In this document: piece after piece, positions 1 through 53,965 of the stretch
Numbering within the stretch: the first letter of the stretch is position 1
How the letters are laid out: each line of letters opens with the position of its first letter
Source: Parcubacteria group bacterium Athens0714_12
GTDB taxonomy: Bacteria; Patescibacteriota; Patescibacteriia; UBA2591; VMGY01
Direction: 5' to 3'
DNA length: 53,965 bases
Assembly (NCBI GenBank): GCA_007378955.1
Contig: VMGY01000002.1
Location: 1 to 53,965 of the forward strand
Position numbers and translations under genes: made by a program
The notes under the pieces: generated by a model
What the model was told of the DNA's origin: nothing
Database searches by the model: none
What the model saw: only the letters and a program-made list of their open reading frames with translations

Positions 1-725
1 GCTCTGGCGACCGCCTGAGTTTTGGCGATTTTTCTTTCCGTGGGAAAAACTTTATCACAGTAAAATTCCGGGTCTAATTTGTCGTTGTTAAAGTAAACTT
101 TGATAATCATAGTTGAAACTGGCGAAAAAATAACCGGCACCACCAATTGGTTGTCATTTTCCGGCAAACCAGAAGGATTATCTTTTATCAAAACCAACTT
201 CCCTTTTTTGTCTGACGGCGCGTTAAATTCAAGCATTACCGTAAATGGCACAAAATCTTCAGTCATCCATTCGCCTTGAGCCGAGGCAATGCCAACCGCA
301 ACAACATTATCATTTTGGTCTAATAATTTCACCGGAAAATCGCCTTCAAAAAACCATATGCCTCGTGCTTCGCCTTCTATCATTAAAGGGCTATTAATAG
401 TTTGATTAGGCCTCGGAACATTGACTCTGATTAAATTTGTTTTTTCAAGCTCATTGCTAATCTCCTCAACATATAAATTCCCCTCCGTGTCGCGGCATTG
501 CCGAGGATAAGATTCCATTACCGGATTGCCGGCCTCAAGGCAAGTTTTAAAATCATAAATTTGCCCTTCCTTGAAAGGACAAAACTCTGTCGGCATTGGC
601 GCGCTTGGATTGCCATGCCTAATCCACTGCCCGTTTTCGCAAATCCAACTATCCTCGTTGCTCAAAAGTTTTATCGCGAAAATAATTATAACAACAATAA
701 TAAGAGCTAAAAAAACTTTTTTCAT
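1..725 (-). CDS. Secreted/anchored Gmad2-GerMN type protein, 3' end outside window
   Basis: An open frame starts at ATG 725-723 and runs off the left edge with no stop. It begins MKKVFLALIIVVIIIFAIKL, a signal-anchor helix, so the protein is probably exported or membrane-tethered. Residues about 45-90 carry a Cys-rich stretch with the motif GNPVMESYPRQC, which I associate with many Patescibacteria exported proteins. Residues about 95-200 look like the Gmad2 immunoglobulin-like domain (VPRPNQTINSPLMIEGEARG start). From about residue 205 a GerMN-like start is visible (MIIKVYFNNDKLDPEFYC), cut by the edge. The combination is known from spore-germination and lipoprotein-like proteins; the cellular role here is unknown. 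Domain names are from memory of family motifs. Confidence 0.8.
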   Translation of the reverse strand, partial: MKKVFLALIIVVIIIFAIKLLSNEDSWICENGQWIRHGNPSAPMPTEFCPFKEGQIYDFKTCLEAGNPVMESYPRQCRDTEGNLYVEEISNELEKTNLIRVNVPRPNQTINSPLMIEGEARGIWFFEGDFPVKLLDQNDNVVAVGIASAQGEWMTEDFVPFTVMLEFNAPSDKKGKLVLIKDNPSGLPENDNQLVVPVIFSPVSTMIIKVYFNNDKLDPEFYCDKVFPTERKIAKTQAVAR

Positions 726-749
726 AAATTATTTAAAAAAATTTAAAAA

Positions 750-1907
750 TCAATTTCTATTTCTTTCCAATTTTGCCATTGCCTTTTTCTTTTCCGAAAA
801 AGGCATTTTGGTTTTTTGGATTAATTTGTTGAAAAAATTAATCGTCGCGTCGTAAGTTTCTCGGTCAACAGGATAAGGCGTGGCGTCTTTGCCGCCATGG
901 GCGAAAGAATATCTGGCCGGGTCCTCGTAAGACGGTTTGGCGCCGTAAATCACTTCTGAAGTCAAACTCAATGCCCTGATTGTTTTCGGTCCCACCCCCT
1001 CCAATGACAAAAGATTTTCATAGCTTTCCGGTCGGCGTTCACAGACCTGCCATAAAACTTTTTCCAAATATTTGCTTTTGGAAAAATCCTCACGCTCCAC
1101 GGGGTGATGATGAAATTCCTTATTTTCCAAATTTAAAAATGTAGTTTGCCTCTGTCCGCATTTTAAAGAAATCATTTGAGATAATTTTGATGAGTGCTTC
1201 CTTAAAATTTTTATGTCTTTCATTAAACTGGCATAGCCGCCTTGGACTAATTCTTTACTTGTTTCACGGGTTTTCCCGCTTTTTTTGGCGGTCAAATCCA
1301 AAGTTGAAGATTTCATCTGACTGGCAATGCCTGAATGCGGTTCGCTCACCAAATCAGTGATTTTTTTGGAATACCAATGGTAACGCCGCGCGGTCTGATT
1401 TTCCGCGTTCATCCCCTGCTGAACAACTGCCCATGCGCCATTTTTAGAAAAGAAAAAAGTATGATGGTAAATCTGGAAACCGTCTTGCACCAAAGCGCTG
1501 TCAACTTTAGCCGCCATTCTGGAATTATAAACCAAATTATCAACTTGAGCCGCCGGCAGACTCAAAATACTTCCCCATCCCTTGATTTGCTCCGGCGTTT
1601 TGCGGGAAGTTTTTCCCTTGCCGCCGCAAATAAAAATTCCCAATTCTTTTTCATTTCTTCTGAGTGCCTCTTTCAAAGCCGCGGTCAAAATTGTCGTCAA
1701 TCCCGAAGCGTTCCAATCAAATGCTAAAACCGTGCCCAATGACTGGAACCAAACAGGATCAGCGATTCTTTTGATAAATTCATCTGGCCCGTATTCAATA
1801 TTCATCACTTCTATAATTTCTCTGCCCAATTTCACCATTCTTTCAAACAGCCATTTCGGACACTTGCCATAGTCCAATGTAAATGTGGCAATCCCTTTTT
1901 GTATCAT
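750..1907 (-). CDS. DUF763 family protein
   Basis: The 385-residue product matches the DUF763 family found in archaea and scattered bacteria: an N-terminal region starting with GIATFTLDYGKCPKWLF, a central FICGGKGKTSRKTPEQI segment, and a C-terminal block with a helix-hairpin-helix-like SLEGVGPKTIRAL (about residue 303) followed by DPARYSFAHGGKDATPYPV. The HhH-like motif suggests contact with nucleic acid, but no biochemical function is established for this family to my knowledge. The gene stands alone: a terminator-like hairpin separates it from the upstream gene, and its stop is 24 bases from the next start. The start ATG at 1907 fits the family N terminus. Confidence 0.9.
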   Translation of the reverse strand: MIQKGIATFTLDYGKCPKWLFERMVKLGREIIEVMNIEYGPDEFIKRIADPVWFQSLGTVLAFDWNASGLTTILTAALKEALRRNEKELGIFICGGKGKTSRKTPEQIKGWGSILSLPAAQVDNLVYNSRMAAKVDSALVQDGFQIYHHTFFFSKNGAWAVVQQGMNAENQTARRYHWYSKKITDLVSEPHSGIASQMKSSTLDLTAKKSGKTRETSKELVQGGYASLMKDIKILRKHSSKLSQMISLKCGQRQTTFLNLENKEFHHHPVEREDFSKSKYLEKVLWQVCERRPESYENLLSLEGVGPKTIRALSLTSEVIYGAKPSYEDPARYSFAHGGKDATPYPVDRETYDATINFFNKLIQKTKMPFSEKKKAMAKLERNRN

Positions 1908-2040
1908 ATTTTTATATTAACAAAAAATTCTCTGTTTGACGAATTTGACTTTTTAATAGAATGCTGATAATTTAAAAATTAAAAAGAATGGGACATCTGA
2001 TGCTCAAATTCATCAAAAGAGAATATTAAACGCAAAAAAA

Positions 2041-2069
2041 GTAAAGGGACGGAATTTATCCGTCCCTTT
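2041..2069 (-). terminator. Rho-independent terminator, probably bidirectional
   Basis: A perfect 10-bp stem (AAAGGGACGG at 2043-2052 with its complement at 2060-2069) encloses a 7-base loop. On the minus strand it is followed by AC and seven T residues (complement of 2034-2040), and on the plus strand by a short T run. It sits just after the stop of the metallopeptidase gene. Confidence 0.75.
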
Positions 2070-2073
2070 TTTA

Positions 2074-2664
2074 TTAATAATAATTCAATCCTTTATGTTT
2101 TAACTGTTTTTTAATTTTGGAATAATCGGGAATAGTTTCAGCGAGCAAATTCCAAAAATTTCGCGAATGGTTGAATTCTTTTAAGTGGCACAATTCGTGG
2201 GCGATGATATAGCCGGCAAAATTTTCGGGAAGCAAAACAATTTTATAATTAAAATTCAAGTTTCTTTTTTTTGAACAGCTCCCCCATCTGGTTTTCTGAT
2301 TTTTAATATTTATTTTATTGAATTTAAAGTTATAAATTTTATTGAAATAATTAATTCTCTCATTTACTAATTTCCGCGCCTCTTCTTTGTATTTTAAATA
2401 ATTCCCGCGGCTATTTTTAATCGGAATGTTTTTAAATTTTTTAAAATGTTCTAATTTGGACAAAATCCAGCTCGCTTTCTGGATTATAAATTTTTCTGCG
2501 ATATTATCGCTCAAACGCATTGGCTTAGTCACCACCAAGCTGCTGTCGCAATAAACTACCAGCCGCATCCTTCTCGCCTTCTTGCTTGTCCTCAAAATAT
2601 AACCAACATTTTGATTACAAAGTATTATCTCTCTGCGCTGTTCGGAATAATCTTTTCTTTTCAT
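2074..2664 (-). CDS. YgjP-like (DUF45) metallopeptidase domain protein
   Basis: The 196-residue protein has the YgjP/DUF45 architecture of SprT-like predicted zinc metallopeptidases. The zinc site is HELCH at about residues 156-160 with a third histidine at about 166 (HELCHLKEFNHSRNFW), preceded by the conserved TRWGSCS block (about residues 125-131). It has no signal peptide, so it should act in the cytoplasm. The N-terminal half is rich in basic residues. Substrate is unknown; in some bacteria YgjP-like proteins lie near restriction systems, but no such context is present here. Confidence 0.9.
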   Translation of the reverse strand: MKRKDYSEQRREIILCNQNVGYILRTSKKARRMRLVVYCDSSLVVTKPMRLSDNIAEKFIIQKASWILSKLEHFKKFKNIPIKNSRGNYLKYKEEARKLVNERINYFNKIYNFKFNKINIKNQKTRWGSCSKKRNLNFNYKIVLLPENFAGYIIAHELCHLKEFNHSRNFWNLLAETIPDYSKIKKQLKHKGLNYY

Positions 2665-2680
2665 AATTCGTATAATAAAA

Positions 2681-2805
2681 TGAGATGGTTACAAAACTCT
2701 TTCGTGGCGAAATTTAGATAGTTTCAGTCAAGGCGAGGAAAACAAGTAAAATGATTTGAGTCGTAGTAGAATTACGGCGAAAATCATTTTGCGCCGTTTG
2801 ACGAA
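2681..2805 (-). repeat. MITE-like palindromic element, family A, truncated copy
   Basis: The 125 bases from TGAGATGGTTACAAAACT onward are closely similar to the reverse complement of 37833-38009, including the core with GCGAAATTTAGATAG, GGCGAGGAAAACAAGTAAAA and AATTACGGCGAAAATCATTTT. The far terminal inverted repeat is missing, so this copy appears truncated. No coding potential is seen. Confidence 0.8.
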
Positions 2806-2818
2806 TTAATTATACCAA

Positions 2819-2840
2819 AAATCGCCGCTTGCGACGATTT
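2819..2840 (-). terminator. Probable rho-independent terminator
   Basis: A hairpin with arms AAATCGCCGC and GCGACGATTT (one G-T pair) and a 2-base loop. On the minus strand it is followed by a short T run, and it lies about 40 bases after the stop of the 2882-3490 gene. Confidence 0.55.
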
Positions 2841-2881
2841 TATTAAATAACATCATTACACGTTGAATAAAGTTTTGAAGG

Positions 2882-3490
2882 TTATTTTAATTTAAAACTT
2901 TGCGCTGTCTGATAAAATAAATCTTTGTAATTCGGCCAATAATTTTTCGTAGTGTTAAAACTTATTGTCCAAACGTCATTATTTTTTCCTTTAATTAAAA
3001 CAATTAAAACTTTAAAATCCGCCCCTTTTTGATTAACCTCTGATTCTATAAAATAAAAGTTCTTATCGCCAATAACATTGGATTTTTCATCAGTAAAAAT
3101 AATTCCCGGCACAGCTTGGACTAAAGAATCTTTGATGTATTTAACATATTCTTCTTCCGAGCGTCCATTAAAGGTGTCATAGCCAATGGAAAGATAGCTT
3201 TTAAAATTAATCTTTTTCACCGCTTCATCAATAATCTCTTCGTCGGCATTAACTACCATCGCGGAAACTCCGGTCGGCGCCGGCACTTCTCTCCATCCTG
3301 CCGGCTTATTTAAAGAAAAATCAGCTGTTGCTAAAATATTATTTTGATTTGGCTGGCTTTCTTCCCCTGATTTCACTATCTCCTGTTCAGCGCCTGTTAT
3401 TTCATTATTTTTGGAAAAATAAATCCCGATGCCGATTCCCGCGGCTAAGACAATTAAAATTACCGCGATAATTAAAATTTTGTTTTTCAT
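2882..3490 (-). CDS. Membrane-anchored protein of unknown function
   Basis: The 202-residue protein has one N-terminal membrane helix (about residues 4-25) and an extracytoplasmic domain beginning near FSLNKPAGWREVPAP and ending AQSFKLK. This pattern (start of a beta strand with a PxGW motif, ending in a short helix with SF) resembles the PsbP/DcrB-like fold of exported proteins, but the similarity is by eye only. No catalytic motif is visible. It is followed by a terminator and preceded by a 76-base gap from the NUDIX gene, so it may be separately transcribed. Confidence 0.75.
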   Translation of the reverse strand: MKNKILIIAVILIVLAAGIGIGIYFSKNNEITGAEQEIVKSGEESQPNQNNILATADFSLNKPAGWREVPAPTGVSAMVVNADEEIIDEAVKKINFKSYLSIGYDTFNGRSEEEYVKYIKDSLVQAVPGIIFTDEKSNVIGDKNFYFIESEVNQKGADFKVLIVLIKGKNNDVWTISFNTTKNYWPNYKDLFYQTAQSFKLK

Positions 3491-3566
3491 AAATTATTTG
3501 GATTAATAATAAATCTAATCTCTCCCACCGCAATATTTTTTAATTTTATTTTTTAGCCCGCGAGAA

Positions 3567-4031
3567 TTATACCTCTTCAAAACTCACTAATTCCTGCTCG
3601 AGAATAATATCAGATTCTCCAAAAAGGAACTTTCCTTTAAATTTTTTTCCGCTTAAAAACAATGGCATCCAATGTATACCATCCGGCCACATTTCTTTGA
3701 ATGGAATTTCATTAACGTGAAACCATCGCGGTTTCATTTCTTCGCTTTCCATCGGCTCTCCTGAAAAATTTTCCGACTTAAAAATGTGAACTTGCAAGAT
3801 TTCAGGATCGCCCTTGAATTCAAAATCTATAATTCCGACTTTATCCAAATTTATAATTTCTATTCCCGCTTCTTCTTTTATCTCTCTTTTCGCCGCATCT
3901 TCTATTGTTTCCGCCGCGGAAACTTTACCGCCGAAACCATTCCATCTCCCCGCTCCAAATCCACGCTTCTTCATTCCGAGTAGTATTTTCGGATGTTGAT
4001 GAATTATGCAGAGTGTTAATAATTTTTTCAT
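3567..4031 (-). CDS. NUDIX hydrolase, MTH1/MutT-like
   Basis: A 154-residue protein starting MKKLLTLCIIHQHPKILLGM. The Nudix box is complete at about residues 35-57 (G35, E41, R49-E50, E53-E54, G56), preceded by RWNGFGGKV, the signature of the MTH1/8-oxo-dGTP diphosphatase subgroup. It probably hydrolyses oxidised nucleoside triphosphates to spare the nucleotide pool. The frame stays open upstream into secA (to 4178), but the family N terminus and the position of this ATG, one base after the secA stop, favour 4031. The tight spacing suggests translational coupling to secA. Confidence 0.88.
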   Translation of the reverse strand: MKKLLTLCIIHQHPKILLGMKKRGFGAGRWNGFGGKVSAAETIEDAAKREIKEEAGIEIINLDKVGIIDFEFKGDPEILQVHIFKSENFSGEPMESEEMKPRWFHVNEIPFKEMWPDGIHWMPLFLSGKKFKGKFLFGESDIILEQELVSFEEV

Positions 4032-4032
4032 A

Positions 4033-6771
4033 TTATTTTCCGCAACATTTCTTATATTTCTTCCTCGATCCGCACGGACAGGGGTCGTTGCGGCCGATTT
4101 TATGGCCGGATTGGTCGCGGACTTTTTCAGAAACAATGCTCTCTTCGTACCCCTGCCCCTCCATTGGTGATTTGCCATTTTTAAATTCCGTGAATTCTCC
4201 CTTTCCCTTTTCCATTGTTTTCGCGGGTGCCATTATTCTCATTCTTGCCGTTCTTTGCATCGCCGAAGGCGCGATTTCGCGCGCCAAACCAACTTTATAA
4301 ATACTGTAAACAACCTGGGAATTAATCATATTTATTAATTGGGTAAAAGATTTATACGCTTCTTCTTTATATTCAACCAAGGGGTCCCTTTGAGCATATC
4401 CGCGCAAGCCAATACCTGTCCGCAAATAATCCATCTGTTCCAAATGTTCTATCCATAAAGTGTCAATCGTCCTTAAAACAATCGCTTTTTCCAATTGGTG
4501 AACTAAATTTTCATCAGCGATTTTTTCTTCCAGCTTGTCGTAAGCCTTGGCCGCCAAAGCCGCCAAATATTCTATAATCTTGGTCCTGCTTTCCATTGCC
4601 TCGCTTTTATTGCCATTTCTTAATTCGCCCAATTTAATTCTGTCATTCTGACGTAAAGGAAAAATAGTGTTTACCACTTCATAAATTTCTTCCAGATTCC
4701 AAGTTTCTTTTGTTTCGCCGGCAGTATGGAATAAAATCACCTGTTCAATTTCATTTTCCACCATTTCTAAAATTTTCTTCCGCAAACCCCTTGACGCCGC
4801 TTTGCTTAATCCCAAAATTTCTTTCCTTTTTTTATAAATCGTCTGGCGATGTTTATTCATCACATCGTCATATTCTAAAAGATGTTTTCTTAAATCAAAA
4901 TTATAACCCTCCACTTTATTTTGGGCAGTTTCAATGGAGCGGGAAATTAATTTATTTTCAATCGGCATATCATCAGGCACGCCCAAACGCTCCATAATAT
5001 TCTTCATTCTCTCCGAGCCAAAAACGCGCATCAAATCATCCTCCATGGAAACATAAAACTGCGAAGAGCCCGGGTCTCCTTGCCTGCCCGCGCGCCCTCT
5101 TAATTGGTCGTCAATTCTTCTCGCTTCGTGCCTTTCAGTACCCAAAACATGCAAACCGCCTAATTTTTTCACTTTTTCTTGTTCCACTGAATCAGCCGGA
5201 CTGCCGCCTAAAATAATATCCACGCCCCTGCCCGCCATATTTGTCGCTACAGTCACCGCACCCAATCTTCCTGCCTGCGATAAAATTTGGGCTTCTCTTT
5301 CATGATACTTGGCGTTTAAAAGTTGGTGCGTTACGCCTTCTCTTTCCAATAATTCGCTAATTAATTCATTTTTTTCAATAGAAATCGTGCCAATTAAAAC
5401 CGGCTGGCCTTTTTGATGAAGATTTTTCACCTCTTCGGCCACGGCTTTTAATTTGCCCATTTCATTTTTATAAATCCGGTCGGATAAAACTTTTCTAACC
5501 AATGGCTTGTTGGTCGGCGCGACAATCACATCCAAATTATAAACTTTATGAAATTCTTCGGCGTTAGTGACGGCCGTGCCGGTCATCCCGGCTAATTTTT
5601 GGTACATTCTAAAATAATTTTGAAAAGTAATACTCGCCAAAGTAACGCTTTCTCTTTTTATTTGGACTCTTTCTTTGGCTTCAATCGCTTGGTGCAATCC
5701 TTCGCTATATCGCCTTCCATTCATTAAACGACCGGTAAATTCGTCTATGATGATTATTTCCCCTTCTTTGACTACATAATCTTTGTCTTTTTTAAATAAA
5801 GTTTGGGCTTTTAGCGCTTGTTCCAAATGATGAACCATCTGCAAGCCGCCTTCAGTATAAATATTTCCCATATTCAGCCATTTTTCAATTTTATTAATAC
5901 CTTCTTCAGTTAAAGTCGCGCTGCGCATTTTCTCGTCAATATTATAATCTCCTTGCCCTGAGCTTGTCGAAGGGTCATTTTCTTTTAAATGTTTTATTAA
6001 TTCAGCGAATTTATAATATAAATCAGCCGACTCTTCGGCCGGCGCGGAGATAATCAAAGGCGTTCTCGCCTCGTCAATTAAAATAGAATCCACTTCGTCA
6101 ATAATGGCGAAATTCAAAGGCCGCTGAGCCATTTCTTCCGAATCATAAACCATATTATCGCGCAAATAATCAAAGCCGAATTCATTATTAGTGCCGTATA
6201 AAATGTCTGCTTGATACGCTTCCTTGCGCAAAACTTCCCGCAATTCCTCGCCGCTGCCCAAATCAGTTTCCCGGCCATTTGCTTTAGGTTCGTATAAATA
6301 AGATTTTTCATGATTTAAAACACTTGTTTTTAATCCCAATAAATAATAAATCTTGCCCATCCATTCCACGTCTCTTCTAGCCAAATAATCATTGACTGTC
6401 ACCAAATGGCATCCTTTGCCAGTTAGCGCGTTTAAATAAAGCGGCAAAGTGGCGACTAAAGTTTTTCCTTCGCCTGTTTTCATTTCCACGATTTTTCCTT
6501 GATGCAAGGAAATGCCGCCTAATAATTGAACGTCAAAATGACGCATTTTTAGGGCTCTTTTGGACACCTCCTTGACCACGGTAAAAGCTTCGGGCAATAA
6601 ATCTTCTAAAGTTTCGCCTTTGACTAAACGTTCTTTAAATTTATCGGTTTGCCCTTTTAATTTTTCAAGCGAAAAAGACTGGAATCTTTCTTCCAGTTGG
6701 TTTATTTTATCTATTGTTGGCTGAAGTTTATTTAAAAATTTTTTATTCGGGTCGCCGAAAAAATTAAACAT
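4033..6771 (-). CDS. secA: Preprotein translocase subunit SecA
   Basis: The 912-residue ATPase motor of the Sec pathway pushes unfolded preproteins through SecYEG. Walker A is at about residues 98-104 (KTGEGKT) and the DEVD Walker B at 225-228, followed by the LIDEARTPLIIS helix. The TATNMAGRGVDI and GRAGRQGDPG motifs of nucleotide-binding fold 2 are intact. The C terminus carries the SEC-C zinc motif (DPCPCGSRKKYKKCC). Residues 266-274 (DPSTSSGQG) lie in a variable surface loop and are encoded by a dispersed repeat sequence rather than by family-conserved sequence. The gene is followed after one base by the NUDIX gene. Confidence 0.98.
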   Translation of the reverse strand: MFNFFGDPNKKFLNKLQPTIDKINQLEERFQSFSLEKLKGQTDKFKERLVKGETLEDLLPEAFTVVKEVSKRALKMRHFDVQLLGGISLHQGKIVEMKTGEGKTLVATLPLYLNALTGKGCHLVTVNDYLARRDVEWMGKIYYLLGLKTSVLNHEKSYLYEPKANGRETDLGSGEELREVLRKEAYQADILYGTNNEFGFDYLRDNMVYDSEEMAQRPLNFAIIDEVDSILIDEARTPLIISAPAEESADLYYKFAELIKHLKENDPSTSSGQGDYNIDEKMRSATLTEEGINKIEKWLNMGNIYTEGGLQMVHHLEQALKAQTLFKKDKDYVVKEGEIIIIDEFTGRLMNGRRYSEGLHQAIEAKERVQIKRESVTLASITFQNYFRMYQKLAGMTGTAVTNAEEFHKVYNLDVIVAPTNKPLVRKVLSDRIYKNEMGKLKAVAEEVKNLHQKGQPVLIGTISIEKNELISELLEREGVTHQLLNAKYHEREAQILSQAGRLGAVTVATNMAGRGVDIILGGSPADSVEQEKVKKLGGLHVLGTERHEARRIDDQLRGRAGRQGDPGSSQFYVSMEDDLMRVFGSERMKNIMERLGVPDDMPIENKLISRSIETAQNKVEGYNFDLRKHLLEYDDVMNKHRQTIYKKRKEILGLSKAASRGLRKKILEMVENEIEQVILFHTAGETKETWNLEEIYEVVNTIFPLRQNDRIKLGELRNGNKSEAMESRTKIIEYLAALAAKAYDKLEEKIADENLVHQLEKAIVLRTIDTLWIEHLEQMDYLRTGIGLRGYAQRDPLVEYKEEAYKSFTQLINMINSQVVYSIYKVGLAREIAPSAMQRTARMRIMAPAKTMEKGKGEFTEFKNGKSPMEGQGYEESIVSEKVRDQSGHKIGRNDPCPCGSRKKYKKCCGK
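5951..5976 (-). repeat. Short interspersed repeat inserted in frame in secA
   Basis: This 26-base stretch contains GAGCTTGTCGAAGGG, a sequence I recognise as a dispersed repeat in many bacterial genomes. On the minus strand it reads in frame as DPSTSSGQG. It interrupts a non-conserved SecA loop between LKEN and DYNIDEK. Confidence 0.6.
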
Positions 6772-6912
6772 ATAAATAATTAAAATAATTAATTCCTAAT
6801 TCTAAATAAATCCCAATGACCAATTTCCAAATACTAACTTAAATTCTAAATCTTAATATTAACCCTGAACTTAATTCGGGACAAAATCCAAATATTCAAA
6901 ATAGACGCAAAT

Positions 6913-7096
6913 TGTCATTGCTCGCCCTGTTAAATAATTCGCGCAGCGAATTAAAAATCTCTAAAAATTTTATTTAACAGGGCAAGGAGCAACTCGGCCT
7001 TTAGCCGCGAGCGAAGCGTGACGGGACGCAGCAATCACCTTGTCTGCCGCAACTACCACGGGATTGCCGCGCTCCTTCCAGTCGCTCACAATGACA
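6913..7096. repeat. Intergenic REP cluster in the 6772-7245 gap
   Basis: The 474-base gap between secA and the hibernation factor holds no gene. Within it are copies of the dispersed palindromic repeat whose units begin GTCATTGCGAGGAGC and end GCGGCAATCCCG, in both orientations, with the first unit interrupted by another palindrome at 6924-6983. The rest (6772-6910 and 7097-7245) is AT-rich sequence with no convincing signal. Confidence 0.8.
6924..6983. repeat. Palindrome nested inside a REP unit
   Basis: A perfect 13-bp inverted repeat (GCCCTGTTAAATA at 6924-6936, complement at 6971-6983) encloses a second inverted repeat (AATTCGC at 6936-6942 and GCGAATT at 6946-6952). It splits the sequence GTCATTGCTCG...AAGGAGC of a REP unit, so it was apparently inserted into an older repeat. 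Confidence 0.7.
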
Positions 7097-7245
7097 GCGT
7101 GAAAGAATGTCCTTGCGAGAAACCTCATTGGAAAAATCTTTTTGCTCCGCTCAGAATGGCAACCTTGATGTCAATTTAGAATTTGGGTATTGAAACTTGA
7201 TTAGACATTAGGTTAATTAAAAATTGGAATTTTAATCTTAGTGTT

Positions 7246-7659
7246 TTATTCATCCTCCCTTTCCTTATCTTTTATTTTCCTGAATAATGCCAAAGGATCT
7301 ATTGATTTCAAACTTTTAAAAAATCTCGCGCCGCGCAAATATAACGCTTTATCGCGTCCTTTATGTTTTTTAATCTGCTTAGTCAAAGATGTTTCGGCCA
7401 TATCCATCGCTGTCTGGACGTCCATTGCTCTTTCTTCGGCTCTGATTACCTTTTGTCCGGTCAATAAATCAATATTTACTTCCAATCTGACTAATTCGTC
7501 CGGGGTATGGCCAAAATTTTCACTTAAATCCACTTGAATTTGCCTGATATCATTGGCCGTATAACCGGCTTGCTTTAAAACTTTTTGCAATTTGCCAATA
7601 ATATAATCTTTGATTTCCTGCGTGAGATTGAAATTTTTCGCGTAGAATTGAACTTGCAT
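7246..7659 (-). CDS. hpf: Ribosome hibernation promoting factor, short HPF/YfiA type
   Basis: The 137-residue protein starts MQVQFYAKNFNLTQEIKDYI, the conserved opening of the HPF/RaiA family, and has the expected VEVNIDLLTGQKVIRAEE and DVQTAMDMAETSLTKQIKKHK blocks. Such proteins bind the 30S decoding region and silence ribosomes during starvation. It lacks the C-terminal dimerisation domain of long HPF; instead it ends with a basic and acidic tail (residues about 105-137). It lies 31 bases downstream of alaS on the same strand. Confidence 0.9.
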   Translation of the reverse strand: MQVQFYAKNFNLTQEIKDYIIGKLQKVLKQAGYTANDIRQIQVDLSENFGHTPDELVRLEVNIDLLTGQKVIRAEERAMDVQTAMDMAETSLTKQIKKHKGRDKALYLRGARFFKSLKSIDPLALFRKIKDKEREDE

Positions 7660-7690
7660 AAATTAAATTGTTAAATATTAAAATGGAAAA

Positions 7691-9475
7691 TTATTCCATA
7701 ATCGCTTTAATTCGCCGCACGCCGGCGCTGGAACTTTTCTCGCTGATAATTTTAAAATAACTTATTTCTGAAGTATTTTCAATATGCGGACCGGCGCAAA
7801 TTTCTTTTGAATAATCGCCAATGGAATAAATTTTAACTATTTTTGGATATTTTTCTTTAAAGAAAGCCAAAACGCCTGATTTAATCGCCTCTTCGTAAGG
7901 CATTTCTTCTGTTTTAATTTCCAATTTTTCTTTGATTTTTTGATTGACGATTTCTTCTATTTTTTTCTTTTGTTCGTCAGTCAATTTTTCCGGATGCGTA
8001 AAATCAAATCTTAATCTTTCCGGCGTTAAATCAGAGCCAGCTTGCTGGATATGTCCGCCCAAAACATCTCTTAACGCTTGATGCAATAAATGAGTCGCAG
8101 TATGCAATTTAGTAATCTTGTATTTTTCCTCTTTTCCTATTTCTCCATTCAAGCCATGGCCGCCAAATTTATTTTTAACGCCGGCTCGGGAAATTTCCTG
8201 ATGACGCGCGAAAAAATCTTGAAAACTTTTTTCATCGATTTTTAAACCTTTTTCTTGCGCCAATTCTTTAGTTAATTCCAAAGGAAAGCCGTAAGTGTCA
8301 TAAAGATGAAAAACTTCTTCGCCGCTAATTACATTGTTAAATTGCTTTATTGTTACATTGTTAAATTGTTTTAAGCCTTTTTCTAATGTTTTGTTAAATT
8401 TTTCTTCTTCGTCTTGTAAAACTACTAAAATATCATTTTCTTTTCGCTTTAACTCTGGATAAGCTTCTTGATAATTTTTTATTACCGCTTGGGCGACAGG
8501 AATTAAAAAATTTTTCGGCAGATTTAAAATTTTACCATATCTGATTACTCGGCGCAAAATCCGGCGTAAAACATATCCCCTATCTTCTTTGCTCGGCAAA
8601 ATGCCGTCAGAAATTAAAAAGCAAGCGGCGCGCGAATGGTCGGCGATAATTCTGAATAATTTAACGTTATTTTGATATTTTTTTTCGCTTAATTCGGAAA
8701 TTTTTTCAATCATCGGCGCAAATAAATCTGTTTCAAAAAGGTCATCCTTATCCTGTTTAATCAAGGCCAATCTTTCCAATCCCATGCCTGTGTCAACATT
8801 TTTCGCCGGCAACTCTTTTAACTTGCCGTCGGCATCCTGAAAATATTCCATAAAAACCAAATTCCAAATTTCTATAAAACGTTGGCAATCTTTGTTTTTA
8901 CAAGCCGGAGAATGGCAATCCTCTCCGCATTTAAATTTTTTACCCAAATCATAATGAATTTCCGAGCAAGGGCCGCAAGGCCCTGAACTGGTTACCGGCC
9001 CCCAAAAATTACTTTCTCTTGAAAGTTTGACAATTCTTTTTTCGTCAACAAATTTTTGCCAAATTTTAAAACTTTCCTCGTCAAAAGGAGTTTCTTTATC
9101 GCCTTCAAAAACAGTAATCCAGAGTTTTTGTTCCGGGATTTTCATTTCTTTGGTGATAAAGTCCCGGGCAAAAACAATCGCCTCTTCTTTAAAATAATCG
9201 CCAAAAGACCAATTGCCCAACATTTCAAAAAATGTCAAATGCCTCAAATTGCCGACACTGTCAATGTCGGAAGTTCTGAAACATTTTTGCGTTGAAACAG
9301 CTCTTTGATAAGGCGGTTCTGTTTCGCCTGATAAATAAGGGACAAACTGCTGCATCCCCGCCGAGGTGAATAAAGCCGTAGGATCAGCTGGAATAAGAGA
9401 AGAAGAAGGCACAATTTGATGCCCTCTCTTCTCAAAAAAAGATAAAAATATTTTTCGCAATTCTTTTGAAGACAT
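7691..9475 (-). CDS. alaS: Alanyl-tRNA synthetase, C-terminally short form
   Basis: Charges tRNA-Ala with alanine. The catalytic domain (TSAGMQQFVPYL, GPCGPCSEIHYD, MGLERL) and the editing domain are present; editing metal ligands are HTATH and the C-x3-H pair in EICAGPH near the end. The protein stops right after SSAGVRRIKAIME, so the DHHA1/C-Ala region of standard enzymes of about 870 residues is absent. A second Cys cluster (CGEDCHSPACKNKDC) follows the active site. I chose ATG 9475 (594 residues; MSSKELRK matches the family) over the upstream in-frame TTG at 9493. A repeat-encoded insert (QFNNVTIKQFNNV) sits in a helical region. Confidence 0.95.
   Translation of the reverse strand: MSSKELRKIFLSFFEKRGHQIVPSSSLIPADPTALFTSAGMQQFVPYLSGETEPPYQRAVSTQKCFRTSDIDSVGNLRHLTFFEMLGNWSFGDYFKEEAIVFARDFITKEMKIPEQKLWITVFEGDKETPFDEESFKIWQKFVDEKRIVKLSRESNFWGPVTSSGPCGPCSEIHYDLGKKFKCGEDCHSPACKNKDCQRFIEIWNLVFMEYFQDADGKLKELPAKNVDTGMGLERLALIKQDKDDLFETDLFAPMIEKISELSEKKYQNNVKLFRIIADHSRAACFLISDGILPSKEDRGYVLRRILRRVIRYGKILNLPKNFLIPVAQAVIKNYQEAYPELKRKENDILVVLQDEEEKFNKTLEKGLKQFNNVTIKQFNNVISGEEVFHLYDTYGFPLELTKELAQEKGLKIDEKSFQDFFARHQEISRAGVKNKFGGHGLNGEIGKEEKYKITKLHTATHLLHQALRDVLGGHIQQAGSDLTPERLRFDFTHPEKLTDEQKKKIEEIVNQKIKEKLEIKTEEMPYEEAIKSGVLAFFKEKYPKIVKIYSIGDYSKEICAGPHIENTSEISYFKIISEKSSSAGVRRIKAIME
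8326..8372 (-). repeat. Tandem ATTGTTAAATTG repeat inserted in frame in alaS
   Basis: Two copies of ACATTGTTAAATTG separated by CTTTATTGTT lie in the alaS frame and are translated as QFNNVTIKQFNNV. The flanking protein sequence (LEKGLK and SGEEVFHLYDTYGFP) is family-conserved, while this segment is not. Confidence 0.6.
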
Positions 9476-9611
9476 AATTCTTTTAATTATCAATTCTCAA
9501 TTTTCAATCAAATCCCAATACTACGAACTTTGAATAAATCTGACAAGGAAAAAAAGACTCCTTGCAATGATAATTTATGCCAGTTTTGAACATTTAAATT
9601 TTTATTAGCAA

Positions 9612-11261
9612 TTAGTTATTTAACTTCACCACTTCTCCCGGCTTTATTTTTTTGGGACCATTTTTTTCATTTTCATTATTTTCATCTGCTTCTTCTCTTT
9701 TTTTATGAAAAGGCGTTGGTTTTTTTTCCAAAATTTCTTTTAAACTGATTTCCGACGTTTCTTTTTGGATTTGAGGAGCTATTTCCGCTTTTATCGGATT
9801 TTTAGGGGTTTTTATTTCTCCTTTTCTCGCTTTTTGCAAACAATCTTTGCAAAAAATCGGCCTCACATTATCCGGCTGAAAAGAAACTTTCGTTTCCTTC
9901 CCGCAATTCCAGCAAACTGAAGAATATTTATACGCGGAACTTTTATCTTCCTCATCCTCCTCGCCATTGTTATTATTATCGTCTTTTTCGCTCCAGCGCA
10001 TTATTTTGTCTTCCACTTCACTTTTCGGCTTGGCATATCTTTCCCGCGAAATCCTTAAAATCTTTTCCGTATTAATAGTTTCGGGATAAGGAAAGGGAGG
10101 CAAAGTGCTGGCGGAGAAAGCATCGCTGGTAATTCCGTCAATCATTAATTTTAAATAAATATTGTATTTCGGCAAATTAACGAGATCATTAACATTGAAA
10201 ATCGGCTCAAATTCGCGCTCTAAAAATTCCGCGTCCTGGGCTCCGACTCTGAAAGTAATAATTGTTCCCACATTGCCAAAAACCGCGTCCCTGACTTCTT
10301 CCGGCACTTGAGTAATATACTGATGAGCAATAATTAAATTAAGGCGGTATTTTCGCGCCTCTGATAAAATATCGGCGAAACTGTCGGTAGCGAAATTCTG
10401 GAACTCATCCACGTATAAATAAAAATCTTTTCTTTTTTCTTCAGCTATGTCAACGCGCGACATCGCCGCGAGCTGAATTTTCGTCACCATCATCGCGCCC
10501 AACAAACTGGATGCGTCCTCTCCGATTGCGCCTTTAGAAAGGTTTAAAATTAAAATTTTCTGTTCGTCCATTGCCTCTCTGATGTCAAAAGTCGTTTTTG
10601 TTTGGCCGACAATATTCCTAATTAAAGCGGAAGATAAAAATTGTCCGACTTTATTTTGAATCGGCGCCACAGCCTCGGATTGGAAGCGGTCGGGATATTT
10701 GATAAATTCTTCCGTCCAAAATGATTTAACCATTGGGTCGGTAATATTGGCAACCACTTTTTTGCGATATTCCTTATCCACCAAGATTCTCATTATTCCC
10801 AACAAGGTGCTGTTCGGGTATTCAAGCAAGGCTAAAATTGCGTTTCTTAAAACATATTCCAATCTCGGTCCCCAGCTTTCCGACCAAATCTTTTTAAATA
10901 CGCCGACTAAACCCGAAGCTACTCTTGACCTGTGTTCAGGGTCCACCTTTTCCACCACATTAAAAGCAATGGGATTGCTTAAATCAGCCGGATTAAAATA
11001 AATCACATCATTGATCCGATTTGAAGGGATAAAATCCAAAACTCTTTGGGCGAATTCTCCGTGCGGGTCAACAATCGCCACGCCATGCCCGGCTTGAATA
11101 TCGGCAATGGCCATATTTTCCAATAAAACAGTTTTACCCATGCCAGTTTTGCCAATCACATACATATGCCTTCTACGGTCATCTCTTTTAATGCCAAAAT
11201 TTTTACGCTGATTGCGAAAATTGGTTTCGGCAAAAATTGTGATATCATTATTATTATTCAT
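9612..11261 (-). CDS. VirD4/TraG/HerA-like ATPase with zinc ribbon
   Basis: A 549-residue P-loop ATPase of the type IV secretion coupling / HerA class. Walker A is GKTGMGKT at residues 37-44; DPHGEF follows; Walker B lies in FYLYVDEFQNFATDSF (about 285), and AHQYITQVPEEVRDAVFGN is the usual arginine-finger region of the TraD/TraG C-terminal part. After residue 420 there is an acidic linker and a CWNC...CKDC zinc ribbon (about 455-480), then a charged tail. There is no membrane helix, but the gene 5 bases upstream encodes one, so the pair probably acts at the membrane. Likely role: moving DNA or driving an envelope machine. No relaxase or other conjugation gene is in the window. Confidence 0.88.
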   Translation of the reverse strand: MNNNNDITIFAETNFRNQRKNFGIKRDDRRRHMYVIGKTGMGKTVLLENMAIADIQAGHGVAIVDPHGEFAQRVLDFIPSNRINDVIYFNPADLSNPIAFNVVEKVDPEHRSRVASGLVGVFKKIWSESWGPRLEYVLRNAILALLEYPNSTLLGIMRILVDKEYRKKVVANITDPMVKSFWTEEFIKYPDRFQSEAVAPIQNKVGQFLSSALIRNIVGQTKTTFDIREAMDEQKILILNLSKGAIGEDASSLLGAMMVTKIQLAAMSRVDIAEEKRKDFYLYVDEFQNFATDSFADILSEARKYRLNLIIAHQYITQVPEEVRDAVFGNVGTIITFRVGAQDAEFLEREFEPIFNVNDLVNLPKYNIYLKLMIDGITSDAFSASTLPPFPYPETINTEKILRISRERYAKPKSEVEDKIMRWSEKDDNNNNGEEDEEDKSSAYKYSSVCWNCGKETKVSFQPDNVRPIFCKDCLQKARKGEIKTPKNPIKAEIAPQIQKETSEISLKEILEKKPTPFHKKREEADENNENEKNGPKKIKPGEVVKLNN

Positions 11262-11266
11262 AATTA

Positions 11267-12634
11267 TTATTCTATAATCGGAAGATTGCCCGGAGGCCCT
11301 CCTTTTTTATCATCTTCTTTTTTTTCCTTTAAAGACTTTTCCGTTGTCGGCAAAATACTGGGCGCTTCGCCTCTTTTCATTTCCACTCTTTTTAATAAAG
11401 GCGCTTTCAGTTCTACTGTCGGGAAATGGAATAAAGTGGCCAACTCTTCGGTATTAAGGATAAAAAATGGTTCCATGTTGCTTCTATTTTTATAATTAGC
11501 CATAATTCTTTTTTGCCTTGCCGCGACTCTGGTCTTGACGAACCAATAATCAACCGAGGTTTTTGTTTTGCCGTCCGGTTTAAAACCGTTCATATTCAAA
11601 GTATTAAATTGCTGAAGAGCGCCAAAAATTCCGCTTATCGCTTTTCCTTTTTGCGAAAATTCTTTCTTGGCCAAATAAATTACTCTGAATTTGGATTTAA
11701 ATCCGGTTTTGGAAAGTTTTTCCTGCATCGCCCCCGCCACGTCTTTTTCGCCGGGGCTAAGATACGTCATCAAGCTATGGGGCTCTTCTTTTTTCGGCTT
11801 TTCACTGCTTTCCTGGGGAATAATAATACTGCCCAATTCCTGCAATAATTTAATCGGCGAATTCAAAATATCGTCCATTAAATTTGTTTTTACTTTTACT
11901 TTTTGGCCGATTAATTTTTTCACCTCATTTACTCCTTTATCTTTCCAATCACTCTTGCAAGGCGTGATGATTATTTGCAGCCAAAGCTGTTCTCCTTCCG
12001 TCATTTTTCCCAAAACTTCCAGCAAAGAAGCTATTGGGTCTTTAAATTTAAGATCTTTCGCCATTTTATCTTCAAAAGAGGGATAAGTTCTGATTGGATA
12101 GGCGTCTTTGTTGTAAAAAACTAATTCAGTTCCCCATAAATCATATTCTTTGTCAGGAAATAAATTCGGCGTTTCTTTGGCATAATCGTCAACTTCGCTG
12201 ATTTCCGCGTCCGGATATTGGGCGTAAAAAGCCGCTTCCGCCAGGTCCCTGAATTTTTCCGGCGTTCTGATTAAAAATTGGATGTAGCCGCCCAAACTGA
12301 CAATTTCCAAAGAAAACGGCCGCTGGGTATAACCTTCTATATATTTATCTATTAAATTCCCGCTTGATTGAGCGGCGGCCAAGCTGGCAAAAATCTGCTC
12401 TACCGCCTTTGGGCCCTGCATATTTTCTTTAGGCACGTCTATGGCCAATAAAACATATTTAGTGTTTTCGCGGTATCTTTCTTGAATGTAAAAAACATAA
12501 AAATCCCAGGCAAATTTCAAAAAAATAATCAAAAAAATAACCCAGCCGCCATGGCTGAATAAGAACCATAACATTTCCAAAGGGGGCATTTCCAGTAAGT
12601 CATAAAAAAAAGAAAAATCAAGAACGATATTCAT
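11267..12634 (-). CDS. Membrane partner protein of the TraG-like ATPase
   Basis: A 455-residue protein with one membrane segment at about residues 28-50 and a large cytoplasmic part. The segment around PFSLEIVSLGGYIQFLIRTP and YAQYPDAEISEVDDY resembles the N-terminal domain that precedes HerA/VirB4-like ATPases; here it is a separate polypeptide. The C terminus is charged and Pro-rich and probably disordered. Translation is probably coupled to the ATPase gene 5 bases downstream. I infer that this protein anchors the ATPase. I recognise the pairing as common in Patescibacteria but know no assigned function. Confidence 0.7.
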   Translation of the reverse strand: MNIVLDFSFFYDLLEMPPLEMLWFLFSHGGWVIFLIIFLKFAWDFYVFYIQERYRENTKYVLLAIDVPKENMQGPKAVEQIFASLAAAQSSGNLIDKYIEGYTQRPFSLEIVSLGGYIQFLIRTPEKFRDLAEAAFYAQYPDAEISEVDDYAKETPNLFPDKEYDLWGTELVFYNKDAYPIRTYPSFEDKMAKDLKFKDPIASLLEVLGKMTEGEQLWLQIIITPCKSDWKDKGVNEVKKLIGQKVKVKTNLMDDILNSPIKLLQELGSIIIPQESSEKPKKEEPHSLMTYLSPGEKDVAGAMQEKLSKTGFKSKFRVIYLAKKEFSQKGKAISGIFGALQQFNTLNMNGFKPDGKTKTSVDYWFVKTRVAARQKRIMANYKNRSNMEPFFILNTEELATLFHFPTVELKAPLLKRVEMKRGEAPSILPTTEKSLKEKKEDDKKGGPPGNLPIIE

Positions 12635-12754
12635 AAAAATAAAAATTTCAAATTTTAAATTCTAAAAAATCGCGTATAATTATCAATTTCAGCCTTAAAT
12701 TATGCTTTGATTTTTTTGAAAATTGAAAAATTGATAATTGATAATTTTTAACGT

Positions 12755-13795
12755 TTATAATTTGTTATTATCATTAAAAGTGTATTTCCCGTCTTCTTGC
12801 CTTTTGAAAGATTTTTTATCCATTAAAGCGGTGTAAACCGTGCTTTCTTTGGCGAATCTTTGACTCTGAATTTCTTTAGCAAGCTCTTCTTTGGAAAGAG
12901 GTTTTTTTGCTTTTTTTAAAATATTTATTAGGATATCTTTCACTGTTCCTTTTTGATAACCCCATTCTTTCAAAGCGTAAACCCCTCTGCCAATAAGCAC
13001 ATATCTTTCATCTAAAATCAATTCGTTGTGGACCGCGCGAGGATAAGCAACTTTATGGTCAAATTTCAATTCATTTATTTTTTGAGTCAGATCGCTGAAA
13101 TGCAAAGGTTTCTTTTCTTTTTGAAAAATCAAATAAATCTTATCAGCGATTCTTTTGGGAGTTATTTCACGCCAAACAGACAAGCCATACATTCCTAAAA
13201 CATTTTTTTTTATTTCTTTGCTTGTCTCCAAATAAGATAATAAATGCTCATCATTTAAATCGTATTTTTTATAAACCGGAGATTCTTTTATGAATTTCAA
13301 CAATTCTTCTTTCTTTAAAGAACATTTTTTTTCTTTGATAAAATTTAAAATCATTTCTAAAAATTCTTCAATAATGCCCAATGATATTGATTTTAATTTC
13401 CAAGCGCTTTCTATCTTTGGATGATTGTTTAATTTTTCCAAATCTTGCTCTAAAAAATGAGAAATGATAAAAGAAAAAGATTCCGGCTTATTAGTCTGTT
13501 TTAAGATAAATTTTTCAGTAACAATGCCGCCTTTCCGGTTAAAAATTTCTAAAACACCGATTCTCACGGGATTGATTAAATCATTTAAAAAATTTAATTG
13601 TCTTAATTTATCAAGCGCGTAATTTTGCACCTGCCTGATTCTTTCTTTGCTTAAGCCGTAATTCTTGCCGATTATTTCCAATGTTTCTTTTCTTTTGTTT
13701 TCCAAGCCAAAACGAGCGCGCAATATCTCACTCTCTTTACTATTTAAATTACTAAATAAATTTTTGATAATCTTGTCAAAATCAATCTTTTCCAT
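12755..13795 (-). CDS. Sigma-70 region 4 / HARE-HTH fusion regulator
   Basis: The 346-residue protein opens with a sigma-70 region 4-like helix-turn-helix (residues about 17-67: ILRARFGL, TLEIIGKNYGLSKERIRQVQ, ALDKLRQ), the part of sigma that reads the -35 box. Regions 1-3 are absent. The C-terminal third has a HARE-HTH winged helix (about 210-275, KPLHFSDLTQKINEL ... YVLIGRGVYALKEWG) like that of RNA polymerase delta subunit, then a second short winged-helix-like part (about 280-340). Such an architecture suggests a factor that touches RNA polymerase or DNA rather than a complete sigma. It is separated from the genes on both sides and may be monocistronic. Confidence 0.8.
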   Translation of the reverse strand: MEKIDFDKIIKNLFSNLNSKESEILRARFGLENKRKETLEIIGKNYGLSKERIRQVQNYALDKLRQLNFLNDLINPVRIGVLEIFNRKGGIVTEKFILKQTNKPESFSFIISHFLEQDLEKLNNHPKIESAWKLKSISLGIIEEFLEMILNFIKEKKCSLKKEELLKFIKESPVYKKYDLNDEHLLSYLETSKEIKKNVLGMYGLSVWREITPKRIADKIYLIFQKEKKPLHFSDLTQKINELKFDHKVAYPRAVHNELILDERYVLIGRGVYALKEWGYQKGTVKDILINILKKAKKPLSKEELAKEIQSQRFAKESTVYTALMDKKSFKRQEDGKYTFNDNNKL

Positions 13796-13872
13796 ATAGA
13801 TTTATTTATAGCATAAAAATAATCCACAGTCAACATTTTTCAAAAAAATTAATAAATAAAAATAAAATAAAA

Positions 13873-13902
13873 AAACGTCTGAATTTAAAAATTCAGACGT
13901 TT
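13873..13902 (-). terminator. Rho-independent terminator of the 912-residue cohesin protein gene
   Basis: A perfect 14-bp inverted repeat (AAACGTCTGAATTT at 13873-13886 and complement at 13889-13902). On the minus strand it is followed by TTTTATTTTATTTT-type sequence. It lies 36 bases past the stop at 13938. Confidence 0.85.
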
Positions 13903-13937
13903 AAATATCTCAATAGATAATAAAATGGTTTCAATGG

Positions 13938-16676
13938 TTATAATTTAATAATTTTCAAATCAGGGCTGCCGTCGGAACAAGGAAGGATTAAAATCTCAAA
14001 TTTTCCATCGCCGTCTAAATCGCCCGCGCCGACATTTACGCCGCCGATAAAATCTTTTTCATAAGCAGTAAAATCGTCTTTAAGACTCTCTCCTTTTTCA
14101 TTTAAAATACGAATTTGCGAGCCGCCATTAATGCCCACGCCAACAACAAATTCATCTTTTCCGTCGCCGTTTATATCGCCGCCAGCCACCGAACCGCCGC
14201 CTTTAAAATTTTGGTTAAAAGCGTAAAATCCGGGATTAATTTTTTTTCCGTCGCCGGTAAAAGTTTGAATATGCGTGGTTCCTACTTCCGGCACGGTCAC
14301 GATTTCATCCACTCCGTCTCCGTTTAAATCTGCCTTTGATACGGAAATACCGCCCCTGAAAGTATACTGGTCATAAGCGAAAAAATTCAATAAAACTTTT
14401 CCATCTTTGTCATAAGCCATCACTTGAGCGCCACCGCCTTTGCCGGCGGTAACAATAATTTCATCTTTTCCGTCGCCGTTTATATCGCCGCCAGCCACAA
14501 AAACGCCGCCTTTAAATTTGCCGTCTAATGCCCAAAATCCCGGGGTTAAACGTTCGCCCTTGCCGTTAAAAATTTGAATATGCGGCGTGCCGCCAGGCCC
14601 GGAACCAGTAATGATTTCATCAACTCCGTCTCCTTCCAAATCCCCGACTGCCACTCTAATTCCTCCGCGCAAATGTTTTTGGTAAGCAAAAAATCTGACT
14701 AAAGGATTGCCCGCTTCGTCAAAAACACTTACTTGCGGACCAAAACCCTGCCCCGTGCCTGTAACAATCTTTGTTTTTCCATCCCCTAAAACCTTCCCTG
14801 AACTTATAAAATATCCCCCTCTTAAATGAGGTGCGTAAGCCATAAAACTTGTTCCTGGGATTGTTTTACCAACTGATGAATTAGGCATTAAAGACGCTTC
14901 AGGAGTGGAAATCTCTTCTCCGCCTGTTGATTGTTTTCTTAAGTAAATATTAACATTATTAATTTTTTCTTCGCTTACAGTCACTTTCGCGGCTGTATAA
15001 GAAAAATAACTCCCCTTAGAAACTGTGAGGGAATACGTGCCAATAAGAATATTATCTAATTGGTACGCGCCATCGCTCAATGACGTGGTTTTGTAATTTC
15101 CCGGGGAAAGGACAATCTGGGCGCCGGCCAATGAATTACCAGTTAAAGAATCATTGGTTATTTTTCCTTTTATGGTACTCACATGATTAGCGGAAGAACC
15201 TCCTTCGCCCGCCGCCGTGGCAGTAGTAAAATTCGCTGTAGAAGATGTTCCTTTATTTCCCGCTTGGTCTTTGCTGACAAGCCGATAATAATAAGTCACG
15301 CCGGAATTTAATCCGGAAATAATTACTGAATGGGAAGCAAGATAGCTTTCAGTTAAGGGGCTTACATTGCCGTAAGTGGAAGTTAAGCCATATTCTACTT
15401 GCGAAATGGCGTTTTCATTTGTTCTCCAACTAATCGTAATTGAATTTTGCGTGGTGTTGGTCGCGAGAATTTCACTGATCATCGGAGCTGTGGAGTCAGA
15501 AGGAGTGGGACTTCCCCCTCCCCCTCCGCCACCTCCCCCTCCGCCGTCGGGAGATGGCGGAATGTATGGGGTAGTTGGGGAAGTTGTGGTAAATGTAGCG
15601 TCCCCTGATGTTGCCTCATTACTGCTGGAATCTTCGCTGCTAACCGCGTAATGATAAGTAACGCCCGCGGACAAGCCAGACAGAGATACTGAATGAGTTT
15701 TTGTCAATCCTGAAGTATTCGCGGTAGAGCCATAATTCGCAGTCGCGCCATATTCCACTTTTGAAGAAGAATCTTCGTCCGTTATCCAGGTAATTTTGAC
15801 TGTTGTTTGCGTAATTTCACTAACCGCGCGGCCGCTAATTTGAGGCGCTTGATTATCCGCGCTAATGGTCGTAAAAAAATTATCCCCGGAAATTTTTTCA
15901 TTATTACTGACGTCTTTGCTTATCACCCGATAATGATAAATAGCGCCTGCTTGCAAATTAGAAAGCGCTACTGAATGGGAAGCAACTAAATTAGAATCCA
16001 AAATGGTTAAATAACCATAAGAAACAGTCGTGCCGTATTCCACCCTTGAAGTAGAATTTTCATCCGTCGTCCAAGTGATTGTCGCGGAAGTTTGGCCTAT
16101 ATTGGTTGAAGTAATGTTGCTGATTTGCGGCGCCGTGGTGTCAGCGGCCTGTGTTAATGTATAACTGCCATTTACCACGCTATTTAAAACATCTTGGCCT
16201 AAGCAAGCGACATTAGTATCAATAGTGCTCCCTAAAGTAAAATTAAAAGTTAAATTAGCCGCGCCTGTAGTAAGGGGTTTAAAAGTAATACTCGCTAAAA
16301 TGCCACTGCCATTATATACCACTCCCCCGCTTGAAGTTTGGGAAAAATTTATTCTGCCATTGCTGACATCAACTGAATTAAGATTCGTATTGGTGTATAA
16401 ACTGCCTGGTTGAATTTGCGCGCCGGGCGACGTAAGATTGCTGTCTTGAACCTCTAAAAGCGCGGGATTATAATTAAGATATTTAATATCAGTCCCGTCT
16501 GTATTATTGCCATTAGTGTTTAATCTTATATTTAAAGTAAAATTACTGCCAAGACTATAAGAGCCTGACGCCGGTTCCAAAGAGAGGGCCGCGGTCTGAA
16601 GTTGCGCGTGAATATTTATCGGAAATAAAATCAAAAAAAGAAAAAATGGAGTAATGAAAAAAAATATTTTTTTCAT
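13938..16676 (-). CDS. Secreted cohesin / FN3-like / FG-GAP multidomain protein
   Basis: A 912-residue exported protein. A signal peptide (about 1-24, ending IHAQ) is followed by a cohesin-like beta domain (about 28-172), two fibronectin/purple-acid-phosphatase-N-like domains (about 180-370; each with ITWTTDE- or ITWITDE-type strands and YHYRV/YHYAV), a Gly-rich linker (about 378-392), a third such domain (about 396-490), a carboxypeptidase-regulatory-like domain (about 500-580), and a C-terminal run of FG-GAP-like repeats with calcium-type DxNxDGxDE loops (GDINGDGKDE, GDLDGDGKFE) from about 620 to 905. It is likely a cell-surface adhesion or assembly protein. It follows the next cohesin gene by 11 bases. 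Confidence 0.85.
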   Translation of the reverse strand: MKKIFFFITPFFLFLILFPINIHAQLQTAALSLEPASGSYSLGSNFTLNIRLNTNGNNTDGTDIKYLNYNPALLEVQDSNLTSPGAQIQPGSLYTNTNLNSVDVSNGRINFSQTSSGGVVYNGSGILASITFKPLTTGAANLTFNFTLGSTIDTNVACLGQDVLNSVVNGSYTLTQAADTTAPQISNITSTNIGQTSATITWTTDENSTSRVEYGTTVSYGYLTILDSNLVASHSVALSNLQAGAIYHYRVISKDVSNNEKISGDNFFTTISADNQAPQISGRAVSEITQTTVKITWITDEDSSSKVEYGATANYGSTANTSGLTKTHSVSLSGLSAGVTYHYAVSSEDSSSNEATSGDATFTTTSPTTPYIPPSPDGGGGGGGGGGGSPTPSDSTAPMISEILATNTTQNSITISWRTNENAISQVEYGLTSTYGNVSPLTESYLASHSVIISGLNSGVTYYYRLVSKDQAGNKGTSSTANFTTATAAGEGGSSANHVSTIKGKITNDSLTGNSLAGAQIVLSPGNYKTTSLSDGAYQLDNILIGTYSLTVSKGSYFSYTAAKVTVSEEKINNVNIYLRKQSTGGEEISTPEASLMPNSSVGKTIPGTSFMAYAPHLRGGYFISSGKVLGDGKTKIVTGTGQGFGPQVSVFDEAGNPLVRFFAYQKHLRGGIRVAVGDLEGDGVDEIITGSGPGGTPHIQIFNGKGERLTPGFWALDGKFKGGVFVAGGDINGDGKDEIIVTAGKGGGAQVMAYDKDGKVLLNFFAYDQYTFRGGISVSKADLNGDGVDEIVTVPEVGTTHIQTFTGDGKKINPGFYAFNQNFKGGGSVAGGDINGDGKDEFVVGVGINGGSQIRILNEKGESLKDDFTAYEKDFIGGVNVGAGDLDGDGKFEILILPCSDGSPDLKIIKL

Positions 16677-16687
16677 AGGTTTATTAA

Positions 16688-17296
16688 TTATTCAATGATA
16701 TAAGTATTATTTATTGCCGCCAATAAAACATCAATGCCCTTTCTGCTGACATTGCAATCTGCCGTTGAACCGGGAATAAAAATAAAAGAAATATTTGCCG
16801 CGCCTTTTTTTAAAGCCTTAAAATTAATAGCGGCTATTTCTCCTTGGCCATGAAAAGTTTCTTTCGGCTCGGAAAGAATTGAAAATTTTATTAATCCGCT
16901 TTCTTTGTTTATTTCCTTCCCCGCGATATTTTTAAAAATATTTCCTATTTGTAAAAAATTATTGCCTTCTTCTAAAACTTCCATCGCTCCTGAATCATAT
17001 TTTATAAAAATATCCGCCCCGTCTATTTCAGCGTCCATCGTATTTAAAAAAATTTTTACGGGAAAAGTCTGCCCAACCTCATAGTTTTTTTTCTGGGAAG
17101 ATAAAGTTAACACAGCTTTTCTTTCTTTTTCTAAAGATTGAGATTTTTCAACTTTGGATTTTACATTCAAAGAAGAAACCAAAGGAAAAATATAATCCGA
17201 AGATGTTAAAAAAATATTATAACCAATGGCGCTTAAAAAAATCGTCGTTATGATTATAAAAACCATCCAGTAAATAAAAGGCAGTTTTTTCTCCAT
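16688..17296 (-). CDS. Membrane-anchored cohesin-like protein
   Basis: I place the start at ATG 17296 (202 residues, MEKKLPFIYWMVFIIITTIF), because the longer frame to 17365 begins inside the upstream gene and does not match an exported protein. One membrane helix (about 7-30) is followed by a linker and one cohesin-like domain (about 65-200): VLTLSSQKKNYEVGQTFPV at the start, GADIFIKYDSGAMEVLE in the middle and SFIFIPGSTADCN near the end. The same core layout occurs in the next gene downstream. It would present a cohesin on the cell surface. Confidence 0.8.
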   Translation of the reverse strand: MEKKLPFIYWMVFIIITTIFLSAIGYNIFLTSSDYIFPLVSSLNVKSKVEKSQSLEKERKAVLTLSSQKKNYEVGQTFPVKIFLNTMDAEIDGADIFIKYDSGAMEVLEEGNNFLQIGNIFKNIAGKEINKESGLIKFSILSEPKETFHGQGEIAAINFKALKKGAANISFIFIPGSTADCNVSRKGIDVLLAAINNTYIIE

Positions 17297-17343
17297 AAAT
17301 TTAAATTTATTATATTTTAAATAAATAACAACTTGCCCCGATT

Positions 17344-18138
17344 TTACATTCCTGTTTTTCCCCAATTTTTATTCATCAAGCTCCAATCCAAAGTATTAAC
17401 TATTCCATCATTATTAATATCAGCTTTTTGGTCATTTGTTCCCCATTTTCCACTCATTAAGCTCCAATCCAAGGAATTGATTATGTTATCGCTGTCTTGT
17501 AAATTACCGGCAATAATATCATCAAATTCAATTTCTGCTTCCGAAGGCCATGTAATTTTAGAAACTTTTTTACTTAAATAATTAGGAATTTTAATCTTAA
17601 AATCATAAACACCGGCAGGAAGAGAAGATTCGTCAGTATCTATCTCCAACTTGCCATTACTCCCAGAAGTGCCACTTGTTTGAAAAACGATATTTTCCGT
17701 CCCAGTTCTTAAAACATAAAGTGTTAGCTGGCTGGCAAAATTTTGCTTGCCTTCTAATTTAATTTTAATTTTTATCGGTTTTATTTTATTTTCTTTTGTC
17801 ACAGTGGTTGTGACTACATTACTAAATACCGGACCATAAACATTCCCCTTGCTGTCTTTAAATGTCAAGGATGCTTGATTGGTAATTGTCTCCTCCCCGG
17901 CTAAATAAATCTTACCCATTTCATCCTTAGAAACGGACCACATTAAAACGCCGAAAGCTCCCGCGACAAAAGCAAGAATAACAAAACTTTTCCAAGTTTT
18001 AATTCTAATCTTACTGACCAAGACAAACTTCTGCCCGATGTTATTGAATGTCTCTCTTATTACTTCGTCAACGTTGTGCTTAGAATCATTGATTTCTGTG
18101 AAAGATTGCATTTTTTTTCTTTCATTTTTTTTAAGCAT
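17344..18138 (-). CDS. Membrane-anchored protein with C-terminal dockerin-like domain
   Basis: A 264-residue protein with a cytoplasmic N terminus, a membrane helix at about residues 48-68, an extracellular beta-rich part, and a C-terminal dockerin-type duplication: NIINSLDWSLMSGKWG and ADINNDGIVNTLDWSLMNKNWG. The second repeat has a full calcium F-hand pattern (D, N, D, N, D at loop positions 1, 3, 5, 9, 12); the first lacks Asp at position 1. Dockerins bind cohesins, and two cohesin-like genes follow directly on the same strand (47 bases to the next start), so this may be their ligand. Confidence 0.8.
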   Translation of the reverse strand: MLKKNERKKMQSFTEINDSKHNVDEVIRETFNNIGQKFVLVSKIRIKTWKSFVILAFVAGAFGVLMWSVSKDEMGKIYLAGEETITNQASLTFKDSKGNVYGPVFSNVVTTTVTKENKIKPIKIKIKLEGKQNFASQLTLYVLRTGTENIVFQTSGTSGSNGKLEIDTDESSLPAGVYDFKIKIPNYLSKKVSKITWPSEAEIEFDDIIAGNLQDSDNIINSLDWSLMSGKWGTNDQKADINNDGIVNTLDWSLMNKNWGKTGM

Positions 18139-18172
18139 GGAAAAAAAATTATATTATAAAATTATATTCATA

Positions 18173-18625
18173 TTATGAAGCTAATAATTTAATCAAATCA
18201 GCCCTTGAAACTATGCCTGCTAATTTATTATTTTTTACCACGGGAATGGGATTAATTCTCTTTTGGGTAAAAATTTCGGCTAATTTTTCAATCAAAGCTT
18301 CTGATTCAACGCAGATTGGATTTTTAGTCATGATATCTTTTGCCGTAAGATTGATTATTTTTTCGCATTGTTTTTTCATTTTATCATTTTTCTCTTCTAT
18401 GGCGCAATCAAGTTTTTTTAAAAACTGAATGTACGAAGGGATATGAATCTTCGTATCTCTGGAAATTAAATCTGATTCAGTAACAATGCCTATTACCTCA
18501 TTTTTTTTATTTATTACCGGCATACCGGTTAAATTATTGTCAAAAAGTAATTTAGCTATTTCTCCGATTTTAACCTCGGGAGCCACGGAAATTACTTTTT
18601 TGGTCATTATATCTTTAACTTTCAT
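18173..18625 (-). CDS. Two-CBS-domain protein
   Basis: A 150-residue protein built of two CBS domains (about 1-55 and 95-150) with DIMTKKVISVAP and DIMTKNPICVES as their first strands and GIVTESDLI / GIVSRADLI as their ends. CBS pairs bind adenine nucleotides and act as energy sensors. No catalytic domain is attached, so it may regulate a partner in trans. ATG 18625 (MKVKDIMTK) fits the family better than the frame extension to 18643. Confidence 0.88.
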   Translation of the reverse strand: MKVKDIMTKKVISVAPEVKIGEIAKLLFDNNLTGMPVINKKNEVIGIVTESDLISRDTKIHIPSYIQFLKKLDCAIEEKNDKMKKQCEKIINLTAKDIMTKNPICVESEALIEKLAEIFTQKRINPIPVVKNNKLAGIVSRADLIKLLAS

Positions 18626-18754
18626 AAATTTATTATAAAACAATCTTAATAAAAAAACAATAAACTGCTTGCGAAATTATTTAATTTATCATACTTGGAA
18701 TGAATCCAATTCATCTATCTAATCTGCTCGCGCTCAATTGATACTATAAAAATT

Positions 18755-18799
18755 TAAAAAATTATAGAGATGGCCGCAAGATAGCTTTGCCGCCATCTC
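18755..18799 (-). terminator. Terminator of the hrcA-grpE-dnaK-dnaJ operon
   Basis: An imperfect hairpin with outer arms GAGATGGC (18767-18774) and GCCATCTC (18792-18799), plus an inner GCAA/TTGC pair, overlaps the dnaJ stop. On the minus strand it is followed by TATAATTTTTT. Its ends (GAGATGG/CCATCTC) match the terminal inverted repeat of repeat family A, which may be chance. Confidence 0.6.
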
Positions 18800-19904
18800 A
18801 CAGTCCTTCGTTTTCCAATTCTTCTAATAATTGCTTTTGTTTTTTGGTTAAATTTTCAGGAATTTTAATAATTACCTCTACTAATTGATCTCCTTTCGCG
18901 TAACCATTAAGATGAGTTACTCCCTTGCCCTTGAGTTTAAAAATTTTACCGCTTTCCGCGCCGGAAGGAATTTTTAACCAGACATCCCCTTCTAAAGTTT
19001 TTACTTTTATTTTGTCGCCCAAAACAGCTTGAGAAAAATTGATAAATGCTTTGGAAAAAATATCATAACCTTGGCGCTTGAATTCTCTGTCTTTTTTTAC
19101 ATTAAAGGTGATATAAAGATCTCCTGGTTCGGAATTTTTGGTCCCGGCTTCTCCTTGACCGGATATTTTAATGGTCTGGCCATGGTCAATCCCTGCCGGT
19201 ATTTTAATTTTTAATTCTTTTTTTTCTCTGTGTCTGCCCTCACCTTTGCATTTCGGACAAATTTTTTCCGGCTTTCTGCCTTGCCCGCCGCAATCAGGAC
19301 AAATAGACGCTGTTCTGAATTGCCCGAAAAAAGTTTTTTGGACATGCGTAATCTGGCCTCTCCCTTTGCAAGTGGAACAGGTGATGAATTTGCTGCCCGG
19401 TTCATTGCCGGAACCGCGGCATTCGGAACAAATTATATATTTATCCAAAGCTATATTTTTTTCCGCGCCGAAAACCGCCTCTCTAAAATCAATTTCCATT
19501 TCTAATTCTATATCCTTTCCTCTTTTCTTTCTGCCTTTTCTTGTTCCGCCGCCAAAACCAAACGCATCTCCAAAAATATCCCCTAAATCAAATTCAAATC
19601 CTCCGGAATTTTGTCCATTTTTCATTGCTTCGGCAAAATCGGAAAAATCCCTAAAACCTTCAAAGCCGCTAAATCCGCCTCGCGCCTGAGTTTGTTCAAA
19701 GGTAGTGCCGAATTGATCGTATTGGGCTCTTTTTTGAGGATTATTTAAAATTTGATAAGCTTCGTTGATTTCCTTAAATTTATCCGCGTTGCCGCCGGCT
19801 TTGTCAGGATGATGCTTATTGGCCAATTTGAAAAATGCCCGCTTTATTTCTTCGGGAGAAGCGCTTTTATTTATTCCTAAAATGTGGTAGTAATCTTTGG
19901 ACAT
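18798..19904 (-). CDS. dnaJ: Chaperone DnaJ
   Basis: A 368-residue type I J-protein that stimulates DnaK ATPase and delivers unfolded clients. The J domain (about 1-68) has the HPD triad in KHHPDKAGG; a Gly/Phe-rich stretch follows (about 72-122); the zinc domain has all four CxxCxGxG motifs (CSECRGSG, CSTCKGRG, CPDCGGQG, CPKCKGEG, about 158-223); the C-terminal substrate-binding part is complete. It is the last gene of the heat-shock operon, after a 219-base gap filled by a REP pair. Confidence 0.97.
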   Translation of the reverse strand: MSKDYYHILGINKSASPEEIKRAFFKLANKHHPDKAGGNADKFKEINEAYQILNNPQKRAQYDQFGTTFEQTQARGGFSGFEGFRDFSDFAEAMKNGQNSGGFEFDLGDIFGDAFGFGGGTRKGRKKRGKDIELEMEIDFREAVFGAEKNIALDKYIICSECRGSGNEPGSKFITCSTCKGRGQITHVQKTFFGQFRTASICPDCGGQGRKPEKICPKCKGEGRHREKKELKIKIPAGIDHGQTIKISGQGEAGTKNSEPGDLYITFNVKKDREFKRQGYDIFSKAFINFSQAVLGDKIKVKTLEGDVWLKIPSGAESGKIFKLKGKGVTHLNGYAKGDQLVEVIIKIPENLTKKQKQLLEELENEGL

Positions 19905-19969
19905 ACTGAAATTAAAATTCTAAATAAATCATAAATTTAAAATTCAAATATTCAAAACCAGTATAAATT

Positions 19970-20076
19970 GTCATTGCGAGGAGCCCAGCAGGGCGACGAA
20001 GCAATCCCGCGTCCATTCCACTATCCTCGGGATTGCCGCGCTCGGCTGCCTGCTGGCAGCCTTGCTCGCAATGACA
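19970..20076. repeat. REP pair between dnaK and dnaJ
   Basis: Two units of the GTCATTGCGAGGAGC family in opposite orientations, joined by TCCATTCCACTATCC. The inner part has its own palindrome (CTGCCTGCTGGCAGCC). Together they can form a long hairpin in the dnaK-dnaJ mRNA. Confidence 0.8.
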
Positions 20077-20123
20077 GTAAGTAAAGTAAAATTTTTCACT
20101 TCAATAAATTACATATTGGTCAT

Positions 20124-21968
20124 TTACTTCTTTACTTCTTCAAAGTCCCCTTCCGTTGGCTCGTCATTTTTCTTTTCCTCTTTCTTTTCATCTTTCTTCC
20201 CTTCGCTTTTCGGCGTTTCCTGCTGTTTGTATAATTCCGCGCCGATTTTCTGGATTGCCTGATTCGTCTCATCCATTACTTTTTTAATCGCTTCGCTGTC
20301 ATTCTCGTTTTTAACTTTTTTAAGTTCAGCCACTTTGTCTTTAATCTGTTTTTTATCTTCTGCTTTTATTTTATCACCCGCGTCCTTAATTGTCTTCTCG
20401 CAAGTATAAATCAAACCGTCCGCCTGATTTCTAATATCTATCAAATCTTTTTTCTTTCTGTCTTCAGCGGCAAATTGCTCGGCTTGCTGTTTCATTTTTT
20501 CAATTTCCTCTTTGGATAAGGCCGAGGAATCTTTAATCGTGATGTGCTGGGTTTTATTTGTCGCTTTATCTTTGGCGATCACTTTCAAAATGCCATTAGC
20601 GTCAATATCAAATTCAACCTCTATCTGGGGAATGCCGCGAGTTGACGGCGGAATACCATCTAAAACAAATCTGCCCAAAGTGCGGTTATCGGAAGCCATC
20701 GGCCTTTCCCCTTGCAAAACATGGATTTCCACGGAAGTCTGGTTATCCGCCGCGGTGGAAAAAACCTGGCTTTTAGAAGTGGGAATAGTCGCGTTTCTTT
20801 CTATTAAAGCCGTCATCACGCCGCCTAAAGTTTCAATGCCCAAAGTCAAAGGCGTCACATCAAGCAATAAAACATCTTTTACTTCTCCGCCTAAAACTCC
20901 TCCTTGAATCGCCGCACCCATCGCCACGCATTCCATCGGATCAACGCCGCGTTCAATTTTTCTGCCGAAATAATCTTCAATGAATTTTTGGACAATCGGC
21001 ATTCTGGTCGGACCGCCGACTAAAATAATTTTTTCAATTTCTCGCGGACCGAGTTTGGCGTCTTTCAAAGCGTTTTCTACCGGCTGGCGGCATTTCTCAA
21101 TAATCGGCTTAGCCAATTCCTCTAATTTGGTTCTGGTTATTTTTATTAAAAGATGTTTAGGCCCTTCTTTAGTCGCGGTAATAAAAGGCAGATTAATTTC
21201 TGTTTCTAAGGCGGATGAAAGTTCAATCTTGGCTTTTTCCGCCGCCTCTCTCAAGCGCTGGGTGGCCATATTATCTTTTTTTAAATCTATGCCCGTATCT
21301 TTTTTAAATTCTTCTTCTAAATATTCAATTAAAAAATTATCTATGTCCGTGCCGCCTAATTGCGTGTCGCCGCTCGTGGAAATCACTTCAAAAACACCGG
21401 CGCCGAAATTCATAATCGTCACGTCTAAAGTGCCGCCGCCCAAATCAAAAACCAAAACCTGCTGGTTTTTTTCCTTAACCTTGTCCAATCCGTAAGCCAA
21501 GCTCGCCGCTGTCGGTTCGTTGACAATCCTAATTACTTCCAAACCGGCAATCGCGCCCGCGTCTTTGGTTGCTTGCCTTTGCGTATCATTAAAATAAGCC
21601 GGTACGGTAATGACCGCTTTTTCCACCCTGTCACCTAAATACGCTTCTGAATCTCTTTTAATTTTTTGCAAAAGAAAAGCGGAAATTTGTTGGGGCGTAT
21701 ATTCTTTGCCGAAAACTTTATATTTAAAATCAGTGCCCATTTTTCTTTTAAAAGCGTACAAAGTGCCTTCTGGGTTAGCGACTGCCTGCCTTCTGGCCGC
21801 TTCGCCGATTAAAAGCTCTCCATCTTTAGTAAAAGCGACATAAGAAGGAAACGCTTTTCCTCCGACTAAAGTTGTTCCTTCGGCTGAAGGAATCATTTTT
21901 GGTTTTCCGCCTTCCATATAAGAACTGGCGGAATTTGATGTTCCTAAATCAATACCGATTATTTTCAT
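20124..21968 (-). CDS. dnaK: Chaperone DnaK (Hsp70)
   Basis: The 614-residue ATP-driven chaperone. The nucleotide-binding domain carries [35 protein letters not shown] and [15 protein letters not shown]; the [23 protein letters not shown] linker and the peptide-binding domain are intact; the C-terminal lid ends in a Lys/Glu-rich tail followed by EGDFEEV, similar to the EEVD-like ends of bacterial DnaK. It lies third in the hrcA-grpE-dnaK-dnaJ order. Length is slightly below the usual 620-640. Confidence 0.98.
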
Positions 21969-22059
21969 AATATTTTGCCTTTCTAACTCGTGCTTTAATT
22001 TATAAACACGATATTAATTATTTATAATAATTACTTTGAATTACGAAATAACGGTTTCA

Positions 22060-22131
22060 AGGGAGGTAGCTATGCCTTTTTTGCAGACGCGGCGATTAGT
22101 CCGCGCGCAAAAAAAGCATATCTACCTCCCT
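22060..22131. repeat. Near-perfect 72-base hairpin between grpE and dnaK
   Basis: Outer arms AGGGAGGTAG (22060-22069) and its complement (22122-22131) are perfect; inner blocks TTTTTTGC / GCAAAAAA and CGCGG / CCGCG continue the stem with small bulges around an apical CGATTAGT. On the transcribed strand no T run follows, so it is not a standard terminator. It begins 7 bases after the grpE stop and probably affects operon mRNA processing. Confidence 0.7.
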
Positions 22132-22137
22132 AATTGT

Positions 22138-22650
22138 TCATTCACTAATAATCACTTTTGCCGGTTTAATCACTTCTCCATTCATTGTATAGCCCGGCTG
22201 AATTTCTTTAATTATGGCGCCTTTATCGCTTCCTTCCGATTTTTCTTTCGCTATTGCTTCGTGCTTTTGTAAATCAAATTTTTCGCCGACTGTTTTTATT
22301 TCTGCCACGCCCAAGCTTTTAAGCAAATTTTTAAATTGTTCTTTAATCTGGATTATCCCCTTGGACCATTCTGATTTTTTTTCTTCTTCTGAAATATGGT
22401 TCACCGCTTGTTTAAAATGGTCGTAAATTTCCAGAAACCGCAAAATTAATCCCGCGTGGGCGAATTTAATCCAATTTTCTTTGTCTTTTTTTATCTCTTT
22501 TTCCCGATTGGCGTAATCAGCCTGCGCCCTTTTCCAGCCGTTTAAATATTCTTCAACTTTCTTTTTTTCTTCCTCCAATTCTTTTTTTAATTTTTCTATC
22601 TCTTTATCTTCCATCGCTTTAGGGAAAGAAGATTTGTTTTTTGTGTCCAT
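22138..22650 (-). CDS. grpE: Nucleotide exchange factor GrpE
   Basis: A 170-residue DnaK cofactor that releases ADP from DnaK. A long N-terminal coiled coil (about 15-75, KKELEEEKKKVEEYLNGWKR) is followed by the four-helix part (LRFLEIYDHFKQAV) and the small beta domain with GVAEIKTVGEKFDLQKHEAI and IQPGYTMNGEVIKPAKVIIS, all family hallmarks. Order within the operon is standard. The gap to hrcA upstream contains a MITE-like element. Confidence 0.96.
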   Translation of the reverse strand: MDTKNKSSFPKAMEDKEIEKLKKELEEEKKKVEEYLNGWKRAQADYANREKEIKKDKENWIKFAHAGLILRFLEIYDHFKQAVNHISEEEKKSEWSKGIIQIKEQFKNLLKSLGVAEIKTVGEKFDLQKHEAIAKEKSEGSDKGAIIKEIQPGYTMNGEVIKPAKVIISE

Positions 22651-22662
22651 TTGTTATTTATT

Positions 22663-22823
22663 AGACCTGCTGCGCAATAATCTTTTCTGCTGCAACTTGA
22701 AATTTTGGCTGCAAATTATTCAGAACTCCTCACCTTATACTCCGTATAAAGCTTTGTCGTCCTTCATAATTTTCGCTCAAAATTTCCGTGTTTCGCGACG
22801 AAAAATTATTACGCAGCAGGTCT
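22663..22823. repeat. MITE-like palindromic element, family B, copy 1
   Basis: A 161-bp element bounded by AGACCTGCTGCG and its near complement CGCAGCAGGTCT, with an imperfectly palindromic body centred on TTATACTCCGTATAA. The core (about 22703-22790) is nearly identical to that at 30945-31028. It lies between hrcA and grpE, and its right end is translated as the last codons of HrcA. Confidence 0.85.
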
Positions 22824-23516
22824 ATTTAATAATTCTTTTATATATTTTAATAAAGCGAGGTTATGTTCATAATCCATCCTCATCGGTCCCAAAATGCCGA
22901 TTATTCCCTTGGAACCCTCAGGCAAGTGGTATTTGGTTATAATCATACTGCATTCCTCGTTGAAAGGATTTTTGCGGCCAACCATCACTTCCACCTCTTC
23001 GTCAATTTGAGTGAAAATATTTTCTATTTGTTCGTCAAAATGGTCGATAACTCGCGATAAATGGCTGATTAAGCCAAATTCCCTGAACTCCGGCTGGCTG
23101 AATAAATTAGTCAAGCCGGTAAAATAAACATCATGGGGCTGGGAAGAAACTAAAATTGTTCCTTCAGACGATTCGGTTAAAATTTTAGCTATTTCTTTTA
23201 ATAAAAACTGGGGCGATTTTTTAAATTGTTTTTTAACTTTTTTTAAATTGTTTTTTATTTTTTTATCTAATTCCTTTTCTTCCAAAAAATTTTCCAGATA
23301 AAAATAATAACCTTTTTCCGTCGGAATCCTGCCGGCCGAAGTATATGGATGGGTTAAATAGCCTCGTTTTTCCAATTCCGCCATTTCATTTCTAATCGTC
23401 GCCGAACTAAGTTTTAAACCATGCTTGCCGGCTAATAAATCAGAACCTACTGGTTGGCCGGTTCTAATGTGCTCTTTAATAACGCAATTTAATAAATTTT
23501 CCTCTCTTTTTTTCAT
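22809..23516 (-). CDS. hrcA: Heat-inducible transcription repressor HrcA, short form
   Basis: The 235-residue repressor binds CIRCE. The N-terminal winged helix (about 1-75) has GQPVGSDLLAGKHGLKLSSA and TIRNEMAELEKRGYLTHPYT followed by SAGRIPTEKGY, all conserved. The C-terminal end GIIGILGPMRMDY is also conserved, so the usual length of about 340 is reduced by loss of internal sequence, probably the inserted dimerisation part. The final residues RPAA and the TAA stop are encoded by the inverted repeat of the family B element. A CIRCE site lies 20 bases upstream, implying autoregulation. Confidence 0.95.
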   Translation of the reverse strand: MKKREENLLNCVIKEHIRTGQPVGSDLLAGKHGLKLSSATIRNEMAELEKRGYLTHPYTSAGRIPTEKGYYFYLENFLEEKELDKKIKNNLKKVKKQFKKSPQFLLKEIAKILTESSEGTILVSSQPHDVYFTGLTNLFSQPEFREFGLISHLSRVIDHFDEQIENIFTQIDEEVEVMVGRKNPFNEECSMIITKYHLPEGSKGIIGILGPMRMDYEHNLALLKYIKELLNRPAA

Positions 23517-23535
23517 ACCTCTTTAAAAACATTTT

Positions 23536-23562
23536 TTAGCACTCTCTTGCTTAAAGTGCTAA
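23536..23562 (-). promoter_or_regulatory. CIRCE operator
   Basis: TTAGCACTC at 23536-23544, a 9-base spacer, and AAGTGCTAA at 23554-23562: the CIRCE inverted repeat with one mismatch from the TTAGCACTC-N9-GAGTGCTAA consensus. It spans the expected transcription start of the hrcA promoter, so HrcA binding would block initiation. Confidence 0.95.
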
Positions 23563-23566
23563 TTTC

Positions 23567-23594
23567 ATTTTAGCAGAATAAAAAATCGTGTCAA
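23567..23594 (-). promoter_or_regulatory. Promoter of the hrcA operon
   Basis: On the minus strand TTGACA (23594-23589) and TAAAAT (23572-23567) are separated by 16 bases, a good housekeeping-sigma promoter, placed directly before the CIRCE element. Confidence 0.8.
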
Positions 23595-23632
23595 CCCCGC
23601 GCCTTTTATGGACAGGCTAAAATTTTAAAAAA

Positions 23633-23663
23633 CCCTTAGCTTATTATTTTAATAAGCTAAGGG
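23633..23663 (-). terminator. Terminator of the desulfurase-kinase-regulator operon
   Basis: A perfect 13-bp stem (CCCTTAGCTTATT at 23633-23645 and complement at 23651-23663) with a 5-base loop. On the minus strand it is followed by TTTTTTAAAATTTT. It ends the operon 65 bases past the response-regulator stop. Confidence 0.88.
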
Positions 23664-23727
23664 ATCAATTTTTAACCGCTTCATCCGTCCGCCAATTTTT
23701 CGCCCGAGTGGATTTTTTCGTTCAATT

Positions 23728-24156
23728 CTATGGTTTCTTTACGCGATGCATGCCGATAATTTTTGCCGCTGTATCTAAAACTTCTTTCGGCGTGCAATCT
23801 CGTTTAAAAATATAAGCGGCCGCTCCCATCTTTTCGCTTTTCTTTCGGTCTTGATCCGTATCTAAATTGGTAAAAACCGCGATTGGAATATTTTTTGTCT
23901 TTGGATTCTTTTTAACCGCTTCTAAATAATCATAACCTTGTTCGGCCATTAAATTAATAGCGCCTTTTTCCTCTTTCGGAATGATAATATCAAGAAAAAC
24001 TAAATCAGGTTGTTCGAATTCCGTAATTTGCAATGCTTGCCGAATATCTTTAGTTGATAAAAAATCATAGCCATTTGTTTCAAAATAATCATGATAAATA
24101 TCAATTAAATTTTTCTCATCCTCCACAAACAGAATTCGTCCTTTATTTGATCTCAT
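23728..24156 (-). CDS. Single-domain response regulator
   Basis: A receiver domain without an output domain (142 residues from ATG 24156). The acidic pair is in ILFVEDEKN, the phosphoacceptor Asp in LVFLDIIIP (about residue 56), the switch Thr in AVFTN (about 96) and the conserved Lys in YIFKRD (about 118). An insertion of about 10 residues (KEEKGAINLM) follows the phosphorylation site. Starts at 24213 or 24180 are also possible; I prefer 24156 because AGGAAAGG stands a short way upstream. It follows the sensor kinase, its probable phosphodonor. With no DNA-binding domain it must act by protein contact. Confidence 0.88.
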   Translation of the reverse strand: MRSNKGRILFVEDEKNLIDIYHDYFETNGYDFLSTKDIRQALQITEFEQPDLVFLDIIIPKEEKGAINLMAEQGYDYLEAVKKNPKTKNIPIAVFTNLDTDQDRKKSEKMGAAAYIFKRDCTPKEVLDTAAKIIGMHRVKKP

Positions 24157-24190
24157 TATATTGGTTATTCCTTTCCTCATATATATCAAG

Positions 24191-25387
24191 TTAAACGGGA
24201 TTATTTTTTTCAAAAACCATTATTTTATCCTTTTTAACCATTTGGTCAGCCTGTTCGCCATTAAGTTGTTGATTGCGATAAATTGGCACAGTGAAGCTAA
24301 AAGTAGAACCCTTGCCCGCGCCTTTGCTGATGCATGTCATTTCGCCATTATTACCTTCAATAATTTTTTTGGAAATGTAAAGACCTAGACCGGAACCGTC
24401 GGGGTGAAGGGAACTCGCGCCTCGACCGCGGGAAAATTTTTGAAATAATATTTTTTTGTCATCTTCGGAAATGCCGGCGCCCGTGTCAGTAACATTAATT
24501 TTAAAATATTTACTATCAATTAATTCGTAACTTATGGTAACGCCGCCTTGCTCGGTATAATAAATGGCATTATCTAAAAGATTGGAGATAACATGGGTTA
24601 TTTTTTTAGAATCACACCAGACCGGCGGTATTTTAAAGGATGGTCTACTGACGGATATGTATAGCTTGCGCTGAATCGCCAATGGCATTTTTTGCTTTTC
24701 GAGAATCAGCTTTTCAACAATGGCAGTAATATCAGTTTGGATTGGCTTCATCTCCATTTTTTCGCCCTCCAATTCATAGGCGTCCCAGAAATCTTGGACT
24801 GTTTGGGCGATTCTCTTAAAGCCGGCTTTAATGGTTTCCAATGATTTGGCAGTGTCCCAAATTTTTTCGTCCATCATAGAAAAAGCCCCTAGGACCACAG
24901 AAATCGGCGTGTTGAGCTGGTGATTAGCCACTCTTAAAAAATCCGTCTTGATATTCAATAATTCTTGAAGGTATCGGCTTTTCTCTTGGATGTCTTTGGT
25001 TTGATCGCTGACTTTATCTTTAAGGTTGTCTGTTAAATCTTTCAAGGCATCCTTGGCTTTCTTTAAAGAAAAATTAGATTTGATAATTTTCTCGGTGCTA
25101 CTGTTAAAAAAATATCCGTAGACAATAATTAAAACAAATACCACGATTACCGCCAGTAGTGAGAGTCTCTTCTCAAACAAAAGAAAAAACGAGAAAGACA
25201 AAACCAATAAAAGCAAACTGACAACTTGATATTGTAAAAATAAACACTGGTGAAATTTAAATTCACAATATTGACAACGTTTATAGGGCGCGTAATTAAG
25301 ATTTTTAACTATCCAACAATTTTTATTAAGATAATTACATCCACCGATTTTTCTTTTTCCATTTTGGCTTTTTTTGCATTCCTCCAT
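24191..25387 (-). CDS. Membrane sensor histidine kinase with Cys-rich N terminus
   Basis: A 398-residue kinase. Residues 1-52 hold six cysteines (4, 17, 24, 38, 41, 48) with NCW and CQYC motifs, a likely metal- or redox-binding segment similar to the cysteine-rich two-CW regions of some kinases. Two membrane helices follow (about 54-71 and 75-94), then a coiled coil (105-145), the HisKA box with H156 (VANHQLNTPISVV), and the ATPase domain (NLLDNAIYYT, DTGAGISEDD, GSGLGLYISKKI). There is no extracellular domain, so the signal is probably cytoplasmic or in the membrane. It lies 2 bases after the DUF4395 gene. Confidence 0.92.
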   Translation of the reverse strand: MEECKKSQNGKRKIGGCNYLNKNCWIVKNLNYAPYKRCQYCEFKFHQCLFLQYQVVSLLLLVLSFSFFLLFEKRLSLLAVIVVFVLIIVYGYFFNSSTEKIIKSNFSLKKAKDALKDLTDNLKDKVSDQTKDIQEKSRYLQELLNIKTDFLRVANHQLNTPISVVLGAFSMMDEKIWDTAKSLETIKAGFKRIAQTVQDFWDAYELEGEKMEMKPIQTDITAIVEKLILEKQKMPLAIQRKLYISVSRPSFKIPPVWCDSKKITHVISNLLDNAIYYTEQGGVTISYELIDSKYFKINVTDTGAGISEDDKKILFQKFSRGRGASSLHPDGSGLGLYISKKIIEGNNGEMTCISKGAGKGSTFSFTVPIYRNQQLNGEQADQMVKKDKIMVFEKNNPV

Positions 25388-25389
25388 AT

Positions 25390-25827
25390 TTAATGATTGC
25401 GCTGATTATAAATTAGTTTTGCTAAACAATTTTTTAAAAAAATATACATTAAAGTTGCTACGCAAAAACCGACAAAACAGGCCAAAAATATCATTAAATC
25501 AACTATCAAAAGATAAACCCAAGCGAAGTCAACAAATTTATTAAAATAAATAAGAGCAAAACCAACAAGCAGAAGTAGCCCCGTCGCGGCAGCCACGAAA
25601 TTTAATTCCCCCAATTCTTTTGGTGTCGGATTCGACTTCTTTTTAAAGATTAAAACATGAAATTGATACGGTATATTCAGCTTTAGTGAAAAGGCCCCCA
25701 AAATTGTTAAAACAGCGACCGCCAAAACCAACCATTGATTATGAATTAAAACCGCAATCAATAGCAATACCCCATAAGTCGCCCGTGAAAATCGTAAAGA
25801 ATTGTTATAGATTAAACATTGTTGCAT
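25390..25827 (-). CDS. DUF4395-like integral membrane protein
   Basis: A 145-residue protein with four predicted membrane helices (about 15-32, 34-50, 75-98, 105-132). The SLRFSRATYGVLLL opening and GFCVATLMY near the end fit the DUF4395 family, in which the end usually reads FCxGCxxY; here the second Cys is replaced. DUF4395 proteins are often found with thiol-redox or sulfurtransferase proteins, and here the neighbours are a cysteine-desulfurase-like enzyme (30 bases upstream) and a Cys-rich kinase (2 bases downstream). A role in sulfur or thiol transport or sensing is inference. Confidence 0.75.
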   Translation of the reverse strand: MQQCLIYNNSLRFSRATYGVLLLIAVLIHNQWLVLAVAVLTILGAFSLKLNIPYQFHVLIFKKKSNPTPKELGELNFVAAATGLLLLVGFALIYFNKFVDFAWVYLLIVDLMIFLACFVGFCVATLMYIFLKNCLAKLIYNQRNH

Positions 25828-25857
25828 ATATGGATAATTTTAAATTAAAAAAATAAA

Positions 25858-27210
25858 TTAAATACATTTTTTGACAGCTCGGCACACCTTTTTTACATCT
25901 TCAATATTGTTGTAGACGCAAAAACTCAACCGACAACTGGCGGGGGGGTTTAGTCCGTAATAATGATGCGCCAACGTCGCGCAATGACAGCCAGCCCTTG
26001 ATTCTACCCCTAATTTACTTAACTCCTCGGCAATTTTAAATGGACTTTTGTCTTTACAAGTAAAAGCAACTAAAGATGTTCTATTGACAGGATTTTTTGG
26101 GCCAAAAATATTTAATGACGGCATCTCTCCTAATAATCCCAATGCTTCTCTAATCAGAGTTTGCTCATGAGACTTTATATTTTCCATCGCTTTTTTTATG
26201 TCGGACGCTTCCAGTTGTTTATTGGCCAGAAAATATTTGCGTTTTCTCGGATTGATAGCAAAATCAATTAATAATCTGATGGCCTGGGCGGAAAGAATCG
26301 TCCCTAAAATATTTGGGGTACCGGCCGTAAACTTCCAAGGAAGTGAATTATAACTAACTTTTTCTTGACTAACCATTCCTTCGGCAATCATGTCGCCGCC
26401 ATAAAGAAACGGTCTCATTTTTTCAAGCAATCCTTCTTTGGCATACAAAGCCCCAACCCCAAAAGGCGCCAGCATTTTATGGAAAGACCAAACAAAGAAA
26501 TCCACGCCCAGCTCGTTAACATTAACAAAAGTATTGGGAACAACTTGAGCGCCATCAATTAAAAGATATGACCTTGTTTCTCCATTGGGCTGGATATAGC
26601 CGCTGGAATCGGCGATGGCTTTTATTTTTTTAATCGGATTGATTGTTCCTAAAAAATTTGACGCCCCGGTGCAACAAACCAATTTAGTTCTTTGGTCTAC
26701 CAAAGATTTTAGGTGATTCAGATCAAGAACGCCGGTCTCTTTATCAAATTTGGCAATTCGGCACTCTGTATTAACGCCGAATTTCGGCAATATTTCTTTG
26801 CATAATCCGTACCAAGGAACATAGTTTGAATTATGCTCCATGAAGGTTGTGACCACATTATCTCCATTTTTGAATTCAGTCATTAAAGAGTACATGACCG
26901 AATTAATTGCTTCTGTGGCGTTTCGGTATAAAACAATATTTTTTCGCGAAGTGGCGCCGATAAATTGCGCAATCGTGTCATAAGATGATTCAAACGCTTC
27001 GGTAGTTAATAGCGAAGAGCGGGACTGGCCCCGATGGACATTATCGTACTGAACGACAAGCTTTTTCAGCAATTCTAATAATTGGACAGGGACTTGCGTG
27101 CTCGCCGCGTTATTGGAAACTATTCTTCCGGCTTTTATTGCCGGAAAAAATTTTCTTATTTTTTTGGTGTCTATCATAAGTTGATTTTTGACCAGATTAA
27201 TAGTTTTCAT
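25858..27210 (-). CDS. Aminotransferase class V, SufS/Csd-like cysteine desulfurase
   Basis: A 450-residue PLP enzyme. The cofactor lysine is K245 in WSFHKMLAPFG; LLIDGAQVVP (about 216) gives the PLP-ring Asp and Gln; EHNSNYVPW (about 125) replaces the usual EHHAN. The catalytic-loop equivalent is RAGCHCATLAHHYYG (C410 matching the SufS Cys). Such enzymes take sulfur from cysteine to form a persulfide. The additional Cys at 408 and the clustered C426, C431, C443 and C449 are unusual. It is first in an operon with a DUF4395 protein, a kinase and a regulator rather than with SufB/C/D/U, so its role may differ from general Fe-S assembly. Confidence 0.88.
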   Translation of the reverse strand: MKTINLVKNQLMIDTKKIRKFFPAIKAGRIVSNNAASTQVPVQLLELLKKLVVQYDNVHRGQSRSSLLTTEAFESSYDTIAQFIGATSRKNIVLYRNATEAINSVMYSLMTEFKNGDNVVTTFMEHNSNYVPWYGLCKEILPKFGVNTECRIAKFDKETGVLDLNHLKSLVDQRTKLVCCTGASNFLGTINPIKKIKAIADSSGYIQPNGETRSYLLIDGAQVVPNTFVNVNELGVDFFVWSFHKMLAPFGVGALYAKEGLLEKMRPFLYGGDMIAEGMVSQEKVSYNSLPWKFTAGTPNILGTILSAQAIRLLIDFAINPRKRKYFLANKQLEASDIKKAMENIKSHEQTLIREALGLLGEMPSLNIFGPKNPVNRTSLVAFTCKDKSPFKIAEELSKLGVESRAGCHCATLAHHYYGLNPPASCRLSFCVYNNIEDVKKVCRAVKKCI

Positions 27211-27236
27211 TTTCCCGTGTGATGTATTTATTGTAT

Positions 27237-27265
27237 ATAATACATTCTTTTATTGTTTTTTACAA
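27237..27265 (-). promoter_or_regulatory. Probable promoter of the cysteine-desulfurase operon
   Basis: On the minus strand TTGTAA (27265-27260), a 17-base spacer and TATTAT (27242-27237), about 27 bases before the start codon. A TGTATT...AATACA inverted repeat overlaps the -10 region and could be an operator. Confidence 0.6.
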
Positions 27266-27468
27266 CAGAAACCAAAAATACCATAGGAAAACCTCTAAGG
27301 CCAAACTTCAGCGACTTTTAGATAGCTATTTAGAGCAGGATATTGAGTGAATTGAAATAAAAAGAAGCGCTTCTATTTTCGAGGCGCTCTTTGAGTGCAG
27401 TCCTTTTTTAAAAAGTCAATAAAAACGCCTTTCGGCATAGTTATAAGTTATTAGTTATAAGTTATTTT

Positions 27469-27545
27469 TGGTAGCGCCTAGGGGATTTGAACCCCTGATC
27501 TTCTGCCTGAGAAGCAGACGTCCTAGGCCACTAGACGAAGGCGCC
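27469..27545 (-). tRNA. tRNA-Glu, anticodon CTC
   Basis: A full cloverleaf is readable on the minus strand: acceptor GGCGCCT / AGGCGCT with a G1-U72 wobble, D arm GTCTAGTGGCCTAGGAC, anticodon stem TCTGC / GCAGA with loop TTCTCAG (anticodon CTC), five-base variable loop, and T arm AGGGG-TTCAAAT-CCCCT. CCA is encoded (27471-27469). CTC reads GAG codons; the TTC isoacceptor must lie elsewhere. Confidence 0.95.
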
Positions 27546-27546
27546 G

Positions 27547-27643
27547 CGATTAACTCACAACTGACAACCTATAACTAAAAACTAATAAATTACAACCGAT
27601 AACTCATAACCTGCAACTGACAACTTAAACTGATAACTGGCAA
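27547..27643. repeat. Degenerate AACTGATAAC-type repeats beside the tRNA gene
   Basis: The spacer between the tRNA and murF is made of variations on AACTGACAAC / ATAACTCATAACC / AACTAATAAATTAC. A similar TTATAAGTTATTAG stretch flanks the other side of the tRNA (27439-27466). No gene or strong structure is seen. Confidence 0.5.
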
Positions 27644-28906
27644 TTAAAAATCTTGGCGGACTAATAACTCTTTGGCTTTCAATGGTTCTGCCATTAACTC
27701 TTTTGTGATCTTTTCCATTCTCGCGCCCTGCGAACCTTTGATTAAAATTATATCTCCTTCTTTTATTCTGTCTTGAGCAAATTTACCAGCTATTTTCAAA
27801 TCTGTAAAGCTGAAAATTTTATTCTCTTCCATGCCCGCTTCTTTCGCCCCTCTGGCAATATCGCGCGCCATTTCCCCTACCGTGATCAAAGTATCAGCTA
27901 TTTGAGCCGCTTTTTTGCCAACCTCTTTATGGCCTTCTTCGGTGTAATTTCCTAATTCCAGCATATCGCCCAAAATAATTATTTTTTTACCTTCACAAGA
28001 AATCTCTTTTAAACTTTCCAAAGCAGCAATCGCGGAAAAAGGCGAAGCATTATAAGTATCATCAATAATTAAGCTATTTTTTATTCCTTGAATTAAATTC
28101 ATTCTGCCTAATGGCGGCCTGTATCGCCCCAAAGCCTCGCTGATTTCCAATAAATTCATCTTGTAAATTATTCCGACGCAAGTACTCGCCAAAGCGGCGT
28201 AAACCTGTTGTTTGCCTAAAACATAAGGAAGAAAGACAGGCATTATTTTACCCTCGCTAATCAATTTGAAGTTAATTCCTTTTATTCCATTATGCTCGCT
28301 GATAACCGCTTCCGAAGCTCTGATATCAGCTCCTTCCGAAAAGCCAAATGTATGTATCTTGGCTTTTGTCTTACTTTTCATATTATAAACCAATTGGTCG
28401 TCTAAATTTAATATCGCGTGGGCGTCGCTTTTTAAATCATTGATTAAATTTTGTTTTTCTTCGGCGATTTTTTCAATTTGTTTAAAAAACTGCAAATGAA
28501 CTTTTCCCACGCTGGTAATAATAGCTATTTTACGCGGCACAAAAGAGGTTAAATATTTTATATCCCCTATTCTGTCTGCCGCCATTTCTAAAATCAAAAT
28601 TTCGGGATAATTTTTTTTCTTATTGATAATCAAATCCAAACCATGCAAAAAAATTTTTAACCAGCCGATTAATGATTTTTTAGCGCTCTCGCATCCTAAA
28701 ACGCTCAAAGGAACGCCTATTTCATTATTATAATTTTTAATGCTTCTCCCGACCTTATCGGAAAATTTGCTTTTAAGCACGGCGTAAATCGCCTCTTTGG
28801 TTGAGGTTTTCCCCACGCTGCCGGTAATGGCGATTATTTCCGGCTGATATTTTTTTAAAACTTTAATGGCTAAAATTTTTAAAATTATTTGAATAATTTT
28901 TTTCAT
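27644..28906 (-). CDS. murF: UDP-MurNAc-tripeptide--D-Ala-D-Ala ligase (MurF)
   Basis: A 420-residue Mur ligase that adds the terminal dipeptide to the peptidoglycan precursor. The ATP loop is ITGSVGKTSTKEAI (about 27-40), followed by NYNNEIGVPLSVL, EMAADRIGDIKYL, and the C-terminal DDTYNASPFSAIAALESL and LGDMLELGNYTEEGHKEVG blocks that mark MurF. The N-terminal UDP-binding domain is shortened to about 25 residues compared with MurF of about 450, so the substrate-binding part is reduced. It follows ftsI in the dcw-like cluster, with a palindrome-filled gap of 233 bases. Confidence 0.92.
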   Translation of the reverse strand: MKKIIQIILKILAIKVLKKYQPEIIAITGSVGKTSTKEAIYAVLKSKFSDKVGRSIKNYNNEIGVPLSVLGCESAKKSLIGWLKIFLHGLDLIINKKKNYPEILILEMAADRIGDIKYLTSFVPRKIAIITSVGKVHLQFFKQIEKIAEEKQNLINDLKSDAHAILNLDDQLVYNMKSKTKAKIHTFGFSEGADIRASEAVISEHNGIKGINFKLISEGKIMPVFLPYVLGKQQVYAALASTCVGIIYKMNLLEISEALGRYRPPLGRMNLIQGIKNSLIIDDTYNASPFSAIAALESLKEISCEGKKIIILGDMLELGNYTEEGHKEVGKKAAQIADTLITVGEMARDIARGAKEAGMEENKIFSFTDLKIAGKFAQDRIKEGDIILIKGSQGARMEKITKELMAEPLKAKELLVRQDF

Positions 28907-29016
28907 AATGTACGCGCGCTAATAAATTTTATCACTAAAACAATTTACTTCTCTTGAATTATGGAATTCTCAAAAAAGTGTCATTAATTTCCCGCGCTGC
29001 CATCGCGAGGAACAGC

Positions 29017-29130
29017 TGAATATATCGAGGTCGAACCTCAATATATTATCGAGGTCGAACCTCGATATTTTCCTCAATATATTATCAAGGTCGAACCTCG
29101 ATATTTTCCTCAACCTCGATATTTTCCTCA
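29017..29130. repeat. Tandem ATCGAGGTCGAACCTCGAT palindromes between ftsI and murF
   Basis: Three to four units of the palindrome TATCGAGGTCGAACCTCGATA, some with one mutated arm, are separated by ATTTTCCTCAATATATT. A related unit occurs at 46748-46791. The array fills most of the gap and can fold into several competing hairpins in the dcw mRNA. Confidence 0.85.
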
Positions 29131-29139
29131 GTATTTTAT

Positions 29140-30873
29140 TTATTTCTCCGGTGGAATTTGGTAATAGTTTAGCATAAACTCGGCTAATTTTCCAAATAAA
29201 GGAGCGGCGCTGCTTTCCGCCCAGGCAACATCTTTAGGGTTATCTATCTTAACCAGCATGGCAAATTTTGGGTCATCAACCGGCGCGAAACCGGCGAACG
29301 AACCAATATTTACGCCCTCCTCATAGCCGCGTCCATCTTTCTTGGGTACCTGCGCCGTGCCCGTCTTTCCCGCCACGTAATATCCTTTTACTCCGGCGTT
29401 TTTACCATGGCCATTCTCCACCACGCTCACCAACATTGCTCCTAAAGTGCTGGCTGTATTTGATGAAATAACCTCTCTGATCAATTTGGGCTTAATTTCT
29501 GAAATTTCTTCATTAGAATAAATTATTTTCTCCACTAAATAAGGTTTCATTAATTTTCCTTTGTTGGCAATCGCGGAAAAAGCGCTCACAACTTGCAATG
29601 GAGTAACGCTGATTCCTTGGCCGAAAGAAGCGGTAGCGGAATAAATTTCTTCTTTCTGGCTCAAGGAGTTTATATCTCCTTTACCTTCAACGGGAAGTTC
29701 TATGTCCGTAATTTTTCCAAAGCCGAATTTTTCCACATAATCTTTGAAAATTTTTACTCCGACTTGCCTAACCGCGAAAATAGCGCCGGTATTCAAAGAC
29801 TCTTCTAAAACTTTTATCATATTGACTGCGCCGTGTTCTTTTTTATCTGAATTTTCAATAGTATGCCCGTCTATTTTGACAAATCCCTCGTCTTGGTAAG
29901 TGGTTTGCGGCGTAACTTTTTTTTCTTCCAAAGCCGCCGCCATCGTGATGGCTTTAAAGATCGAACCGGGCTCATAAGTGTAAGAAATAGCCGGATTGGC
30001 AAATAAATTCAAATCTTTAATTTGCCCGTAATTATTAGGGTCAAAATCAGGATAATTGCAAAGGGCTAAAATCTTGCCGGTTTTCGGCTCCATAATAATA
30101 ACCGTTCCTCCGTCAGCGCCATGCTCTTGAACTGTATTTTTTAATTCTTCGCAAGTTTTATATTGGATTGTCCTTTCAAGGGTTAAAATTAAATCCGCCC
30201 CATTTTTTGCTTTTTCAAGATTATAATCCGAAAGAAAAATCAATGACCCTAAGGCGCTTCTTTTCGCCTCCAAGCTTCCCTTCTGTCCCGACAAAATTTT
30301 TTCATAATATTCTTCCAAGCCGTATTGCCCGGCCTTCCCATCGCCTTGATAGCCGATAAATCCGGTCAGCTGGCTGAAAAGATTTTTTTCCGGATAAAAT
30401 CTCTTTGTTTCCGGAATGAATTCTACGCCTTTTATTTTTAATGTTTTTATTTCTTCTACTTTTTCTTTAGCCACATAATGCTTTAAAATTTCATAAAAAT
30501 CATTTTCCTTGGACAATTTCGGCAAAATATCTTCTTTTGAAAGCTCTAAAATAGGCGCGATTGTTTCAGCTGTTTTTTCGGGTTCTTTAATATGAACCGG
30601 TACCGCAAAGACCAAATACAATTCAAGATTAGCGGCAATCGGATAAAGTTTTTCTTTTTTATCCTTAATAAATATTTTTCCGCGCGTCGGATAAAGCTCT
30701 TCGGAAAATTGCTGGCTCCCCGAAGCCAAAGCAATGTAAAAATTATGCTTTACAATCTGCAAATTAAACAAGCGGATAATTATCAAAGAATAAAAAATAA
30801 AAATCACTACGATAGGTAGTGTAAAACAATCTGAAATTTTTTTATTTTTCAGTTTTTTTTTATTAAAAATCAT
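29140..30873 (-). CDS. ftsI: Penicillin-binding protein transpeptidase, FtsI/PBP2 type
   Basis: A 577-residue class B PBP that cross-links septal peptidoglycan. One N-terminal membrane helix (about 17-37) is followed by the pedestal (PTRGKIFIKDKKEKLYPIA start) and the transpeptidase domain with the active-site SIFK at about 304-307, SLN at about 362-364 and KTGT at about 503-506. Context (mraZ, rsmH, an ftsL-like gene upstream, murF downstream) supports FtsI rather than elongation PBP2. There is no C-terminal PASTA domain. Confidence 0.94.
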   Translation of the reverse strand: MIFNKKKLKNKKISDCFTLPIVVIFIFYSLIIIRLFNLQIVKHNFYIALASGSQQFSEELYPTRGKIFIKDKKEKLYPIAANLELYLVFAVPVHIKEPEKTAETIAPILELSKEDILPKLSKENDFYEILKHYVAKEKVEEIKTLKIKGVEFIPETKRFYPEKNLFSQLTGFIGYQGDGKAGQYGLEEYYEKILSGQKGSLEAKRSALGSLIFLSDYNLEKAKNGADLILTLERTIQYKTCEELKNTVQEHGADGGTVIIMEPKTGKILALCNYPDFDPNNYGQIKDLNLFANPAISYTYEPGSIFKAITMAAALEEKKVTPQTTYQDEGFVKIDGHTIENSDKKEHGAVNMIKVLEESLNTGAIFAVRQVGVKIFKDYVEKFGFGKITDIELPVEGKGDINSLSQKEEIYSATASFGQGISVTPLQVVSAFSAIANKGKLMKPYLVEKIIYSNEEISEIKPKLIREVISSNTASTLGAMLVSVVENGHGKNAGVKGYYVAGKTGTAQVPKKDGRGYEEGVNIGSFAGFAPVDDPKFAMLVKIDNPKDVAWAESSAAPLFGKLAEFMLNYYQIPPEK

Positions 30874-30884
30874 CTAAATAAATT

Positions 30885-31066
30885 AGATCTGCTGCGTAAT
30901 AATTTTTCGTCGGGATCCTTCGCTTCACTCAGGACAGGCTCTGAAATTTTGGCTGCAAATTATTCAGAACTCCTCGCCTTATACTCTGTATAAAGCTTTG
31001 TCGTCCTTCATAATTTTCGCTCAAAATTTCAAGTTGCAGCAGAAAAGATTATTGCGCGGCAGGTCT
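30885..31066. repeat. MITE-like palindromic element, family B, copy 2
   Basis: A 182-bp element bounded by AGATCTGCTGCG and CGCGGCAGGTCT between the ftsL-like gene and ftsI. Its core matches copy 1 in the same orientation, but its two arms are exchanged relative to copy 1, and about 28 extra bases of another repeat (GGATCCTTCGCTTCACTC...) sit in the left arm. Confidence 0.85.
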
Positions 31067-31067
31067 A

Positions 31068-31430
31068 TCATCTGCGCGCTGTTACGGAAACTGACGAAGA
31101 GATATAATCCACTTGGCCGGCCTTCACCATATTTAATTCTTTTTTAAGCTTTTCTATGTTTGACAAAGATTGTAACTCGGTCACATTCATTTCTAAATTT
31201 TTATTTTTCTGCTCAATATCATTTATTTTATCTTCCAAGCTCTTAATTTCAAACCCCTTGATCGCCAAATCATTTATCTGGAATAGATAGGTTATTGCCA
31301 ATAAAAAAACTGTGATAAATAAAAACGCGGACATTTTATGCTTAAGATTCAAATTTTTTAAAAAACCTTTTTTCGCGGGATAATAATGTTTCTTTGTATT
31401 TTTCTTGGAAAAGACAAATAAAGGAGACAT
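31068..31430 (-). CDS. ftsL: FtsL/DivIC-like division protein
   Basis: A 120-residue bitopic protein with a basic cytoplasmic N terminus, one membrane helix (about 33-51) and a following coiled coil (about 60-105, KSLEDKINDIEQKNKNLEM), the layout of FtsL/DivIC. The family is poorly conserved, so the name rests on position between rsmH and ftsI. The stop TGA lies 2 bases beyond the end of the family B element; the C-terminal part VTARR is therefore adjacent to inserted sequence, and the original end of the gene may have been altered. Confidence 0.75.
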   Translation of the reverse strand: MSPLFVFSKKNTKKHYYPAKKGFLKNLNLKHKMSAFLFITVFLLAITYLFQINDLAIKGFEIKSLEDKINDIEQKNKNLEMNVTELQSLSNIEKLKKELNMVKAGQVDYISSSVSVTARR

Positions 31431-31457
31431 AAAATATAATTTAATTGATAATGGGAA

Positions 31458-32402
31458 TTATAATTTCTCCGCCACTCTTAGTTTGGCGCTTCTGCCGCGC
31501 GCGTTTTCTTCAACTTCCTCTAAGCTTGGCCTGATTGGCTTTTTGGTAATTATTTTCAGACCGCTTTTTTCTTTAAAAAATCTTTTGACTATTCTGTCTT
31601 CCAAAGAATGGAAGCTAATCACCGCCAATCTTCCTTCCGGCGCTAAAATTTCAATCGCCTGGGGCAAAACTTTCCTTAAAACGCCTAATTCGTCATTAAC
31701 CGCTATCCTTAAGGCCTGAAAAACTCTGGTGGCAAAATGAATTCTTGAATGCTGGAATCTGAAAGGAACCGCTTTTTTTATAACTTCAACTAATTGGTTA
31801 GTTGTTTTAATAAAATCTGTTTTTCTTGACTCTATGATTTTTCCCGCGATTCTTTTGCTGAATCTCTCTTCTCCATATTTTTCAAAAATTTCAGCCAACT
31901 CTTCTTCTTCGTATGAATTAATTATTTTTTCAGCCGTTAAATCATCATTTAAATCAAATCTCATATCCAATGGCTCATCCCTTAAAAATGAAAAACCTCG
32001 GCCGCTTTTTTCCAATAAATCAGAACTAAGCCCTAAATCCAGCAAGATACCGTTAACCCCGTTAGAAAGCCCCGTCCCCTGTGACTCTTTATTTTTAGAA
32101 AGAGCGGTTGAGTTTGAAGATCCGCCCTTTCTAACGGGGTTAACCGGAAAAAAATTATTTTTTTCAGCGATTAATTTTAAATTAGCGAAATTTTCTTGAA
32201 CTAAAATCAAATTCTTGATTCCTTGCAATCTTTTAATCGCTTCTTTATCCAAATCAATGCCTAAAACCTTTCCTTCAGGCTCTATTTTTTTTAAAATAGC
32301 TAAACTATGCCCGCCGCCGCCAAGAGTGCAATCAATAAAATTTTGATTGGCTCGCGGATTCAAATATTCAATTATCTCTTTCAAAAGAACTGGTTTATGC
32401 AT
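31458..32402 (-). CDS. rsmH: 16S rRNA (cytosine1402-N4)-methyltransferase RsmH
   Basis: A 314-residue SAM-dependent methyltransferase. FIDCTLGGGGHSLAIL (about 22-37) is the SAM loop, with GIDLDKEAI, GILLDLGLSS and RGFSFLRDEPLDMRFD following, and FHSLEDRIVKRFF near the end. Residues about 87-117 (from VNPVRKGG to GLSNGVN) do not belong to the family and are encoded by a palindromic repeat inserted in frame just before GILLDLG. The gene has its usual place between mraZ and ftsL. Confidence 0.96.
   Translation of the reverse strand: MHKPVLLKEIIEYLNPRANQNFIDCTLGGGGHSLAILKKIEPEGKVLGIDLDKEAIKRLQGIKNLILVQENFANLKLIAEKNNFFPVNPVRKGGSSNSTALSKNKESQGTGLSNGVNGILLDLGLSSDLLEKSGRGFSFLRDEPLDMRFDLNDDLTAEKIINSYEEEELAEIFEKYGEERFSKRIAGKIIESRKTDFIKTTNQLVEVIKKAVPFRFQHSRIHFATRVFQALRIAVNDELGVLRKVLPQAIEILAPEGRLAVISFHSLEDRIVKRFFKEKSGLKIITKKPIRPSLEEVEENARGRSAKLRVAEKL
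32052..32144 (-). repeat. Palindromic repeat inserted in frame in rsmH
   Basis: A perfect 18-bp inverted repeat (GTTAACCCCGTTAGAAAG at 32052-32069, complement at 32127-32144) bounds a 93-base insertion, an exact multiple of three. On the coding strand it reads from VNPVRKG to GTGLSNGV. I recognise this peptide pair as recurrent in Patescibacteria proteins. Confidence 0.85.
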
Positions 32403-32447
32403 TTTGTTGTTGGTTGTAAATTGTAGGTTGTTAGTTATTAGTTATCC

Positions 32448-32879
32448 CTAAGCGTTCATCTCTCCTAAAGTTTCGGCGATGTTTTCACTTTCTTCTTCCG
32501 CGCCTTGTTTATACTTTTCCCATTTTTCCTCATCCCAAATTTCCAAACGATTATACAAACCGGCAATCACTGCCTTCTTTTTTATGCCGGCGAATTTTCT
32601 TAAATAATCAGGCAAGATAACTCTTCCCTGTTTGTCTATTTCTATATCCATCGCGCCGGCTAACATAAATCTGGCAAATCCCCTGCTGTTAGATTTATTA
32701 ATTGGCAGCTTGGCTAATTTATCAGCCAATTTTTCCCACTCGCTTTGAGTGTATAAAAATAAACAATTATCCAATCCCTTAGTTACGACCGCGCCTTTTT
32801 CCAACTGATTGCGAAATTTGATTGGCACAGCCAATCTTCCTTTTTCATCAATATTGTGATGATATTCGCCGATGAACAT
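32448..32879 (-). CDS. mraZ: Transcriptional regulator MraZ
   Basis: The 143-residue protein has two SpoVT-AbrB-like MraZ domains: MFIGEYHHNIDEKGRLAVPIKFR at the start and AMDIEIDKQGRVILPDYLRKF in the middle, each ending in the DxxGR motif that binds DNA. MraZ controls the dcw operon in many bacteria by binding repeats upstream of its own gene, and matching GTGG boxes are present here (32976-33024). The C-terminal tail is acidic. Confidence 0.96.
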   Translation of the reverse strand: MFIGEYHHNIDEKGRLAVPIKFRNQLEKGAVVTKGLDNCLFLYTQSEWEKLADKLAKLPINKSNSRGFARFMLAGAMDIEIDKQGRVILPDYLRKFAGIKKKAVIAGLYNRLEIWDEEKWEKYKQGAEEESENIAETLGEMNA

Positions 32880-32975
32880 AAATTTTTCGAATTATTACAA
32901 ATTCTATATTTCTAATTAATTCGTGGAGATTCGTTCTAATTCGTAATAATTGACGAATGAGTTATGCACAATTTT

Positions 32976-33024
32976 CTCCACTTATCCCCACTTTTATCCA
33001 CCATAGTTTAATTATAAACCACTT
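32976..33024 (-). promoter_or_regulatory. Probable MraZ boxes upstream of mraZ
   Basis: On the minus strand, GTGG(A/G)-type boxes occur at 32976-32980, 32986-32990 and 32996-33000, exactly 10 bases apart, and a fourth (AAGTGG) at 33019-33024 inside the promoter spacer. Known MraZ operators are closely spaced GTGG/TGGG direct repeats. Some of these also resemble DnaA boxes (TTATCCCCA, TTATCCACC). Confidence 0.65.
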
Positions 33025-33039
33025 TACCCCATTGGTCAA
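33011..33039 (-). promoter_or_regulatory. Promoter of the mraZ-dcw operon
   Basis: On the minus strand TTGACC (33039-33034), a 17-base spacer and a perfect TATAAT (33016-33011), about 125 bases before the mraZ start. It is the strongest housekeeping promoter I see in the window. Confidence 0.88.
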
Positions 33040-33133
33040 CCATTACGCAAGTATGATTTTCCCTTTATTTAAAACAAAAAAACAAGGGCTAACCTTGTTA
33101 TGTGTATTATTTGTGGATAACTTAAGTCTTTGT

Positions 33134-33610
33134 TTAAATTTTCGACTCGCCGTGGAGGGTCAGAATATTAGGCTCCTTGCCGTAAAACGGCATAATCGGC
33201 TTAAAAAATTTTGGCGGGAAAAAATCTATTTTTCCCGTTGAATTTGTTTTAACGCCTTTAATCGGAAGATTTAAACTCCAAGCCAAAGCATTCGCGATTG
33301 ATATACCCGCTCTTAAAGAAGTAAAAGCTCCCGGCCCCTTAACAACGATTATCCCTTTTAAATCCTTGCCCCGTAGGATATTGCCAATCTTATCAAATTT
33401 TAATAAATCTTTTGCTGGAGATAATTTTGAAGAAAATATCCTATGGGGTTTGATTTTTATTTTATTATTCTTTAATAATTTATCTATCACTAATAATAAT
33501 TTTTCCGTTTCTCCGAATTCTCTTTTAAAATTAATTTTTTGGATTAATTTTCCTTCTTTTATCAAAGCGACTGATTTATTTTCTAACGCCGTGTCAATAA
33601 AAAGCAACAT
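33134..33610 (-). CDS. tsaB: TsaB-like tRNA threonylcarbamoyladenosine protein, short form
   Basis: A 158-residue member of the YeaZ/TsaB family, the scaffold partner of TsaD in t6A37 tRNA modification. The start LLFIDTALENKSVAL and the IIVVKGPGAFTSLRAGISIANALAWSLNLPI block are characteristic. Typical TsaB is about 220 residues; here the C-terminal subdomain is largely missing, ending in PFYGKEPNI, which I have seen in other CPR versions. Residues about 55-82 (from PHRIFSSK to ILRGKD) are encoded by an in-frame palindromic repeat. It follows the wHTH regulator by 23 bases. Confidence 0.85.
   Translation of the reverse strand: MLLFIDTALENKSVALIKEGKLIQKINFKREFGETEKLLLVIDKLLKNNKIKIKPHRIFSSKLSPAKDLLKFDKIGNILRGKDLKGIIVVKGPGAFTSLRAGISIANALAWSLNLPIKGVKTNSTGKIDFFPPKFFKPIMPFYGKEPNILTLHGESKI
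33369..33448 (-). repeat. Palindromic repeat inserted in frame in tsaB
   Basis: CCCCGTAGGATATT (33369-33382) and AATATCCTATGGGG (33435-33448) form a 14-bp inverted repeat with one mismatch. On the coding strand the 80-base element is read through without a stop. It sits just before the conserved GIIVVKGPGAFTSLR strand. Confidence 0.75.
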
Positions 33611-33633
33611 ACTAAAATTGTTAAAATTATCTT

Positions 33634-34278
33634 TTATTTTAAATTATCTATTAAAACCACTTTTTTATTTTCTAAAATATCAAATAAAAAACAATCCGTT
33701 AAATCGCTCCGGTATTTAAATTCCTGTAAACTCATAACCGTATAATTAATTTCTCTTCCCAAATCAGTTTCTATTTTTTTAATTAAATATTTAATCTTTT
33801 TTCTTTTCACCCTGCCAACCACCAACAAATCCGTTTTAGAAGGCGTGTTGGTAAAAAATCCGGACAGCGCCAAATAATAAATTTTGCCTAATTTTTTAAT
33901 TCTCGCGACTAAAAATTCTTCTAAAAGAAGTTGTGATTTCGCTAAAAGGGCTTTTAATTCGGGATAAAGAATAAAATCTTTATTCAAAATATAATGCTGT
34001 TCAAACTTTATTTTATCTTCCATTCGCTCAACGGTTAATGGCTCTTTTTCGCCTTTTTCTTTAATATTTTTTTTAGCCGGCTTCTTGGGAGGCGCTTTCG
34101 CTTTTACCTCCTTGATTAAATTTAAATTTTTTAAATTTTCTATTTCTTTCTTGACGGAATTAATTTTAAGGCCGGTTCTCTGGCAAATATCTTTTAAATA
34201 ATAAACTGCTAAATCATTGATTAAAAATAATCTTAATAATTTAACTCTTGTTTTTGAAGCAAAAAGTCTTTCAAGCAT
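33634..34278 (-). CDS. wHTH regulator with nucleotidyltransferase-like domain
   Basis: A 214-residue protein. The N terminus is a winged helix (about 1-60: SKTRVKLLRLFLIND and LKDICQRTGLKINSVKKEIENL). A Lys/Pro-rich linker (about 62-85) leads to a C-terminal domain (about 115-210) with LALSGFFTNTPSKTDLLVVGRVKRKK, which resembles a degenerate minimal nucleotidyltransferase core lacking the standard GSxxxGxxxxxSDxD motif. It is divergent to the 685-residue membrane protein, with a perfect palindrome 4 bases from its start, so it may control both. Confidence 0.7.
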   Translation of the reverse strand: MLERLFASKTRVKLLRLFLINDLAVYYLKDICQRTGLKINSVKKEIENLKNLNLIKEVKAKAPPKKPAKKNIKEKGEKEPLTVERMEDKIKFEQHYILNKDFILYPELKALLAKSQLLLEEFLVARIKKLGKIYYLALSGFFTNTPSKTDLLVVGRVKRKKIKYLIKKIETDLGREINYTVMSLQEFKYRSDLTDCFLFDILENKKVVLIDNLK

Positions 34279-34281
34279 AAT

Positions 34282-34297
34282 TATTCATATATGAATA
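34282..34297. promoter_or_regulatory. Perfect 16-bp palindrome, possible operator
   Basis: TATTCATATATGAATA lies between the divergent wHTH gene (start at 34278) and the gene starting at 34348. A TATAAT hexamer at 34313-34318 and another at 34324-34329 lie beside it on the plus strand. It is well placed for binding by a dimeric regulator. Confidence 0.55.
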
Positions 34298-34347
34298 TTT
34301 ATATATATATAGTATAATACTCTTATAATCCGATGTAAACCCATCTT

Positions 34348-36405
34348 ATGATTGGATATAATTTAGAAATGGCCAAACTTTTTATCTATAATGCTAAAAA
34401 AAGCAAATCTTTCCCCTATTGCGATATTTCTTTATTCGCGGATGAAAAAAATCCTTTAATCATGCTGGGAGAAATCAAGCTGAATATTCCGGAAAATAAA
34501 AAAATCTTGCAATTTATTTTTGACTCTTTTAAAAAGCATTATCAAATATTATCCATAGACAGCCTTGTTAATAATTTAGAATTGCGGCTTGAAAGCGCCT
34601 TGCAAAAAACCAACCAAGAATTGCAAGTAGAATTAATAAGAAGGAATAAAAAAGAATGGCTGGAAAAATGCAGTTTGCTTATCGGCGCGATGGAGGAGAA
34701 AATGGTCCATTTTACTTATTTGGGCGATGAAATGGAAATTTTTTTAATCCGGGGCAATAAAATTATTAATGTTTTAAATGGCCGAGCGAGCAATAAAATA
34801 AATCCTTTGAAAATATTTACCCACATAACCTCGGGAAGTTTGAATGGCAATGACAATCTCCTTTTTTGCAATTCAGCTCTTTTGGATTATTTTTCCCAAG
34901 AAAAACTTAGAAAAGTTATTTTAAGCAATCCCCCGGAAAAGGCCTGCCAATACCTGAAATCATTGATTATTACCGAATTAGAATCAAAAACCAGCGTCAT
35001 CGCCGCGATCTTTAAAATATCTTCATTTAAAATAAAAGAAACGTTGCCTCCCTTGCCCCAAGAGCAAGAAATAGAGATCGAAGCAAAGTCTTCTCCCCTG
35101 CCGATGCCTCAAATTATTTCCTCGCCGCCGATTTTTAAAAAATGGCTGGAAATATTTTTAAACAAATTAAATTTTCTTTTAGATTTTTTAAAAAAGATTA
35201 AAAGCCTTGCCGTTAAAATCGCGCCTTTCTTTAAAGAAAAGTTTTCCATAAAAAAATTAAAAGAAAAAATCGCGGTACTTAAAATTAAATTTAAATTTTT
35301 ATCGCCTTACCATAAAATAATCCTTTTGACCTGCTTGTTTCTTTTTCTTTTGTTCGCCCAAAGCATTGCTTTCCTTGGCGGAAAGCAAATAGCTAAAAAA
35401 CAACAAATTGAAGAAAATAAAATAACCATGGAAATTCAAGACAAGCAAATAGATATAGAAATTTCGCTGAATTACGGGGATAAAGAAAAAGCGGAAAAAA
35501 CAGCCCTTGAAACAAAATTAATGATTCAAAAACTTTCTTCCCGAACCGAAAAACAAAAAAATTTAATCAAAGAATTGGAAGAAAAAAATCAAATTTTATT
35601 GAATAAAGCTCGAGATATTTTTATCGCCAAGCCCGAATTAATCGCCAGCCTTTCATCCCTGAAAGAAAGTTTTAATCCTCAAAAATTATTTTTCTCCGGA
35701 CAAGAGCTTTACGCGCTTGACTTGGAAAATAACATTTTTTCTAAAACCGTTCTTCAAAATAAAGAGACTTCTTTCAATGAAATGCCATCGGAGGAAAAAT
35801 TTAAAGCCGCGGTCTTGCTGGATAATGAAAACTTGCTGCTTGTCGACGCCGAAGGAAAATTATCAAAGCTTAATCTGAAAGAAAATTCATTGACTGATTA
35901 TAAAATTAATTCGGAAAAAGAAAAAGAAATCCGAGACGCGGCGATTTATCAGGATAAACTTTATTTATTGGACATAAAAAATAATCAAATTTTAAAATAC
36001 AAAAAAATACAAAATGAATTTTCAGAGGAAGCAAATTGGCTGAAAGAAAAAATGACCCTTGAAGATTCAACTTCTTTCGCGATTGACGGCAATGTCTATT
36101 TAACAAAAGAAAACGGCCAAATTTTAAAACTATATAAAGGAAAGATAGAAAACTTTAACATTTCTAATTTAAAAGGAGAACCGATAAAAGAAAAAATTAA
36201 AGTATTCACTGATTTGGAAATGAAATTTATTTACCTCCTTGACTCTCTAAACAAAAGGGTGGTAATTATCAATAAAGAAAATAAAACCATAGAGAAGCAA
36301 TTAAAATGCGAAGAATTTTTTGCCGTGAATAATTTGCTGATCTTGGAAAAAGAGAAAAAAATTTATTTATTAAGCGAAAGAAATCTTTTTGAAATTAAAA
36401 TTTAA
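34348..36405 (+). CDS. Degenerate PP2C-like / coiled-coil / beta-propeller membrane protein
   Basis: One of two plus-strand genes. The 685-residue product has an N-terminal domain (about 1-230) that resembles a PP2C phosphatase fold: NDNLLFCNSALLDYFSQEKL mirrors the usual LLCSDGLxDxLS segment, but the metal-binding Asp residues are missing, so it is likely inactive. A Pro-rich linker (240-262), a basic amphipathic stretch, a membrane helix (about 325-346), a coiled coil (350-425) and a beta-rich C-terminal half with repeated YALD-, LLLVDAEGKL- and LYLLDIKNN-type strands (a probable beta-propeller) follow. The propeller would lie outside the cell. Function unknown; it may carry a signal across the membrane. 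Confidence 0.7.
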   Translation: MIGYNLEMAKLFIYNAKKSKSFPYCDISLFADEKNPLIMLGEIKLNIPENKKILQFIFDSFKKHYQILSIDSLVNNLELRLESALQKTNQELQVELIRRNKKEWLEKCSLLIGAMEEKMVHFTYLGDEMEIFLIRGNKIINVLNGRASNKINPLKIFTHITSGSLNGNDNLLFCNSALLDYFSQEKLRKVILSNPPEKACQYLKSLIITELESKTSVIAAIFKISSFKIKETLPPLPQEQEIEIEAKSSPLPMPQIISSPPIFKKWLEIFLNKLNFLLDFLKKIKSLAVKIAPFFKEKFSIKKLKEKIAVLKIKFKFLSPYHKIILLTCLFLFLLFAQSIAFLGGKQIAKKQQIEENKITMEIQDKQIDIEISLNYGDKEKAEKTALETKLMIQKLSSRTEKQKNLIKELEEKNQILLNKARDIFIAKPELIASLSSLKESFNPQKLFFSGQELYALDLENNIFSKTVLQNKETSFNEMPSEEKFKAAVLLDNENLLLVDAEGKLSKLNLKENSLTDYKINSEKEKEIRDAAIYQDKLYLLDIKNNQILKYKKIQNEFSEEANWLKEKMTLEDSTSFAIDGNVYLTKENGQILKLYKGKIENFNISNLKGEPIKEKIKVFTDLEMKFIYLLDSLNKRVVIINKENKTIEKQLKCEEFFAVNNLLILEKEKKIYLLSERNLFEIKI

Positions 36406-36437
36406 TTTTATTTTTTTAAAAATTTTATTCGCTTAAC

Positions 36438-36570
36438 ACGGGATTGCTTCGTCGTCGGACTTGAGTCCTCCTCCTCGCAATGACACTCTTCCTTTTGTCA
36501 TTGCGAGCGAGGCAGCAGCCGAGCGCGGCAATCCCGTTGTCTATCGCGCCCCCCTTTGTCATTGCGAGAA
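36438..36570. repeat. REP cluster after the 34348-36405 gene
   Basis: Three units of the GTCATTGCGAG / GCGGCAATCCCG family in alternating orientation lie between the ends of the convergent 34348-36405 and rplL genes. Confidence 0.8.
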
Positions 36571-36589
36571 ACAAAATAAAAACGCGATA

Positions 36590-36623
36590 AAAAAGAACTC
36601 CGCTTTAAAACGGAATTCTTTTT
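36590..36623 (-). terminator. Terminator of rplJL
   Basis: A 13-bp stem with one mismatch (AAAAAGAACTCCG and CGGAATTCTTTTT) with T runs on both strands; it can end rplJL on the minus strand and the 34348-36405 transcript on the plus strand. Confidence 0.82.
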
Positions 36624-36646
36624 TATTAAAACGCTCTTTGATAAAT

Positions 36647-37075
36647 CTATTTGAGAGTTACTTTCGCGCCAGCTTCTTCCAATTTCTTTTTAATCGTTTC
36701 CGCTTCTTCTTTGGCGGCGCCTTCTTTGATAATCTTAGGAGCGGCTTCTACTAAATCTTTGGCTTCTTTCAAGCCCTTTTGGGTAATCTCTCTGACTGCT
36801 TTAATCACATTTATTTTATTCGCCCCCATCTCCGTAAGCTCAACATTAAAGCTGGTTTTTTCTTCAGCTTGAGTTTCAGCTCCCGCGGCGGAAGCAACGG
36901 CCGCGCCAGCCATCATTTGAGGCTGGGAAGAAACGCCGAATTTTTCTTCTAAAACCTTAACTAACTCCGCTAAATCCAAGGCGCTTAAGTTAGAAATTTT
37001 TTCCACTAAATCTTTAAATTTAGCGGGAACTTCTTTCTCTTCTTGTTCTTGATTTTGTTTTTTTTCTTCTGACAT
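36647..37075 (-). CDS. rplL: 50S ribosomal protein L7/L12
   Basis: The 142-residue stalk protein that recruits translational GTPases. The N-terminal dimerisation part (about 17-52), the Ala-rich hinge ([16 protein letters not shown], about 54-70) and the C-terminal domain ([30 protein letters not shown]) are complete. An additional acidic/Gln-rich N-terminal extension of about 16 residues makes it longer than the usual 120-130. Confidence 0.98.
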
Positions 37076-37128
37076 AAATTTTCCTTAGGTTTAATAATAA
37101 CAAGCAAATTATCTTGCCATTATATTAA

Positions 37129-37647
37129 TTATTTTTTTGATAAATTATTTAAAAGGCAAGTTAATCCTCTTAAATTCCCTTGTAAAACATTGACTAAGCG
37201 ACTTACGGGCGATTTAATTTGCCATAACAATTTACTTATTAATTCCGGCTTGGACGGCAATTTGGATAATTCCAATACTTTTTCTAAATTAATAAATTTT
37301 CTTTCCAAAATACCTCCTTTTATTTTCAACGCTTTATGCTCTTTACTGAATTTAGTTAAAACCTTGACTGGCGTTATTTCATCTTCATAACCGAATAATA
37401 TGCCTAAACCGCCTTCCATTTCGCCAAGCTTGATATCTTCTATCCCCGCGTTTTTTAAAGATAATTCAGTCAAAGTTTTTTTAGATATTATATAATCGCT
37501 CTGTTGTTTTTTTAATAAATTTTTTAATTCTTGAATTTCTTTGACCTTTAAGCCAAAATAATCGGCAAAAACAGCGATTTTCATTTTGCCGAATTTTTCT
37601 TTTAAATTTTCGACCATTTGTTTTTTTTGTTCTTTTGTTTTAGCCAT
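37129..37647 (-). CDS. rplJ: 50S ribosomal protein L10
   Basis: The 172-residue protein anchors L7/L12 dimers to the ribosome. MAKTKEQKKQMVENLKEKF and VFADYFGLKVKEIQELKNLL are the conserved N-terminal block, followed by ISKKTLTELSLKNAG and GILFGYEDEITPVKVLTKF. The C-terminal helix that binds L7/L12 is present. It heads an rplJ-rplL operon with a 53-base gap; a likely autogenous leader lies upstream. Confidence 0.97.
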   Translation of the reverse strand: MAKTKEQKKQMVENLKEKFGKMKIAVFADYFGLKVKEIQELKNLLKKQQSDYIISKKTLTELSLKNAGIEDIKLGEMEGGLGILFGYEDEITPVKVLTKFSKEHKALKIKGGILERKFINLEKVLELSKLPSKPELISKLLWQIKSPVSRLVNVLQGNLRGLTCLLNNLSKK

Positions 37648-37685
37648 AATGATATTTTTTAACGCAACAAATTACGAATCCCTGT

Positions 37686-37727
37686 CAGCAGGGTAGGTTG
37701 AATGACGTCATCCAACCTACCCTGCTG
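37686..37727. repeat. Long perfect hairpin in the rplJ 5' region
   Basis: A 15-bp perfect inverted repeat (CAGCAGGGTAGGTTG at 37686-37700, complement at 37713-37727) around AATGACGTCATC, itself palindromic. No T run follows on the minus strand, so it is not a typical terminator. It is 38 bases upstream of the rplJ start. Confidence 0.75.
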
Positions 37728-37735
37728 ATTTAGTC

Positions 37736-37830
37736 ATAAAATTAAAAATCTGCATTACCGCAGATTTAAAAGACTTTCGCCTAAATAGGATATTAAGCCT
37801 TTCAGCGCCTATTTTCTACGGCAGATATTG
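37736..37830 (-). promoter_or_regulatory. Probable L10 ribosomal-protein leader with attenuator
   Basis: On the minus strand, 37830-37768 contains ATAGGCGCTGAAAGGCTTAATATCC...TTTAGGCG, similar in layout to the L10 leader RNA (a stem closed by ATAGG/CCTAT, an inner hairpin, a TTAAT bulge and a following AGGCG). It leads to a terminator-type hairpin (AAATCTGC at 37767-37760, GCAGATTT at 37753-37746) with a TTTTTAATTTT tail. The leader 5' end has ATCTGC, which could pair with the terminator 3' arm as an antiterminator. L10 or L10(L12)4 binding would then control read-through. Confidence 0.55.
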
Positions 37831-37832
37831 AT

Positions 37833-38009
37833 TGAGATGGTTGCAAAACTGCTTCGGCTGCAATTTGCTATTTTCAGCCAATGCTTCGTCAAGCTGCGTA
37901 AAATGATTTTCGCCGTAATTCTATTACGGTTCAAATCATTTTACTTGCTTTCCTCGCCTTGGCTGAAACTATCTAAATTTCGCGACAAAACAGTTTTGCA
38001 ACCATCTCA
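37833..38009. repeat. MITE-like palindromic element, family A, complete copy
   Basis: A 177-bp element with perfect terminal inverted repeats of 18 bp (TGAGATGGTTGCAAAACT and complement) and an imperfectly palindromic body centred on ACGGCG/ATTCTATTACGG. The reverse complement matches 2681-2805. It lies between the beta-helix protein gene and the rplJ leader. Confidence 0.88.
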
Positions 38010-38073
38010 TTGTTTATATTTTAAACAAAAACAGAATTTATGTCAAGTACATGTACAAGATGAGTGCATATTT

Positions 38074-39996
38074 TTACTCCACCCTCGCCTGAAAACTGAC
38101 TTGGCCGGAAACGCCCGCGGAGAGAGAAGAAATTGTCCAAGTGAGTTCGCCTGCTCCGGAGTTATATGTTCCTCCGTTGGTAGCGCTGTTTGCGATATAG
38201 GTTGTTCCTTCGGGAATTTCGTCGGTGATGACAATATTCCTTGCTTCCACGGCAGAGGTGTTTTGATAGGTTAAAGTGTAAGTAAGGGTATCTCCTGTTG
38301 AAGCTTCCGCCCTATCTACTTGTTTGGTAAGAGTAATGGAAGGCGGGATGATTGGTTCGGGTTCAGGAGTTGAACCGTAATTGCAAATATCAGACGGACA
38401 AGGATTGCCAAGATATTCCCAGATATATGAAGTGAGAGTGATGGGACCGCCATAGAGACCGTTGCCGTCGGTAACGAAGCCCCGATTCCCGGAAACCCCA
38501 TGCAGATTGTATTGCCGCATCCAACTACGAATCGTATCCTCTTGTGGAAACGGCCAAAGATTATCATCTGTCAATGTATCCCAACCAGCATCACCATACA
38601 ATGTTCCCGATATGCCTAGTCTCTTGATGATTTGAGGACCAATTTGCCCTTCGTTCATACCTCCTGTCTTTAAATAAGACCCATCCTCTATACGAACTAA
38701 ATATAACAGCCCGTTAGTTATAGGATTCCTATTCGTAATATCATGCGCACCTGCATTAGTTCCTGAATAATTTGCCCGATTACCATATAAACAATTATAA
38801 TCAACCCCACTATCAGATTTAACTAAAGCAATATCACTTAGCTTATAAAAAATATTATTCCTTACAAATTGGGCTCGATCTTCTACATTCAAACCACATC
38901 CATAAGGATCTGTACCCGGCCCCAAATCACCGAATAAACAATTCTCTACTCGAATATCTGACAATGCAGGAGGGGTATACCATTGCGATCCCTGAGCCAT
39001 ATCATAAAAAACAGAATTCTTCAAATAGGTACCAGTACTAGCGGACTCCCAATAGAGTCTACCATCCACATTATTCAAAGCTATAGAGGAATCAACTACA
39101 ACTCCCGTAGAACCATTAGCTCCATAAAATGCTCGCATTGTCCCAGATCCGCAATTACCTGGATCAGCACCATCGATTGATATACAGTTCTGAAACCAGT
39201 TAGGACCAGCACCATAATTAGTAAAACAACCTGCTTGTTCATTAGAATCTTCTTCACTCTTATCATATCTAGCTACACATCGTCTTAGAATATTATTGCT
39301 GCAAATACTGTGGTTACCCCATTCTCCTCCAAGTGAAAATTGATACCGCGCACGTCCCCAAGCAAAACAATCTTCTAATAAGCAATATGTACTCCTTTGA
39401 ACATAAAAATTATAATACACATCATCCGCTGGCGGATTAGCACTAGACATAGGCTCGTATGCAGCACATCGTAATACTTTAATATGATTGCAATAATAAA
39501 GATGAAAATTGGTAGCACCAGGTCCACCTGAATTCCTAAACACTAAACCCTCAAACTGAATATATGAGCGATTATAAATATACACAGGATTTCTTGGTGA
39601 TATACCTTCCCCATCTATAATAACTCCAAAATCATGCTCAGCTTTAATCGTCGTGTAAGCGTCAGCTGAGCCATTTGGAATTCCATTCCATTCCCATCCG
39701 GTATTCGTGCACATCATATTCTGCATGCCAGTATATACTCCGCTCTTAATAATAAGTGTGTCCCCTTTGGACATTAAAGCAATTCCGGATTTGATATATT
39801 TCTTGGGATTTAATTCTGTTCCTGTTCCGCTATCATTAATCGCGGAACCATCAACATAATAAGTCGCATGAGTCTGGGCGTTGGCGGGTTGATATATTTT
39901 ATTTGAAAAAATAAAAATAATCATAGCAATTATTAAAATTGCTATAATTAAAACAAGCTTATTGTTCTTGCGGGAAAATGAAAAAATTGATTTCAT
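38074..39996 (-). CDS. Secreted parallel beta-helix protein with DUF11 repeat
   Basis: A 640-residue exported protein. A signal anchor (about 13-33) ends at ANAQT. The main part (about 45-480) is a right-handed beta-helix of the pectate-lyase/NosD style, opening with YYVDGSAINDSGTGTELNPKKYIKSG and running through NRSYIQFEGLVFRNSGG and NHIKVLRCAAYEP coils. A C-terminal DUF11-like beta domain (about 552-640) has SITLTKQVDRAEASTGDTLTYTL-type start. No catalytic residues can be named. The middle of the gene uses fewer GC-rich codons than its neighbours (many CTA, AGT, TCA, ATA codons), which could mean recent acquisition. Confidence 0.82.
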   Translation of the reverse strand: MKSIFSFSRKNNKLVLIIAILIIAMIIFIFSNKIYQPANAQTHATYYVDGSAINDSGTGTELNPKKYIKSGIALMSKGDTLIIKSGVYTGMQNMMCTNTGWEWNGIPNGSADAYTTIKAEHDFGVIIDGEGISPRNPVYIYNRSYIQFEGLVFRNSGGPGATNFHLYYCNHIKVLRCAAYEPMSSANPPADDVYYNFYVQRSTYCLLEDCFAWGRARYQFSLGGEWGNHSICSNNILRRCVARYDKSEEDSNEQAGCFTNYGAGPNWFQNCISIDGADPGNCGSGTMRAFYGANGSTGVVVDSSIALNNVDGRLYWESASTGTYLKNSVFYDMAQGSQWYTPPALSDIRVENCLFGDLGPGTDPYGCGLNVEDRAQFVRNNIFYKLSDIALVKSDSGVDYNCLYGNRANYSGTNAGAHDITNRNPITNGLLYLVRIEDGSYLKTGGMNEGQIGPQIIKRLGISGTLYGDAGWDTLTDDNLWPFPQEDTIRSWMRQYNLHGVSGNRGFVTDGNGLYGGPITLTSYIWEYLGNPCPSDICNYGSTPEPEPIIPPSITLTKQVDRAEASTGDTLTYTLTYQNTSAVEARNIVITDEIPEGTTYIANSATNGGTYNSGAGELTWTISSLSAGVSGQVSFQARVE

Positions 39997-40183
39997 TTGA
40001 TTGATTATATTTTTTTATCTTTTATTTATTCTCGAAGTTTCCATTATTAAAAGACAACTATCTTTAGGGAAATTGATTTTTTTATGAGTATTTTTATTGA
40101 GAGTGTTTTAGACATTATTGCTTAGGATTATTATAGTATAACTTGATAAAAAAAGATACGCTGCTGCGGATAAAATAATATTA

Positions 40184-41191
40184 TTATTTTAAATATTTTG
40201 CTTTATTTCTATTATGCTCTTCAATGGTCTTGCTAAAAATAATTTCGCCGTCGTCTTTTGATAAAAAATACCAATAATTCGTCTTTTCGGGATAAATCGC
40301 CGCTTTGATAGAGCTTAAAGAGGGATTGCAAATCGGACCGGGAGGAAGGCCGGGATTAATGTATGTGTTATAAGGAGATTTTATCTTTGTGTCCTCAAAG
40401 GATAATTTTTTATTATTTCCTAAAATATAATTTATCGTCGCGCAAGATTCCAGCGCCTTGCCTATTTTCAACCTTTTATAAAATACATCCGCCACAATTT
40501 TTCTGTCCTCATTCTTGCGAGCCTCTTTTTCCACCAAACTCGCCATAATTAAAATTTCAAAAATAGTTTTACTCTGGCTCTTTATTTCTTCCCTCAAATC
40601 CTTATTTAATTTTTTATTAAAATTATCAAGCATCTTTTCAATAATCTCTTTGGCGTTGCTATCAATATAAACCTGATAGGTATCAGGAAAAAGATATCCT
40701 TCTAAACCGGTTAAAGCCGGCTTATCTTTTAAAAAATCGTATATTTCCAGCCACTTTTGACTGCCACCATTAACAATTTTTAAAAAATCGTCCTTTTTTG
40801 CCAATTTCCTCTCTTCCAAATATTCAGCTATTTTTTTGCTGTCCCAATCTTCAATAATAGTAATTTTTATTTCTCGTAGCGCGTTTTTGGATGTTAGGAT
40901 ATTCGCGATATCCTCCATTTTCATTCCCGCGTATAATTTATATTCCCCGATTTGAAATTTATTTTCCAGTTTTTTTAAAAAAATATAAAATCTGAAAGCA
41001 AACCCGTTGTCTATCAATCTTTCGTTTCTTAAATTATAAACAATCGCGTTTGCCGACTCGCCTTCGTCAATCTTAAAAATAACTTCTCTTGAGCCTTCAA
41101 AATTAACCGCTAAAGTATTGGAATAATAATTTATTCCCAGTAGCGGGATAATAACTAATAAAATAATAATTGAAATAAATTTCCTATTCAT
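40184..41191 (-). CDS. mltG: Endolytic transglycosylase MltG
   Basis: A 335-residue YceG/MltG-family enzyme that cuts nascent glycan strands and so ends their elongation. One N-terminal membrane helix (about 5-25), a LysM-like part (FKIDEGESANAIVYNLRNERLID) and the catalytic domain with ASLVEKEAR (catalytic Glu about 222), RKIVADVFYKRL and SPYNTYINPGLPPGPICNP. It overlaps pcm by 4 bases (ATGA), so the two are translationally coupled. Confidence 0.95.
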   Translation of the reverse strand: MNRKFISIIILLVIIPLLGINYYSNTLAVNFEGSREVIFKIDEGESANAIVYNLRNERLIDNGFAFRFYIFLKKLENKFQIGEYKLYAGMKMEDIANILTSKNALREIKITIIEDWDSKKIAEYLEERKLAKKDDFLKIVNGGSQKWLEIYDFLKDKPALTGLEGYLFPDTYQVYIDSNAKEIIEKMLDNFNKKLNKDLREEIKSQSKTIFEILIMASLVEKEARKNEDRKIVADVFYKRLKIGKALESCATINYILGNNKKLSFEDTKIKSPYNTYINPGLPPGPICNPSLSSIKAAIYPEKTNYWYFLSKDDGEIIFSKTIEEHNRNKAKYLK

Positions 41192-41820
41192 TTATTTTCT
41201 TTGATTAAGGGCACAAAAACAAAACCAGGATAATGTTTTTCTTTATATTGATTCTCGCCGATTTTTTCCAATAAAATCAATTCTTGCGAAGAATCGCCAA
41301 CCGGCATAATCAGCCTTCCACCTATTTTTAATTGGTCTTTTAAGGCGGTTGGGATTTGAGCCGCGGCGGCTGCCACATGAATCTTATCAAAAGGCGCTTC
41401 GTCGGGCAAGCCCTTGCTTCCATCCAAACAAAAAAATTTTATTCTGCCATTTTTGATAAAATTATATTTAGACGCGTTTTTCTCGCCCATTTCCTTAAGT
41501 TCCGGGATTCTTTCCACCGCGCAAACTCTTCCTTTTTTACCCGTTATGTAAGCCAATAAAACCGCTGTCCAGCCCGAACCAGAACCAATGTCTAAAATTT
41601 TCTCTCCTTCCTTCGGCTGAAGCAATTCCAACATAAAGGCGACTGTCAAAGGCTGTGAAATAGTCTGGTTGTGGCCAATAGGGAGGGGAATATTCAAGTG
41701 AGCGTCTTTTTTAAAATCCTCGGGCGTGAAATCCTCTCTTTTTATTTTTAAAAAAGCCTCTATGATTTTAGGCGTTTTGAGATAATTTTGACTGATTAAT
41801 TCTTTGATTAAATTTTGCAT
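41188..41820 (-). CDS. pcm: Protein-L-isoaspartate O-methyltransferase
   Basis: A 210-residue SAM-dependent repair enzyme for isoaspartyl residues in aged proteins. PIGHNQTISQPLTVAFMLELL is the family substrate motif, KILDIGSGSGWTAVLLAY the SAM loop, and DKIHVAAAAAQIPTAL and GGRLIMPVG follow. In E. coli pcm lies beside survival genes; here it is coupled to mltG. Confidence 0.95.
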   Translation of the reverse strand: MQNLIKELISQNYLKTPKIIEAFLKIKREDFTPEDFKKDAHLNIPLPIGHNQTISQPLTVAFMLELLQPKEGEKILDIGSGSGWTAVLLAYITGKKGRVCAVERIPELKEMGEKNASKYNFIKNGRIKFFCLDGSKGLPDEAPFDKIHVAAAAAQIPTALKDQLKIGGRLIMPVGDSSQELILLEKIGENQYKEKHYPGFVFVPLIKENK

Positions 41821-41842
41821 AAATACATTAGATATCTCTTAT

Positions 41843-42167
41843 GCCGTTGCGAGGAGCCACGGGATTGCTTCGTCGGCTGCTGCCTCCTCGCAATGACACT
41901 CTTTTGTTTGCCGTCGCGTCCCCACTCTGTCATTGCGAGGAGCGACACCAAGGAGCGACGAAGCAATCCCGTTTCAATTTGTCCATTGCGTTTCACTTTG
42001 CCGTCGCATCCCCCCTGTCATTGCGAGGAGCGACCTCAAGAAGCGACGCGGCAATCCCGTTGTCCGTCGCAACCACCACGGGATTGCTTCGTCGGCTACT
42101 GCCTCCTCGCAATGACAAACAAGAGTGTGTCATTGCGAGCGACTGGAAGGAGCGCGGCAATCCCGTT
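41843..42167. repeat. REP array filling the pcm-uppP gap
   Basis: The 376-base gap between the pcm start (41820) and the uppP stop (42197) holds no gene. It is made of about six to seven REP units (GTCATTGCGAGGAGCGAC... / CACGGGATTGCTTCGTCGGC...) in alternating orientation, joined by linkers like ACACTCTTTTGTTTGCCGTC. Apparent ORFs on the plus strand here are translations of repeats. Confidence 0.9.
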
Positions 42168-42196
42168 CATTAACCGCAAAAGCATAGTTATTAAAT

Positions 42197-43000
42197 TTAT
42201 TTAAATATATAAATAATTATTATTCCCGCCAAAATAAAACGATAAATGGCGAAAGGAATCAGAGAGTGATTTTTTAAATATTTCAAAAAATATTTAACGC
42301 AAAAATAAGAAGAAATAAAAGCGGATAAAAATCCTAAAATAAAAATCATCCTTTGGCTAAAAGACAGCGAGGCGAAAGAAAAATCAAAAACTTTTTTTAT
42401 CCCGGCGCCGAAAATTATTGGGACTGCCAAAAGAAAAGAAAATCGCGCCGCCGCTTCCCTGTTTAAATTTCTTCCCAATCCTGCTATAATGGTAATGCCG
42501 GACCTGGAAACCCCGGGGATTAAAGCGCATACCTGGCTGAAACCGATAATCATCGCGCTTTTAAAATTCAAATTTTCCAAAGAATCTTTTTGTGAAGATA
42601 TTTTTTCAAAAATAATAAAAAGGATGCCGCCGATTATTAAAGCCATAGCCACGCTGATTAAAGAAGAGAAAAATTTTTCTATCACACTTTCAAAGAAAAA
42701 ACCGGAAATGGCGGCGGGCAAAGAAGCGATTAAAATAAAATAAGCGATTTTTTGCTCGGAATCATGAGAATCTATTTTTTTCAGAAAAGCTTTTATGTAT
42801 TTCGCGAGATCGCTTCTGAAAAAAATAATCAAAGCCAATAAGCTGCCTAAATGAAGCGCCACGTCAAAAGTTAAATTGTCCGCCAAGTCAAAAATTAAAA
42901 ATTGGTGAAATAAAATCAAATGACCTGAACTGGAAACAGGCAAAAACTCGGTTAAGCCTTGGATAATTCCTAAAATTATTGAATAAAAATATAAAATCAT
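42197..43000 (-). CDS. uppP: Undecaprenyl-diphosphatase UppP
   Basis: The membrane phosphatase that recycles the C55 lipid carrier for peptidoglycan. LGIIQGLTEFLPVSSSGHLIL (about 7-27) and PGVSRSGITIIAG (about 160-172) are the two catalytic motifs; about eight membrane helices are expected. I prefer ATG 43000 over the in-frame TTG at 43012 because it fits the family start. The divergent DUF212 gene starts at 43001, so the two start codons touch with no spacer. Confidence 0.95.
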   Translation of the reverse strand: MILYFYSIILGIIQGLTEFLPVSSSGHLILFHQFLIFDLADNLTFDVALHLGSLLALIIFFRSDLAKYIKAFLKKIDSHDSEQKIAYFILIASLPAAISGFFFESVIEKFFSSLISVAMALIIGGILFIIFEKISSQKDSLENLNFKSAMIIGFSQVCALIPGVSRSGITIIAGLGRNLNREAAARFSFLLAVPIIFGAGIKKVFDFSFASLSFSQRMIFILGFLSAFISSYFCVKYFLKYLKNHSLIPFAIYRFILAGIIIIYIFK

Positions 43001-43417
43001 ATGTCTTATCAAATGTTTTTAGTCCCTATTTTAGCGGGCCTAATCGCCCAAATTATTAAATTATCAACTGACGGAATAAAAGGCAACTTCAAATGGAAAA
43101 ATTTTATTTCTGATTACGGCAAAATGCCCTCTTCCCATACCGCTTTTGTGGTCGCGTTAGCCGCGGAAATGGCTTTATTTCAAGGATTTAAAAGTTCGGA
43201 ATTCGCGATTTCTTTAATTTTAGCTCTTGTTGTTATCCGCGATGCCACCGGCTTAAGGCGCAATATGGCAAGACAAAATAAACTTTTAAATAAAATTTGC
43301 TCAAAAATTGGATTAAAAGAAGAACAGTTGGAAGAAACGCTGGGACATACGCCCTTGGAAATATTTTTTGGCTGTCTTTTGGGGATAAGTTTGGTTTTGG
43401 TATTTTATTTTATTTAG
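43001..43417 (+). CDS. DUF212 / YuiD-like divergent PAP2 family membrane protein
   Basis: The second plus-strand gene. The 138-residue membrane protein has the DUF212 motifs GKMPSSHTAFVVALA (about 40-54), RDATGLRRNMARQ (about 80-92) and EETLGHTPLEIFFG (about 108-121), equivalent to the three phosphatase motifs of PAP2/haloperoxidase-type enzymes. Three to four membrane helices are expected. Substrate unknown; beside uppP, a role in polyprenyl-phosphate metabolism is plausible. The stop TAG merges into a GAGGCTAAAGCC repeat. Confidence 0.9.
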   Translation: MSYQMFLVPILAGLIAQIIKLSTDGIKGNFKWKNFISDYGKMPSSHTAFVVALAAEMALFQGFKSSEFAISLILALVVIRDATGLRRNMARQNKLLNKICSKIGLKEEQLEETLGHTPLEIFFGCLLGISLVLVFYFI

Positions 43418-43513
43418 AGGCTAAAGCCTCCAATCCTTTTTAAGCAACCAAAGGCTAAAGCCTCTAATCCCTTTCCGCTGTTCTCTTTTAGGGACTAGAG
43501 ACTTTAGTCTCTC
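43416..43513. repeat. GAGGCTAAAGCCTC palindrome cluster
   Basis: Three palindromic units (GAGGCTAAAGCCTC, AGGCTAAAGCCT, GAGACTTTAGTCTC) separated by CAATCCTTTTTAAGCAACC and TAATCCCTTTCCGCTG. It fills the space between the convergent DUF212 and recJ genes. A related stretch is found inside the coding frame at 49711-49829. Confidence 0.85.
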
Positions 43514-43516
43514 TTT

Positions 43517-45235
43517 TTATTTTATATTCGTAATATCTATATCAATAATCTTCATCTGCAATTCTTTATTGCCATTCCATTCATTGACTCCCAGCTCAAA
43601 AACTATATCTACCATATCCCCTATTTTCAATTTTGAACCAATGGTTTTGCCCAAGCCAAAACCAATAAATTTTTTGGAATTAAAACTACTCTGAATAACG
43701 GAAAGTTTTAAATGCTGTTCATTCTTCCCTAATTTTTCCAATCCCGTTATCTGCAAATTAACGCTCAAAAATTTTGGCTTTTTATTGGATTCGCCAAAAG
43801 GTTCAAATTTTTCCAACTCTTCCTGAAGGTCCCAATTTATATCCCCTAAATCTAATTTTGCGTTTATTTTAAGCCAAGAAAACAGCTCTAAATTTTTTAA
43901 TTCTCTTTCGGCGATTTTATTTATCTCTTCTTTAAATTCCGACAATTTATTTTCTTCCAAACTGAAACCGCTGGCCTCGGGATGTCCGCCATAGCGGAGT
44001 AAATGCCGGCCGCACTCTTGAAGAGCTTTAACGATATTAAATTCGGGGACGCTTCTGGAAGAGCCTTGCAGGCCCTTTTTGTCAATTTTTGTGATTACAA
44101 TCACCGGCTTATATAATTCATCTTGCAGCCTGCCCGCGACTAAACCGATTATCCCCACCGGCCAAAACCATTTTTTTGGGCTTTCCACGATAATTATCTT
44201 TTTATCTTTTTCGCCTTTGATTTGCTCTTTCGCTTCCTGCATTATTTTTCCTATCATTAATTGCCTTTGCTGGTTTATTTGATTAAGTTTTTTAGCTATT
44301 TCCCGCGCTTCTTTTTCTGATTCTGTCGTTAATAATTCAAAAGCAGTGTTGGCATGGTCCATTCTGCTGGCGGCATTTAATCTCGGGCCTAATTGAAAAG
44401 AAATATGCTCGCTGTCAAGCAAATTATTCAAGTTAGATATTTTTATTAATTCTTGCAAACCCAATCGGCGCGTTTTATTCAAAACAACTAATCCATATTT
44501 TACCAAAGTCCTGTTCTCTCCCAATAATGGTTCGCAATCAGCCACGGTGCCGAGAGCGACTAAATCAAGCAGCCATTTCTCAAATCCTTTTTCTATATCA
44601 ATCTTGCTCTCTTTTAATAAAGCCTGAGCTAATTTAAAAGCTACTCCCACGCCGGCCAATTCCCGAAAAGGATATTTTTCTTTTTCTAACTTTGGATTAA
44701 TAATCGCGTATGCTTTAGGCAATTTTAAAGGCTGCGAATGGTGGTCCGTAATAATTAAATCTATGCCTAATTTTTTAACTAATTCCGCTTCTTCCGCGTT
44801 GGAAATTCCGCAATCCACGGTAATAATTAATTTAATTTTTTTATTTTTTAACTTTTTTAAACCTTCTATATTAAGCCCGCAGCCTTCTAATTCCCTGTCT
44901 GGCAGATAAACCTCCACTTGAGCGCCTAACTTTTTTAAAGTTGAATAAAGCACAGCCGAGCTCGTTACGCCGTCCGCGTCATAATCTCCCCAAATTAAAA
45001 TTTTCTCTTCTTTTTTAATGGCTTTAAAAATTCTTTTTACCGCTTTTTCCATATCCAAAAACAAAAAAGGATTATGTAAATCCTGGCCGTAATCAGGATT
45101 CCAAAACTCATCTATTTTTTCTTGCGTATTAATTCCCATCTCATCTAAAAGCTGTAAAACGATGGGATTTATTTCCGGGAATTGATTTTGCAAATCAGGA
45201 GTGATTTTAGGATTAAGCCGCCAATTTTTTTTCAT
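43517..45235 (-). CDS. recJ: Single-stranded-DNA-specific exonuclease RecJ
   Basis: A 572-residue DHH-family 5'-3' exonuclease in recombination and repair. WGDYDADGVTSSAVL (about 83-97), VDCGISN, ITDHHSQP (motif III), LGTVADCEPL, and the DHHA1 part with GGHPEASGFSLEENKL are present. The C-terminal OB fold is included. Metal-binding Asp and His residues are intact. Confidence 0.97.
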   Translation of the reverse strand: MKKNWRLNPKITPDLQNQFPEINPIVLQLLDEMGINTQEKIDEFWNPDYGQDLHNPFLFLDMEKAVKRIFKAIKKEEKILIWGDYDADGVTSSAVLYSTLKKLGAQVEVYLPDRELEGCGLNIEGLKKLKNKKIKLIITVDCGISNAEEAELVKKLGIDLIITDHHSQPLKLPKAYAIINPKLEKEKYPFRELAGVGVAFKLAQALLKESKIDIEKGFEKWLLDLVALGTVADCEPLLGENRTLVKYGLVVLNKTRRLGLQELIKISNLNNLLDSEHISFQLGPRLNAASRMDHANTAFELLTTESEKEAREIAKKLNQINQQRQLMIGKIMQEAKEQIKGEKDKKIIIVESPKKWFWPVGIIGLVAGRLQDELYKPVIVITKIDKKGLQGSSRSVPEFNIVKALQECGRHLLRYGGHPEASGFSLEENKLSEFKEEINKIAERELKNLELFSWLKINAKLDLGDINWDLQEELEKFEPFGESNKKPKFLSVNLQITGLEKLGKNEQHLKLSVIQSSFNSKKFIGFGLGKTIGSKLKIGDMVDIVFELGVNEWNGNKELQMKIIDIDITNIK

Positions 45236-45298
45236 AATTTTTAAATTTTAGTGGTCGCGAATATTTGTCATTCTTTTACGCTGTCTTCATAGAGAGAA

Positions 45299-45575
45299 AC
45301 GGGATTGCCGCGCTCCTTCCAGTCGCTCGCAATGACACTCTCTTGTTTGCCATCGCGTCCCCCCTGTCATTGCGAGGGAGCCCGCCCTCGGGCGACCGCG
45401 GCAATCTCGTTGTCTATCGCAACCACCACGGGATTGCTTCGTCGTCGGACTTGTGTCCTCCTTCTCGCAATGACAAACAAGAGAATGTCATTGCGAGGAG
45501 CCCAGCAGGGCGACGCGGCAATCTCGTTGTCTATCGCAACCACCACGGGATTGCTTCGCTATCGCTCGCAATGAC
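45299..45575. repeat. REP array between recJ and ackA
   Basis: The 368-base gap between recJ (start 45235) and ackA (stop 45604) has no gene. About six REP units in alternating orientation alternate with the linkers TCTATCGCAACCACCACGGG and ACACTCTCTTGTTTGCCATC. Confidence 0.9.
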
Positions 45576-45603
45576 CGCGCAAAAAAATGACAAAAAGAAA
45601 AAC

Positions 45604-46662
45604 TCAAAATGACATCGCTTTCACTTCCCGCGCAATCATTAATTCTTCATTGGCGGGAATAGTAAAAATACTGACATTTTTTAAAATATCCATTTTCTGG
45701 CAAATTTTATTTCTGGTGAGCGGCTTGCCTGTCCCGACTGTTCCGGTGAATACCAGGGCGTCTATGCCATTTAAAATTGCGCAATAAGCGCCAATATATT
45801 TTTTCGCGCGATAAATAAAAATTTCAAAAGCTAATTTTGCTTTTTCGTCGCTTTTCATCGCTTTTAATAAGTCTAAAAAATTTTCACAGCCGGACAATCC
45901 TTTGATTCCACTTTGATGATTTAAAAGTTCGTCTATTTTATTTAAATCAAATCCTTTATTTTTCATTAAATATAAAATAATGCCCGGGTCTAAATCTCCT
46001 GGCCTGGTACTCATCACTAATCCTTCCAAAGGCGTAAAGCCCATGCTGGTATCTATCACCTTCCCCTTATCAATCGCGGCAATGCTTGAACCGCCGCCCA
46101 AATGGCAAGTAATTAATTTTAATTTATTTAACGGCTTCTTTAATTTTTGGGCCGCTTCCTGGGCCGCGTATTGATGCGAAATGCCGTGGAAGCCGAATCT
46201 TTCTATGCCTTGTTCATAAAATTTATAAGGCAAAGCGTAAATTTTTGCTTTATCAGGCAAATCTTTAAAAAAAGCAGTGTCAAAAACCGCGAAATTAGAA
46301 ACTTTCGGCAAATATTCCAAGCATGCTTTAATGCCCTCTAAATTATATGGATTGTGCAAAGGCGCCAATTGATTATATTTTTCCAATTCAAGCAAAGTTT
46401 CTTTAGTCACTTTTCTTGTTTCCTTAAATTCTTTTCCGCCATGCACTACCCGATGGCCGACAGCCATAATTTTTGACAAATCGCCGATTTCTCTCAATAC
46501 TTGCTTTAATGCTTGTTGATGGCTTTTTAAATGCTGAAAATTATTTTCTTTAATTAATTTTAAATTTTCCGCTTCAAAAAGCTTATATTTCAAAGAAGTA
46601 CTGCCGCAATTAATGACCAAAATTTGCCGCGACCCGTTAGAAATTTTATAATCTTGTAACAT
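45604..46662 (-). CDS. ackA: Acetate kinase, shortened C-terminal segment
   Basis: A 352-residue ASKHA-fold enzyme that interconverts acetate + ATP and acetyl phosphate. Present: LVINCGSTSLKYKLF (first phosphate loop), GHRVVHGG, RFGFHGISHQYAA, CHLGGGSSIAAI and STRPGDLDPG. Typical AckA has about 400 residues; the loss is near the end, where VFTGTVGTGKPLTR replaces the usual FTxGIGENSxxxR and the following 30-40 residues are missing before PANEELMIAREV. The catalytic Glu of NEE is kept. No pta gene is in the window. Confidence 0.93.
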   Translation of the reverse strand: MLQDYKISNGSRQILVINCGSTSLKYKLFEAENLKLIKENNFQHLKSHQQALKQVLREIGDLSKIMAVGHRVVHGGKEFKETRKVTKETLLELEKYNQLAPLHNPYNLEGIKACLEYLPKVSNFAVFDTAFFKDLPDKAKIYALPYKFYEQGIERFGFHGISHQYAAQEAAQKLKKPLNKLKLITCHLGGGSSIAAIDKGKVIDTSMGFTPLEGLVMSTRPGDLDPGIILYLMKNKGFDLNKIDELLNHQSGIKGLSGCENFLDLLKAMKSDEKAKLAFEIFIYRAKKYIGAYCAILNGIDALVFTGTVGTGKPLTRNKICQKMDILKNVSIFTIPANEELMIAREVKAMSF

Positions 46663-46747
46663 AATGATTGATTTTATTATCCCATTAAAAATAGCAAAAT
46701 TTCTAATGGGGCTTGGGCATATTTTAATTTTTTAAATCATAGAGCAA

Positions 46748-46791
46748 TTATCGAGGTTCGACCTCGATAATAAAACCCCGATAATAACCTC
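46748..46791. repeat. TTATCGAGGTTCGACCTCGATAA palindrome
   Basis: A near-perfect palindrome followed by a partial second copy (AACCCCGATAATAACC), of the family in the 29017-29130 array. It lies between the pilin-like gene and ackA. Confidence 0.75.
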
Positions 46792-46807
46792 ATTTTTTTA
46801 TCAATTA

Positions 46808-47359
46808 TCAATTTTCAAAACCGCCTGTCACCCAGTCAAATTCGCCTTGCCAATTGCGTCCGGGACAACTCCAACCAGGACTGCTCGAGTACGGATTGCC
46901 ACTAGTTTCCATATCATTAATACTTATTACATAAAAAGCTCCTCTACTTGAATCACAGCCATTACTCCCCGCGTTATAGCGAAAATAGCGATAATTATAA
47001 CCACCGCAAGTTCCTGCCGTGCCGATGGGATCTCTTGGTACTTTGCCCATTAATTCAACGTCTATTAGTGGCTCAATAAATGACCTGCCGTCGCTGTCAT
47101 TATCCACGGTGGAGCTATCCCAACCGCCGCAAGCGCCTTCCGCTTCCCCATAACTTGAAGTTGGGCCCGGGTATTTTTTATTATTATCATAATACAATTC
47201 TAAAGTAGTGATAATCTGCTTTATATCAGCTAATCTTTTCGCATCCCTGGCTTTTTTGCGGGCATTGTTCAAGGCAGTCAACGCTAAAGTGGAAATCAAG
47301 GCAATGACAGCGATGACAATTAAAAGTTCAATTAAAGTAAAAGCTGATTTGTTTTTCAT
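46808..47359 (-). CDS. Type IV pilin / type II secretion pseudopilin-like protein
   Basis: A 183-residue protein with the class III signal: a short basic leader MKNKSA, then FTLIELLIVIAVIALISTLAL, so prepilin peptidase would cut before Phe7 (Ala instead of Gly at -1). Glu at position 5 of the mature protein is present. The C-terminal domain has RDAKRLADIKQIITTLELYYDNNKKYP, typical of pseudopilins, and six cysteines. The rest of the pilus machinery is not in the window. Confidence 0.92.
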   Translation of the reverse strand: MKNKSAFTLIELLIVIAVIALISTLALTALNNARKKARDAKRLADIKQIITTLELYYDNNKKYPGPTSSYGEAEGACGGWDSSTVDNDSDGRSFIEPLIDVELMGKVPRDPIGTAGTCGGYNYRYFRYNAGSNGCDSSRGAFYVISINDMETSGNPYSSSPGWSCPGRNWQGEFDWVTGGFEN

Positions 47360-47375
47360 AGAATTCTTTTTAAAT

Positions 47376-47638
47376 ACGGGATTCTTCGGCTGTTGCCTCA
47401 GAATGACATTGTTTTTGTCATCCTAAATGTCTTCTACGCTGTCATCCTGAACGATAGTGAAGGATCCCGTGTCTATCGCCTTCCCCTCGGGATTGCTTCG
47501 GCTATCGCCTCGCAATGACCGCGTAAAAGAGTGTCATTGCGAGGAGTGAATGAAGCGGAGCGGAATGAACGACGCGGCAATCCCGTCGCTCACCCTGTCA
47601 TTGCGAGGAGCCCAGCAGGGCGACGCGGCAATCCCGTT
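47376..47638. repeat. REP array upstream of the pilin-like gene
   Basis: The 297-base gap between the pilin start and the 1031-residue gene stop is filled by REP units, together with a different unit (CATCCTGAACGATAGTGAAGG) of the GGATCC-type repeat. Confidence 0.88.
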
Positions 47639-47656
47639 TTCTACCGCTTTCCCCCA

Positions 47657-50600
47657 TTACCGCCAAAAAAATTTTCGTTTAACTTTAAGCTCTATATTCT
47701 GATTCACCGGCCGACCTTCTAAAACTTCAAATCTTTTTGAATTATACTCTTCATAGCCATTTTTTACAACTTTCAAATAATATTTTCCTTCTGGCGCTAA
47801 AAATGAATATTGCCCTGTTTTATCCGTAATTTGCGGATTTTTTTGGTCGTAGATTTCCGCGGGCCAAATTTCAAATTCATTAGTTATTTCATTATAGCGA
47901 TAAAGCGTAACAACAACGTCTTCTAAACGTATTTCTCCCCTCTTGTCTTGGGTATAAATATAGCCCTCCGGGTCAATTAAAATTTCTATTTCTAAAATTT
48001 TTTTATCTCCGTCGGCGTAATCAATTAAAGTTTTTAAAGAAAAACTGCCTGCTACCGGCGGCAATTGGATATCAGCTTCATAAATCCCGTCGCCGTCTGA
48101 ATCAGTATAGACATATTCCCCTACTAACCATTCTTTAGCCAAGGCCTGATTAATCGCCAATTCTTCGGCTTGGGCAAAAGGAACGCCAAGCATCATTGCG
48201 AGAAGCGGCCGTTCTTTCTTTGTCATCGCGCCCCCATTGTCATCCTGAGGGAGGACGCCAGCAGGCGACTGACCGAAGGATCCCGTGTCCATTCCAATTC
48301 CCGCGGGATTGCTTCGGCTATCGCCTCGCAATGACAGCGTGGGGACGCTCTCTAAACTCAAAGATTTCACAAAAATCAACTGCGCTTTAATTTCCTTAAC
48401 CTGCTTAGCTGGCTTGATAAAAGACTTGAATTGCGAACCGGCTATTAAAACCGCTTTTTCTTTTTCTACGCTCTTTATTTTAATATCCCCGTAATTGGAA
48501 ACCAAAATAATTTTTTCCGGTTCAATTATTTCCGGCGGCACGCTCGGCGTTTTCACTAAAACTGGCGGCGCGGGCTTTTCTTTTTCCGGCCCTGCTGGCG
48601 CGAACTTAAAAACAACAGCTATTTTTTGAGCCGCGTTCTTTAAATTGCTTACAGCCAACAAAACATTTTCCCGAATATTATCAGCCAATTTTATAACTCC
48701 ATTTTTAATTTCTAAAACAAATTTAACCGCTCCATTTTTAATCGCAAAAACGAATTTTGCCGCCGCGTTCTGAAAAGCGATTTTCGCGTTAACCAAAACA
48801 TAAAACCCTCTTTTGCCGGCGTAAAAAACTTTTTGCCCGCCGTTTAAAACCAGTTCTATGGTTTTTTGTATTATTAAAACAAACTGCTTGGCGGTTTTTT
48901 CTAAAATTCGGCCTAAAAAAGCCAATGAATCATAAACGGTTTTTTGAAACCTGTAAACAACCAACCGCCATCCTTTTTTCAGCCCAAACGCGAATTTAGA
49001 TGAAAAATAACTAAAATTTTGGCCCGCGCCTTTCGCGATTCTGACAGTCGTCCAATAAAATCCTTTTGACAAATCTTTGCCCGCTTCTTTAAAATCCTGA
49101 AAAGTTTCTTTAAACGCCAAAGCCGGATTTTTAGCGAGCTCTTTTAATTGAGGAATAAAATCTTGGGCAAATTCTTTCTTAAAATAATCGGCGCTGTCTT
49201 TGATATTTTCTTTAAAACCCCGCCAAGCTTTTTTAAATTCTTTGTTGATTGAAATTTCCGGCAATTTAATATCGGGAAATTTTATCTCCGGAAATTCAAT
49301 TTCGGGAAATTTTATTTCGGGAAATTTTATCTCCGGAAATTCAATTTTAATCGGTTCCGGAGCGCCCGGCGTTTCAACAGGCGGGATAACGGGCGGGATA
49401 TAAGGAATCGGGAGCAACGGCTCAACCGGCAAGGGCTTCGCGGGCTCTCCGCCGGGCGGCGCAATCGGGATAATCGGAAAAGGCGGCTTGATTTCAGGCG
49501 GAACAATCGGGCGCTCTTCCGCCGCGGTTTGAATAATAAAATTAGATTTTAAAGATTCGCTTTGATTTCCCGCTTCATCTTGAGCTTTAATTTCCACGCC
49601 GTAAATTCCGTTTTCCAATGGCGCGGGAATTTCATACTGCCAATTTCCGTAATTATCCGCCATTGTTTGATAAAAAAGAAGCGGGATAAAATCAAATTCC
49701 TTTTTATTTTTAGAAACTAAAGTTTCTACTCCTCCTCCCGAAGGGCTGTTTTCCTTTGAGGGATTAGAGGCTTCAGCCCCTTCCTTTGAACTTTCCTTTG
49801 AGGGATTAGAGGCTTCAGCCTCTTCCCCTAACGCCCCCAAACCAATTAAAACTTTTGAATTCGCTTCCGCTTTGCCCTTCAGCAAAGGCGTGTTATCGGC
49901 TAAAACCTCGCCGGATTTAGGAAAAATCAATTCCGGCGGGGCAGGCGCGATCGTATCCAAAATAATAGAATCAAAAACCACCGGCGAAACTTTTCCGTAA
50001 ATATCATAAAATTTAACATAAATAGTTTTTACTCCTTCGCCGCTTTTTAAAATCCATTTTTTAATCTCAATATACGATTCTTGGCTCGCCCCCTCAAAAT
50101 CAGAAGCTCCTTCGGAAATAGCCATCATTTTACTGTCAATCCCGCCGCTCAAATTCAAAGCCACTTCCCTGCTGTTTGTATACTTCAATCCTTGATTGAT
50201 TAAAACGGAAAAACCTTTTGGCGCTGGCGGATTATATGGAATAAAAGCTCCGGGGAAAGAGCCGCCGGAAGGAACCACGGTCGCCGGTCTCGCGCTCAAT
50301 GGCCGCCAATCAGTCAAGACTTGAACATTAGAGTTAGCGCAGGAATTGTCATTCATACAGGAAAAACTGATTTTTCCGGTAATGTCGCCATTGGCGTAAC
50401 CCCTCAAACGGCCTTCTCTGTCAATATAAATGCCTTCAAAATTAATCCAGCCGACATTTTCGCCCCAAGCGTAACCGGATAAATTTCCTTCGCCGTCATT
50501 TCTTACTCCGCTGGTTGAAGGATTTAAATTTATCCAGCCGATATTTTCTCCCCAAGCGTAGCCGGAGACAGTGTCATCAGTAATCCGGACGCTTCCCGCG

Positions 50601-50752
50601 CCAAAATTGAACCAACCAAAATTCTCGCACCACGCGTATTTATATATTGAATCAATAGCGCCTTCAGTTTCGGAAGCCAAAGCAAAATTAAGAGGCGTTA
50701 ATTGCCCCAATAATAAAAATAAAAATAAAATACAGCAAAACCTTTTAAACAT
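47657..50752 (-). CDS. Large repeat-rich surface protein
   Basis: A 1031-residue exported protein with a signal peptide (about 1-26). Residues 36-130 hold YAWGENIGWINLNP-type repeats, a recurrent Patescibacteria surface motif. Ig-like beta parts follow (about 170-420), a Pro-rich linker (420-475), a tandem of FPEIK pentapeptides (about 474-500), a long basic amphipathic helical part (about 505-725), and a C-terminal carboxypeptidase-regulatory-like domain (about 950-1020). Two repeat-encoded inserts sit in it: EEAEASNPSKE / EGAEASNPSKE (about 305-335) and about 50 residues from GDSRSNPAG to LLAMM (about 805-855). Probably a cell-envelope or adhesion protein. Confidence 0.8.
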   Translation of the reverse strand: MFKRFCCILFLFLLLGQLTPLNFALASETEGAIDSIYKYAWCENFGWFNFGAGSVRITDDTVSGYAWGENIGWINLNPSTSGVRNDGEGNLSGYAWGENVGWINFEGIYIDREGRLRGYANGDITGKISFSCMNDNSCANSNVQVLTDWRPLSARPATVVPSGGSFPGAFIPYNPPAPKGFSVLINQGLKYTNSREVALNLSGGIDSKMMAISEGASDFEGASQESYIEIKKWILKSGEGVKTIYVKFYDIYGKVSPVVFDSIILDTIAPAPPELIFPKSGEVLADNTPLLKGKAEANSKVLIGLGALGEEAEASNPSKESSKEGAEASNPSKENSPSGGGVETLVSKNKKEFDFIPLLFYQTMADNYGNWQYEIPAPLENGIYGVEIKAQDEAGNQSESLKSNFIIQTAAEERPIVPPEIKPPFPIIPIAPPGGEPAKPLPVEPLLPIPYIPPVIPPVETPGAPEPIKIEFPEIKFPEIKFPEIEFPEIKFPDIKLPEISINKEFKKAWRGFKENIKDSADYFKKEFAQDFIPQLKELAKNPALAFKETFQDFKEAGKDLSKGFYWTTVRIAKGAGQNFSYFSSKFAFGLKKGWRLVVYRFQKTVYDSLAFLGRILEKTAKQFVLIIQKTIELVLNGGQKVFYAGKRGFYVLVNAKIAFQNAAAKFVFAIKNGAVKFVLEIKNGVIKLADNIRENVLLAVSNLKNAAQKIAVVFKFAPAGPEKEKPAPPVLVKTPSVPPEIIEPEKIILVSNYGDIKIKSVEKEKAVLIAGSQFKSFIKPAKQVKEIKAQLIFVKSLSLESVPTLSLRGDSRSNPAGIGMDTGSFGQSPAGVLPQDDNGGAMTKKERPLLAMMLGVPFAQAEELAINQALAKEWLVGEYVYTDSDGDGIYEADIQLPPVAGSFSLKTLIDYADGDKKILEIEILIDPEGYIYTQDKRGEIRLEDVVVTLYRYNEITNEFEIWPAEIYDQKNPQITDKTGQYSFLAPEGKYYLKVVKNGYEEYNSKRFEVLEGRPVNQNIELKVKRKFFWR
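48193..48337 (-). repeat. REP units translated inside the 1031-residue protein
   Basis: Two to three REP or GGATCC-type units lie in frame inside the coding region and are translated from SLRGDSRSNPAG to KERPLLAMM. The reading frame stays open through the palindromes. Confidence 0.85.
49253..49350 (-). repeat. 15-base tandem repeat encoding FPEIK units
   Basis: Six to seven near-identical 15-base units (GAAATTTTATCTCCG type) encode a run of FPEIK/FPEIE pentapeptides. Such an in-phase repeat can vary in number by slippage. Confidence 0.85.
49711..49829 (-). repeat. GAGGCTTCAGCC repeat translated inside the 1031-residue protein
   Basis: Two direct copies of TTTGAGGGATTAGAGGCTTC and a GAAACTAAAGTTTC palindrome match the intergenic cluster at 43416-43513. 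On the coding strand they read GGGVETLVSK and two EASNPSKE units. Confidence 0.8.
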
Positions 50753-50807
50753 TTTTTTGAACCGCTAAATACGCGAAAAAATTATTTTAAGGCGCCTCTT
50801 TTATATT

Positions 50808-50846
50808 GTCATTGCGAAGAGTCAGCAGGCGGCGCGGCAATCCCGT
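50808..50846. repeat. Single REP unit
   Basis: One unit GTCATTGCGAAGAGTCAGCAGG...GCGGCAATCCCG lies between the 1031-residue gene start and the NYN remnant. Confidence 0.75.
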
Positions 50847-50912
50847 TTTATTACTCTTCTCTCAAATCCGGCATTACTAAAAATTCTTTTTTGTTTTTTA
50901 AAAATACGAATA

Positions 50913-51000
50913 TTGACTTGTGGATAACTTATTTGATATACTTAAATAATTACCACGAAAAAAACCCTTATAAGGTTTTGTCCTTATCGGGGGTTTTTTC
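50913..51000 (+). promoter_or_regulatory. Promoter-terminator cassette, possible small RNA
   Basis: On the plus strand TTGACT (50913-50918), an 18-base spacer and TATACT (50937-50942) form a promoter. About 15 bases further, a strong hairpin (AAAAAACCC / GGGTTTTTT at 50959-50967 and 50991-50999, inner ATAAGG / CCTTAT) ends in a T run. The product would be about 50 bases with no ORF. It could be a short RNA, or simply the bidirectional terminator of the NYN remnant with a chance promoter. Confidence 0.35.
50955..51000. terminator. Bidirectional terminator hairpin
   Basis: A 9-bp outer stem (AAAAAACCC / GGGTTTTTT) and a 6-bp inner stem (ATAAGG / CCTTAT) with T runs on both sides. It overlaps the last codons and stop of the truncated NYN frame. 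Confidence 0.8.
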
Positions 51001-51183
51001 TTTTTTAACGCCTAAAATTGATCTAGGGACTAAACCAATAAAAATATATGCTTGTTCAATAAAATATTTTTCCCTAAGCCATACGCGAAAACGGCGGTAA
51101 TCTAAATTCCATCCAAGCCCTTTAACGCCCTTATGCAAATTTGCTCCGTCAATATAGGCAAAATTGTTTTCTTTTCTTTGCAT
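50968..51183 (-). pseudogene. Truncated NYN (LabA/DUF88-like) domain gene
   Basis: The 71-residue frame has the first half of an NYN domain: FAYIDGANLHKGVKGLGWNL, with the catalytic Asp of YIDGAN, then DYRRFRVWLREKYFIEQAYIFIG. Intact relatives continue for about another 100 residues with two further acidic motifs; here the sequence breaks off at LVPRSILGV and the last 14 codons run through a terminator hairpin. It is therefore probably a gene remnant without nuclease activity. Confidence 0.75.
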
Positions 51184-51235
51184 TTTTTAAATTATTAATA
51201 ATTTTCATCAGAATTCTTCTATCACCTCTCACTTT

Positions 51236-51420
51236 GTCATTGCGAAAATCCTCGGGATTGCGGAGCCTGTCCTGAGTGAAGCGAAAGGATCTTCCTGCTG
51301 CCTCCTCGCAATGACAAACAAGAGTGTGTCATTGCGAGGAGCGGAACGCAGTGGAGCGACGCGGCAATCCCGTTTCAATTTGTCATTGCGAGGAGCTATC
51401 AGGCGGCGCGGCAATCCCGC
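51236..51420. repeat. REP array overlapping the end of the last gene
   Basis: Four to five REP units in both orientations, with a GAGCCTGTCCTGAGTGAAGC repeat in the middle. The last unit encodes the C-terminal GIAAPPDSSSQ and the TGA stop of the adjacent surface-protein gene. Confidence 0.85.
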
Positions 51421-53965
51421 CATCTCCCGATTCCTGATTCATAATTCCTGATTCATAATTCAAACTCCCGCACTCGCCTTTTATTTTTACCCACTCGCCA
51501 TTTTCAACCCAAGTGCAATAAATTTCCCCGGTTGCTTGGTCAACCATTTCCAATTTTTCAATCCGCGCTTTTTTAGCGAAAAACTTGTCCGTAACAATTT
51601 CTTTAAACTTAACCAAACCATTCTGAATCCAAATGCCGAAATTCTCTAATTTTTCCAAAACTACGGCAAAAATTCCTTTTTTTATTTCTTCTGATTCTAA
51701 CATCTTTAATTGCTGTTCAAAGTCTGTTAAAGGAATATTTTTTAATTCTTCCGGCGGCGCGTAATGCCCGGGATGAACTAAAACTAAAACCTTGCCTATA
51801 GCGATGTCATTGCGAGGAGTCCCGCTGTCATTGCGAGCGGAGCGAAGCAATCCCGTTTCCTCATCATCACCATTAAAATCCCCTAAAGCCGTGCCAATAA
51901 TCGGACCGGCTGAAATCGCTTTTGCCGCCGCGCCCGGCAAAGAAGAAAAAGTCAGATAATCGCCTTGCTTAATTTCGCCATTCTCCAAAGAAACTTTAAC
52001 AGGGACTCTTCCCGATAAAGTCATTAAATAAGCATGGTCGGGATATTGCTCTTTTAAATATCCGGCGGCCTGAAATGAAGAGCCGGAAGTAATTATGCCA
52101 ATCAAAACTTCATTCTTTCCTTTTTGCGCCTTTTCCGCCAATGGCTCATCAGACGGGAAATCTACTCCCCATCCTTCTTCCTCCCCATCTCCGAGGGTGA
52201 GGGGCGCCACTGCTACCAAATCCCCATCCTCCAAATCTTCTTTAGACAAAATATATTCTGCGTAGTCAGGAGCAGAATTCGCGGTCTGCGGACCTTTAGT
52301 TATCCAACTGCCGCCAATATCCAAAGAAGCCAAAGTAGTGGTACTGCTTTGAAAACTTAATTTATTTCCCGCAGAAGCAGGCGTCCATTGGATAAATGGA
52401 TTGGCTGAATTTAAGGTAAGGTTGCCAGTGCTCGTAGCATTTCCCGTAATAGAATCAACGACAAACTTGGTATTGCCCGAGCCGTCTTGAATAACAAAAG
52501 CCGTGGACGAGGCGATATTCATCAGCAGACCGCCGGAAGCGGTAAAGCCGGACAAAAATGTTCCTGCTTGGGATTGGAGTTCAAAGAAATTGGCGGTTGG
52601 CGAAGTGCCTGAATGCGTTATCATGATGCCAGTGGTTGATTCATTGGTGGTGGAGGCGTGAAGCATTGCCCCCGGGGCAGTTGTCCCGATGCCGACGTTG
52701 CCGCCAACAGTTAAATTGTTTGAACCATCAATTATAACAGGGTCGCTTATACGCACCGCTGTCCAATCTTGAAACTGAAATTCATCAGCATCCGTGCTTC
52801 CATCAAAACGAAAATGTCCTGTATTGGTTGGTCTATAATATGTTCCTATCATTCCCCAACTATTGTCTGCTTTCCCCCTAATAGTCCCTGCAAAAGTTGG
52901 AGTATAAGAAAGTTTACCAAAATAGATATTATTGCTATCAACCATAAATATCTCAGTGTTATCGTAAGACCGTAACCTTAGACGGTAAATTGAACCATCT
53001 AAATGTGTAGATATCCCAGCTGAACCAGAATTAAAAAATTTGATAACAGTTGTTTCTGTAGTCTCTTGTGGAAATTTTAAAGAACCATTTACTGTCAAAG
53101 CGTGAGAAGGCGTCGTCGTCCCGATGCCGACATTGCCCGTCTGCGAATTAACAAATAAGGTTGGTCGGTCTGCCGAAGTAGTTGAGGAGACGGCAAAATT
53201 GCCAGTGGTGGTAGAATTGCCTTGGATATAAACATTCCCGCCGAAGTTAGCAGTCGTGGTGGAATTTGGCTGGGCTGTTCCCGTGGCGAGAGAGGTGACG
53301 ACTTGGAGCGTCCCCGTGGTAGTGGAATTTCCGGAATTATACACATCCCCGCCAATCCAGATTTTGCCGTGATTATTGGTGGGCTGGGTTGTTCCGATTA
53401 CTAATCTGCCCGTGCTCGTCGCATTGCCTGTAATAGAATCAACGACAAATTTGGTATTGCCCGAGCCGTCCTGAATGACAAAAGCCGTGGTTGAAGCGAT
53501 ATTCATCAGCAAGCCGCCTGAAGCAGTAAAGCCGGACAAAAATGTGCCTGCTTGGGATTGGAGCTCAAAAAAATTGGCGGTTGGCGAAGTGCCTGAATGC
53601 GTTATCATGATGCCAGTGGTTGATTCATTGGTGGTGGAAGCGTGAAGCATTGCCCCCGGAGCGGTCGTCCCGATGCCGACGAGGCCTGAAGTATTCTTAA
53701 TAACCATTGGAATGGATGTATAATTAGTATAAAAATTAATATCCTTATTATACCCACTTCCAATTTGCACCAATGCGCCACTATATCCGAAAAACGCCCT
53801 ATCTTCAGAAAAAGATATTATCTTCTCAACATTACCAGTTCCAACAGAAATTTGTCGTGTAGACGCCATCGTCCCAATCCCCACTCTTCCCGTCTGCGAA
53901 TCAACAAATAAGGTTGGTCGGTCTGCCGAAGTAGTTGAGGAGACGGCAAAATTGCCAGTGGTGGT
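51383..53965 (-). CDS. Long repeat-rich surface protein, 5' end outside window
   Basis: An open frame of at least 860 codons that runs off the right edge. It is built of NVGIGTTxP / TTGNFAVSSTTSADRPTLFV / STTGIMITHSGTSPTANFFE units like those of tail-fibre and CPR surface proteins. About 300 bases are duplicated (52425-52707 and 53405-53690). After the repeats a domain beginning PDYAEYILSKEDLEDGDLVAV resembles the peptidase-G2/IMC autocleavage type. A coiled coil near LTDFEQQLKMLESEEIKKG and a C-terminal tail coded by repeats (NYESGIMNQESG, GIAAPPDSSSQ) end the protein. A GTG at 53884 is an internal codon, not the start. Confidence 0.82.
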   Translation of the reverse strand, partial: TTTGNFAVSSTTSADRPTLFVDSQTGRVGIGTMASTRQISVGTGNVEKIISFSEDRAFFGYSGALVQIGSGYNKDINFYTNYTSIPMVIKNTSGLVGIGTTAPGAMLHASTTNESTTGIMITHSGTSPTANFFELQSQAGTFLSGFTASGGLLMNIASTTAFVIQDGSGNTKFVVDSITGNATSTGRLVIGTTQPTNNHGKIWIGGDVYNSGNSTTTGTLQVVTSLATGTAQPNSTTTANFGGNVYIQGNSTTTGNFAVSSTTSADRPTLFVNSQTGNVGIGTTTPSHALTVNGSLKFPQETTETTVIKFFNSGSAGISTHLDGSIYRLRLRSYDNTEIFMVDSNNIYFGKLSYTPTFAGTIRGKADNSWGMIGTYYRPTNTGHFRFDGSTDADEFQFQDWTAVRISDPVIIDGSNNLTVGGNVGIGTTAPGAMLHASTTNESTTGIMITHSGTSPTANFFELQSQAGTFLSGFTASGGLLMNIASSTAFVIQDGSGNTKFVVDSITGNATSTGNLTLNSANPFIQWTPASAGNKLSFQSSTTTLASLDIGGSWITKGPQTANSAPDYAEYILSKEDLEDGDLVAVAPLTLGDGEEEGWGVDFPSDEPLAEKAQKGKNEVLIGIITSGSSFQAAGYLKEQYPDHAYLMTLSGRVPVKVSLENGEIKQGDYLTFSSLPGAAAKAISAGPIIGTALGDFNGDDEETGLLRSARNDSGTPRNDIAIGKVLVLVHPGHYAPPEELKNIPLTDFEQQLKMLESEEIKKGIFAVVLEKLENFGIWIQNGLVKFKEIVTDKFFAKKARIEKLEMVDQATGEIYCTWVENGEWVKIKGECGSLNYESGIMNQESGDGGIAAPPDSSSQ
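51805..51856 (-). repeat. REP units translated inside the last surface protein
   Basis: Two short REP units lie in frame and are translated as GLLRSARNDSGTPRND between NGDDEET and IAIGKVLV, a segment that in such domains is usually continuous. Confidence 0.85.
52425..52707 (-). repeat. Internal duplication in the surface protein, copy 1
   Basis: About 283 bases nearly identical to 53405-53690. Both encode the block from VGIGTTAPGAMLHAS to FVVDSITGNATSTG. Confidence 0.9.
53405..53690 (-). repeat. Internal duplication in the surface protein, copy 2
   Basis: Direct repeat of 52425-52707 with scattered, mostly silent differences, which suggests selection on the protein or recent gene conversion. 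Confidence 0.9.

What the first reader, a model, noticed from the sequence alone, without database searches (positions are those of the whole stretch)
23728..27265. Compact operon: cysteine-desulfurase-like enzyme, DUF4395, Cys-rich kinase, receiver-only regulator
Seen: four minus-strand genes with gaps of 30 and 2 bases and then about 34, one promoter at 27237-27265 and one terminator at 23633-23663, so a closed unit. The enzyme has all PLP motifs plus extra cysteines (C408, C426, C431, C443, C449). The kinase lacks an extracellular sensor but has six Cys in its first 50 residues. Family knowledge: DUF4395 proteins associate with thiol and sulfurtransferase proteins. Inference: a sulfur- or persulfide-sensing signalling system in which desulfurase product is monitored through the membrane protein and kinase. 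I know no described system with this order.
Basis: partly seen in the sequence, partly recalled or inferred. Interest (0 to 1): 0.75.

Follow-up and report, generated by a model that had tools for sequence, protein, structure and literature searches.

The report
Sulfur-linked signalling cassette in tiny bacteria
A small gene cassette found across many ultra-small, uncultured bacteria joins a sulfur-releasing enzyme to a membrane protein and a cysteine-bearing signalling kinase, and it looks like an undescribed way for cells to sense their sulfur state.

Summary
The four genes exist as described, and their order is conserved. In 381 genomes of the same class, the DUF4395 protein and the kinase's N-terminal Cys/2-TM module occur in exactly the same 10 genomes; the enzyme occurs in those 10 plus two from one other family. 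Four of the six kinase cysteines (C24, C38, C41, C48) are invariant in all 31 aligned modules; C4 and C17 are not.

A related order of the phylum carries the same DUF4395-kinase pair behind a different desulfurase set: SufS plus SufE, often with cysteine synthase. SufE is absent from all 13 genomes searched that carry the variant enzyme. The two enzyme types interleave on the sensor tree, so a cysteine desulfurase has repeatedly filled the same slot. DUF4395 and the Cys module co-evolve (Mantel r 0.86), whereas the kinase core and the enzyme are exchangeable. Nine loci have the pair without any kinase.

Best reading: DUF4395 plus the Cys/2-TM module is a membrane sensor of sulfur or persulfide status, fed or calibrated by the cassette desulfurase and signalling through a swappable kinase. 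The sulfur link is well supported. The ligand (persulfide, Fe-S or Zn) and direction of sulfur flow are inferred. No description was found in the library searched.

The parts
25858..27210 (-). SufS-like (type II) PLP-dependent cysteine desulfurase variant; homologues start at the ATG at 27177; catalytic Cys410 codon at 25981-25983 in the motif RAGCHCA
   Evidence: Aminotran_5 288 bits; 320.7 bits to TIGR01979 SufS, below its cut-off of 475.1; 68-85% identity in 17 loci; active-site residues invariant
25390..25827 (-). DUF4395 four-TM membrane protein, cassette subfamily with Cys4 and Cys122 (CVAxxMY in place of CxGCxxY)
   Evidence: PF14340 38 bits > 24.5; C4 in 29/30 and C122 in 30/30 copies; AlphaFold mean pLDDT 84.9, helical, no significant PDB match
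24191..25387 (-). Histidine kinase: N-terminal Cys domain, two TM helices with a very short loop, coiled coil, HisKA (H156) and HATPase_c
   Evidence: Pfam; alignment A1; hydropathy peaks at residues 62 and 84
25010..25387 (-). Cys/2-TM sensor module (residues 1-126), the part of the kinase that is conserved and co-evolves with DUF4395
   Evidence: Alignment A5; in the class it occurs only in the 10 DUF4395 genomes; Mantel r 0.86 with DUF4395
25244..25318 (-). Invariant four-Cys motif, residues 24-48: CW-x11-RC-x2-C-x6-C
   Evidence: C24, C38, C41 and C48 invariant in all loci examined
23728..24156 (-). Receiver-only response regulator (acidic pair E12/D13, D56, K118 conserved)
   Evidence: PF00072 56 bits, no output domain; alignment A4
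23633..23663 (-). Intrinsic terminator closing the unit (14-pair stem and T run)
27237..27265 (-). Promoter-like site TTGTAA-17-TATTAT, not distinguishable from chance

Best explanation
The cassette is a sulfur-linked, membrane-associated two-component system. Its sensing unit is the pair DUF4395 plus the Cys/2-TM module at the front of the kinase. I propose that the two proteins form a membrane complex and that the four invariant cytoplasmic cysteines (CW-x11-RC-x2-C-x6-C) form a metal, Fe-S or persulfide-reactive site whose state follows cellular sulfane sulfur or cysteine supply. The cassette cysteine desulfurase (here a SufS-like enzyme working without SufE; elsewhere SufS+SufE, sometimes with CysK) generates or delivers that sulfur. 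The change is passed through the TM hairpin and coiled coil to an exchangeable kinase core and, where present, to a lone receiver. SHOWN: gene order, co-occurrence, invariant cysteines, repeated swapping of desulfurase type at the same locus, co-evolution of DUF4395 with the module, exchange of the kinase core. INFERRED: physical complex, nature of the Cys site, signal identity, direction of sulfur flow, output.
For: Twelve of the 17 close enzyme relatives have DUF4395 and the Cys-kinase directly downstream; a thirteenth is a whole cassette split by a contig end. In 381 class genomes the DUF4395 and module sets are the same 10 genomes, inside the 12 with the enzyme. In another order, 17 of 196 genomes carry the module. 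Where the contig shows upstream genes, kinase-type cassettes there read SufS-SufE-CysK-DUF4395-kinase (L093, L095), SufS-CysK-SufE-DUF4395-kinase (L099), SufS-SufE-DUF4395-kinase-receiver (L097, L098), or SufE then DUF4395-kinase (L094), L016/L096 having the variant enzyme. CysK also sits inside one variant cassette, L009. SufE is absent from all 13 variant-enzyme genomes and present in all three SufS-type genomes searched. On the DUF4395+module tree, the variant enzyme forming one group is rejected (p-AU 0.00017), as is SufS/SufE forming one group (p 0.029). DUF4395 and module distances correlate (r 0.86 over 30 loci; 0.81 over 13), whereas the enzyme's do not correlate with DUF4395 (r 0.05). 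L020 against the window: DUF4395 79%, module 78%, kinase core 37%; L093 against L094: 79, 77 and 39%. DUF4395 elsewhere: next to a SufS-like enzyme (Methylobacterium), a thioredoxin-domain protein (Thiothrix), and in a thioredoxin-MBL-TauE-DUF4395-rhodanese run (Microbacterium), and thioredoxin reductase (L065, L067).
Against: Nine kinase-less loci keep DUF4395 and the four cysteines without an adjacent desulfurase, so the site need not depend on that enzyme. Four genomes carry the variant enzyme without the module. No ligand was identified: the module model is low-confidence (pLDDT 66) and matches no solved structure by sequence or fold. The receiver is missing near several kinases, so the output is unknown. 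There are no expression or biochemical data.
Confidence: 0.6

Rival explanations
1. Dedicated maturation: the desulfurase supplies sulfur to build an Fe-S cluster on the kinase's four cysteines, and the kinase then senses oxygen, NO or redox as NreB does. Sulfur is the building material, not the signal.
For: Four invariant Cys with a CxxC next to invariant Trp, Pro and Arg look like a folded metal site. A desulfurase or its partner SufE is encoded upstream of the kinase form in every kinase-type locus where the contig shows that side. Fe-S kinases with four N-terminal Cys exist (NreB, PMC4601167).
Against: No scaffold, SufBCD or iron gene is in the cassette. SufB/D is absent from 12 of the 16 genomes tested, G000 included. 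The host has its own NifS-like, NifU-like and MnmA set (L073). It leaves CysK and DUF4395 unexplained. Kinase-less loci keep the Cys without a desulfurase nearby.
Confidence: 0.25
2. The cysteines bind structural zinc, and the system senses a membrane signal through DUF4395 like other intramembrane-sensing kinases. The desulfurase is a passenger in a loosely assembled operon.
For: Two TM helices with a very short loop plus an adjacent accessory membrane protein match the intramembrane-sensing layout (PMC7492735). The enzyme's history is independent of the sensor's (r 0.05).
Against: A passenger would not be replaced repeatedly by another cysteine desulfurase with its own partner SufE at the same position. 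DUF4395 occurs with thiol and sulfurtransferase genes elsewhere.
Confidence: 0.12
3. Chance or hitch-hiking proximity: four unrelated genes that happen to be neighbours.
For: None beyond the fact that flanking genes outside the cassette differ between genomes.
Against: Same order in 16 variant cassettes from several candidate phyla, with different flanking genes, and exact co-occurrence in 10 of 381 genomes.
Confidence: 0.01

Closest known systems
YrkD/NreBC sulfur-sensing cluster of Bacillus licheniformis (PMC9918477)
   Same: A histidine kinase and response regulator encoded among sulfur-handling genes, shown to respond to sulfide
   Different: That kinase has a PAS domain and its regulator binds DNA; the cluster has sulfide:quinone reductase and persulfide oxygenase, no desulfurase and no reported DUF4395 (the word is absent from the paper). 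Here there is no PAS, a Cys/2-TM module and a receiver with no DNA-binding domain
NreB-type Fe-S kinase (Staphylococcus, PMC4601167)
   Same: Four conserved cysteines in the N-terminal part of a histidine kinase
   Different: NreB is soluble and its cysteines sit in a PAS domain; here they precede a TM hairpin and there is no PAS hit. Cluster binding is untested
LiaFSR / VraTSR intramembrane-sensing systems (PMC7492735)
   Same: Kinase without an extracytoplasmic sensor, with an accessory membrane protein encoded next to it
   Different: Unrelated accessory family (DUF4395), a cytoplasmic Cys domain ahead of the TM hairpin, a linked desulfurase, and a receiver-only regulator
SufS-SufE (type II cysteine desulfurase and its sulfur acceptor)
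   Same: Enzyme active site is conserved; the SufS-SufE pair itself occupies the slot in sister cassettes
   Different: The variant is below the SufS model cut-off, has RAGCHCA in place of R(T/A)GHHC, an extra region at about residues 318-341 without counterpart in SufS, and no SufE in the genome
DUF4395 (PF14340) proteins of sulfur-detoxification operons
   Same: Family membership; four-TM membrane proteins near thioredoxin and rhodanese genes
   Different: The cassette subfamily lost the second Cys of the C-terminal CxGC motif and carries a conserved N-terminal Cys4

Membership tests
SufS-type cysteine desulfurase (TIGR01979) | Score above the curated cut-off (475.1) | tested here: not met
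   320.7 bits; the cassette SufS of L093, L098 and L099 score 574-577
SufS-type cysteine desulfurase (TIGR01979) | Catalytic residues: PLP Lys in xHK, Asp and Gln of DGAQ, His of MEH, catalytic Cys, Arg of RxS | tested here: met
   Aligned to solved SufS structures; invariant in 17 variants
SufS-type cysteine desulfurase (TIGR01979) | Dedicated SufE partner | tested here: not met
   No SufE in 13 genomes with the variant enzyme; a SufU-like partner role for the NifU-like protein beside the NifS-like enzyme was not tested
SufS-type cysteine desulfurase (TIGR01979) | Cysteine desulfurase activity | not testable with these tools
   Needs an assay
SUF Fe-S assembly operon | SufB/SufC/SufD scaffold genes with the desulfurase | tested here: not met
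   None in the cassette; SUFBD absent from G000 and from 11 of the other 15 genomes
DUF4395 (PF14340) | Above the gathering score | tested here: met
   38 bits against 24.5
DUF4395 (PF14340) | C-terminal CxGC-like motif seen in the other DUF4395 copies of the phylum | tested here: not met
   First Cys kept in 30/30, second replaced; most non-cassette copies have CxGC
Intramembrane-sensing histidine kinase | Two TM helices, very short loop, no extracytoplasmic domain | tested here: met
Intramembrane-sensing histidine kinase | Adjacent accessory membrane protein | tested here: met
   DUF4395 directly upstream in 31 of 32 loci, the other cut by the contig end
NreB-type Fe-S sensor kinase | Cysteines within a PAS domain | tested here: not met
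   No PAS hit at E <= 1
NreB-type Fe-S sensor kinase | Bound [4Fe-4S] cluster | not testable with these tools
   Needs spectroscopy
Two-component system | Intact H, N and G boxes; receiver with acidic pocket, Asp and Lys | tested here: met

The most novel reading that the evidence does not exclude
DUF4395 plus the Cys/2-TM module is a new class of membrane persulfide sensor or relay: the desulfurase hands persulfide to DUF4395 (Cys4/Cys122) or directly to the four-Cys domain, which reports the sulfur load through whatever output is fused or recruited (kinase, or a coiled-coil scaffold). It would be a modular sulfur sense organ of ultra-small bacteria.
Probability: 0.35. Interest if true: 0.8.

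Novelty: new variant of a known kind. Interest (0 to 1): 0.62.

Why it matters
Candidate-phyla bacteria have very small genomes, yet several groups keep a dedicated sulfur enzyme wired to a signalling kinase. If confirmed, this gives a role to DUF4395, a widespread membrane family of unknown function, and defines a new four-cysteine sensor module. It would also show how sulfur supply is monitored in cells that probably depend on neighbours for cysteine. The repeated natural swap of two desulfurase types behind one sensor is a ready-made comparison of SufE-dependent and SufE-free sulfur delivery.

Tried and rejected
Mobile element or viral origin: no module in viral contigs, phage or plasmid records. 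Solved-structure relatives of DUF4395 or the module: none by sequence or fold. Module model too weak to judge Cys geometry, and coordinates are not exposed. Riboswitch or leader upstream of the cassette: none, only a tRNA-Glu. Shared operator upstream of the enzyme gene: none evident by eye in 17 upstream regions. Other conserved neighbours: no further family recurs across cassettes apart from CysK, SufS/SufE and the receiver. Housekeeping Fe-S desulfurase role: rejected, because G000 has a separate NifS-like desulfurase, NifU-like scaffold and MnmA. Literature on DUF4395 with kinases or on a desulfurase-kinase operon: nothing relevant in the held library. The weak PHD-finger hit (E 0.006) on the Cys motif is below Pfam's cut-off and not relied on.
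Full report
Observation. The window's four minus-strand genes are as described: a class-V PLP enzyme (25858-27210), a DUF4395 protein (25390-25827), a histidine kinase (24191-25387) and a receiver-only regulator (23728-24156). Pfam supports all four. A strong terminator closes the unit, and a separate CIRCE-controlled hrcA unit follows; the promoter match is no better than shuffles give. The kinase has two hydrophobic helices separated by about five residues and no extracytoplasmic domain.

Conservation. A scan of bacterial and archaeal genomes gave 17 close relatives of the enzyme (68-85% identity), nearly all from records labelled as Candidate Phyla Radiation lineages; one is labelled Deltaproteobacteria and one only 'uncultured bacterium'. 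Twelve have DUF4395 and the Cys-kinase directly downstream, most with a receiver. One more, cut by a contig end, has the rest of the cassette on another contig of the same genome. Two further variant cassettes came from the class search (L110, L111), which makes 16 with the window. Flanking genes differ, so the cassette is a self-contained unit. In 381 genomes of the class, DUF4395 close relatives and the kinase's Cys module occur in the same 10 genomes, and the enzyme in these plus two of one other family. Four genomes have the enzyme without the module.

The sensor unit. The N-terminal 126 residues of the kinase form a module with the motif CW-x11-RC-x2-C-x6-C, a short TM hairpin and a conserved juxtamembrane stretch. 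C24, C38, C41 and C48 are invariant in all 31 modules aligned by motif, and in 30/30 of the DUF4395-paired set; C4 and C17 are not conserved. The motif search presupposes the four cysteines, but its inputs were found independently by profile or by position, and none failed it. DUF4395 keeps C4 (29/30) and C122 (30/30) but lacks the second Cys of the CxGC motif seen in most other DUF4395 proteins of the phylum.

Exchangeable parts. DUF4395 and module distances correlate strongly (Mantel r 0.858, 0 of 2000 permutations). The kinase core does not follow them: L020 and the window share 79% in DUF4395, 78% in the module and 37% in the core. The variant enzyme's distances do not correlate with DUF4395 (r 0.05, p 0.34).

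The decisive comparison came from another order of the phylum, where 17 of 196 genomes carry the module. Kinase-type loci there mostly have DUF4395-kinase behind SufS+SufE, with or without cysteine synthase (L093, L095, L097, L098, L099; L094 shows SufE at the contig edge). The SufS reading frames of L095 and L097 are split, by assembly error or real frameshift. L016, in the same family (f268) as three SufS/SufE genomes, has the variant enzyme instead. SufE is absent from all 13 genomes with the variant and present in the three SufS-type genomes searched. On the DUF4395+module tree the two enzyme types are interleaved; grouping all variants is rejected (p-AU 0.00017), and grouping all SufS/SufE loci is rejected more weakly (p 0.029), while the kinase-bearing forms lie on one side of a single branch (99/92). 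A cysteine desulfurase therefore seems to be required at this place, and which one matters less. This is my main reason for accepting the sulfur link.

Kinase-less forms. Nine loci (L101-L109) have DUF4395 followed by the module ending in a coiled coil, with no kinase and no adjacent desulfurase; one has thioredoxin reductase directly upstream (L107) and one a PAS protein downstream that shares the coiled-coil motif (L106). DUF4395 plus the module is thus the core, and output is variable. These loci also weaken the claim that the adjacent desulfurase product is the only signal.

The enzyme. Active-site residues match solved SufS structures and are invariant in 17 variants, but the score is below the SufS model's cut-off. 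Type II desulfurases are reported to depend on specific acceptor proteins (PMC8300815), so the lack of SufE raises the question of which protein accepts the persulfide; DUF4395 or the module are candidates (inference). The host genome has a separate NifS-like desulfurase, NifU-like scaffold and MnmA operon (L073; the names NifU-like and MnmA are my reading of the sequences), and no SufB/D, so the cassette enzyme is not the only sulfur source.

DUF4395 elsewhere. In five annotated plasmid records it lies next to a SufS-like enzyme in Methylobacterium, a thioredoxin-domain protein in Thiothrix, and in a thioredoxin-MBL-TauE-DUF4395-rhodanese run in Microbacterium; two other contexts are uninformative. 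In the phylum it neighbours thioredoxin reductase (L065, L067) and CsoR-family repressors (L059, L061).

Mechanism. I infer that DUF4395 and the module form a membrane sensor whose four-Cys site reports sulfur state to an interchangeable kinase. Whether the site carries persulfide, Fe-S or zinc is open; the structure prediction is too weak and nothing in the PDB matches. Known relatives by layout are NreB (four Cys, Fe-S, PAS), LiaFSR (short-loop kinase plus membrane partner) and the sulfide-responsive NreBC of B. licheniformis (PMC4601167, PMC7492735, PMC9918477); none combines these parts. The held library has no paper describing this arrangement, but it lacks most subscription journals and holds no bioRxiv preprints.

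Verdict. Real, conserved and, as far as I could search, undescribed. The sulfur link is well supported; the signalling mechanism is a good but untested hypothesis.

Noticed in passing
window 23536-23594 (-): CIRCE-like inverted repeat TTAGCACT..AGTGCTAA with an 11/12 promoter in front of hrcA-grpE-dnaK: an ordinary heat-shock operon.
   Followed up: partly
window 37734-37839 (-): Ribosomal L10 leader, just above the Rfam threshold.
   Followed up: no
L006 (G918, labelled Deltaproteobacteria), 6230-7543: The variant enzyme at 83% identity in a 3.8-Mb genome outside the candidate phyla, without DUF4395 or kinase, overlapping a small Cys-containing ORF; transfer or binning error.
   Followed up: partly
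L106 5773-7166: A PAS-domain protein follows the kinase-less module and shares its C-terminal coiled-coil motif (GRELKMIELKK), suggesting pairing of the two.
   Followed up: no
L101, L102, L104 downstream of the kinase-less module: Recurrent tandem pair of OMP-decarboxylase/HUMPS-family proteins of about 220 aa next to or near the module (Pfam for one copy).
   Followed up: no
L059 1134-1977 and L061 1149-1983: CsoR-family repressor directly upstream of canonical DUF4395 in two genomes; only one of the usual metal or persulfide Cys seems kept.
   Followed up: partly
L126 4076-5985 (Methylobacterium aquaticum plasmid): DUF4395 followed by another SufS-like enzyme (29% identity to the window's), beside copper and heavy-metal genes: an independent DUF4395-desulfurase pairing.
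   Followed up: partly
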